DNA of 37,170 bases from an uncultured Spirochaetales bacterium (GTDB lineage Bacteria > Spirochaetota > Spirochaetia > Sphaerochaetales > Sphaerochaetaceae). The stretch spans positions 1 to 37,170 of the forward strand of contig CASDXQ010000025.1 of the NCBI GenBank assembly GCA_949285145.1. Direction: 5' to 3'. The translations under genes and the position numbers were made by a program. The notes below the pieces were generated by a model. The model made no database searches. It was not told the origin of the DNA and was given only the letters and a program-made list of their open reading frames with translations. The number at the start of each line of letters is the position of its first letter. The first letter of the stretch is position 1. Positions 1 through 37,170 of the stretch are shown piece by piece.

Positions 1-900
1 TCCTCTCTTGCAGATATTCATCGCCGCCATCCTGTCATCATTTCCCTTATACCCGCACACAGGACAGGAATACAATCTCTCTCTTCTGTCTCTTGCCTTC
101 TTATCCACATTAGAGCAATGAGGACATGTCTGTGATGTTTGTCTTGCATCTGCATATATCACAGCATCCCCTGCAAGAGAGGCTTTGTATTCCAGTTTCT
201 GCTGCAAGTCATAATAAGGCCATGACACACTTACATAGCGGTCTTTCCTCTTTACTTTGCATGTTGCATTCCTCACACCAGAGAGGTCTTCCAGAACAAA
301 GGTAACTCCTCTTTCATTTTCGGCGACGAGTGTCTTTGCCAGCTGATGATTCACATCACTGACGTAGCGGTTCTCTCTCGCTCTCTTCTGTTTTGCTTCC
401 CTTCCCTTATAGAATCTTGTCTTCTTTCCGTCATATGTAACTGCCGTGTTTATTATGCCACTGTCAATTCCTACAACCTTCCTCTCATCAAAGGCAAAGT
501 CCGGGCTGTTCAGTTTAACGGAAACATAAAGAAAAGCCTTGCCTTTCCTGAGAACAAGCTTTGCTCCTCCGAACACGGCGTCCTTATTGATATACTTCTC
601 AAAACCCTTTGAAGAGAATGAAACCTTTATTCTCTTCTCCAGAGTATTGAGAGAGACAATTCCTTTATCAATATCAATAGACCAGTCTCTTCCTCTTACC
701 TGATCACACTGAGGCAGGGAGAAGAAGACAGGCTTTTCAAGTTTTTCCCTCCTTTCCTTTGTATATCTTGCTGCAACAGTTCTTGTCACTGAGATTGCCA
801 TCTGGGCTTTAAGGCTGAATCTGTCTCTTAAAACCGCAATTCCTCTGCCGCCTTGAAAGACGACAGCTTCCTTGCTTGTTAAATTGTGAAGACCGTCTTG
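1..900 (-). CDS. tnpB: TnpB / IS605 OrfB-family nuclease, 5'-truncated and cut by window edge
   Basis: The minus frame from 900 to 1 has no stop and runs off the left edge. It reads as the RuvC-like half of a TnpB (OrfB) protein of the IS200/IS605 group. Visible parts are VVGIDSGIINTAVTYDG (first RuvC Asp, about residue 146 of the open frame), FVLEDLSG (RuvC Glu), a CPHC...CPVCG zinc ribbon and NDDRMAAMNI (last RuvC Asp), so the catalytic core looks intact. In full-length TnpB the first Asp usually lies nearer residue 190, and here a stop at 901-903 precedes the frame. The first ATG in frame is at 801, and there is no ATG, GTG or TTG between 801 and 900. About 50 N-terminal residues therefore seem lost. 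The frame overlaps the end of the upstream thioredoxin-like gene, so the junction is probably near 880-900. The 3' end, where a guide RNA would lie, is outside the window. Confidence 0.75.
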
Positions 901-1205
901 TCAATAAATGATTTCATCACACTGTGAGACACCGCTCCGGTAAGCGTGTCCTCAAGCAAACCATTATGGAAAAGATATACTTTCGGCACGGAAAAAACAG
1001 AGAATTTCTGAGCCAGAGACACATCTCCAGTTATATCGCTTTTGAAAAATGAGGCAATATCCGAGTAGCCTTCCTCAAGTGAGGAAAGAGCATTCTCGGC
1101 AAGGACGCAGTTCACATTCATTGGCGAATAGAATAAAAGCAGACAGTATTCCTTTTCCCTGATACGGCTTTCAAAATCTCCGGCTTTCACGTTTTCCATT
1201 GTCAT
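879..1205 (-). CDS. thioredoxin-like protein lacking the first active-site cysteine
   Basis: About 108 residues with a thioredoxin-fold pattern: YCLLLFYSPMNVNCV at the active-site position and FSVFSVPKVYLFHNG, the strand with the cis-proline that normally follows. The usual W-C-G-P-C is replaced by M-N-V-N-C. Only the second (resolving) cysteine remains, so ordinary disulfide exchange looks impossible; a chaperone-like or monothiol role is an inference. The start is placed at an ATG 4 bases after AAGGAG; a second ATG six bases on (1199) has better spacing and is equally possible. No signal peptide is seen, so it is probably cytoplasmic. It lies downstream of ssb but is separated from it by a hairpin. 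Its 3' end overlaps the open frame of the truncated TnpB gene by about 20 bases. Confidence 0.6.
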   Translation of the reverse strand: MTMENVKAGDFESRIREKEYCLLLFYSPMNVNCVLAENALSSLEEGYSDIASFFKSDITGDVSLAQKFSVFSVPKVYLFHNGLLEDTLTGAVSHSVMKSFIDKTVFTI

Positions 1206-1266
1206 TTCTCCTTCATATGAAAATATACAATATGGAAAAGAAAGCGTACAGAACAAGAAAACGCAG

Positions 1267-1294
1267 ACCCGGAATCAGGGACACGATTCCGGGT
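1267..1294 (-). terminator. hairpin between ssb and the thioredoxin-like gene
   Basis: A perfect 10-bp stem (ACCCGGAATC / GATTCCGGGT) with an 8-base loop lies just after the ssb stop. On the minus strand it is followed by CTGCGTTTTCTTGTT, a weak U-rich tract. It is likely a factor-independent terminator or attenuator for ssb; the poor U-tract limits confidence. Confidence 0.55.
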
Positions 1295-1330
1295 TGAAAT
1301 TTAAATAAGATTAACATACCGTATATGGTA

Positions 1331-1783
1331 TTAATATTCATAAACAACAATGGGTTCAGCAAGCAAAGCAGCATTATCGTCCTCGCATCCCGCATTAAGT
1401 GTCACTTCCTCATCATTGACACCTTCCTTTGTCTGTTTTCTCTGCCTGAAAGTGATATGCTGGGCAAGAATGCTGCATTTCGAATACTCCCGGCTTCCGT
1501 CAGGAGACTTATAGGTGGAATTCTTTATCCTTCCAACAACCCTCACCGTCTGACCTTTCTGAATCGAGTCAAGACAGAAATCGCCAAGAGATCCCCAGCA
1601 GGCAATGTCAAGATACAGGGTATCTGCAAGCCATCTGCCGCTTTCATCCTTTCTGTCACGATAATAGCGGTTCGATGCAATTCTGAACATCACGAGACTG
1701 CTTCCGGAAACAGAACTTCTTGCTTTACGGGAGGGATCTGCAACCACAGTACCTTCGATTAAAGCTGAATTCATGTCATTCAT
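1331..1783 (-). CDS. ssb: single-stranded DNA-binding protein
   Basis: Single OB-fold protein of about 150 residues that coats ssDNA during replication, repair and recombination. Recognisable parts are MNSALIEGTVVADP at the start, SLVMFRIASNR, LYLDIACWGSLGDFC and GQTVRVVGRIKNSTY, in the order of bacterial SSB. The start is set at the ATG 8 bases after GGAGG; a closer ATG at 1789 has only 2 bases of spacing and a TTG lies further upstream. The C-terminus ends in EPIVVYEY, not the acidic DDDIPF-like tip that most bacterial SSBs use to recruit partners; an acidic EDD lies about 18 residues before the end. It is transcribed divergently from pyrH. Confidence 0.88.
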   Translation of the reverse strand: MNDMNSALIEGTVVADPSRKARSSVSGSSLVMFRIASNRYYRDRKDESGRWLADTLYLDIACWGSLGDFCLDSIQKGQTVRVVGRIKNSTYKSPDGSREYSKCSILAQHITFRQRKQTKEGVNDEEVTLNAGCEDDNAALLAEPIVVYEY

Positions 1784-1836
1784 CTTCATATCCTCCAAAT
1801 TCTATTGATACCCTATATACAGAAATTTTCCCTCAA

Positions 1837-1865
1837 TTGGCTAAAACCTCTCTTTGAGGTATGAT
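1837..1865 (+). promoter_or_regulatory. sigma70-type promoter of pyrH
   Basis: TTGGCT (1837-1842), a 17-base spacer, then TATGAT (1860-1865). This would start transcription near 1872, leaving a short leader that holds AAAGGAGG just before the pyrH ATG. Confidence 0.6.
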
Positions 1866-1889
1866 TGACAGTGCTTAAAGGAGGACAGC

Positions 1890-2582
1890 ATGGGCAATAT
1901 CACTGTCATTTCACTTGGAGGTTCGATTATCGCTCCTGACAGAGTCGATTCACATTTTCTCTCTTCATTTTACAGTGAAATAAGAAAGTATCTTGATGAA
2001 GACAGGACAAGGAAACTCATCTTTGTCTGCGGAGGGGGTGCACCGGCAAGAATATACCAGAATGCTCTCAGAGAAGTGAGAAAAGACTGCAGCAGCAGCG
2101 AACAGGACTGGCTCGGAATAAAGGCGACTCATCTCAACGGATCTCTTGTAAGAGCGGTTTTCTCCGAATATGTTTCTGATGATCTCGTAACAGACCCTAC
2201 TGCCGAAAATATCGGATTCACTGGTCAGGTTCTTGTTGCGGCAGGCTGGAAACCCGGATTTTCCACTGATACGGATGCGGTCTATCTTGCACGCCGTTTC
2301 AATGCAGATACTGTGATCAACCTTTCAAACATCGCAAAAGTGTATACAGACGACCCCAGGAAGAATCCTGATGCAAAACCGCTGGATGCAATTTCATGGA
2401 CAGACTTCATCGGCATGGTCGGCACCACATGGGAGCCGGGCAAGAATACCCCGTTTGACCCCATTGCATCAGGCATGGCGAAGGAAAGCGGCATGAAAGT
2501 CATCTGTGCAGAAGGCCGCAATATCGGAAACACGCTGGCAATACTCAGAGGTGAGAGCTATACAGGAACGACTATAGGCTGA
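1890..2582 (+). CDS. pyrH: UMP kinase, archaeal/spirochaete type
   Basis: Amino-acid-kinase-fold protein of 230 residues that phosphorylates UMP to UDP. It shows ISLGGSIIAPD at residues 6-16, FVCGGGAPARIYQNAL near 50, and VINLSNIAKVYTDDPRKNPDAK near 150, the motif order of the shorter archaeal/spirochaete UMP kinase group and not the usual bacterial PyrH. The start follows a strong AAAGGAGG with 6-base spacing and a clear promoter upstream. Its last 11 bases overlap the 3' end of the convergent radical SAM gene. The family type is one of the clues to a spirochaete host. Confidence 0.85.
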   Translation: MGNITVISLGGSIIAPDRVDSHFLSSFYSEIRKYLDEDRTRKLIFVCGGGAPARIYQNALREVRKDCSSSEQDWLGIKATHLNGSLVRAVFSEYVSDDLVTDPTAENIGFTGQVLVAAGWKPGFSTDTDAVYLARRFNADTVINLSNIAKVYTDDPRKNPDAKPLDAISWTDFIGMVGTTWEPGKNTPFDPIASGMAKESGMKVICAEGRNIGNTLAILRGESYTGTTIG

Positions 2583-3510
2583 TCCTCTCTTTCTTGAGGG
2601 AAAGAAAATAAGGCAGGACCTGAGCGAACGGCTGAGGGAAAGGCACATCCTTTCTGAAATCAGGTATCCAGAGAATATCGTCATCGCTCCTGTCCTGCAT
2701 AAAGCCGTCATTTATATCAAGGATTTCAAGCATATCTATAAGGTCATCGTATTCCTCATCGCTTATTGGTGGGAAACCGGCATTGCCCTTCGGAGGAATG
2801 AACTGCACCATCAGTGACAGATAGCAGCTTTCCTTATATTTCTCCGCGAATCTGACAAGGAAGCGTTTCGTGGCATCGATTTCCCCCGGAAAGACAAGAT
2901 GCCGGACAAGTGTTCCCTTCATTTTCTCCAGATCCGTGTGCGGATGTCTGGACACTATGAAATCCATCACCGAATCTATATAGTCGCAATAGCGCGCTCT
3001 CCCGCAGAACCTGCCCGCAACATCCCTGTCATATGTTTTCACATCAACAAGATAGACATCAACATACGGATCTATAATTTGTAAGCCTTCCTGACTTTCA
3101 TAACCGGATGAATTCCACACAACAGGAAGGGAGAAACCTCTTTCCCTTGCGCTGTCAAGAGCTGCGGCTATGCTGGGTATAAAGTGGGTACCGGTTACCA
3201 GATTTAGACTGGCTGCCCTGAAATCCTGAAGGGCAAGCATGATGTTTCCAAGCTCCTCCACAGTCACCTCAATGCCATACGCATCAGACCTGTCTGATGA
3301 AATCTGGTAGTTCTGGCAGAAACGGCATCCCAGAGGACAACCTGTGAAGAATATCATACCCGATCCGTAATCGCCGCTCAGAGGAGGTTCTTCTCCTTTG
3401 TGCAGACCTGACCATGCGATCTTGACCTTATCCGTCTGTCCGCATGCGCCTTTCTTTTTTCTCCTGTCCACTTCACAAAAATTCGGGCATAATCTACAGT
3501 TCTCGTACAT
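2572..3510 (-). CDS. radical SAM protein, PflX-like (COG1313-type)
   Basis: About 312 residues. The radical SAM signature is FFTGCPLGCRFCQNYQIS (C-x3-C-x2-C), which would bind a 4Fe-4S cluster and S-adenosylmethionine. It is preceded by an N-terminal cysteine cluster, MYENCRLCPNFC...GACG, typical of the PflX group related to pyruvate formate-lyase activases. No glycyl-radical enzyme lies beside it and the substrate of this group is not established, so no specific activation target is claimed. The ATG at 3510 fits the family's usual N-terminus; reading further upstream gives unrelated sequence that runs into the divergent patatin gene. No Shine-Dalgarno precedes the ATG, but a TATAAT does. Confidence 0.8.
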   Translation of the reverse strand: MYENCRLCPNFCEVDRRKKKGACGQTDKVKIAWSGLHKGEEPPLSGDYGSGMIFFTGCPLGCRFCQNYQISSDRSDAYGIEVTVEELGNIMLALQDFRAASLNLVTGTHFIPSIAAALDSARERGFSLPVVWNSSGYESQEGLQIIDPYVDVYLVDVKTYDRDVAGRFCGRARYCDYIDSVMDFIVSRHPHTDLEKMKGTLVRHLVFPGEIDATKRFLVRFAEKYKESCYLSLMVQFIPPKGNAGFPPISDEEYDDLIDMLEILDINDGFMQDRSDDDILWIPDFRKDVPFPQPFAQVLPYFLSLKKERISL

Positions 3511-3517
3511 GATGAGG

Positions 3518-3526
3518 ATTATAGCA
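3518..3526 (-). promoter_or_regulatory. extended -10 promoter placing the start at the radical SAM ATG
   Basis: On the minus strand the sequence reads TGCTATAAT (TGn plus a perfect -10), then CCTCATC, then ATG. Seven bases separate the -10 from the start codon, so transcription would begin at or next to the ATG and the mRNA would be leaderless. No good -35 is seen, as expected for an extended -10. Confidence 0.55.
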
Positions 3527-4650
3527 TGAGTGCTTTCAAATTTCCATGGAAGAGACAAAATGACACAGCAGAAGAAAGGTATATACTTTCCATTGACGGA
3601 GGAGGGATAAGAGGCATAATTCCGGCCGTTATCCTTTCTTCCATGACTGAATATCTCAAAAGCAGAGGTGACAGCAGACCGCTGTATTCTCATTTCGACC
3701 TCATAGCCGGAACATCTACAGGAGCCCTGCTGGCACTCGGCCTTGCCCTTGACACTCCTGGTGCAAAGAAAGAAGACGGGGAAAAAGTGGCCGTGACAAG
3801 ACATGTGAATGGCTTCTTCCGCAGAACTGAAATCACGGAGGGATTCATAGAACGCACAACAGATCCTTCATATTTCAAAACCCTCTATTTTGAAAACGCA
3901 AGAAAAATATTCTCATCCAGGAACAGACTGTTCACTACAGTCTTCACTGACAAATATGATTCATCATCACTCGAGAAGTTCCTGAGGGATACTTTCCAGG
4001 ACATCAGGCTCCGGGATGCCCTTGTCCCTGTAATGGTTGTCTCATACAACTGCATTGAAGGACAGGGTACCGTGCTTTCATCCTGGAACGGCTGGAAGGA
4101 CACGAGTGCGGCGGAAGCAGCCAGAGCATCTTCAGCGGCGCCTCTTTACTTTTCTCCTTTATACACACTGACGCCGGAGGGAAAAGATGCCGCACTTCTT
4201 GACGGCGGAGTCATAGCTAACAACCCGGCACTGATGGCATATAAGGAAGCTAGAAAACTTTACCCGTCCTGCAGGCACTTTCATATCCTTTCCCTGTCGA
4301 CAGCCAGGGGAATTTACAGATTCAATCCCAAAGAAGCCCTGAACGGTGTTGCAGGCTGGGCAGAACCTGTGATGAAAATCTACCCGAATGCCCAGATGGA
4401 TCTGGTTGACCAGATTCTCTCATCATTGGATGACGTCAGATATACAAGAGTGAACAGTACAATAACAAAGGAAAAAATCAGACTTGATGACACACGGGAA
4501 GAAAGTCTGAAAATCCTAGCAGAAGGCGGAAGGAAAATGTATGAAGGCAACAGAACCGGAATAGAGTCATTCCTGGACAGGCTGACAGGCAGAACGGATT
4601 TCTCTCATGTCAGAGTGAAACCTGCCAGAGAAATGATCACGGACAGATGA
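3526..4650 (+). CDS. patatin-like phospholipase
   Basis: Protein of 374 residues of the patatin family, lipid acyl hydrolases with a Ser-Asp dyad. It has the oxyanion-hole motif SIDGGGIRGIIP near residue 23, the nucleophile elbow IAGTSTGALLALG (G-T-S-T-G) near residue 63, and LLDGGVIANNPAL with the catalytic Asp near residue 225. No signal peptide or membrane segment is evident, so action on cytoplasmic or membrane-surface lipids is likely. GAGG lies 8 bases before the ATG. The gene is divergent from the radical SAM gene, with only 15 bases between their start codons, and convergent with the pyridoxal kinase gene (4-base gap). Confidence 0.88.
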   Translation: MSAFKFPWKRQNDTAEERYILSIDGGGIRGIIPAVILSSMTEYLKSRGDSRPLYSHFDLIAGTSTGALLALGLALDTPGAKKEDGEKVAVTRHVNGFFRRTEITEGFIERTTDPSYFKTLYFENARKIFSSRNRLFTTVFTDKYDSSSLEKFLRDTFQDIRLRDALVPVMVVSYNCIEGQGTVLSSWNGWKDTSAAEAARASSAAPLYFSPLYTLTPEGKDAALLDGGVIANNPALMAYKEARKLYPSCRHFHILSLSTARGIYRFNPKEALNGVAGWAEPVMKIYPNAQMDLVDQILSSLDDVRYTRVNSTITKEKIRLDDTREESLKILAEGGRKMYEGNRTGIESFLDRLTGRTDFSHVRVKPAREMITDR

Positions 4651-4654
4651 ATGC

Positions 4655-5491
4655 TCAAATCCGCATCTCAAGCATTCTCCTGACTGCATGTGACACCGAG
4701 ACACCTTCTCTTCTTTCCCGGCCTTCCCTGAGTGTCTCCTTTATCGCATAGCTTGCGATTTCGCCGGATTTGCGCACCGATACAAAAAAGCTTTCCCCAC
4801 TCAGAAGGAAAGAAACAAGAAGGGAGGAAAAAAGATCTCCGCAGCCGGGATAGTGTGCCATAAGCTCTTCATATGAAAAGGCCCTCGCCTCTTTACCGTC
4901 ACATGCCATATTCGCATGACAGCCACCTGCAAGAGGAAGACTTGTGATGACGGCACATGCTCCGTATTCCCTGTACAGCGTGAATGAAAGATCCTGAGCT
5001 TCATGAAGCGTAATTTCCGCTTTGACGTCCTTTTCCTCTCCAGTCAGCAGCAGAGCTTCGGTATAATTCGGAGTTATCACCGAGGCCCCCCGGCACAAAG
5101 ACTTCATCAGTTTTATATGCGACCGGTCAAGATTCTGATAAAGTCTGCCTTCATCCCCCATGACAGGATCCGTCACAATGAGGGCGCTGCCGTCAATGAA
5201 GGATCTGCGTGCTTTCTGCACAAGTTCAAGCTGGGTTCCTGATGCAAGATAGCCTGTATACAGGCAGTCGAAATGAAGGGGATATGACATCCAGCGCTTC
5301 ATTATCTCATCACATTCATCGCTGAGATCTCTGACATAAAGGTTGTCAAAGCCGTCCGACTGGCTGGACAGAAGCGCGCTGGGAAGAAAAGATGTCTCCA
5401 CTCCCGCCGCGATGAGAAGCGGCAGCACCACAGAGAGACTGCTTGCCGCATGGCAGGAAAGGTCATGAATTGCCAGCACACTTTTCTTCAT
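4655..5491 (-). CDS. pdxK: pyridoxal/pyridoxamine kinase (PdxK/PdxY-like)
   Basis: Ribokinase-superfamily protein of 278 residues that would phosphorylate pyridoxal or related B6 vitamers to the 5'-phosphate. Motifs: SVLAIHDLSCHAASSLSVVLP at the N-terminus, VTDPVMGDEGRLY (DPVMGD) near 113, VITPNYTEALLLTG near 143, and the anion-hole/catalytic motif GCGDLFSSLLVSFLL near 220. The last is normally GTGD; here Thr is replaced by Cys. Length and motif order fit PdxK/PdxY better than ThiD. No Shine-Dalgarno precedes the ATG, and a TATAAT lies 8 bases upstream. Confidence 0.8.
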   Translation of the reverse strand: MKKSVLAIHDLSCHAASSLSVVLPLLIAAGVETSFLPSALLSSQSDGFDNLYVRDLSDECDEIMKRWMSYPLHFDCLYTGYLASGTQLELVQKARRSFIDGSALIVTDPVMGDEGRLYQNLDRSHIKLMKSLCRGASVITPNYTEALLLTGEEKDVKAEITLHEAQDLSFTLYREYGACAVITSLPLAGGCHANMACDGKEARAFSYEELMAHYPGCGDLFSSLLVSFLLSGESFFVSVRKSGEIASYAIKETLREGRERREGVSVSHAVRRMLEMRI

Positions 5492-5499
5492 ATGACCGG

Positions 5500-5505
5500 A
5501 TTATA
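5500..5505 (-). promoter_or_regulatory. -10 box 8 bases before the pdxK ATG
   Basis: The minus strand reads GAGCTATAATCCGGTCATATG: a perfect TATAAT, 8 bases, then the start codon, with no Shine-Dalgarno. This suggests a leaderless pdxK mRNA. Unlike three similar sites in the window it lacks the TGn extension. Confidence 0.45.
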
Positions 5506-5564
5506 GCTCTGAGGAAGAAATATGGCTACTGCCGCAATTCTTTTTATGCACAATCATTTTTTTC

Positions 5565-5573
5565 TGCTATAAT
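5565..5573 (+). promoter_or_regulatory. extended -10 promoter of the phosphohexomutase gene
   Basis: TGCTATAAT followed by CATAAAAC and the ATG at 5582. The -10 ends 8 bases before the start codon and no Shine-Dalgarno is present, so the transcript would begin at or next to the ATG. Confidence 0.55.
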
Positions 5574-5581
5574 CATAAAAC

Positions 5582-7378
5582 ATGAAATACATTGATAAAA
5601 AAACAGGTTATTTTATTTGTGACACGTCTGCAGACCCTCTCAGAGGCATAAACATTACTGCTGAAGAAACCGGTTCTGCTCTTTCTTCCTATATTCTCTC
5701 AGCTTCAGGGTGGAGAAATGTGTTTGCAGCCAGCAAAGACGAAGAAGATGCGGGAGAAACGATAAACGATGCGGATATGATAATCTGCGCTGCTGTCGCA
5801 AAAGTCTTTTACGGGAATCTGAAAAAGGAAAACGCAAAAATACTTCTCGCATCAGATGCACGGCCTACAGGAAGGATTCTTTCGTACATAACGATGAGAA
5901 TACTTTCATCACTGGGAGCACATGTTTCATATCTTTTCATATCAGCCGCACCTGAGACCATGGCCTATTCCCACGCAGGCTTTGATGCATTCTGCTACAT
6001 ATCAGCAAGTCACAATCCAATCGGACACAACGGTTTCAAATTCGGTTTTGACGGAGGTGTGTATGAAAGAAGCATTTCCGACAGACTCGCATCTGATCTG
6101 AAAGAATGTATCGCACGCAGCAATGTAGTTGAGGAAATGAAGGAAATAAGCAGCAGGGCTGACGAGAAAGTTCTTGATGAGATTATGTCCCGCTATGAGG
6201 AAGAGAAAGCAAGAGCGCTTGCATGTTATCGCGACTTCGTGCTCAGAACCGCAGGTGTTGATGAGTCTTTCCGTGCAGACTGCGGCATTGTGGGGGAACT
6301 CAACGGATCTGCAAGAAGCCTTTCAATTGATGAGGAGTTCCTCTCATCTGTCGGATGCAGAACACATTATGTAAACAATAAAGCAGGAGCTGTCGTGCAT
6401 GCTATCGTCCCTGAAGGAGAAAATCTCATTCCATGCCGTGATCTGCTTAAAAAATGCCATGATGAGGATCCTTCATTCATTCTGGGTTATTGCCCCGACA
6501 ATGACGGAGACAGGGGCAACTTCGTTTATATCAGGGAATCCACTGGAGAAAGCCTGATTCTTGAGGCGCAGGAAGTGTTTGCTCTTGTCGTGGCAATTGA
6601 ACTTGCGGATCTGAGCTATAAGAACACACCGAATCTGGCGGTTGCAGTCAACTGTCCCACATCAGAGAGGATAGACAGAATCGCAGAGTGCTTCGGAGCA
6701 AAGGTATTCCGTGCTGAGGTCGGAGAAGCCAATGTGGTTAATCTGGCAGCAAAGCTCAGAGATGAAGGATACACTGTCCACATTCTCGGCGAAGGCAGCA
6801 ACGGAGGCAACATAACAGATCCTGCAAAGGTACGCGATCCACTGAACTCGATCATGAGTGTCCTCAAGCTTTTCGCTGATGAAGACCTTTACCGCTATGC
6901 TGTCAGGAAACTCGCAGGAAAGGAAACAGAGGGAAAGCCATCAATTGAAGGACTTATCAGCGCACTTCCGGTCTATACGACTACAGGAGCTTTTTCCAAA
7001 CTCGCGAAAATGTATGTACGTCATACTGCATGGGCCGAACTCAAAAAAGAGTATGAAAAGCTTTTTGTAGTGCAGTGGCAGAACATGAACTTTGAGGAAG
7101 AAGGTATAGAAAGCTACGAAGTGCATCAGACGGAAGGAGTGAATGAAGTAATCGGAATCGGAGAGAAATTCCGATCAGCCAGCGCAAAGGGCGGGTTGAA
7201 AATAGTTTTCCTCGATAAAGACGGTAATCACGAAGCTTACATGTGGCTCCGCCCTTCCGGTACGGAAAGTGTTCTCAGAGTTCTTGTTGATGTGAAGGGT
7301 AAAAAAGAAGCACTGCATGACAGACTCCTGTCATGGCAGCGCTCGCTCATTGATGAAGCGGATAAAGCTTTAGACTGA
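5582..7378 (+). CDS. phosphoglucomutase/phosphomannomutase-family enzyme
   Basis: Alpha-D-phosphohexomutase of 598 residues that would interconvert hexose 1- and 6-phosphates. The four family signatures are present in order: the phosphoserine loop YISASHNPIGHNGFKFG near residue 140, the metal loop GYCPDNDGDRGNFVY near 303, the sugar loop HILGEGSNGGNI near 402, and the phosphate-binding loop WLRPSGTESVLRVLVDV near 556. Which sugar (glucose or mannose) cannot be told by eye. It is longer than the common 450-550 residue members. It converges on hexokinase, with a 9-base overlap of the 3' ends, so two enzymes acting around glucose 6-phosphate sit tail to tail. Confidence 0.85.
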   Translation: MKYIDKKTGYFICDTSADPLRGINITAEETGSALSSYILSASGWRNVFAASKDEEDAGETINDADMIICAAVAKVFYGNLKKENAKILLASDARPTGRILSYITMRILSSLGAHVSYLFISAAPETMAYSHAGFDAFCYISASHNPIGHNGFKFGFDGGVYERSISDRLASDLKECIARSNVVEEMKEISSRADEKVLDEIMSRYEEEKARALACYRDFVLRTAGVDESFRADCGIVGELNGSARSLSIDEEFLSSVGCRTHYVNNKAGAVVHAIVPEGENLIPCRDLLKKCHDEDPSFILGYCPDNDGDRGNFVYIRESTGESLILEAQEVFALVVAIELADLSYKNTPNLAVAVNCPTSERIDRIAECFGAKVFRAEVGEANVVNLAAKLRDEGYTVHILGEGSNGGNITDPAKVRDPLNSIMSVLKLFADEDLYRYAVRKLAGKETEGKPSIEGLISALPVYTTTGAFSKLAKMYVRHTAWAELKKEYEKLFVVQWQNMNFEEEGIESYEVHQTEGVNEVIGIGEKFRSASAKGGLKIVFLDKDGNHEAYMWLRPSGTESVLRVLVDVKGKKEALHDRLLSWQRSLIDEADKALD

Positions 7379-8665
7379 CAGACCTGCGATGGCAGCTCCA
7401 AGTGCGGGGCTGTCATCAATGCGGATAAGCTTTGTAAAGCGTCCGTGCTTCTTCTCAAGGAATTCATGCAGGTAGTACCTTGTGTACTCAAGCATGAATT
7501 CTGTTTTATAGAATGTGGTTCCATCCGCATTGACGATGACAGGATAACGCGGACTGACACCTGCATCAGTTCTGAGCACTGCGGCGGAAAGATTCAGTGC
7601 CGTAAGCTTGCTTGCCCTTTCAATAACAGATCTGAGAATCAGCCAGAGCGCTGCAGCATCATTTTCATTACCGTCAACACAACGGACAAGAACGTAGTCT
7701 TTGTTATGGCACATCTCCAGATAATTGCTCATCTGTGTAGTGGTAAGGTTCTCAACCGTTGAAAACCTTCTGACGAATTCAGAAGAGAAAACTCCGTCCT
7801 CGCAGGCAAGCTGGATGACATGCTGTGCAAATGGACCGATGTATGCTCCGCTGATCATTTTCTCGAAATGATAGACATCGGGATTCTTCGTCTTCGCAAA
7901 GAAGGATTCATCCGCAGAACCAAGCCTCAGATCAAGATTTCCCGACTCTACATTTATGATCATGGTTTCATTCCCGCTGGAGGAAATCTTTCCGATGTTT
8001 GCAATTTTCTCGCTGTAAGCCGTGTTTGTCCCCGTACCGAGAATGAAGCCGATTGAACCGGATGAAGGATCCCTGTATCCGGCCTTACATGCAAGCAGTG
8101 TCGCAACAGTATCGTTTACAACCGAATATTTCTTCTTTGAAACATCATGTCCTCTTTTCTCAAGTTCCTGCAGAAGACATCGCGCAACCGGCTGGCCGAT
8201 AACCTCAGGAGCCTTGATCTCTTTTGAGAACACAATCGGAAGTCCGTCATGATCTTCCGTAATCTCAGCCGCATAGCTGAAGCAGAAACCGATTCTGTCA
8301 CATTTATCGATAAAACGCTCGACATTATCTGCAAGAATTGAGAAGAACTCTGCCTTGCTGACCTCGCTCTTCACACCGGGCATGCCTACTTTTCTGAAAT
8401 CTTCCATGCCGGGTTTTCCATCCTTGTCAAAAGAGACAAGGCATGTCCTGAAATTCGTACCTCCGGCATCAAGCACTATTACTTTCTCTCCAGCCGGCAC
8501 TTTATCGACTTCTCTGACATATGTGGGAATCATGGCAAGAGAACTCGGCTCTCCCTTCAGTCCCTTATCCATTTCACTCATGAAGAATGAAAGAAGCTTT
8601 TCGTCATCAATCTGCTCGGCAAGCAGATTATTTCCGGCAAGAAAAGAAAAAACCTTTCCCTCCAT
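7370..8665 (-). CDS. hexokinase (eukaryote-type fold family)
   Basis: About 431 residues, ATP-dependent phosphorylation of hexoses. It shows VIVLDAGGTNFRTCLVSF (phosphate 1 motif), FCFSYAAEI, SVVNDTVATLLACKAGY (catalytic Asp), IGFILGTGTNTAY, and INVESGNLDL, the pattern of the hexokinase type shared by eukaryotes and spirochaetes, not the bacterial glk/ROK families. The start is chosen at the ATG after AAAGGAGGAGAGAG; the frame extends 25 codons further upstream without a good start signal. It is the last gene of a leftward operon after a transporter and an exported protein (26-base gap). Confidence 0.85.
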   Translation of the reverse strand: MEGKVFSFLAGNNLLAEQIDDEKLLSFFMSEMDKGLKGEPSSLAMIPTYVREVDKVPAGEKVIVLDAGGTNFRTCLVSFDKDGKPGMEDFRKVGMPGVKSEVSKAEFFSILADNVERFIDKCDRIGFCFSYAAEITEDHDGLPIVFSKEIKAPEVIGQPVARCLLQELEKRGHDVSKKKYSVVNDTVATLLACKAGYRDPSSGSIGFILGTGTNTAYSEKIANIGKISSSGNETMIINVESGNLDLRLGSADESFFAKTKNPDVYHFEKMISGAYIGPFAQHVIQLACEDGVFSSEFVRRFSTVENLTTTQMSNYLEMCHNKDYVLVRCVDGNENDAAALWLILRSVIERASKLTALNLSAAVLRTDAGVSPRYPVIVNADGTTFYKTEFMLEYTRYYLHEFLEKKHGRFTKLIRIDDSPALGAAIAGLSV

Positions 8666-8691
8666 CTCTCTCCTCCTTTTCAATATTAACA

Positions 8692-9369
8692 TCAGGCCGC
8701 AAAAAACATCGGCGAGATTTTTATTTCCTGATTGTTGCATGTCATACTTTCACAGGTCAAGATTATTCCGTTCTCTTCATTGCTGCCTGAAACCGTAAGC
8801 TGTCCTTCAAAGGCGACAGGTGACAGAAAGCCAGATCCGGATACTATGATGGAAACGGTTATTGAGAAATCAATTGATGAAAAGTCTCTCATCAGATAAA
8901 GAGCAGCAAGACGGGAAAGAGATGAATTGTCAAGATCATCTCCGCAGAAGACAATCACACCGTCAATGACCGCATCTCCTTTCTCAAGCCCAAGTGAATC
9001 AAGATAGTCCACAGCTGCCCTGCTTATGGGAGAGATACGGGAAGAAGCCGCGAGCATCACCTTTTCGAAAAGCGAAAGAGCTCTCCCTTCTGCCGGATTT
9101 TTCAGCTGCTCCCCCATTGAAGCCACATCACATCTCAGATAAGTCAGCCATGCCTCATCTTCCTCGTCTTCATCTGTGAAACGTTCAACTTCAACCCCAT
9201 CCAGCGCTATCGCCGGCATAGACATATTCGCGGCGAAAGTGGAAAGCACCGCGCCGCCTGCTGCCTGAACGGCAAGCTGAACCAGTGAGGCATCAAGCGT
9301 ATGGGATGCAAAGACAAACGGTGAAACAGTCAGAAAAACAACAATCGACAAAGTGCGTTTCAAAGACAC
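8692..9369 (-). CDS. exported protein of unknown function
   Basis: About 225 residues, not recognised. It starts with a signal peptide: basic LKR, hydrophobic TLSIVVFLTVSPFVFA, then SHT, so cleavage after VFA is likely and the mature protein would be periplasmic or surface-located. The GTG at 9369 is preferred because GGAGG lies 5 bases upstream and the signal peptide then has normal length; an ATG at 9384 overlaps the transporter stop as ATGA. A short acidic run (TDEDEEDEAW) lies near residue 70; the C-terminal third looks beta-rich. It sits between a UMF1-type transporter and hexokinase in one operon, so a link with sugar or metabolite handling is possible but unproven. Confidence 0.65.
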   Translation of the reverse strand: MSLKRTLSIVVFLTVSPFVFASHTLDASLVQLAVQAAGGAVLSTFAANMSMPAIALDGVEVERFTDEDEEDEAWLTYLRCDVASMGEQLKNPAEGRALSLFEKVMLAASSRISPISRAAVDYLDSLGLEKGDAVIDGVIVFCGDDLDNSSLSRLAALYLMRDFSSIDFSITVSIIVSGSGFLSPVAFEGQLTVSGSNEENGIILTCESMTCNNQEIKISPMFFAA

Positions 9370-9380
9370 TGTGACCTCCA

Positions 9381-10673
9381 TCATTCAGACAGCTCAGCAA
9401 ACTCCTTTGTTTCCCTTATTCCTCTTTCCTCATCTACTTTATACAACAGAATTCCGCCGGCTGCAAAGAGAATTATGAGAGAAAGGATTCCTGCCCTGTG
9501 ACTTCCTGAAATCAGGGTGACAACACCCATCAGCGCAGGACCGATAATCGCGGCGAATTTTCCAAGCATGTTATAGAAACCGAAAAACTGAGCTTCATGC
9601 CCCTCTGGCACGAAACGTGTGAAATACGAACGGCTGAGAGCCTGGATTCCTCCCTGGAACAGACCGATTATGCATGCCAGGATGTAGAACTGTATCACAT
9701 TGGTCATGAAAAAGCCGATCGCACTCACAAGTGCATATCCTGAGATTGCCACCAGAATAGCTTTCTTATGTCCTATCTTCTTCCCGAAGCTGTTATATGC
9801 GAGAGCTGCGGGAAAGGCCACAAACTGTGTTATCAGAAGTGCAACAATGAGACTTTCAGAAGGGAAGCCGAGCGCAGTGCCGTAATCGACTGCCATTCTG
9901 ATAATTGTATCAACACCGTCAATATAACACCAGAATGCCACAAGAAAGAGTGCCGTCATTTTCAGTTTTCTCAGCGATCTGAATGTACGGACGACATCCG
10001 CGAAACCTTCCCTGACTGCCTTTGAGACCTTCACATTTTCTTTTGAGGAATCATCCCTGACAAAAATGATAAGTGGAACAGTGAAGACAAGCCACCATAC
10101 CGCCACCATGATGAAAGAAGCTTTTACGGCCTGGACTCCGGAGTCTCCGGTGTTCAGTCCGAAAACTCCGGGGAAAAGATACATGAGCACATTCACAAGG
10201 AAGAGAAGTCCTCCTCCTATGTATCCCAGAGAATATCCGAGAGCTGATACAAAATCGACCTTTTTCTCGCTTGCAACCACTGGAAGCAGCGCATCATAGA
10301 ATATATTCGCTCCTGCAAAGCCGACACAGGCTATGACGTAGATGAACATCGCCGCAATCCATCCGCCTGCATGAACCATCCCAAGACATCCTGTAAGCAG
10401 AGCTCCGAGAAAGGCGAAGAAAATAAGGAATTTCTTCCTGTATCCGCCACAGTCGGCAACCGCACCGAGCATAGGGGCAAGAAGCGCCACGATAAGACTT
10501 TCCACCGAATTGGCAATACCCAGCCAGAATGTAGTGACCTCACTGTTCTGGTTCATCGACCAGTAACTGGAAAAGAAAATCGAGAAAAAGGCTGCCATGA
10601 CGGTCGTTGCGAAAGCACTGTTCGCCCAGTCATACAAAGCCCATGATATTATTGATCTGCGGGAATCCTTCAT
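9381..10673 (-). CDS. MFS transporter, UMF1/Atg22-like
   Basis: Membrane protein of 430 residues with about 12 hydrophobic segments. The N-terminus SWALYDWANSAFATTVMAAFF matches the UMF1 (unknown major facilitator 1) family, related to the yeast vacuolar effluxer Atg22; LGAVADCGGYRKKFLIFF is the loop 2-3 MFS motif and GLFQGGIQALSRSYFTRFVP is also typical. Substrate is unknown; export of small metabolites such as amino acids is known for the eukaryotic relative only. First gene of the operon with the exported protein and hexokinase; its stop lies within the upstream alternative start region of the next gene. AGGAG sits 13 bases before the ATG, a poor spacing. Confidence 0.82.
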   Translation of the reverse strand: MKDSRRSIISWALYDWANSAFATTVMAAFFSIFFSSYWSMNQNSEVTTFWLGIANSVESLIVALLAPMLGAVADCGGYRKKFLIFFAFLGALLTGCLGMVHAGGWIAAMFIYVIACVGFAGANIFYDALLPVVASEKKVDFVSALGYSLGYIGGGLLFLVNVLMYLFPGVFGLNTGDSGVQAVKASFIMVAVWWLVFTVPLIIFVRDDSSKENVKVSKAVREGFADVVRTFRSLRKLKMTALFLVAFWCYIDGVDTIIRMAVDYGTALGFPSESLIVALLITQFVAFPAALAYNSFGKKIGHKKAILVAISGYALVSAIGFFMTNVIQFYILACIIGLFQGGIQALSRSYFTRFVPEGHEAQFFGFYNMLGKFAAIIGPALMGVVTLISGSHRAGILSLIILFAAGGILLYKVDEERGIRETKEFAELSE

Positions 10674-10699
10674 AAAGTAGACATCTCTCCTGAATTCAC

Positions 10700-10736
10700 A
10701 AACTGAACAGGATCAATTTAACCAGTTATTCAGTTT
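10700..10736. repeat. inverted repeat upstream of the transporter operon
   Basis: AAACTGAA and TTCAGTTT form perfect 8-bp arms 21 bases apart in the 229-base gap between the transporter gene and sbcB. The loop is too long for a good terminator; it may be an operator for the leftward operon. The rest of the gap (10741-10890) shows no gene or clear RNA. Confidence 0.3.
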
Positions 10737-10902
10737 TTAGTTAATAGCTTTCAGCAGATTTCATATCAGGAGAACATCTGCCGCAGTCTGTGCCTGTACC
10801 TGTAGAACAAGTCATCTCCTCATGTCGGGGCAAACCGGATGAAAGTGAAAAGTGTACATATCCCCTGTGGAAAAAAACAAGATTTGCAACTAAAATGAAA
10901 GC

Positions 10903-12315
10903 ATGCCAAGCACGTTTTTGTTTTATGACCTGGAGACCTTCGGACTCGACTCGAAAGCAGACAGAATAGCTCAGGCAGCATGCATAAGGACAGATATGAA
11001 CCTTAAAGTCATAAGCGATCCACTTGTAATGCTGTGCAGGATAGCTCCGGACTATCTGCCCAGCCCCTCTTCGTGTCTTGTGACAGGAATAACACCGCAG
11101 CAGACGCTCAGGGACGGAGTGAACGAATATGAATTCATAACAAAGCTGAACCGTGAATTCTCCGTTCCTGGAACAATCGTCACAGGATTCAACAATATTG
11201 CATTCGATGATGAATTCATAAGAAACACTCTTTACAGAAATCTGATGGATCCATATGAGAGAGAATGGCAGAACGGCTGCTCCAGATGGGACATTCTTGA
11301 TCTTGTCAGAGCCGTTCATGATTTCCGTCCGCAGGGAATGAAATTCCTGCACCGGAATGAAAAAGGACGTCCCTCATTCAAGCTTGTCCACCTGACTGAG
11401 GATAACAGCATCCCGCAGGAAGGAGCCCATGATGCCCTTGTTGACGTATTCGCAACAATCAATGTGGCAAAACTCATAAAGGCAACCCAGCCGCAGCTTT
11501 TTGATTTCTATTTTGCAAACAGATCAAAAAACCGTATCAATGCGCTTCTGGACACAATGCACAGCACGCCAGTGATGTACACATGCCAGTCATTCTCAAG
11601 TGAAAGGGGCTCCTCCCGCCCGATATGTCCTCTGACTTTTGAGGCCAGAAGATCAAATAGCGTGATATGCTTTGATCTTACCGAAAACGCAGAGGCACTG
11701 CTTGACGGAGATGATATAACAAGGACAAAAGGTATCATATACGTCAGCACAAACCGATGCCCGTATATCGCGCCTATAGGTATCCTCACAGGCGTGAAGG
11801 AAGTCCAGGAGCGGCTCATGATCGATCTTGCGGTGATGAACCGTAATCTGAAATTCATCAGGGAGAACAAAGCGGAGATACTTAGAAGGTTTGTGAAAGT
11901 CAAAGACAGCAAGAATGAGCCTGACAGCTCGTCGCTTGACCCTGATCTCAGAATATATTCAGACAGCTTCTATTCTGAAAATGACAGAATGAACATGAAG
12001 ATGGTCAATGCCTACCCTCCTGAGAAGAAGCTCAGAACCATATGGCATTTCGATTCAGGGAAAATCAGCAAACTGCTTTTCAGACAGGTTGCCCGCAACT
12101 GGCCGGAAGTTCTCAGTGAAAACGAGAAGATACTCTGGAAAAATTACTGTGCAACCCGCATTCTCCAGCCTTTCAACAGGAATCCTGACTATAATTCATA
12201 TATGAATGAAATAAATGAGAAACTCAATTCCATCGGAACCAGTGCAAAAGATAAGCTTACGCTTGTCGCTCTGAGGGAATACGGGCAGAATCTCTACGCA
12301 TCTCTCATGGGCTAG
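10903..12315 (+). CDS. sbcB: exodeoxyribonuclease I
   Basis: Protein of 470 residues with a DEDDh 3'-5' exonuclease domain that degrades single-stranded DNA in recombination and mismatch repair. Visible motifs: FLFYDLETFGLDSKADRIAQ (D-x-E) at residue 4, GFNNIAFDDEFIRNTLY near 105, and the final H-D pair in EGAHDALVDVFATINVAKL near 170. The C-terminal half (ICPLTFEARRSNSVICFDL..., and the end with LREYGQNLYASL) follows the ExoI C-terminal architecture. No Shine-Dalgarno is seen; TAAAAT ends 6 bases before the ATG, a weaker version of the leaderless pattern found elsewhere. First of four co-directional genes. Confidence 0.82.
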   Translation: MPSTFLFYDLETFGLDSKADRIAQAACIRTDMNLKVISDPLVMLCRIAPDYLPSPSSCLVTGITPQQTLRDGVNEYEFITKLNREFSVPGTIVTGFNNIAFDDEFIRNTLYRNLMDPYEREWQNGCSRWDILDLVRAVHDFRPQGMKFLHRNEKGRPSFKLVHLTEDNSIPQEGAHDALVDVFATINVAKLIKATQPQLFDFYFANRSKNRINALLDTMHSTPVMYTCQSFSSERGSSRPICPLTFEARRSNSVICFDLTENAEALLDGDDITRTKGIIYVSTNRCPYIAPIGILTGVKEVQERLMIDLAVMNRNLKFIRENKAEILRRFVKVKDSKNEPDSSSLDPDLRIYSDSFYSENDRMNMKMVNAYPPEKKLRTIWHFDSGKISKLLFRQVARNWPEVLSENEKILWKNYCATRILQPFNRNPDYNSYMNEINEKLNSIGTSAKDKLTLVALREYGQNLYASLMG

Positions 12316-12369
12316 ACCAAGAGTCTTCCCTCTGATATATTCATTTCATTGTATTCACTGGAGACTCAT

Positions 12370-13434
12370 ATGGTAGAAAAACTTAAGGACTTCGAATCAC
12401 AGCTTGAGGCAATAGACAGCGCACTGTCTGACAGCAATGTGATGAAGGACATGAGGAAATATGCGGAGCTGACTCAGGAAAGGAGCCGTATTGCCCCTGT
12501 TGTCGATAGCCTGAAACACCTTGAATCCGTTCTTTCACAGATTGATGAGGCAAAGGAGCTGATAAAAGCGGAAAGCGATCCCGAGATGCAGGAAATGGCC
12601 AGGGAAGAACTTATACAGCTTGAAGCAGAGGCAGAAAAGGAAGAGAAAAGCTGCAAAATGCTTCTCCTCCCTCCTGATCCTCTTGCCGGCAAGAACATCA
12701 TCATGGAAATAAGAGCGGGAACCGGTGGCGATGAGGCTTCCCTTTTCTCTGCCGACCTTTTCAGGATGTATTCACATTACGCTGAATCAAAAAGATGGAA
12801 ACTTGAGATAATGAACTCAAGCGAAAGCGGAGTTGGCGGCTACAAGGAAATCGTATGTTCGATTTCCGGAAAGGATGTCTATGCATCCCTGCGATTTGAA
12901 AGCGGTGTCCACCGTGTCCAGAGAGTTCCGGAAACAGAATCAGGAGGAAGGATACACACATCAGCTGTTACTGTCGCAGTTCTGCCTGAGGCTGAAGAAA
13001 CTGATATCGAGATCAGGCAGGAAGATCTGAAAATTGATGTCATGAGAGCAGGTGGCCCCGGAGGACAGTGTGTCAACACCACTGACTCAGCAGTCAGGAT
13101 CACTCATCTGCCTACCGGAATCGTAGTCATCCAGCAGGATGAGAAAAGCCAGCTGAAGAACAAAAACAAAGCTCTCCGTGTCCTCAGAGCACGTCTTTAT
13201 GATATGGAGGAAAGCAGAAAGAGATCCGAAAGGGCGGCTGAGAGAAAGAGCCAGGTAGGCAGCGGAGACCGCTCAGAGCGCATCAGAACATACAATTTTC
13301 CTCAGAACAGGGTTACAGACCACCGTATCAACCTGACCCTCTATCATCTGGATCAGATCATAAACGGAGATCTTGATGAAGTCATAGAACCCCTGAAGAT
13401 CGCTGCCGGAGAAGAAGCCCTAAAGAACCTATGA
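12370..13434 (+). CDS. prfA: peptide chain release factor 1
   Basis: RF1 of 354 residues that terminates translation at UAA and UAG. It has the GGQ peptidyl-hydrolysis loop in MRAGGPGGQCVNTTDSAVR near residue 225 and the stop-codon recognition loop RVPETES (PxT; RF2 would have SPF). The start is set at the ATG 6 bases after GGAG; a TTG at 12349 is less likely. The gene overlaps prmC by 4 bases (ATGA). PrmC methylates the GGQ glutamine, so the pair is functionally coupled. Confidence 0.93.
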   Translation: MVEKLKDFESQLEAIDSALSDSNVMKDMRKYAELTQERSRIAPVVDSLKHLESVLSQIDEAKELIKAESDPEMQEMAREELIQLEAEAEKEEKSCKMLLLPPDPLAGKNIIMEIRAGTGGDEASLFSADLFRMYSHYAESKRWKLEIMNSSESGVGGYKEIVCSISGKDVYASLRFESGVHRVQRVPETESGGRIHTSAVTVAVLPEAEETDIEIRQEDLKIDVMRAGGPGGQCVNTTDSAVRITHLPTGIVVIQQDEKSQLKNKNKALRVLRARLYDMEESRKRSERAAERKSQVGSGDRSERIRTYNFPQNRVTDHRINLTLYHLDQIINGDLDEVIEPLKIAAGEEALKNL

Positions 13435-14279
13435 AACTGCGAGAGCTGAAAGAACAGGCGGTAAAAGAACTGACAGAAGCGGGCATTGAACTTCCTTATC
13501 TGGAAGTTCAAGTTATTTTTGAACATTTCCTTCATCTTTCAAAAGCCCAGCAGATTCTCCGGAGCGAAGAAAGCGTAAGTAGAGAAGATGCGGAAAAAAC
13601 AACATCGGCAGTCAGAAGAAGATGTTCCCGCATACCCCTTGCCTATATTACCGGTCACAAGGAATTCTACGGCCTTGACTTCATTGTCAGTGAGAACACT
13701 CTCATTCCACGACCTGATACCGAAACCCTGGTTGACGTGGCACTTGAATTTCTTTCCGGAAGGGCTAAAGCGAAACTTCTTGATTTATGCACAGGCACAG
13801 GTTGCGCAGGTATAGCGGCTGCGGGGAATTCGGATCTTTCATCTCTGACACTGAGCGACATAAGCAAGGAAGCCTTGAGATGCGCGAAAGTCAATGCACA
13901 GCGTCTTCTGCCTCCATCTCTTCCGGTCTTCTTCTCTCATAGTGATCTTTTCGACAGCATCACAGACAGGGATTTTGACGCAGTCATTTCCAACCCGCCT
14001 TATATAAGAAAGGAATATCTTGACGCACTTTCGCCTGAAGTCAGAAAAGAACCGGCTCTTGCACTCTTCTGCAATGAAGAAGACGGAATGGGCATCTGCA
14101 GGAAAATAGCGGAAGAAGCTTCCGGGTATCTGGTAAAAGGAGGCCTGCTGGCAATTGAATGTGACTATAGACAGACAAGCGCACTTAGCGAGATAATTGC
14201 ACAGAACAATTTCACCCGCATACGAATAACAAAGGATCTTGCGGGAAGGGAAAGAATAGTCAGCGGAGAGAGAAAGTAA
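13431..14279 (+). CDS. prmC: release factor N5-glutamine methyltransferase
   Basis: Protein of 282 residues that methylates the glutamine of the GGQ motif in release factors using S-adenosylmethionine. An N-terminal helical domain is followed by RRCSRIPLAYITGHKEFYGLDF, the SAM loop LLDLCTGTGCAGIAAAG near residue 116, and the substrate motif AVISNPPYIRKEYLDAL near 184 (NPPY). Translationally coupled to prfA (ATGA overlap) and to rel (TAATG, 1-base overlap). Confidence 0.92.
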   Translation: MKLRELKEQAVKELTEAGIELPYLEVQVIFEHFLHLSKAQQILRSEESVSREDAEKTTSAVRRRCSRIPLAYITGHKEFYGLDFIVSENTLIPRPDTETLVDVALEFLSGRAKAKLLDLCTGTGCAGIAAAGNSDLSSLTLSDISKEALRCAKVNAQRLLPPSLPVFFSHSDLFDSITDRDFDAVISNPPYIRKEYLDALSPEVRKEPALALFCNEEDGMGICRKIAEEASGYLVKGGLLAIECDYRQTSALSEIIAQNNFTRIRITKDLAGRERIVSGERK

Positions 14280-16276
14280 TGCATGAACAGCTAGTCCAGA
14301 AGTTCTATCAGAAAGCATTCCAGTACCCCAAGGAGGATCAGGATAAAATCCTCTCGGCAGCTGTATATGCAGATGAACTTCACGGTGAGCAGAAAAGGAA
14401 AAGCGGGGAACCGTATATAATTCATCCGCTTGCTGTCGGCTCGATTCTCATCCAGCTCGGAATGGATGCCGATACAATATGCGCAGGCCTGCTTCATGAT
14501 GTGGTGGAAGATACAGATGCCACGCTCAAGGACATAGAAGACAGATTCGGCCCTGAAGTCGCACTGATGGTTGATGGAGTCACAAAAATCTCCAGGCTGA
14601 AAAGCGAGTCGAAAAGTCTTCAGGAAGCGGAGACGATAAGGAAAATGTTCTTTGCCATGGGCAAGGATATGAGAGTCATAATCATCAAGCTGTCTGACAA
14701 GCTCCACAACATGAGAACGCTCTCTTCACTTGCTCCGGACAGGCAGAAGGAAATAGCACAGGACTGTCTTGATATCTTTGCGCCTCTAGCCGGGAATCTT
14801 GGAATCTCATGGATGAAAACAGAACTTGAGGATCTGTCTCTCAAGACGCTGAAACCTGATACCTATCAGTATATTTCAGACTTTCTCCTTTCAAAAAAAG
14901 GCGAATATAACGCATATATCAAAAGCGTGCAGAAATCCATCCTGCTTGCGTGTGCGAAGGCAGGCATAACAAATGTCTCCGTCAAAGGAAGAGTGAAGCA
15001 TGTCTATTCCGTATACCTCAAGATCAAGCGCAGGAAAAAGGAAATCGATGAGATCTTTGATGTTTTCGGAGTCCGCGTCATCTGCGATACAGTGAGTGAA
15101 TGCTATACGATTCTCGGCATCATCCACCAGACCTGGCCTCCGATTGAAGGCAGATTCAAAGACTATATAGCAATGCCGAAGACCAACAACTACCAGAGTC
15201 TCCATACCACTGTTCTCGGTCCGAACAACAAGCATCTTGAAATCCAGATCAGGACAAGGGAAATGGCGGAGGAAGGCGTTGCCGCACACTGGTCCTACAA
15301 AGCCTCAACCGGCTCTGAATCCGGAACATGGAAGAATTACGACAGCGTCAACTACCAGAAGATCATTAACAAGATAAAGAACTGGTCAAAGGAAATCGAG
15401 CAGAACGAAGACTACATGGATGAAATCAAGAACGAGCTGCTGAAGGATTCCATCGTCGTCTTCACTCCTCAGGGAAGGGTCATCGAGCTTCCGGTAGGCG
15501 CGACCGCACTGGATTTCGCTTTCAAGATCCACACTGAGATCGGGGTGCATACAACCGGTGCAAAGGCGGACGGCTCAATCATTCCGTTAAGCAAGCCGCT
15601 TGGGAACACCCAGGTTGTGGAGATTCTCACATCCCCTTCTGCCCATCCCCATCACGAATGGCTTGAAATGGCGAAAACTTCTTCAGCGAGAAAGAAGATC
15701 ATGGCATGGCTGAACAAGAACCAGAATGTGCAGCCCTCCCAGAATGAGAAGAAGAAGGATGAGAAACCGGCAGAACAGGTACAGCAGCTCAAGCCGATCA
15801 TACCTCTGATGCAGGGCATCAAGTTCATTCCAACGGAAAAATCAAGCTCCACAGTCATTATAAACAACAACAGCAACATCCTTTTCGACTTCGCAAAATG
15901 CTGCAACCCTGTCTACGGCGATGACATTGTGGCATATGTCACCAGAGGACGGGGTTACGTCATACACCGCAAAGACTGCAAGAACCTTGCGAACATGGCA
16001 GAAGCGGACAAACGTCTCGTACCTGTCGAATGGGACAGTCATGAGCTTGTGCGCCGTTTCAAGGTCACTGCGAAAATGAATGCGGAACTTTTCGGAGAAA
16101 TAGACGGAGCTGTGAAAAAATACAACGGACGTCTTATTGCCGGATCCCTCGATGTCTGTCCTGAAGGTCTTTCAGGAACTTTCACAGTCAGTGCGAACAA
16201 TGAGATAGAGATGAGAAAGATGCTCACCTCGATCAGACAGCTCCCCACGATAATAAAAATACAGGGTATTGACTAA
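14279..16276 (+). CDS. rel: bifunctional (p)ppGpp synthetase/hydrolase (RelA/SpoT family)
   Basis: Protein of 665 residues controlling the stringent response. Domain order: HD hydrolase (IIHPLAVGSILIQLGM; CAGLLHDVVEDTDATLKD), synthetase (GRVKHVYSVYLKIKRRKK; FDVFGVRVICD; FKDYIAMPKTNNYQSLHTT; EIQIRTREMAEEGVAAHW), TGS (IVVFTPQGRVIELPVGATAL), a charged linker near 490, a zinc-finger-like segment (FAKCCNPVYGDDIVAYVTRG, HRKDC) and a C-terminal ACT domain. Hydrolase and synthetase motifs all look intact, so both activities are expected. It is somewhat shorter than the common ~730-residue Rel. The convergent ppaC overlaps its stop by 4 bases. Confidence 0.92.
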   Translation: MHEQLVQKFYQKAFQYPKEDQDKILSAAVYADELHGEQKRKSGEPYIIHPLAVGSILIQLGMDADTICAGLLHDVVEDTDATLKDIEDRFGPEVALMVDGVTKISRLKSESKSLQEAETIRKMFFAMGKDMRVIIIKLSDKLHNMRTLSSLAPDRQKEIAQDCLDIFAPLAGNLGISWMKTELEDLSLKTLKPDTYQYISDFLLSKKGEYNAYIKSVQKSILLACAKAGITNVSVKGRVKHVYSVYLKIKRRKKEIDEIFDVFGVRVICDTVSECYTILGIIHQTWPPIEGRFKDYIAMPKTNNYQSLHTTVLGPNNKHLEIQIRTREMAEEGVAAHWSYKASTGSESGTWKNYDSVNYQKIINKIKNWSKEIEQNEDYMDEIKNELLKDSIVVFTPQGRVIELPVGATALDFAFKIHTEIGVHTTGAKADGSIIPLSKPLGNTQVVEILTSPSAHPHHEWLEMAKTSSARKKIMAWLNKNQNVQPSQNEKKKDEKPAEQVQQLKPIIPLMQGIKFIPTEKSSSTVIINNNSNILFDFAKCCNPVYGDDIVAYVTRGRGYVIHRKDCKNLANMAEADKRLVPVEWDSHELVRRFKVTAKMNAELFGEIDGAVKKYNGRLIAGSLDVCPEGLSGTFTVSANNEIEMRKMLTSIRQLPTIIKIQGID

Positions 16277-17901
16277 GAAAGAACCCTGATGATCTCAGGA
16301 AGCAGCTGCTTCTTTCTTGAAAGCACCCCGGGAAGGTAATACACCCCCTTCTCCCTTTCCTCATACAGCAGCTTGTAATTCTTCTTGTACTCAGTGGCGA
16401 TCAGCATTGACTCCTCGCTCATCACATTCGTGACAAGCAGCATCGTCCACTCAAGTTTCTCAGCTTTCTTCAGACTCTCAAGGGCAGCAAGATACCTGTC
16501 CCTGACATCACTCATATCAGAGAATGTGGTGACTTCAACCTGTCCGATACCGAAACGCACCGCACACTCGCTGTATATCTTGAAATCGGAAGATACGGCC
16601 TTTGCAGGATCAAGAGAAGACAGGGATGAACCGTTTGAGAAAAGCTCCCTGCAGAATGCATCATAGTCAATACTGAAAGCCGAACAGATCTCGCTGACAG
16701 CATGCATGTCAAGAGAAGTTGCCGTGGGGCTTTTCAGCATCACGGTATCGGAAGAGATGCCTGCAAGCAGGAGTCTCGCGGTAGACTCGTCAAGATCAGC
16801 ACTGTGTCTCTGATACAGATCATAGACAATTGTGCATGTAGAACCGACGGGAGAGGCAATTATGGAAATCGGATTGCGGGTTTTCGGAGCATCCAGCCTG
16901 TGATGGTCAAGGATTTCCACTATTTCGGCATCTTCAAGTCCGGGTACTGACTGCATCGCCTCATTGTGGTCAACCAGAATTATCTTCTGCCTCGGCATAT
17001 TGAGAAAGCAGCGTCTTGTGATGAAACCAATGTACTCACCGCTCTCATGGGAATAAACAGGAAGTCCCCTCTCCTCGCTTTCCGCAAGAATTCCCTTGGC
17101 GGTTTCGAAAAGCATGTCATCTGTTATCCTGAGTGTATTCTTGTGCACCAGAAGGGTATCGACAGCAACCGAAAGACGCAACAGCCTTATTGTCTCTGCA
17201 GTATCCTCATGGGATACATAGACAAAGCCGTCGTAATGGCTCAGATCGATCTGCTGGAGTCCGTCTTCACTCATGCCTGTCAGAATCAGCCCCGGAAGAC
17301 CGGCATCAAGTGCGGCTTTTATATGGTCAAGCCTGTTTCCCACTACGAGCACGGGTTTAGTCCCGCATTCAGACAGACGGCGGCAGAACACCTTGTAGTC
17401 CATGGCACCTACCATGATTGAAGCATGAATCATCTCCTGTCTGCCTTTTTTCAGGAAGAACCCGTTGATGACACGGGGAATGTTCTTCAAAAGGATATCA
17501 TAAACCGGTCTGCGGCCTGTGTTTTCCCTGAGGAAATAACGGTTGATCTCATCAATTGACAGAAGTCCGCGGAACTCATCACCGTCCATTATTGTGACGA
17601 CGGAAGGATTATTCTGATTGTACATATTCACCAGTTCATACACTGGATCGGCGGGATCGAGAACCATTGTGGGCTTTCTGTATATGGAACACACGCGGCT
17701 GAAGACATCCTTGACAAAAAGCGGAGAGGGAATGCCAAGTCCTTCAAGAATCGCCTTAGACTGCACGTTGAGAGGTCCGAGCGCTATCGGAACATACTGA
17801 TTCTCACCGTCGAGAATATTCTTGAGTCTTGAATACGCAATTGCAGATGCAATTGAATCCATATCGGGATTGCGGTGTCCGCTTACATAAATCTGAGCCA
17901 T
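16273..17901 (-). CDS. ppaC: manganese-dependent inorganic pyrophosphatase with CBS/DRTGG insert
   Basis: Family II pyrophosphatase of 542 residues that hydrolyses PPi to phosphate. The DHH domain begins with YVSGHRNPDMDSIASAIAY (metal ligands H, D, D); then comes a long regulatory insert with a CBS motif (PSVVTIMDGDEFRGLLSI), a DRTGG-like segment and a second CBS half (GLPVYSHESGEYIGFITR); the catalytic core resumes with ILVDHNEA, EILDHHRLD and IVYDLYQ, and ends with a DHHA2 domain. In this subfamily adenine nucleotides regulate activity through the CBS pair. AGGAAG lies 5 bases before the ATG. It is divergent from rpiB (58-base gap between starts). Confidence 0.92.
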   Translation of the reverse strand: MAQIYVSGHRNPDMDSIASAIAYSRLKNILDGENQYVPIALGPLNVQSKAILEGLGIPSPLFVKDVFSRVCSIYRKPTMVLDPADPVYELVNMYNQNNPSVVTIMDGDEFRGLLSIDEINRYFLRENTGRRPVYDILLKNIPRVINGFFLKKGRQEMIHASIMVGAMDYKVFCRRLSECGTKPVLVVGNRLDHIKAALDAGLPGLILTGMSEDGLQQIDLSHYDGFVYVSHEDTAETIRLLRLSVAVDTLLVHKNTLRITDDMLFETAKGILAESEERGLPVYSHESGEYIGFITRRCFLNMPRQKIILVDHNEAMQSVPGLEDAEIVEILDHHRLDAPKTRNPISIIASPVGSTCTIVYDLYQRHSADLDESTARLLLAGISSDTVMLKSPTATSLDMHAVSEICSAFSIDYDAFCRELFSNGSSLSSLDPAKAVSSDFKIYSECAVRFGIGQVEVTTFSDMSDVRDRYLAALESLKKAEKLEWTMLLVTNVMSEESMLIATEYKKNYKLLYEEREKGVYYLPGVLSRKKQLLPEIIRVLS

Positions 17902-17959
17902 GTTTTCTTCCTGTACATCTTATGTTAAACTGAGTGAAATCAAAACTCAAGGATATAGA

Positions 17960-18409
17960 ATGGCTAAAGTCGTTGTTGCGAATGATCACGGTGCAGTAGA
18001 ACTTGCACAGAGAATAGTAAGGCATCTTGAAAACAGAGGATATGAAGTCACATATCTCGGTACGGCTACAGAGGAATCCGTTGACTACCCCGACAAGGCA
18101 GAAGAGGCATGTCTTGAATACCTGAAAGGAGGCTATGAATTCGGTGTCGTATGCTGCGGGACAGGAATCGGCATAAGCATGGCTGCCAACAAGATAAGGG
18201 GAATAAGGTGTGCCCTCGTCTGCGATAAGTATTCAGCTGAGATGACAAAAAGACACAACAATCCCTCTTTCATCGCATTCGGAGGAAGGATGGATTACCG
18301 TGACAGCGTTGAGGATATGCTGGATGCCTTCATAAATGCTGACTTTGAAGGCGGACGCCACACAAGAAGAATCGAAAAGCTCATGGCACTGGAGAATGTG
18401 GAAAGATGA
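17960..18409 (+). CDS. rpiB: ribose 5-phosphate isomerase B / RpiB-LacAB family
   Basis: Sugar-phosphate isomerase of 149 residues interconverting ribose 5-phosphate and ribulose 5-phosphate. Motifs: VVVANDHGAVELAQ at the start, VDYPDKAEEAC, the active-site cysteine loop VVCCGTGIGISMAANK near residue 65, and KRHNNPSFIAFGGR near 98. AAGGA lies 6 bases before the chosen ATG; the 20 codons further upstream are not conserved-looking and overlap the ppaC start region. Its stop overlaps the start of the following restriction gene as ATGA, although that gene looks foreign. Confidence 0.88.
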   Translation: MAKVVVANDHGAVELAQRIVRHLENRGYEVTYLGTATEESVDYPDKAEEACLEYLKGGYEFGVVCCGTGIGISMAANKIRGIRCALVCDKYSAEMTKRHNNPSFIAFGGRMDYRDSVEDMLDAFINADFEGGRHTRRIEKLMALENVER

Positions 18410-19089
18410 ATTATGTATACGATCATTTTAGAAATATTCTAGGAAAAGAATATGAATATTCCGGCTTGGAAATTGCTTATAATATATATACGAAAGTTCA
18501 ACGGACGGAAACAGAAATCTCAGTTTTTTTGAATAAATTTTGCAATGGATTTAATTCAAGACCTTCAAAGAGAATAGCAAATCCAACAAAAACAATTGCA
18601 GATCCTCTTGTATTGGATATCCTGAAAAACAGAATCAAGGATTTATCTGACAATGAAATCCGATTAATAGGAGTCGGACATAAAGTTGCAATGGGCGCAG
18701 AAAACATTATTGGTTTGATTCTTGAAGAATATATACATTCCAAGCTAATCCGTTTTGGCTGGACATCTTGTTGGGGTAACTGCATAAAAGCAGTTGACTT
18801 CTGTTCAACAACAGGCTCGCTTCTTCAGGTAAAAAATAAAAGCAATACAGAAAATAGTTCAAGCAATAAAATCAGACAAAACACAGAAATCATAAAGTGG
18901 TACCGCTTTAATGCAAACACAGGAAAAACTAACTGGCAGTTATTAAACGATATCACACGTGTCAATAATTTGCTTACAGAAAAAGACTTTCAAGAGTTTG
19001 CATTAACCCTCATCAAAAATAATCCTAAAGCATTGTGCATCGCAAATGATGATGCACAATTCCTACTGCACTATGTTAAAACAGACTAA
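18406..19089 (+). CDS. type II restriction endonuclease, probably SinI-like
   Basis: Protein of 227 residues beside a convergent 5-methylcytosine methylase. A PD-(D/E)XK-type site is suggested by LILEEYIHSKL, then CIKAVDFCSTTGSLLQVKNK (D, then Q-x-K) near residue 135-145, followed by SNTENSSSNKIRQ and EIIKWYRFNANTGKTNW, which resemble the SinI family cutting GGWCC. The family assignment is from memory of the pattern, so the site specificity is tentative. The gene is visibly AT-rich compared with rpiB, consistent with transfer, yet its ATG overlaps the rpiB stop by 4 bases, so it has no own leader. The next in-frame ATG is about 94 codons in, so this start is the only reasonable one. Its 3' end overlaps the methylase 3' end by 14 bases. 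Confidence 0.72.
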   Translation: MNYVYDHFRNILGKEYEYSGLEIAYNIYTKVQRTETEISVFLNKFCNGFNSRPSKRIANPTKTIADPLVLDILKNRIKDLSDNEIRLIGVGHKVAMGAENIIGLILEEYIHSKLIRFGWTSCWGNCIKAVDFCSTTGSLLQVKNKSNTENSSSNKIRQNTEIIKWYRFNANTGKTNWQLLNDITRVNNLLTEKDFQEFALTLIKNNPKALCIANDDAQFLLHYVKTD

Positions 19090-20503
19090 GCTGCTCCGAT
19101 CTGTGCATTAACTTATTTTTCATCTGATTTCTAAAAGATATATCATCAGTATTTTTATATCTTGAAAACGGAAAGCCAGAGGGGGGAAGCTCTGGTGTTT
19201 TATTTTCGAGTAAACTTACAATTTGTTTTCCGATAGCCCGTCCTAAACTAACAGGAACAGCATTACCTATTTGCCTATATTTGTCCTTGATTGAACCAAA
19301 AAGTTTCCAAGTGTCTGGAAATTCCTGAATTCTTTTATACTCCTGAATACTCAATGGTCTATCATATATTGGATGACATAAATCCGTTGCAGGCATTGTA
19401 GGATCCGTTACTAAAGTAGGCGCAGGCTTAGAAAAATCCAGACGTCTTAAAAACCCTGTTTTACCACCTCCTAAATAATAAGAAGCCCCCAATGCCTCTT
19501 TTTGTAAATTAACAGGAAGATCCTTCCAATACTGGCCCTCCTTAAGCAACCTGTAATATTTTAATCTTTTTTCAGGGAAATTAAGATATTCTTGTTTATT
19601 TTCATCCAAACCGGATAATGCTTGCCCAAGCGTCTTCCACTCCGGAAGGTTATAAATGCCATTTTCACTGTTTGTCGGCTTCAGATATGGCACTCTATTG
19701 CCGTCTCTGGAACAGAAAATAATAACCCTTTCCCTCTTTTGTGGCGCCCCATAATTTGCAGCATTATAAAGATTAAAAGATACTGTATATCCTGCTTTTT
19801 CCAATTTATCCAAAATATATGCCAAGGCACCGCCTTTCTCCTGATGCGGTGTTTGAGCTGCATATCCAAAATTCTTATTATCAGGATAATCCATCATATA
19901 GGGAGCAGATAAAAGACCTCTCACGTTTTCAATTACAGCATACTTGGGTCTCAAATCTATTATTCTATTGATAAAAGTCAAAAAGACATTTCCTCTTGCA
20001 TCCTTAAAAGATTCTCTCTTTCCTGCTGTGCTAAAAGCCTGACAAGGAGGCCCTCCTATTATCAGATCAATATCTTCATCTTTTTTTAACCCCGCATAAA
20101 CTAAAATATCATCTTTGTTATACTTATTAATATCACCAATTAAGCCGATATTTGGACAATTCAATAAAATCGTTTTTCTTGTATTGGGATCAATTTCAGA
20201 AGCCAGAATAGGCTCTAATCCAGCTTGTATCAAACCTATGTCAAGCCCCATGGCACCGGTGAAAAAACTCAATACGTTATATTTGGAATCAATTTGATTT
20301 GACCTTTTCTGATCTGGAACATCCCCACATAATTGAAAAATAAGATTTCTATTTTCGAATAAAGAAGAATTAATAACCCATGTCTTACCTACCATGGATG
20401 CAGGGATAATTTTTTTTGAAATCAATAAGCGTATATATTGTGGAGTAAGGTGTAACTTCTCTGCTGTTTCACTGACGGATAGGTACTGCTTTGTATTTTC
20501 CAT
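19076..20503 (-). CDS. DNA (cytosine-5) methyltransferase with N-terminal helix-turn-helix
   Basis: Modification enzyme of 475 residues pairing with the endonuclease. It carries the C5 motifs: I (NVLSFFTGAMGLDIGL), IV with the catalytic Cys (GGPPCQAFSTAGKR), VI (VIENVRGLL), VIII (NYGAPQKRERVI) and X (QIGNAVPVSLGRAIG). Residues 7-45 (YLSVSETAEKLHLTPQYIRL...GKTWVI) form an excisionase/MerR-like helix-turn-helix, as in methylases that repress their own gene; that role here is inferred. The chosen ATG puts the helix-turn-helix at the N-terminus; an ATG at 20527 would add eight residues. No Shine-Dalgarno is seen. No separate controller (C) protein gene is present. Confidence 0.87.
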   Translation of the reverse strand: MENTKQYLSVSETAEKLHLTPQYIRLLISKKIIPASMVGKTWVINSSLFENRNLIFQLCGDVPDQKRSNQIDSKYNVLSFFTGAMGLDIGLIQAGLEPILASEIDPNTRKTILLNCPNIGLIGDINKYNKDDILVYAGLKKDEDIDLIIGGPPCQAFSTAGKRESFKDARGNVFLTFINRIIDLRPKYAVIENVRGLLSAPYMMDYPDNKNFGYAAQTPHQEKGGALAYILDKLEKAGYTVSFNLYNAANYGAPQKRERVIIFCSRDGNRVPYLKPTNSENGIYNLPEWKTLGQALSGLDENKQEYLNFPEKRLKYYRLLKEGQYWKDLPVNLQKEALGASYYLGGGKTGFLRRLDFSKPAPTLVTDPTMPATDLCHPIYDRPLSIQEYKRIQEFPDTWKLFGSIKDKYRQIGNAVPVSLGRAIGKQIVSLLENKTPELPPSGFPFSRYKNTDDISFRNQMKNKLMHRSEQLSLF

Positions 20504-20509
20504 ATACAC

Positions 20510-20539
20510 ATAATAATAAAGTACCATTATTATAGTCAA
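20510..20539 (-). promoter_or_regulatory. methylase promoter with a palindrome in the spacer
   Basis: On the minus strand TTGACT (20539-20534), 18 bases, TATTAT (20515-20510), then 6 bases to the ATG, which would make the mRNA leaderless. The spacer holds an inverted repeat, ATAATAA-N7-TTATTAT (20513-20533). This is a plausible operator for the methylase's own helix-turn-helix. Confidence 0.5.
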
Positions 20540-20577
20540 TATCTCAATCCATATGCACGTGAAACACATTTATAAAC

Positions 20578-20603
20578 AAAAAAGGACTGCAACAACACAG
20601 TCC
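20578..20603 (-). terminator. rpsU terminator
   Basis: On the minus strand GGACTG, 8 bases, CAGTCC, then TTTTTTG, 26 bases after the rpsU stop. A classic factor-independent terminator. It marks the right edge of the restriction-modification island. Confidence 0.82.
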
Positions 20604-20628
20604 CATCTTAAAAACATCAGTTAAGAGC

Positions 20629-20838
20629 TCAATAAGCTTTTGAAGCATGGATCTTGCGGACCTTCTTCATCTGCTTGCGGGCCAAAGCCTTATTCTTTCT
20701 GTTAAGGATTGTAGAGGGCTTTTCATAATACTGACGCTTTTTCCATTCGCGGATGATACCTTCTTTCTCGACCATTCTCTTGAATCTCTTGATCGATTTC
20801 TCCAAAGGTTCATTCTCGTCAACTTTTACGTATGCCAT
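20629..20838 (-). CDS. rpsU: 30S ribosomal protein S21
   Basis: Small basic ribosomal protein of 69 residues. The sequence [21 protein letters not shown] with [19 protein letters not shown] and a Lys/Arg-rich tail ending KIHASKAY is typical of bS21. The ATG at 20838 follows AAGGGGGTGATGAATAT, an unusually long anti-Shine-Dalgarno complement; the nine codons further upstream are not conserved-looking. Downstream of argD in the same direction, 101 bases after its stop, with its own terminator. Confidence 0.93.
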
Positions 20839-20939
20839 ATATTCATCACCCCCTTCCTGCTCCACAGGTCAAAGATAAATTGCTGCTATCCACAACATTT
20901 GTCGAGTTTGCACCAAAAGCAGAACTTCGTCAAGTGGCA

Positions 20940-22121
20940 TCACATCCCGCCAATGACCTGTGCGACTATGGATGCAGCCTTGTCAATATCCTCCGCTGAT
21001 GCAATGAGAGGCGGAACGAAACGCAGCACATTGACCCCTGCAGAACATACAAGCAGACCTTTTTCCATACAAAGTGAGACAACATCCCTCACAGGAACCT
21101 TCAGTTCAAGTCCCTGCATGAATCCCATGCCCCTTGCCTGGGTGACTTTGTCAGGATACCTGCGGACAATCTCTTCCAGCTTTTCTTTCAGATACATCCC
21201 GTTAACCCTTGCATTCCGGGAAAGCATCTCCAGCTTTGACAGCACAACGCAGGCAAGAGCACAGGAGGCGACATTACCTCCGAATGTCGCGGCATGATCG
21301 CCGGGAGAGAATATGTCCTCTGCCTTTTCAAAGGCAACAGCCGCACCGAGCGGAAGGCCTCCTCCTATCGCCTTTGCAAGTGTCATTATATCGGGCGTGA
21401 CGGAATAGTTCTGGAAGCAGAAAGGCTTTCCTGTCCTTCCCATACCGCACTGGACCTCATCAAAGATGAGAAGCGCATCATGCTCATCGCACAGACTGCG
21501 CAGTGCGCAGAGGAATCCTGCATCTGCCGGGATTATTCCTCCTTCACCCTGAAGCGGTTCGACAATTACTGCGGCAACTCTGTCATTCATGACTTTTCTC
21601 ACTGAATCAATATCGTTGAAGTCCGCATAGACAACATCAGGAAGCATAGGAGAAAAGCCCTTGTGGTATTTATCCTGACCGGTAAGTGTCACGGCACCAT
21701 ACGTTCTGCCGTGGAAAGAATGATTGAATGAAATTATGATGCTCTTTGCCTTTGCACTGCCTCTCTTCCTTGCCATCTTTATCGCAGCCTCATTCGCCTC
21801 TGCGCCGCTGTTGCAGAAGAATACCTGGGAGGAACCCGCAATTTCATTGATAAGCTTCGCGGCCTGAACCGCCTTGCTGTTGTAATAAAGATTTGAAGTG
21901 TGAAGCACCCCGCTGTCCATGACTTCCAGCAGGGCATTCCTCTCATCCTCATTGCCGTAGCCCAGAGCATTGACGGCAATGCCGGCAACGAAATCCAGAT
22001 AGCTTTTACCGTCCTCATCGAAAAGATACATTCCCTTTCCACCTCTTATGGCAATTGGGAACTGGGAATAGTTCTTCATATAGTTTTCCATTCCCAGAGC
22101 AGCAACTTCAGCATTTGTCAT
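20940..22121 (-). CDS. argD: acetylornithine aminotransferase
   Basis: PLP-dependent class III aminotransferase of 393 residues, converting N-acetylglutamate semialdehyde to N-acetylornithine. Motifs: SYLDFVAGIAVNALGYG near 40, SQVFFCNSGAEANEAAIKMAR near 98, IFDEVQCGMGRTG near 219 and the PLP lysine in TLAKAIGGGLPLGAAVAF near 250. Last gene of argC-argJ-argB-argD; its ATG overlaps the argB stop by 4 bases, with AAGGAGG upstream. Confidence 0.9.
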   Translation of the reverse strand: MTNAEVAALGMENYMKNYSQFPIAIRGGKGMYLFDEDGKSYLDFVAGIAVNALGYGNEDERNALLEVMDSGVLHTSNLYYNSKAVQAAKLINEIAGSSQVFFCNSGAEANEAAIKMARKRGSAKAKSIIISFNHSFHGRTYGAVTLTGQDKYHKGFSPMLPDVVYADFNDIDSVRKVMNDRVAAVIVEPLQGEGGIIPADAGFLCALRSLCDEHDALLIFDEVQCGMGRTGKPFCFQNYSVTPDIMTLAKAIGGGLPLGAAVAFEKAEDIFSPGDHAATFGGNVASCALACVVLSKLEMLSRNARVNGMYLKEKLEEIVRRYPDKVTQARGMGFMQGLELKVPVRDVVSLCMEKGLLVCSAGVNVLRFVPPLIASAEDIDKAASIVAQVIGGM

Positions 22122-23002
22122 TCTCTTTCCTCCTTATCCTGGACGACCATCGTTCCGATACCTCTGGCAGTGAAGATCTCAAGCAAGATTGAATGAGGCA
22201 GTCTGCCGTCAAGCACGTGAACCGTCTTTACTCCCCTTTTGAGCGCATCCATGCAGCATTCGGTCTTCGGAATCATCCCTCCGCTGATGACTCCGTCAGC
22301 GATAAGCTCCTTTGCTTCTGATACGTTCATGCGGCGTATTATCGAGGAAGGATCATCCTTGTCCTTGAGAATTCCCTCAACATCCGTCATGAACACAAGC
22401 TTCTGCGCACCCAGCGCACCTGCTATCGCACTTGCCGCATAATCTGCATTGATATTGTATGTCTGGGAATAGGCATCCACGCCGATGGGACTTATGACAG
22501 GTACGTATCCGGATTCAATAAGAGTCCCCACCAGCGATATATTCACATTCTCGATTTCACCCACAAAGCCGATATCAAGACCGTTTTCGAAAACCTTCTT
22601 CTTCGCACACAGCGTATGGCCGTCCTTGCCGTTTATGCCGCAGGAAGGGATTCCAACAGCCTCAAGACTTTCCACAAGACTTTTGCCAATCGAACCTGAT
22701 AGAACCATCTCGGCAACGGAAGCCGTTTCCTTATCGGTAACTCTCAGCCCGTCAATGAACTCAGTATCCTTGCCAAGCCTGTCAAGCAGACTGGTTATCT
22801 CCTTGCCGCCCCCATGCACGATGACAGGTTTCAGCCCGATGAACTTCAAAAGCGCAATATCCTTGATGACAGATTTCTTCAGCCGTTCATCAACCATGGC
22901 GGAGCCGCCGTATTTGACTACGACGATGGTTCCGCTGAATTTCCTTATATAAGGGATGGCCTCTATCAGCACATCCGCCTTCTTCATCTCTTCTTCGTAC
23001 AT
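22118..23002 (-). CDS. argB: acetylglutamate kinase
   Basis: Amino-acid kinase of 294 residues that phosphorylates N-acetylglutamate. Motifs: IVVVKYGGSAMVD near 26, PVIVHGGGKEITSLLDRLG near 58, NINADYAASAIAGALGAQKL near 180 and VFMTDVEGIL. The N-terminal extension MYEEEMKKADVLIEAIPYIRK is of the type associated with arginine feedback-sensitive, hexameric enzymes, so feedback inhibition is possible. It starts 1 base after the argJ stop. Confidence 0.92.
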   Translation of the reverse strand: MYEEEMKKADVLIEAIPYIRKFSGTIVVVKYGGSAMVDERLKKSVIKDIALLKFIGLKPVIVHGGGKEITSLLDRLGKDTEFIDGLRVTDKETASVAEMVLSGSIGKSLVESLEAVGIPSCGINGKDGHTLCAKKKVFENGLDIGFVGEIENVNISLVGTLIESGYVPVISPIGVDAYSQTYNINADYAASAIAGALGAQKLVFMTDVEGILKDKDDPSSIIRRMNVSEAKELIADGVISGGMIPKTECCMDALKRGVKTVHVLDGRLPHSILLEIFTARGIGTMVVQDKEERE

Positions 23003-23003
23003 A

Positions 23004-24212
23004 CTAGCTTCTGTAATCTCCGTTTATCCTGACATAATCATAAGTCAGGTCACATCCCCAGGCGGTTGCACATGCGCTTCCATCGTGCAGAACGGCCCTG
23101 ACGCATATCTCTTTCTCAAGAAGTATCTTCTTTGCCTCATCCTCATCGAAGACAATGGGACTTCCGCTTTTGAGCACCTGGATGCTGCCGGCAGCGGAGG
23201 AATAGAAGAGGTCAACTTTATCCAAAGAGAAGGAGGCGCCTGAATACCCCATCGCACAAAGAATCCGTCCCCAGTTGGCATCACTGCCGAAGAAAGCCGC
23301 CTTGACAAGAGAGGAAGAGACGACGGACCGTGCGAGGGCTCTGGCATCATTTTGTCCGGCTGCACCCTCAACTTTCATTTCAATAAAGCGGTCAGCCCCC
23401 TCTCCGTCCTTCACGATCTTCTTTGCAAGTTCCCTCAGGACATAGTCGAAGGCTTTGCTGAATGCAATATATGAGTCGCTGCCTTTTTCTATCATCTTGT
23501 TTCCGGCCATGCCGTTTGCAAGGACTATGACCGTATCGTTTGTGGATGTGTCTCCATCCACCGATATCATATTGAAAGTATCTTCGACCGTGGTCCCCAG
23601 GAGTTCCTGAAGCACATCATGGCTTATTGCGGCATCACTTGTTATGAAGCAGAGCATCGTCGCCATATTCGGATGGATCATTCCGGATCCTTTCGCCATC
23701 CCCGCAATCCTCACTTCCTTTCCTTCAAGGTTTACAGAAACGCAGACTTCTTTCTTCACGGTATCGGTTGTGAGAATGGCCTCGGCTGCGGCTTCCCCGT
23801 CTTTCCCCAGTGCTGAGACAAGAGAGTCAATCCCTTTCTTTATCTTCGTCATGTCAAGCATCTGGCCGATGACGCCGGTGGAGGAGACGAAGACCTCGTC
23901 AGAATCGATCCCGAGTGCCGATGCGGCATAAGAGGCTGTTTCCTCACAGTCTCTGTAACCCTGACCTCCGGTACAGGCATTCGCATTTCCGCTGTTCACA
24001 ACAACAGCACGGGCACAGCCCTTTTCAAGTATCTTCATATCATAAAGAACAGGAGCGGCCTTTACCCTGTTCGTCGTGAACGCTGCGGCTGAAACCGCAG
24101 GACATTCAGAGACGATCAGAGCCATATCCTTCCGGCTTTTCTTCAGCCCAGCATGAATGCCCGAAGCACTGAACCCCGCAGGACTTGCAATATTTCCTTC
24201 AATTATGTTCAT
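23004..24212 (-). CDS. argJ: glutamate N-acetyltransferase / amino-acid acetyltransferase
   Basis: About 402 residues. ArgJ moves the acetyl group from N-acetylornithine to glutamate (recycling route) and in bifunctional forms also uses acetyl-CoA. The precursor self-cleaves at a Thr in KGSGMIHPNMATMLCFITSD (PNMATML, near residue 185). Other signatures are AAFTTNRVKAAPVLYD near 45 and VVNSGNANACTGGQGYRDC near 83. The ATG at 24212 follows GGAG by 5 bases and fits the family start MNIIEGNIASPAGF; 15 codons upstream in the same frame are not conserved. No argA or argE is in the window, as expected with the ArgJ route. Confidence 0.92.
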   Translation of the reverse strand: MNIIEGNIASPAGFSASGIHAGLKKSRKDMALIVSECPAVSAAAFTTNRVKAAPVLYDMKILEKGCARAVVVNSGNANACTGGQGYRDCEETASYAASALGIDSDEVFVSSTGVIGQMLDMTKIKKGIDSLVSALGKDGEAAAEAILTTDTVKKEVCVSVNLEGKEVRIAGMAKGSGMIHPNMATMLCFITSDAAISHDVLQELLGTTVEDTFNMISVDGDTSTNDTVIVLANGMAGNKMIEKGSDSYIAFSKAFDYVLRELAKKIVKDGEGADRFIEMKVEGAAGQNDARALARSVVSSSLVKAAFFGSDANWGRILCAMGYSGASFSLDKVDLFYSSAAGSIQVLKSGSPIVFDEDEAKKILLEKEICVRAVLHDGSACATAWGCDLTYDYVRINGDYRS

Positions 24213-24220
24213 AAAAACTC

Positions 24221-25258
24221 CTACATCGTGCATGACGGTAAATGCTCCAGAGCGCACTTCTCATCCAGCCCCGTTATTATGTTCATGTTCTGCACCGCCT
24301 GACCGGCAGCGCCTTTCATCAGATTGTCAATGGCCGAAAGGACGATTATGTTACCGGTTCTCTCATCCCTCCTGTACCAGATATCGGCAAAATTGCTTCC
24401 CCTGACATTTCTCGTCTCAGGCATAGATGAGACAAGGCGGATGAAATATTCACCGGCATAGCACTCATCGTAAGCCGCCTTTATATCTTCATCGCTTACG
24501 CCTTTCACATACTTTGCATAGCAGGTTGCGAGAATTCCCCTGTTCATCGGCACGAGGTGAGGAGTGAACTGCAGGACTATGTCACTGCCGGCGGCAATGG
24601 AGAGTTCCTGTTCTATCTCCGGTGTGTGCCGGTGTGTTGACACGCCATAGGCCTTGAAGGATTCATTCACTTCGCAGAAAAGGGATGAAGTCTTGTTTCC
24701 CCTTCCGGCTCCTGAAGTGCCTGATGCCGCATCGATTATGATTGTGGATGTGTCAACAAGATGATGTCTTACCAGAGGATAGAGAGCGAGAATCGATGCC
24801 GTGGTATAACAGCCGGGATTGGCTATCAGTCTCTTTCCCCTGATACTGTCTCTGTGAATTTCAGGAAGGCCGTACGCCGCTTTCTTCAGCAGCTCCTTAT
24901 TACCGTGCTCCATCCTGTACCATTTCTCATACACCCCTGCATCATGCAGACGGAAATCGGCACCAAGATCTATGATGCATGTCTTTTTCAGCATATCTTC
25001 TGTCACGGAAGCTGATGCGATGCCCGCAGGCAGGGCCATGAATACAACATCGGCAGCATCGGAAGCCGCAGCCAGATCATCACTCATCAGCGTAAGATCG
25101 CAGTGTCCCTGGTACATAGGATAGACTTCGCTGAATTTCCTCCCCTCATACGAATGGGAGGCAAGATAGACAAGCTCCACATCCTTATGCGAGATGAGCA
25201 GACGTACAAGTTCGCATCCGGCATAGCCGGTGGCACCGAGTATAGCAGCTTTTATCAT
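24221..25258 (-). CDS. argC: N-acetyl-gamma-glutamyl-phosphate reductase
   Basis: About 345 residues, NADPH-dependent reduction of N-acetylglutamyl phosphate to the semialdehyde. Motifs: IKAAILGATGYAGCELVRLL (Rossmann GxxGxxG) at residue 2, the catalytic cysteine in IANPGCYTTASILALYPL near 150 and STHRHTPEIEQEL near 210. The ATG at 25258 follows AAGGAAGACAG; an ATG eleven codons upstream lacks a ribosome site and reads through the promoter. First gene of the arg operon; 8 bases separate it from argJ. Confidence 0.92.
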   Translation of the reverse strand: MIKAAILGATGYAGCELVRLLISHKDVELVYLASHSYEGRKFSEVYPMYQGHCDLTLMSDDLAAASDAADVVFMALPAGIASASVTEDMLKKTCIIDLGADFRLHDAGVYEKWYRMEHGNKELLKKAAYGLPEIHRDSIRGKRLIANPGCYTTASILALYPLVRHHLVDTSTIIIDAASGTSGAGRGNKTSSLFCEVNESFKAYGVSTHRHTPEIEQELSIAAGSDIVLQFTPHLVPMNRGILATCYAKYVKGVSDEDIKAAYDECYAGEYFIRLVSSMPETRNVRGSNFADIWYRRDERTGNIIVLSAIDNLMKGAAGQAVQNMNIITGLDEKCALEHLPSCTM

Positions 25259-25268
25259 TCTGTCTTCC

Positions 25269-25288
25269 TTCAATATTGAAATATTATA
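25269..25288 (-). promoter_or_regulatory. arg operon -10 box and adjacent palindrome
   Basis: On the minus strand GTATAATATT gives a perfect TATAAT (25288-25283), followed at once by the 12-bp perfect palindrome TTCAATATTGAA (25280-25269) at the expected transcription start. The palindrome resembles an AT-rich ARG-box half arrangement (TGAAT-like), so repression by an ArgR-type regulator is possible. No strong -35 was found. Confidence 0.45.
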
Positions 25289-25378
25289 CATAAAACAGGT
25301 TTAATGAATACAAGCTTTGTATATTTTTCCAAAAAATATGTAGAAAATATATCTATAATTAAAACTGCAAAAGATAAT

Positions 25379-25654
25379 TCAGGCTTCTCTCTCCTTCTGT
25401 GCTGTCTTCTTTTTATGCTCTTTTATGATGACATGAGGATAGAAATCAATTTCTTTCCAGTAGTTGCTGTTGCCAGAACTTATGCATTTTTTCTCACATA
25501 ACCTGCAGGCACTTTTATTCACATAACGTGTACGCCCGTCTTTCTTCACACTCTTCTTTCTGAGAATCTGCCCCTGAGGACAGTATACGATATCGGCTTC
25601 CGTATCCCGGACGAAGGCATTGTTCTTCATTGCGTAATATTTTTTCTCATCCAT
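25379..25654 (-). pseudogene. transposase fragment (IS1182-like DDE type)
   Basis: Open stretch of 91 codons resembling the internal cysteine-rich part of IS1182-type transposases: ADIVYCPQGQILRKKSVKKD, then YVNKSACRLCEKKCISS and a YWKEIDFYPHVII tail. A full transposase would be several times longer and the DDE catalytic residues are not in this piece, so it is a remnant. Its apparent ATG overlaps the fhs stop as TGATG by chance and has no ribosome site. No terminal inverted repeats could be identified; the AT-rich 120 bases after it up to the argC promoter show no gene. Confidence 0.6.
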
Positions 25655-27324
25655 CAGAAAAGTCCTGTTATCTTCCCGTCATCACAAATATCTATGCCTT
25701 CAGCTGCGGGCACCTTCGGCAGCCCGGGCATTGTCATTATATCTCCGGCATATGCAACGATGAAACCGGCGCCTGCACTTACCTTTATTCCCCTTATCGT
25801 GATGCGGAAAGAGGAAGGAGCACCTGTTTTCTTCGGATCATCGGAGAAGGAATACTGGGTTTTCGCAATACATACAGGATAATCCCTGTATCCTTCCTCC
25901 TCGGCTTTTTTTATCTGTGTGAGCACTCCGGGAGCGAAACTGACTCCATCTGCACCGTATATTCTGGTGGCAACAGCCCTGATCTTGTCCGCAATCGAAA
26001 GATCGTCAGGATAAGTGAAATGCGCCTTGTACTGATCCTCCTTGGCAAGTGATCTCAGCACTGCATCCGCAAGATCAAGACCGCCTTCACCTCCTTTCGC
26101 CCAGACATCACACAGTTTCACCTCCACACCGCGCTGTGTGCAGAAATCCTCAAGCAATGCGATTTCTGCACTGCTGTCGCCCGAAAAACGGTTAAGGGCA
26201 ACGACAGGAGGAAGATTCCATACATTCTTTATGTTGCTTATGTGTCGTTCAAGGTTTGACAGACCTTTTCTGAGGGCATCGAGGTTTTCAAGATGCAGAT
26301 CTTCCCTGCAAACACCTCCGTGACTCTTCAGGGCCCTTACGGATGCAACGAGAACAATTACGGATGGCATCATGGATGAAAGACGGCACTTGATGTCAAT
26401 GAATTTCTCAGCTCCAAGATCAGCACCGAATCCGGCTTCCGTCACAACCACGTCTGCAAGTTTCAGGGCAGTACGTGTTGCTATGACAGAATTGCAGCCA
26501 TGGGCAATATTGGCAAACGGACCGCCGTGCACGAATGCAGGAGTATGTTCAAGAGTCTGCACGAGATTGGGCTTGAGTGCATCCCTGAGCAGTGCACAGA
26601 CAGCTCCTGCCGCCTTCAGGTCTCCGGCCGTCACGATCTTTCCGTCATATGTTCTTGCCACTATGAGGCGGGAAACCCTTTTCCTGAGGTCGGCAAGATT
26701 AAGAGAAAGACAGAGAGTCGCCATGATCTCGCTTGCGGTTGTTATGTCAAATCCCTCTTCCCTCGGATTTCCGTTGCTCTTTCCGCCAAGCCCCGAGACA
26801 ATGAATCGCAACTGTCTGTCATTCATGTCCATACAGCGGCGCCAGAGAACACGGCGGGGATCTATATTCAGTCTGTTGCCCTGCTGGATGGAATTGTCCA
26901 CAAGGGCGGCAATGAGATTGTTGGCAGCCGTTATGGCATGAAGGTCTCCCGTGAAATGCAGGTTGATGTCCTCCATCGGCACAACCTGGGCATAGCCGCC
27001 TCCCGCAGCACCTCCCTTGAGGCCGAACACAGGGCCGAGGGACGGTTCCCTCAGAGCAAGGCAGACATTCACCCCGCATCTTGCAAGGGCATCAGCAAGA
27101 CCGATTGAGACTGTAGTCTTGCCTTCTCCCGCCGGAGTCGGGTTTATTGCAGTGACCAGCACCAGCTTTCCCTTCTTTCCCTTCGTCTCCAGGGCTGAAT
27201 AATCAATCTTGGCCTTATAGCGGCCATAAGGCTCAACCAGATCCTCAGGGATTTTCAGGGCCGCGGCAATCTCGCTTATGTTCTTCATTCTGCACTGCTG
27301 TGCTATTTCGATATCGCTGAGCAT
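25654..27324 (-). CDS. fhs: formate-tetrahydrofolate ligase
   Basis: About 556 residues, ATP-dependent formation of 10-formyl-tetrahydrofolate for one-carbon metabolism and purine synthesis. It shows the nucleotide loop [20 protein letters not shown] near residue 65, [42 protein letters not shown] and [18 protein letters not shown], all family hallmarks, and full length. The ATG at 27324 overlaps the aminopeptidase stop as TGATG and lies 6 bases after GGGAGG; a GTG one codon upstream is possible. Translational coupling with the aminopeptidase is likely. Confidence 0.94.
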
Positions 27325-28610
27325 CACCTGCCTCCCTGTTCCCCGAAATATGCTTTGAACAGCCTGTAGATATATGAGGCATCCTCAACTCCGGCGCATT
27401 CATAGCTTGAATGCATCGAAAGCTGGGCAAGTCCGATGTCACAGGTGGAGATGCTCACCTGGTGCATGGACAGGTTGCCGAGCGTACTGCCTCCGGTGAC
27501 ATCGGAGTTGTTCACGAATATCTGGTACGGGATTCCGTTTCTGATCATGAGATCCTTCACATATGCGCCTGTGGAGGCGTCGGTCGTGTACTTCTGGTTT
27601 GCAGAGTACTTTATGATCACGCCGCCGTTGATGACAGGCTTGTTCGTAATGTCGCATTTTTCAGTGTAATTCGGATGCAGGGCATGACCGTTGTCACTGC
27701 TGAGCATGTTCGAGGAAGCGAAAAGCATGTACATTTCCTCTTCGCTGTATGAAAGAGAAAGGCAGATTCTCCTGAGAGTCGAGAAAAGGAAATCTGAAAG
27801 CGCACCCTGGCGGCTGGATGATCCGGTCTCCTCGTTGTCGAAAAGCGCAATAATATCGAGACAGGGGCTTTCTTCTGCCTCGCACAGGGCCCTGAAAGCG
27901 GAATATGCGCACATGAGATCGTCAAGTTTCGGCGATGAGACAAACTCCCCCTCAGCACCCCATATGCCCGGCTGTGTCCTGTTATAGAGGAAGAGATCGT
28001 AATCCAGTATATCATCCTTACCGGCACAGAGCCTGTCGGAAAGAAGGGATAAGAAGACATCCCCGTCCATATCAGTCGACAGCAGCGGCTTCATCTCATT
28101 CTGCACGCTTATCTTCACTCCGTCATTCACTTGTCTGTTCTGATGGATGGCAAGGGATGGTATGCTGACAAGATCCCTGTCAAAATCCACAAGCATCTCC
28201 TCCGGACCTCTGTCTGTTCTGACATAGGCGCGTCCGGCTATCGAGAGAGGACGGTCAAACCATGAATTGAGAACAAGACCGCCGTAGGTTTCAACATTCA
28301 GGGTCGAATAGTGTGATGATGACATGTCAACCGGATTCGGCTTGATCTTGAATGTCGGACTGTCCGTATGAGCTGAGACACAGCGGAATGAAGTGAATCT
28401 TTCCTGCGGAATGCGGAATGCTATCATTGAGGAGCTGTTTCTCCTGACAAAACAGCATTGTCCTTTCTCAAGATTGAAAGGCCCCCTCTCGTCAAGTTCC
28501 CTGTAGCCGAGCGATGAAAGCTTTTTTGCCATATTCTCCACCACATGGTACGGAGATGGGGAAGATGAAATGAAGTCTATGAGTTTACGAGCATCAGTAC
28601 TGTTTTTCAT
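27324..28610 (-). CDS. apeB: M18-family aminopeptidase
   Basis: Metallo-aminopeptidase of 428 residues, the normal length for bacterial M18 (aspartyl aminopeptidase) enzymes. Metal and catalytic motifs: [17 protein letters not shown] (HxDSP) near 80, [18 protein letters not shown] (DNEE) near 235, [12 protein letters not shown] near 308 and [20 protein letters not shown] near the end with the last metal His. It would release N-terminal residues from peptides in the cytoplasm. A TATAAT lies 7 bases before the ATG and no Shine-Dalgarno is seen. Confidence 0.88.
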
Positions 28611-28617
28611 AAAAGGG

Positions 28618-28626
28618 ATTATAACA
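28618..28626 (-). promoter_or_regulatory. extended -10 promoter of the aminopeptidase-fhs pair
   Basis: The minus strand reads TGTTATAAT, then CCCTTTT, then the ATG. TGn plus a perfect -10 ending 7 bases before the start codon, with no ribosome site, implies a leaderless mRNA. The 36 bases between here and the kinase stop hold nothing else. Confidence 0.55.
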
Positions 28627-28659
28627 ATTCAAAGGTACAAGAAAAAGACAGGCTGAGCA

Positions 28660-29973
28660 TCAATTGAGCACCTTGTGGAACTTTATCGAGAAAACGGAAC
28701 CCTCGCCTTCGCGGCTTTCAACGGTGCAGACTGTCCTGTGCACGGAACATATCCAGCTGACGATTGAAAGCCCGAGTCCGCTTCCGCCGCCGCTGCGGGA
28801 GGGATCCGCCTGGTAGAACCTGTCAAAAATATGCGGAAGATCATTGCTGCTTATACCTATTCCCGTATCGCAAACACGCAGGATGGCATCACTTGTGCCG
28901 TCTTCAAGACTTACATCCACACATCCTCCCCTGTCCGTATATTTGACTGCATTTGAAATGAGATTGGAAAGCGCCCTTATGACAAGAGACTCATCAGCCT
29001 CGATGAAAACATTGTCACTGATGTGTTTTGTCAGCCTGACACCTTTCTCACCGGCACTGCCTTCCATTGAGGAGCACAGCACTGCACACAGCTGGGACAG
29101 ATTCAGGCATTCGAATTTCGCGTCATAGCGGCCGCTGTCGGAACGGGCAAGTGTCAGCAGCTGATTCAGCATGCCGCTCATTCTGTCGCACTGCCGGATT
29201 ATCTCATCAAGCTCATCGCAAAGCGCTTTGTCCTTGCACACCATCAGCATGTATTCAGCCTCGGACCTGATGAGAGCGACAGGAGTTCTGAGCTCATGAC
29301 TGGCATCATCGGTGAACTGGCGTTCTTTCATGAATGCATCCTCAAGACGGTCAAGCATGTTGTCGAAAGATGAAGCAAGCAGCCTTATTTCCTGACCGGC
29401 ATCATTCACTTCCACTCTTTTGGAAAGATCCGCACTTGTCGATATCTCGGCCGCAGTGCGGCTCATCTTGTCAAGAGGAGCAAAAGCCTTCCTGGTTATG
29501 AAATACCCTCCCACAGCCGCAAGCAGGACAAGCAGGGGAAATACGATAAGTGAAAAAATGAAGAAGAAAGAAAATATCTGCGAAATGCCGTTGAGGGAAT
29601 ATGCACCTCTTATCCGCATTCCGTTTGAAAGCACATAGTCATAGACATACCAGTCAACATTGAGATGAGGAAACACACTCACCTTTCCTTCAGTGCTGGC
29701 GATGGTTGAAGCCTCCTTTGGAAGCTGTCCGAAAAGCACGTTGTTCCCGCTGTCAAGAAGGGAAATGAAAATGCCGTCCTCATAAGGCTCGAACCAGCCT
29801 TCATCATAAAATTCCTCAACCGCATCCATGACTGACTCTACCACGATGGCGCGCGCCCGGTTGCCGGACACATAGCCGGAGGATGCGAAGGCCACCGCTA
29901 TGAAAAGAACGGCGAGTGTGCTCATCCATATCGTGTACCATATGACTATTTTCTTTTTCAGGCTCAGATTCAT
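28660..29973 (-). CDS. sensor histidine kinase
   Basis: About 437 residues. Two membrane segments (near residues 9-35, WYTIWMSTLAVLFIAVAFAS, and 135-160, FFFIFSLIVFPLLVLLAAVG) flank an extracytoplasmic domain of about 100 residues. A HAMP region follows, then HisKA with the phospho-accepting His in FTDDASHELRTPVALIRSEA, and a HATPase with N box RALSNLISNAVKYTD, G1 RVCDTGIGIS and G2 GSGLGLSIV. EnvZ/CusS-like class; the stimulus is unknown. The start ATG overlaps the regulator stop (TGATG) and follows AAGGAGGAGTG. Confidence 0.92.
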   Translation of the reverse strand: MNLSLKKKIVIWYTIWMSTLAVLFIAVAFASSGYVSGNRARAIVVESVMDAVEEFYDEGWFEPYEDGIFISLLDSGNNVLFGQLPKEASTIASTEGKVSVFPHLNVDWYVYDYVLSNGMRIRGAYSLNGISQIFSFFFIFSLIVFPLLVLLAAVGGYFITRKAFAPLDKMSRTAAEISTSADLSKRVEVNDAGQEIRLLASSFDNMLDRLEDAFMKERQFTDDASHELRTPVALIRSEAEYMLMVCKDKALCDELDEIIRQCDRMSGMLNQLLTLARSDSGRYDAKFECLNLSQLCAVLCSSMEGSAGEKGVRLTKHISDNVFIEADESLVIRALSNLISNAVKYTDRGGCVDVSLEDGTSDAILRVCDTGIGISSNDLPHIFDRFYQADPSRSGGGSGLGLSIVSWICSVHRTVCTVESREGEGSVFSIKFHKVLN

Positions 29974-30653
29974 CACTCCTCCTTGAGGCAGTACCCCGCA
30001 CCCCTTACGGTATGAATGAGCTTCACATTCTCATCATCATCGATCTTCTTTCTCAGAAAGCGGATATAGACATCAACCATATTGCTTTCACCTTCATAGT
30101 CATAAGTCCAGACATGGCTGCGTATGCTTTCCCTTGTAAGGACACTGCCTGCATTGAGCATAAGGTATTCAAGAATTGCGAATTCCTTTGATGAAAGTTC
30201 TATATCCCTGTCTCCTCTTTTCACTCTCATTGAGGCCCTGTCAAGAGAAAGGGTTCCAACACTCAGGATATTTGAAGCCTTGCCGGAATTGGAAGCTGTC
30301 CGCCTGATAAGCACCCTGAGGCGCGCGAAAAGCTCATCGAAGCTGAACGGTTTCACAAGATAGTCATCACCGCCGCTGTCCAGTCCCGTGACCCTGTCGG
30401 CAACCGCATCTCTTGCCGTAAGGAAAAGAACGGGACACTCCCCGCCCGCACTGCGGTAGCGCCTGACAACCTCAAACCCGTCAAGACGCGGCATCATGAC
30501 ATCCAGCACGGCGGCATCATAATGTGTGCTCTCAAGGTATTCAAGCGCGCTCTGTCCGTCGAAAACCGCATCCACGGCATAGCCGGAAGCCTCCAGTGCC
30601 TTCTTTATTATTCCATTGAGTTTCACTTCATCTTCAGCAAGCAACAGTCTCAT
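29973..30653 (-). CDS. OmpR/PhoB-family response regulator
   Basis: DNA-binding response regulator of 226 residues. The receiver has the acidic pair in LLLAEDEVKLNG, the phospho-Asp at residue 51 (AAVLDVMMPRLDG), Thr in VLFLTARDAV and Lys in DYLVKPFSFDEL. The C-terminal winged helix includes ELSSKEFAILEYLMLNAG and VDVYIRFLRKKID...IHTVRGAGYCL. Partner of the kinase encoded next to it (1-base overlap). No target can be assigned; the genes beside it are the aminopeptidase and an antitoxin remnant. Ribosome site before the ATG is weak. Confidence 0.93.
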   Translation of the reverse strand: MRLLLAEDEVKLNGIIKKALEASGYAVDAVFDGQSALEYLESTHYDAAVLDVMMPRLDGFEVVRRYRSAGGECPVLFLTARDAVADRVTGLDSGGDDYLVKPFSFDELFARLRVLIRRTASNSGKASNILSVGTLSLDRASMRVKRGDRDIELSSKEFAILEYLMLNAGSVLTRESIRSHVWTYDYEGESNMVDVYIRFLRKKIDDDENVKLIHTVRGAGYCLKEE

Positions 30654-30711
30654 ATGTTTCCATCTTAAGGTTGAAAAATTAAATACAGATTAAAACTGAA
30701 AAGACTTTTTC

Positions 30712-31080
30712 TCAACAGAAACAGAAATAAGATCTCTCAGGGAAACATCTTTTAAATGCGTTGTCAGATGATGCATATGAAAAGACTGAGTGATCAGGCA
30801 CCCATGACTTCTTTTCTGAGAATGGCTTGATCCTTGTCTGCTCCCCTCTTACTCCAGCCTTCAAGACAGCAAGAACATCATCGCCAATCATTATGGTCAC
30901 TCTGCTTTTTGTCGGCTTGTACCATTCGGGATGAATTTCGTATTCCCTCTTTGCGTTTCCGATATGTTCTCCGGTAAGTACCGGGCTGTCAGAGAAATCA
31001 GTGTCGGTATGCCTCTCAAGATCCCTGCGTTCCGTTTCCGTCGTTGCAGGCATTTTCCTGACATCTTCCAAAGTAACCAT
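30712..31080 (-). pseudogene. brnA: BrnA-like antitoxin (DUF4415-type), frameshifted
   Basis: From the ATG at 31080, after AAGGAGGAGATTG, the protein follows the BrnA pattern: DTDFSDSPVLTGEHI, EWYKPTKSRVTIMIGDDVLAVLKAG and EQTRI, where the ribbon-helix-helix should continue N-A-I-L-R. The open frame instead runs into a Cys/Ser-rich tail. Adding one base between 30826 and 30827 restores INAILRKEVMGA and a stop at 30794-30796, the expected end. So a single-base deletion has broken the C-terminus. BrnA normally neutralises the ribonuclease BrnT; no BrnT gene is seen on either side. The longer upstream reading from 31176 has no ribosome site. Confidence 0.65.
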
Positions 31081-31197
31081 CAATCTCCTCCTTAACAGCT
31101 TTTCCGGCTGATATGATTCCGATTGCAGCTCCTTTTCTCTCAGTTTATCACCTTTCATGCCGGATGAAACTGGCAAATATGAAGATTATGTGAATTC

Positions 31198-31238
31198 AAA
31201 AGCATGCAATTGACAGCATGCTTTTGTTTTATTATAAA
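31198..31238 (+). promoter_or_regulatory. marR-ABC promoter inside an inverted repeat (probable operator)
   Basis: TTGACA (31210-31215), 17 bases, TATAAA (31233-31238): a near-perfect sigma70 promoter. The -35 box lies in the 8-base loop of a perfect 10-bp inverted repeat, AAAAGCATGC (31198-31207) and GCATGCTTTT (31216-31225). A dimeric MarR protein bound here would block RNA polymerase, so autorepression is likely. The same arms and spacing recur after the last gene of the cassette. Confidence 0.7.
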
Positions 31239-31270
31239 CCTTTCAGACATTTTCCTTCAGGGGGTCAGAA

Positions 31271-31702
31271 ATGACGGAAAACAGACTTTCCTCACCGGAA
31301 CTCATCAAGAGGATAAACGAGAAAATGGAAAGAGAAGGCAACAGAAGACTTCAGGAAAAGGGAGTCACCCTTTCCCAGCTGAAGGTTCTGCTTCACCTCA
31401 TGACACAGAGTGAACACGATCTGACACTCAAGGAACTTGAAAGCTATTTCGGCATGTCACAGGCGACCATAGCAGGAATTGCGGCAAGGCTCGAGAAGAA
31501 GGGGTTTGTCACAGGTATGGGCGACAGAAATGACAGAAGAATAAAGCATATACGGGTCAGCGCCGCAGGGGAAGCCTTGTGCAGGGATGCACAAGAGGAA
31601 AAGCAGGCAGGAGACGCATGGCTGGTGAGATGTCTTTCAGATGAGGAGAAAAACCTGCTCAATGTCCTGCTTGCGAAAGTATATGAAGGAATGGATGCGT
31701 AA
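31271..31702 (+). CDS. MarR-family transcriptional regulator
   Basis: Winged helix-turn-helix regulator of 143 residues. The DNA-binding core is LTLKELESYFGMSQATIAGIAARLEKKGFVTGMGD, followed by the wing RNDRRIKHIRVSAAGEAL, typical of MarR. AGGGGGT precedes the ATG. First gene of a three-gene rightward unit with two ABC exporter genes, a common arrangement in which the MarR protein represses the exporter until a ligand binds; the ligand is unknown. Confidence 0.9.
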   Translation: MTENRLSSPELIKRINEKMEREGNRRLQEKGVTLSQLKVLLHLMTQSEHDLTLKELESYFGMSQATIAGIAARLEKKGFVTGMGDRNDRRIKHIRVSAAGEALCRDAQEEKQAGDAWLVRCLSDEEKNLLNVLLAKVYEGMDA

Positions 31703-31717
31703 ATACAAGGAGTTTTC

Positions 31718-33466
31718 ATGCATAAGAAACTTTTGAAATATTTCGGTTCTTACACAAGGAATGCAATTCTCGCTCCCCTCCTGACTGCAGGGGAAGTCAT
31801 AATGGAGATACTCATTCCTTTCATCACCGCAATGATCATCGACCGTGGAATCGAAGGCGGGAGCATGAGGGATCTCGTTCTTTTCGGATGTCTGATGCTG
31901 GTGTGCGCTTTCGTCTCCCTTATCTGCGGTGTACTGGCAGGAAGGAATGCGGCAAAGGCCTCCACCGGATTTGCCTGCAATCTCAGACAGGGAATGTATG
32001 AGAAGATTCAGGAATTTTCCTTTTCCAACATCGACAAATTCTCGACTGCCGGACTTGTAACCCGTATGACCACGGATGTCACGAACGTGCAGAACGCTGT
32101 CCAGATGATACTCAGAATCGCGGTGAGGGCACCGCTGATGCTCATCTGTTCATGGAGCATGTGCTTCATCATAAACAGGGAGCTCAGCCTCGTGTTCTTT
32201 GCGGCGATCATAATTCTGGGTATCATACTCTTCTCCATCGCGAACGTCACGATGCCGATCTTCCAGAAAGTGTTCAACCGCTATGATGACCTGAATGCCA
32301 GCGTGCAGGAGAATGTGGGGGCAATCAGGACGGTCAAGGCTTATGTGAGGGAAGAGTATGAGAAGAAGAAATTCTCAAAGGCCAGCAACAAGCTTTACAA
32401 GATGTTCGTGAAGGCCGAGTCAATCCTCGCCTTCAACAATCCCGTGATGATGTTAGTGATCTACACCTGCATAGTATGCATTTCATGGCTCGGCGCCCAT
32501 TTCATCGTGGACGGGACAATGACAACGGGAAACATCACTTCCCTATTCAGCTATGTCATAAGCATGATGATGTCTCTTATGATGCTCAGCATGATTTTCG
32601 TCATGATCACGATGAGCAGCGCAAGCATCAGGCGTATTTCCCAAGTGCTGAGCGAGGAAAGCGACATCAGGGACGGTAAGAATCCTGTCATGGAAGTGAA
32701 GGACGGAAGCATAGACTTCTTTCATGTGACATTCTCCTACAGCAGCAGGAACACGAAACCGGTTCTTGAAGACATAAACCTGCATATAAACGCAGGCGAG
32801 ACGATCGGTATCATCGGTGCGACCGGCAGCGGCAAGTCGAGCCTTGTGAACCTCATAAGCCGTCTTTACGATATTTCATCCGGCTCGCTCAAAGTCGGCG
32901 GCGTGGAAGTGCGTGACTATGATATCCAGACTCTCAGGAACGCAGTCGCACTCGTGCTTCAGAAGAACGTCCTTTTCTCGGGAACAATACTGGAGAACCT
33001 GAGGTGGGGAGATGAGAATGCAAGCGAGGAAGAATGCATCGAAGCCTGCAGGGCAGCATGCGCCGATGAGTTCATAGACCGCCTGCCTGATGGATACAAC
33101 ACATACATTGAACAGGGAGGAACGAATGTCTCCGGCGGCCAGCGGCAGAGACTGTGCATCGCACGCTCGCTTCTCAAAAAGCCGAAGATACTCATCCTTG
33201 ACGACTCCACTTCCGCTGTCGATACTGCAACGGATGCGAAAATAAAAAAGGCTTTCAGGGAAAAAATCGGAGACACGACGAAGATAATCGTGTCACAGAG
33301 GATCTCAAGCATTGAGAAAGCCGACAGGATAATCGTGCTTGACGGCGGCCGCGTGACAGGTTTCGACACCCATGAGAACCTGATCAGGACAAATGAAATA
33401 TACAGGGAAATCGCGGAAGCCCAGAGCCAGGGCGGCGGCGACTTCGATCACGCAAAGGAGGAGTGA
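31718..33466 (+). CDS. ABC exporter half-transporter with degenerate ATP site
   Basis: Type IV (ABCB-like) half-transporter of 582 residues: a six-helix membrane domain (residues ~1-310) and a nucleotide-binding domain with Walker A GIIGATGSGKSSLV near 360, signature VSGGQRQRLCIARSL and Walker B ILILDDSTSAVD. The catalytic Glu after Walker B is Asp (D-D), and the switch His is Gln (IIVSQRISS where IAHR is usual), so its own site is degenerate, as in one partner of heterodimeric exporters such as TM287/288 or LmrCD. AAGGAG precedes the ATG. Pairs with the next gene; export of drugs or lipids is the family's usual role. Confidence 0.9.
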   Translation: MHKKLLKYFGSYTRNAILAPLLTAGEVIMEILIPFITAMIIDRGIEGGSMRDLVLFGCLMLVCAFVSLICGVLAGRNAAKASTGFACNLRQGMYEKIQEFSFSNIDKFSTAGLVTRMTTDVTNVQNAVQMILRIAVRAPLMLICSWSMCFIINRELSLVFFAAIIILGIILFSIANVTMPIFQKVFNRYDDLNASVQENVGAIRTVKAYVREEYEKKKFSKASNKLYKMFVKAESILAFNNPVMMLVIYTCIVCISWLGAHFIVDGTMTTGNITSLFSYVISMMMSLMMLSMIFVMITMSSASIRRISQVLSEESDIRDGKNPVMEVKDGSIDFFHVTFSYSSRNTKPVLEDINLHINAGETIGIIGATGSGKSSLVNLISRLYDISSGSLKVGGVEVRDYDIQTLRNAVALVLQKNVLFSGTILENLRWGDENASEEECIEACRAACADEFIDRLPDGYNTYIEQGGTNVSGGQRQRLCIARSLLKKPKILILDDSTSAVDTATDAKIKKAFREKIGDTTKIIVSQRISSIEKADRIIVLDGGRVTGFDTHENLIRTNEIYREIAEAQSQGGGDFDHAKEE

Positions 33467-33471
33467 GGAAA

Positions 33472-35355
33472 ATGGAAAAGAAGAAAATAAATCCCATGAA
33501 AGAAGTTATGAGAGTTCTCTCATACGTCCTCTCGCATTACAGGTTCTCCTGCCTCGCGGTTCTGCTCGGTATCATCTGCAGTTCGCTGACAACACTCACA
33601 ATGACACTTTTCATGGAGGTTCTTGTCGACGACTACATCATTCCCCTGACGCTGAGCGCAGTAAAGGATTACGTTCCCCTCGCCCATGCGATAATGAAGC
33701 TCATAGCAGTGCTCGCTTGCGGCATCATATGTGCCTACACCTACAACAGGGTAATGGTGAATGTCACGCAGGGAACTCTGAACCGGCTCAGGAAGGACCT
33801 TTTCAGCAACATGGAAAGTCTTCCCATCAAATACTTCGACACACATGCGCACGGCGACATCATGTCGGTATACACCAACGATATCGACACACTGCGCCAG
33901 CTCATAAGCCAGGTGATGCCGCAGATGGTCAATTCCTGCATCACGCTGATCTCGACATTCATCAGCATGATCGTGCTGGACATCCCGCTGACAGTCATCA
34001 CGCTTGCCATGGTATGCCTGATGCTTTTCTCCACCACCCGGCTGTCAAAGCTTTCAAGCAGATACTTCGTCTCCCAGCAGAAGGACCTCGGCAGGGTGAA
34101 CGGGTATATCGAGGAAATGATGGAAGGACAGAAAGTCGTGAAGGTTTTCTGTCATGAGAAGAAAGCTGTTGACCAGTTCAGAGTACTGAATGAGGAGCTC
34201 AGGGAAAGCGCATACAAGGCGAACCTCATCGCCAGCATCTCGATGCCGTTGAATGCGAACATCGGAAACATAAGCTATGTGCTGTGTGCAATCCTTGGCG
34301 GGTATCTCGCGCTCAGCGGGCATGCAGGCCTCACGATCGGAACACTCATAGCCTTCCTCAACCTCAACAAGGGATTCACGCAGCCTGTGACACAGCTCAG
34401 CATGCAGGTCAACAGCGTCGTGATGGCATCAGCCGGTGCCGACAGGCTCTTTTCCCTCATGGATGAGGAACCGGAAAAGGACAACGGCTATGTCGAGCTT
34501 GTCAATGCGAAGGAAGACAGGGAGGGAAAGCTCATCGAGACAAAGGACAAGACAAACATCTGGGCCTGGAGGCATCCACATCAGGCGGACGGCAGCGTGA
34601 CTTACACAAAGCTGCAGGGTGAAATCACATTTCTCGGTGTCGATTTCGGCTATACTGATGACAAAATGGTTCTGCATGACATAAAGATGTACGCCCATCC
34701 GGGTCAGAAAATCGCCCTTGTAGGTTCAACCGGTGCAGGAAAAACCACTATAACAAATCTCATCAACCGCTTCTATGACATTCAGGACGGCAAGATCCGC
34801 TATGACAACATCAATATAAACAAAATAAAGAAACCGGATCTCAGACGCAGCCTCGGCATCGTCCTTCAGGATACGAGCCTCTTCACCGGCACCGTCATGG
34901 AGAACATAAGATACGGACGTCTTGAAGCCACAGATGAGGAATGCATAGCCGCTGCAAAGCTTGCCAACGCAGATGACTTCATCTCACGCCTTCCCGAGGG
35001 GTACAACACTGTGCTTACAGGAAGCGGTGCGGCCCTTTCACAGGGACAGAGGCAGATGCTTTCAATCGCACGTGCCGCCGTTGCGGATCCTCCCGTCCTG
35101 ATTCTTGATGAAGCCACAAGTTCAATCGACACCAGAACGGAAGCCCTGGTCCAGAAAGGAATGGATGCACTCATGGAAGGAAGAACCTCTTTCGTGATCG
35201 CCCACAGGCTTTCAACTGTAAAGAATGCGGACTGCATCATGGTCATGGAACAGGGACGCATCATAGAGCGCGGCACCCATGATGAGCTCATTGCCCAGAA
35301 AGGCCGTTACTATCAGCTGTATACGGGCAACAATCCTGAAAAGCTTACAGGCTGA
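33472..35355 (+). CDS. ABC exporter half-transporter, catalytic partner
   Basis: Half-transporter of 627 residues with a six-helix membrane domain and a complete nucleotide-binding domain: Walker A ALVGSTGAGKTTITN near 420, Walker B VLILDEATSSID with catalytic Glu, and switch His in FVIAHRLST. Its signature is LSQGQRQML (not LSGGQ), which would complete the degenerate site of the partner, while the partner's canonical VSGGQ completes this protein's active site. A long linker (near 340-385) precedes the ATPase domain, usual in this partner type. The ATG at 33472 is 5 bases after the upstream stop; a GTG at 33463 overlapping that stop is an alternative. Confidence 0.9.
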   Translation: MEKKKINPMKEVMRVLSYVLSHYRFSCLAVLLGIICSSLTTLTMTLFMEVLVDDYIIPLTLSAVKDYVPLAHAIMKLIAVLACGIICAYTYNRVMVNVTQGTLNRLRKDLFSNMESLPIKYFDTHAHGDIMSVYTNDIDTLRQLISQVMPQMVNSCITLISTFISMIVLDIPLTVITLAMVCLMLFSTTRLSKLSSRYFVSQQKDLGRVNGYIEEMMEGQKVVKVFCHEKKAVDQFRVLNEELRESAYKANLIASISMPLNANIGNISYVLCAILGGYLALSGHAGLTIGTLIAFLNLNKGFTQPVTQLSMQVNSVVMASAGADRLFSLMDEEPEKDNGYVELVNAKEDREGKLIETKDKTNIWAWRHPHQADGSVTYTKLQGEITFLGVDFGYTDDKMVLHDIKMYAHPGQKIALVGSTGAGKTTITNLINRFYDIQDGKIRYDNININKIKKPDLRRSLGIVLQDTSLFTGTVMENIRYGRLEATDEECIAAAKLANADDFISRLPEGYNTVLTGSGAALSQGQRQMLSIARAAVADPPVLILDEATSSIDTRTEALVQKGMDALMEGRTSFVIAHRLSTVKNADCIMVMEQGRIIERGTHDELIAQKGRYYQLYTGNNPEKLTG

Positions 35356-35362
35356 ACACACT

Positions 35363-35393
35363 AAAAAAGCATGCACACCTGTGCATGCTTTTT
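35363..35393 (+). terminator. terminator of the marR-ABC unit, sharing the operator's arms
   Basis: AAAAAAGCATGC, 8 bases (ACACCTGT), GCATGCTTTTT. The hairpin extends inward to GCATGCAC-ACCT-GTGCATGC and is followed by U-rich TTTTTCTTT, so it should terminate transcription 8 bases after the last ABC gene. The outer arms AAAAGCATGC/GCATGCTTTT and the 8-base spacing are identical to the repeat at the marR promoter. Confidence 0.8.
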
Positions 35394-35424
35394 CTTTGCA
35401 ATACAACAAATTATAATCCAATAT

Positions 35425-35515
35425 CACATCATCTACACCATGGAAGAACTTTTATTCCGGTTTAAAATTTAATGCTATCTGTGCTATTCAAAAAACACAC
35501 GGAATCCGAATATTC
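35425..35515 (-). pseudogene. decayed copy of a cupin gene 3' end
   Basis: On the minus strand this piece aligns with the end of the intact cupin gene at 36491. It reads F-K-P-E-stop-K-F-F-H-G-V-D-D-V-I where the intact gene has FTPERKDFLGVDDVI. Similarity continues at DNA level to about 35515 (GTGCTATTCAAAAAACACACGG against CACCTTCTTCAAGGCACACAAG). The in-frame stop and lost end show it is dead. Beyond it the AT-rich stretch to 35620 has TTGACA at 35567 and AAATTTG/CAAATTT arms, possibly an old promoter for the next gene. Confidence 0.55.
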
Positions 35516-35622
35516 CTAACACGTGGAAAATAGTGCATATATCTTAAAAATAATACTAAATGAAATTTGACAGTATGAACACTATCATGCAAATTTTAAT
35601 CACATATAAGCAGGAGATAATA

Positions 35623-35914
35623 ATGAGCAAGGCCAGTCAGAAAAAAGATTATGAATAGTTCGAAACGAATCGAGAATCCTTATATCAGAAATATCCTGGT
35701 CAACGACCTGCAGAACAAGCCTGGCAGGTTTTCTGGCGGCATATCTTATAAATTTGCAGTCATTTCCAATGAAGCACTATTGGGTGTATTTGATACTTTC
35801 GACGAGGCATTGGAACATGCTTTAAATGAAAAAAAAGCCGGAGAGTTTCTCATTCAGCAGTGTCTGAAAGATTTTGAGCCGGTACAGTACTACAACAAGG
35901 CGGTATTTTTCTGA
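35623..35914 (+). pseudogene. small conserved protein upstream of a retropepsin (DUF5678-like), broken
   Basis: A good ribosome site (AGGAGATAATA) precedes ATG at 35623, which reads MSKASQKKDYE and then TAG (35656). In the same frame after the TAG comes FETNRESLYQKYPG, the expected continuation of this family; the rest (KFAVISNEALLGVFDTFDEALEHAL...GEFLIQQC) is in another frame that opens at an ATG at 35651. So the gene seems to carry a nonsense codon and a frameshift between about 35700 and 35745. An 87-residue product could still be made from 35651. Family naming (possibly DUF5678) is from memory. Its end overlaps the following gene's start (TGATG). Confidence 0.5.
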
Positions 35915-36437
35915 TGAATTAAGAAGATTGGCTGAAATATGGCGGTGCAATTACTATCAGGAATGAAGATCCATACCTGAAATCCATAATTATTCCGTAA
36001 CAATCCAGACCTCACCAAGTCTGTGTTCAGATGGAATATCAAAAATGTACAACACATATGCGTTGATTGATACAGGAGCTACTGTAAGTGCGCTTGATAT
36101 GGAAGTTGCAAAAAAACTACAGCTTCTCCCTATTTCAAAATGTTCTGTCAATGGTGTACACGGAACATCTGTTGTAGACATGTTTTCATTTAACCTGCAT
36201 TTGATGGGATCCATGAGTGTCGCCGTCAAGCTGGCTACAGCTGGACAATTTAAAACAAACGCATTCAAAATCCTTATAGGTATAGATATATTACGACTTG
36301 GAGAACTTTATCTTGGACAGGAATTGAAAAACGGCAAACCTGTAACCTTATTTTCCTTTTCAATACCACCAACTGGTAATACAATCGATTTTGCAGATAA
36401 ACTTGTAAAAGCAAGATCTGCTTTGAAAAAAAGCTGA
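35914..36437 (+). pseudogene. retropepsin-like aspartic protease, 5' end broken
   Basis: The frame from 35967 contains NTYALIDTGATVSALDMEV (the D-T-G-A active site), KILIGIDILRLGEL (flap/second half motif) and a FSFSIPP end, as in bacterial retroviral-type aspartic proteases. The likely original start is ATG at 35914 overlapping the upstream stop, but that frame reads M-N-stop (TAA 35920), then EDWLKYGGAITIRNEDPYLK and another stop, while the protease core is one frame over (HNYSVTIQTSPS...). A nonsense codon and a frameshift near 35980-35995 are the simplest reading. From the internal ATG at 36045, 130 residues with the active site could still be made. Confidence 0.55.
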
Positions 36438-36444
36438 ACCTGAT

Positions 36445-36476
36445 GGACTCGATAAGTTCTAAGACTTACCGGGTCC
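36445..36476. terminator. hairpin between protease remnant and cupin
   Basis: GGACTCGATAAGT, 6 bases, ACTTACCGGGTCC: 13-base arms that pair with one mismatch and one wobble. On the plus strand it is followed by ACATAATTTTTATA; it lies 8 bases after the protease stop and 15 bases past the cupin stop, so it may serve both convergent genes. Confidence 0.5.
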
Positions 36477-36490
36477 ACATAATTTTTATA

Positions 36491-36829
36491 TCAGATCACA
36501 TCATCGACACCGAGGAAGTCTTTTCTTTCCGGTGTGAAGATGTCAAGGAGCTCACCTTCTTCAAGGCACACAAGTCCATGCTCCGCATTGCCGGGAATAT
36601 AGATGCTGTCGCCTGCTGTGACAACAGTCTTCTCGCCTTCCACATTGAATTCAAATCTGCCTTTCAGAATATAGGCGATCTGTGTATGCGGATGCTGGTG
36701 AAGGGAACCGACTCCGTCTTTCCTGAACCAGAGATGGCAGACCATGAGGTCGTCATCATGTGCAAGGATCTTCCTTGAAGATTTCTCATCAAGCACGTTT
36801 GTCTTAATGTCTTTGTCTAAAAATACCAT
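36491..36829 (-). CDS. cupin-domain protein
   Basis: Small single-domain cupin of 112 residues. Cupin motif 1 is SLHQHPHTQIAYILKGRFEF (metal-binding His, His, Glu replaced by Gln/Ala-Tyr region) and motif 2 is GDSIYIPGNAEHGLVCLEEG with the final His. Such proteins bind a metal and a small ligand or act as isomerases or dioxygenases; none can be chosen here. AGGAG lies 8 bases before the ATG. Divergent from the acetyltransferase gene. A decayed copy of its 3' end lies about 1 kb away in the same orientation. Confidence 0.82.
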   Translation of the reverse strand: MVFLDKDIKTNVLDEKSSRKILAHDDDLMVCHLWFRKDGVGSLHQHPHTQIAYILKGRFEFNVEGEKTVVTAGDSIYIPGNAEHGLVCLEEGELLDIFTPERKDFLGVDDVI

Positions 36830-36982
36830 TATTTCATCTCCTGCGTTTTACCAAGATTATACAGATAATATAATGCCGTTTTCATTTTCAGATTATATTT
36901 TTCCTCATGAAAATTTTCCATACACGTATTGTGTCCGGTAAACCATGCAAAAAACATTAAAATAATTTAAGATGAGCATCTG

Positions 36983-37170
36983 ATGACACAACTGACTGAG
37001 GCATACGATCACATTGATGAAATAAAATCATTATTCAGCGAATACACAGCAATGCTTGTATCAATTGATCCGTCTTTCTCAATCTATCTTGATATCCAGC
37101 ACTACGATGAGGAAGCCGGGAATCCTGCGGCAAAATATGCCCTCCCGCGCGGCAGACTGTATCTTGCCCT
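36983..37170 (+). CDS. GNAT-family N-acetyltransferase, N-terminal part
   Basis: The first 62 codons are in the window and the gene runs off the right edge. The sequence IKSLFSEYTAMLVSIDPSF near the start and AAKYALPRGRLYLA near residue 50 matches the N-terminal region of small GNAT acetyltransferases (alpha1-alpha2 and strand 1-2 region). The acetyl-CoA-binding motif is outside the window. The ribosome site (AAGATGAG) is weak; an ATG 11 bases upstream stops after three codons. Confidence 0.65.
   Translation, partial: MTQLTEAYDHIDEIKSLFSEYTAMLVSIDPSFSIYLDIQHYDEEAGNPAAKYALPRGRLYLA

What the first reader, a model, noticed from the sequence alone, without database searches (positions are those of the whole stretch)
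18406..20503. Restriction gene coupled by ATGA to rpiB, methylase with its own promoter
An AT-rich type II R-M pair sits between rpiB and rpsU. The endonuclease ATG overlaps the rpiB stop, so its expression appears to depend on rpiB transcription and translational coupling, while the convergent methylase has a separate promoter. This gives a built-in difference in expression without a C protein. How an incoming gene came to share a stop/start with a host gene is odd.
Basis: partly seen in the sequence, partly recalled or inferred. Interest (0 to 1): 0.55.

Follow-up and report, generated by a model that had tools for sequence, protein, structure and literature searches.

The report
Restriction island hitched behind rpiB gene
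A bacterial DNA-cutting defence pair has replaced the short gap between two housekeeping genes, so that its cutter gene now starts inside the end of one of them, while its protective methylase carries what looks like its own self-control switch, a switch whose DNA pattern recurs in relatives from many bacterial groups.

Summary
The anatomy is real. rpiB's TGA (18407-18409) overlaps the ATG (18406) of a SinI/AvaII-type endonuclease, and a convergent C5 methylase (likely start 20503) overlaps its tail. The pair is a 2,210-bp, 35% GC insert that replaces 79 bp of a close relative, including its rpiB/rpsU terminator. rpiB's last two codons and stop come from the insert, so the shared ATGA is a by-product of the junction. 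Another close relative has a sugar-uptake cluster there. GGWCC specificity is supported: all 12 AvaII catalytic and base-reading residues checked are identical. Upstream of 90 distinct HTH-methylase genes lies a composite palindrome (GGTAY-n-TTTCG-n4-CGAAA-n-RTACC): 84 of 90 score 16 or more of 20, against 17 of 4,172 background stretches. The window's copy (20482-20525) sits on the predicted methylase promoter and is the only such site in the window, though its inner half is weak. Most likely the methylase represses itself, while the endonuclease rides the rpiB transcript. Dependence on rpiB translation is not established. No expression or binding data exist.

The parts
17960..18409 (+). rpiB, ribose-5-phosphate isomerase B; last two codons and stop lie in the insert
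   Evidence: PF02502 / NF004051; compared with G001 and G012
18391..18394 (+). GGAG inside rpiB, 11 nt before the endonuclease ATG; possible Shine-Dalgarno, also present in the two close relatives without this insert
18400..20609 (.). insert: 2,210 bp, 35% GC, replaces 79 bp of the G001 junction
18406..19089 (+). SinI/AvaII-type restriction endonuclease, 227 aa; ATG overlaps rpiB stop
19076..20503 (-). C5 DNA methyltransferase, 475 aa, with N-terminal HTH_17
20294..20503 (-). N-terminal winged-HTH domain (about 70 residues)
   Evidence: HTH_17: 28.9 bits for the N-terminal 74 residues, 24.9 bits, below the cut-off of 27, when the whole protein is scanned; AlphaFold2 model, mean pLDDT 79.8, pTM 0.60; Foldseek lists Xis, BldC and RacA among weak matches, none at E <= 0.001
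20482..20525 (-). predicted operator: 44-bp composite palindrome, outer half-sites GGTACT/AGTACC perfect, inner left half degenerate; right half lies in methylase codons 6-8
20510..20539 (-). predicted methylase promoter TTGACT-18-TATTAT; start of transcription would fall at about the ATG (leaderless)
20583..20604 (-). terminator-like site after rpsU, different from that of G001/G012; lies between rpsU and the methylase
20629..20838 (-). rpsU, ribosomal protein S21

Best explanation
The insert is a type II R-M system of the SinI/AvaII kind (predicted site GGWCC) that replaced the short convergent gap between rpiB and rpsU. The methylase is a regulatory methylase: its N-terminal winged HTH is predicted to bind a composite palindrome lying on its own promoter and first codons and to repress its own gene once enough methylase exists. 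The endonuclease has no such operator. It is predicted to be transcribed from the rpiB promoter, with no terminator seen in between, and translated from its own GGAG-ATG and/or by re-initiation at the ATGA. On arrival the methylase is made at once and unrepressed, and later settles at a low level, while the endonuclease follows the steady rpiB transcript. Shown here by sequence: genes, junctions, conserved residues, HTH and the conserved palindrome. Inferred: binding, repression, transcription start, use of the rpiB transcript, and the recognition site in vivo.
For: Endonuclease family and residues. Insert junctions and the relative without it. HTH: 63 of 64 N-termini match HTH_17 at E <= 0.01; winged-HTH model. 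Palindrome: 84 of 90 HTH-methylase upstream regions score 16 or more of 20 and 70 of 90 score 17 or more, against 0.34% and 0.06% of 1,800 shuffles and 17 and 2 of 4,172 other 150-bp stretches of the same loci. A test without consensus: 35 of 90 have 9-10 of 10 symmetric pairs against 0.8% of shuffles; two of the 35 (L116, L130) are at another place than the palindrome. The two outer arms are identical in 47 of 90: GGTAC in 30, GGTAT in 13, GGTCT in 3, GGTTT in 1. Methylases whose ORF aligns only in the catalytic part: 1 of 20 scores 16 or more, and that one (L154) has an HTH just upstream in a separate frame. Endonuclease upstream regions: 2 of 65, both in divergent pairs. The best -10 lies in two main places relative to the palindrome, about 17 bp apart, as expected for a DNA operator. 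Precedent for self-repressing HTH methylases: passages of PMC3874152, PMC12707154 and PMC3978073.
Against: The window's copy scores 16, at the low end, with only 6 of 10 inner positions kept. Six of 90 score below 16 although the HTH is present (L167, L170, L174, L123, L126, L119). The consensus was read off the same sequences on which it was scored (soften this). The 90 regions are not independent. In the whole-protein scan the window's HTH_17 match is below the Pfam cut-off (24.9 against 27). Foldseek gives no match at E <= 0.001 for the HTH model. No RNA, binding or methylome data. Promoter calls in the region do not exceed shuffles, and 33 of 84 operator-bearing regions have no promoter-like match of 9 of 12. 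GGWCC is no rarer relative to expectation in the window (17 against 29.1) than in 15 kb of the relative without the pair (12 against 19.2).
Confidence: 0.7

Rival explanations
1. One reading: the methylase is simply constitutive from its own promoter, and the endonuclease is kept low by polarity and translational coupling to rpiB. The HTH plays no regulatory part here, since the window's operator has decayed.
For: ATGA overlap; endonuclease has only a GGAG at 11 nt spacing; inner operator half is degenerate in the window.
Against: HTH fold and sequence kept; outer half-sites perfect and the only site of score 16 or more in the 37-kb window; other spirochaetal copies also have a weak outer-left or inner half (L117, L146, L148, L038).
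Confidence: 0.15
2. The palindrome works in the messenger as a hairpin that hides the methylase start, not as a DNA operator.
For: The arms can pair and change together, and in 31 of 51 regions with a promoter-like match the predicted -10 starts 5-9 bases before the left arm, so both arms would be transcribed.
Against: In 14 of 51, the window among them, the -10 starts 8-11 bases inside, so the left arm would not be transcribed. Half-site letters are conserved, not only pairing; mismatches (117 of 840 pair positions) outnumber G-T pairs (31).
Confidence: 0.08
3. The endonuclease has its own promoter inside the 3' part of rpiB, so it is independent of rpiB transcription.
For: In 55 of 60 endonuclease loci no same-strand ORF of 100 aa or more ends within 10 nt of a possible start, so the gene usually has room for a promoter of its own.
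Against: No + strand promoter-like site between 17962 and 18406 at the scan's threshold; only 6 bases of insert precede the ATG.
Confidence: 0.12
4. Assembly artefact: the insert belongs to another organism in the sample.
For: The genome is a 61-contig draft; the insert is 35% GC; none of the 15 other genus members carries the endonuclease.
Against: Both flanks on the same contig match G001 (423/430 and 292/302) and G012 (421/430 and 296/302); the pair is whole and of normal architecture.
Confidence: 0.05

Closest known systems
AvaII / SinI type II endonucleases (Pfam PF09570; PDB 6G3B, 6S48, 6S58)
   Same: Family match over the cut-off; E123, D147, Q161, K163 (catalysis) and H108, M112, E115, N116, N167, T168, N170, S171 (reading GGWCC) all identical
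   Different: About the first 46 residues are not aligned to AvaII; start codon shared with the stop of a housekeeping gene
Regulatory C5 methylases: M.SsoII, M.Ecl18kI, M.EcoRII, M1.LlaJI, M.ScrFIA, M.MspI (passages of PMC3978073, PMC3874152, PMC12707154)
   Same: N-terminal HTH fused to a C5 methylase (described in the passages for M.SsoII and the class), with a palindrome on the methylase's own promoter
   Different: The M.SsoII site is a 15-bp quasipalindrome in the intergenic region and also affects the endonuclease gene; here the site is typically a 40-44-bp double palindrome, reaching into the coding region in the window, the HTH is HTH_17, and the pair is convergent in 50 of 61 loci, so direct action on the endonuclease promoter is unlikely
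R-M pair of Treponema saccharophilum plasmid pTS1 (NZ_AP025289.1) and of spirochaete genome G084
   Same: Convergent SinI-type endonuclease and HTH-methylase (62-63% identical), palindrome at the methylase start with scores 16 and 17
   Different: In pTS1 the annotated same-strand upstream gene ends 135 nt before the endonuclease; in G084 no same-strand ORF of 100 aa or more was found close upstream; the start does not overlap another gene

Membership tests
SinI/AvaII type II restriction endonuclease | PF09570 match over the curated cut-off | tested here: met
   110.1 bits against 22
SinI/AvaII type II restriction endonuclease | D-QxK active site with helix glutamate | tested here: met
   E107, D131, Q141, K143 = AvaII E123, D147, Q161, K163
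SinI/AvaII type II restriction endonuclease | residues that read GGWCC | tested here: met
   H92, M96, E99, N100, N147, T148, N150, S151 identical to AvaII
SinI/AvaII type II restriction endonuclease | C5 methylase next to it | tested here: met
   PF00145, TIGR00675
SinI/AvaII type II restriction endonuclease | cleaves and methylates GGWCC | not testable with these tools
   needs digestion and methylome; site counts show no specific avoidance
Regulatory (self-repressing) C5 methylase | N-terminal HTH fused to the C5 domain | tested here: met
   HTH_17 in 63 of 64 N-termini scanned, the window's at 28.9 bits though 24.9, under the cut-off of 27, in the whole-protein scan; model
Regulatory (self-repressing) C5 methylase | palindrome overlapping the methylase promoter | tested here: met
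   20482-20525 with predicted TTGACT-18-TATTAT; inner half weak in the window; promoter itself predicted only
Regulatory (self-repressing) C5 methylase | HTH binds the palindrome and represses | not testable with these tools
   no binding or expression data
Regulatory (self-repressing) C5 methylase | shared control region that also sets endonuclease output (SsoII, Ecl18kI) | tested here: not met
   convergent pair; no second site of score 16 or more in the window
C-protein controlled R-M | separate small C gene in the system | tested here: not met
   endonuclease starts inside the rpiB stop and the two genes fill the insert but for about 106 nt

The most novel reading that the evidence does not exclude
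A cross-phylum family of C5 methylases carries a fused winged HTH (HTH_17) and a 40-44-bp double-palindromic operator kept near the start codon, while the promoter takes mainly two phases along it (about 17 bp apart). The operator is a portable off-switch that travels with the gene and leaves the endonuclease free to be captured by any transcript at the landing site, here a housekeeping gene.
Probability: 0.55. Interest if true: 0.6.

Novelty: new variant of a known kind. Interest (0 to 1): 0.47.

Why it matters
R-M systems must make methylase before endonuclease on entering a cell. Here the order could be secured by a methylase that carries its own off-switch, so the endonuclease may be driven by whatever gene lies upstream. 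The operator consensus gives a direct prediction testable in dozens of R-M systems from many phyla, including plasmid and viral-contig copies, and could be used to find and group regulatory methylases from sequence alone. It also explains a puzzling stop/start overlap as a by-product of replacing a terminator region. My ten full-text searches did not turn up this operator; I saw only their listings and passages of a few papers, and the library is open-access only.

Tried and rejected
GGWCC avoidance as a sign of long residence: observed/expected 0.58 in the window and 0.62 in 15 kb of G001, which lacks the pair, so uninformative (whole genomes were not counted). Mobile-element ends: no shared word of 8 bases or more between the two junction neighbourhoods compared (80 and 100 bases), and the insert holds no gene other than the pair. 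Endonuclease control by the same operator: no second site of score 16 or more in the window. General coupling of these endonucleases to host genes: 5 of 60 endonuclease loci have a same-strand ORF of 100 aa or more ending within 10 nt of a possible start; besides rpiB these are a Vsr gene (L167), an IS-type transposase (L200), an ORF without a Pfam match (L204) and a TdeIII-type endonuclease (L227), so rpiB is the only housekeeping case seen. Five further loci have longer overlaps with ORFs that I did not identify (L182, L206, L209, L211, L214). Close relatives by peptide patterns of the endonuclease alone: none confirmed in genome contigs or viral contigs. RptR (PMC12255303; abstract and outline only) concerns a type I system and another site. 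The Psychrobacter plasmid paper PMC3346939 (passages): those passages do not concern a methylase HTH.

Rows dropped: of 131 methylase ORFs found, 90 were kept for the operator count (alignment beginning at query residue 10 or earlier, at least 60 nt before the anchor, duplicates removed); 20 whose ORF aligned only in the catalytic part served as controls. Of 80 endonuclease ORFs, 65 distinct ones with enough upstream sequence were scanned.

Full report
Observation. The 4-base overlap is exact: rpiB ends ..GAA AGA TGA at 18409 and the endonuclease ORF starts at the ATG at 18406. The methylase is convergent. Its long ORF starts at 20569, but the seven homologs aligned with it start at the Met encoded at 20503, so the gene is taken as 19076-20503 (-), 475 aa, and the two stop ends overlap by 14 nt. 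The pair is AT-rich (35% against 47% GC).

What the genes are. The endonuclease matches PF09570 RE_SinI (110.1 bits, cut-off 22) and the AvaII structures (E 6e-23). Passages of the AvaII paper (PMC7337904) name the catalytic residues E123, D147, Q161, K163 and the base-reading residues H108, M112, E115, N116, N167, T168, N170, S171. On the alignment all twelve are identical in the window protein (numbered). GGWCC is therefore the best-supported site, by inference. In the whole-protein scans this match is just under the curated cut-offs (24.9 of 27 and 22.8 of 28.8 bits); scanned alone the N-terminus is over the Pfam cut-off (28.9 bits), and 63 of 64 N-termini of the family match.

How the overlap arose. 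One search finds two very close relatives by RpiB (99% identical). In G001, rpiB is followed by a two-way terminator and rpsU, without this insert. In G012, the same place holds solute-transport genes, a protein with LacI-family sugar-binding domains and a sulfatase (ORFs, Pfam); rpsU and rpiB stand near the ends of two contigs there, so that they face each other is inferred. None of the 15 other genus members has the endonuclease. The last base shared with G001 is 18399 and the first shared base on the right is 20610: 79 bp of G001 are replaced by 2,210 bp. rpiB thus runs for two codons into the insert and stops at the TGA that overlaps the endonuclease start. The last residues of RpiB also vary among these relatives (ENVKI, ENIEA, ENVER). 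No shared word of 8 bases or more was found between the two junction neighbourhoods compared, and the insert holds no integrase gene. Replacement by homologous recombination in the flanking genes is a reasonable guess, not shown. Draft-genome error is possible but unlikely, since both flanks on the contig match G001 and G012.

The pair elsewhere. With the methylase alignment A1, the best 80 of 299 confirmed relatives in species genomes were kept, and 19 came from viral contigs; plasmid and phage copies came. In 61 distinct loci with both genes, 50 are convergent, 4 divergent and 7 tandem. The convergent layout, often with touching or overlapping tails, is thus normal for this kind. Sixty endonuclease loci with enough upstream sequence were examined; 5 have a same-strand ORF ending within 10 nt of a possible start, and rpiB is the only housekeeping gene among them.

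The missed regulator. Reading the methylase starts side by side showed a conserved double palindrome, GGTAY-n-TTTCG-n4-CGAAA-n-RTACC (n mostly 8-10), near the start codon. Of 90 distinct HTH-methylase upstream regions, 84 score 16 or more of 20 and 70 score 17 or more; shuffles reach this in 0.34% and 0.06% of 1,800, and other 150-bp stretches of the same loci in 17 and 2 of 4,172. A test that uses only symmetry gives 35 of 90 with 9-10 of 10 pairs against 0.8% of shuffles, two of the 35 lying elsewhere than the palindrome. The outer arms change together: identical in 47 of 90 (GGTAC 30, GGTAT 13, GGTCT 3, GGTTT 1). Controls: of 20 methylases whose ORF aligns only in the catalytic part, 1 scores 16 or more (L154, which has an HTH just upstream in a separate frame); of 65 endonuclease upstream regions, 2 do, both in divergent pairs. 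Against: 6 of 90 score below 16 despite an HTH, the consensus was read off the same set, and the rows are not independent.

The window's copy. It lies at 20482-20525 with perfect outer half-sites and a degenerate inner left half (score 16), and it is the only stretch of that score in the 37-kb window. The predicted promoter TTGACT-18-TATTAT would start transcription at about the ATG, which fits the lack of a Shine-Dalgarno sequence. Of 84 regions scoring 16 or more, 51 have a promoter-like match of 9 or more of 12: in 31 of these the -10 starts 5-9 bases before the palindrome, in 14 it starts 8-11 bases inside it (the window and most other spirochaetal copies, with L141, L143 and L172 from elsewhere), and in 6 it lies at other places; two Sphaerochaeta loci (L098, L099) fall in the first group. 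A palindrome that stays near the start codon while the promoter takes two places, and whose left arm would be outside the messenger in one of them, fits a DNA operator better than an RNA hairpin. The HTH domain models as a winged HTH (mean pLDDT 79.8); Foldseek lists Xis, BldC and RacA among weak matches, none at E <= 0.001.

How it most likely works. Methylase is made first and shuts its own gene down; the endonuclease is carried on the rpiB transcript at a steady level, with its own GGAG or by re-initiation. Self-repressing HTH methylases are an established class (passages of PMC3874152, PMC12707154 and PMC3978073). What differs here is the double palindrome reaching into the coding sequence and the convergent layout, in which the operator is unlikely to act directly on the endonuclease promoter. 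The endonuclease landing on a housekeeping transcript is a one-off of this locus as far as I could see.

Verdict. The finding is real and its core reading is partly right. The overlap itself is a junction by-product; the conserved operator is the more valuable result.

Noticed in passing
L124, L125 (Acetobacter and Acinetobacter plasmids): Two SinI-related methylases without a detected fused HTH have a separate annotated HTH gene nearby and no double palindrome of score 16 or more, as if the fused regulator were exchanged for a free one; no SinI-type endonuclease was found beside the one in L124.
   Followed up: partly
L207, L227, L126: A TdeIII-type endonuclease gene lies next to the SinI-type pair (Erysipelotrichaceae MAG, an IMG/VR contig, and by annotation Streptococcus phage YS162).
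   Followed up: partly
L167 (Ignavibacteriales MAG): A Vsr mismatch endonuclease gene ends about where the SinI-type endonuclease starts.
   Followed up: no
G012 contigs C11/C12 (L107, L033): The rpiB-rpsU place holds solute-transport, LacI-type and sulfatase genes in this close relative, so the gap looks like a variable site.
   Followed up: partly
L056, L059, L060, L061 (same-genus genomes): By my reading of the sequence, rpsU is followed directly by the pyrophosphatase gene without rpiB between them; the rpiB position seems to have changed within the genus (not searched further).
   Followed up: no
window, about 18897-18910: A half-site-like GGTACCGCTTT lies inside the endonuclease gene; it encodes a WYRF stretch and may be chance.
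   Followed up: no
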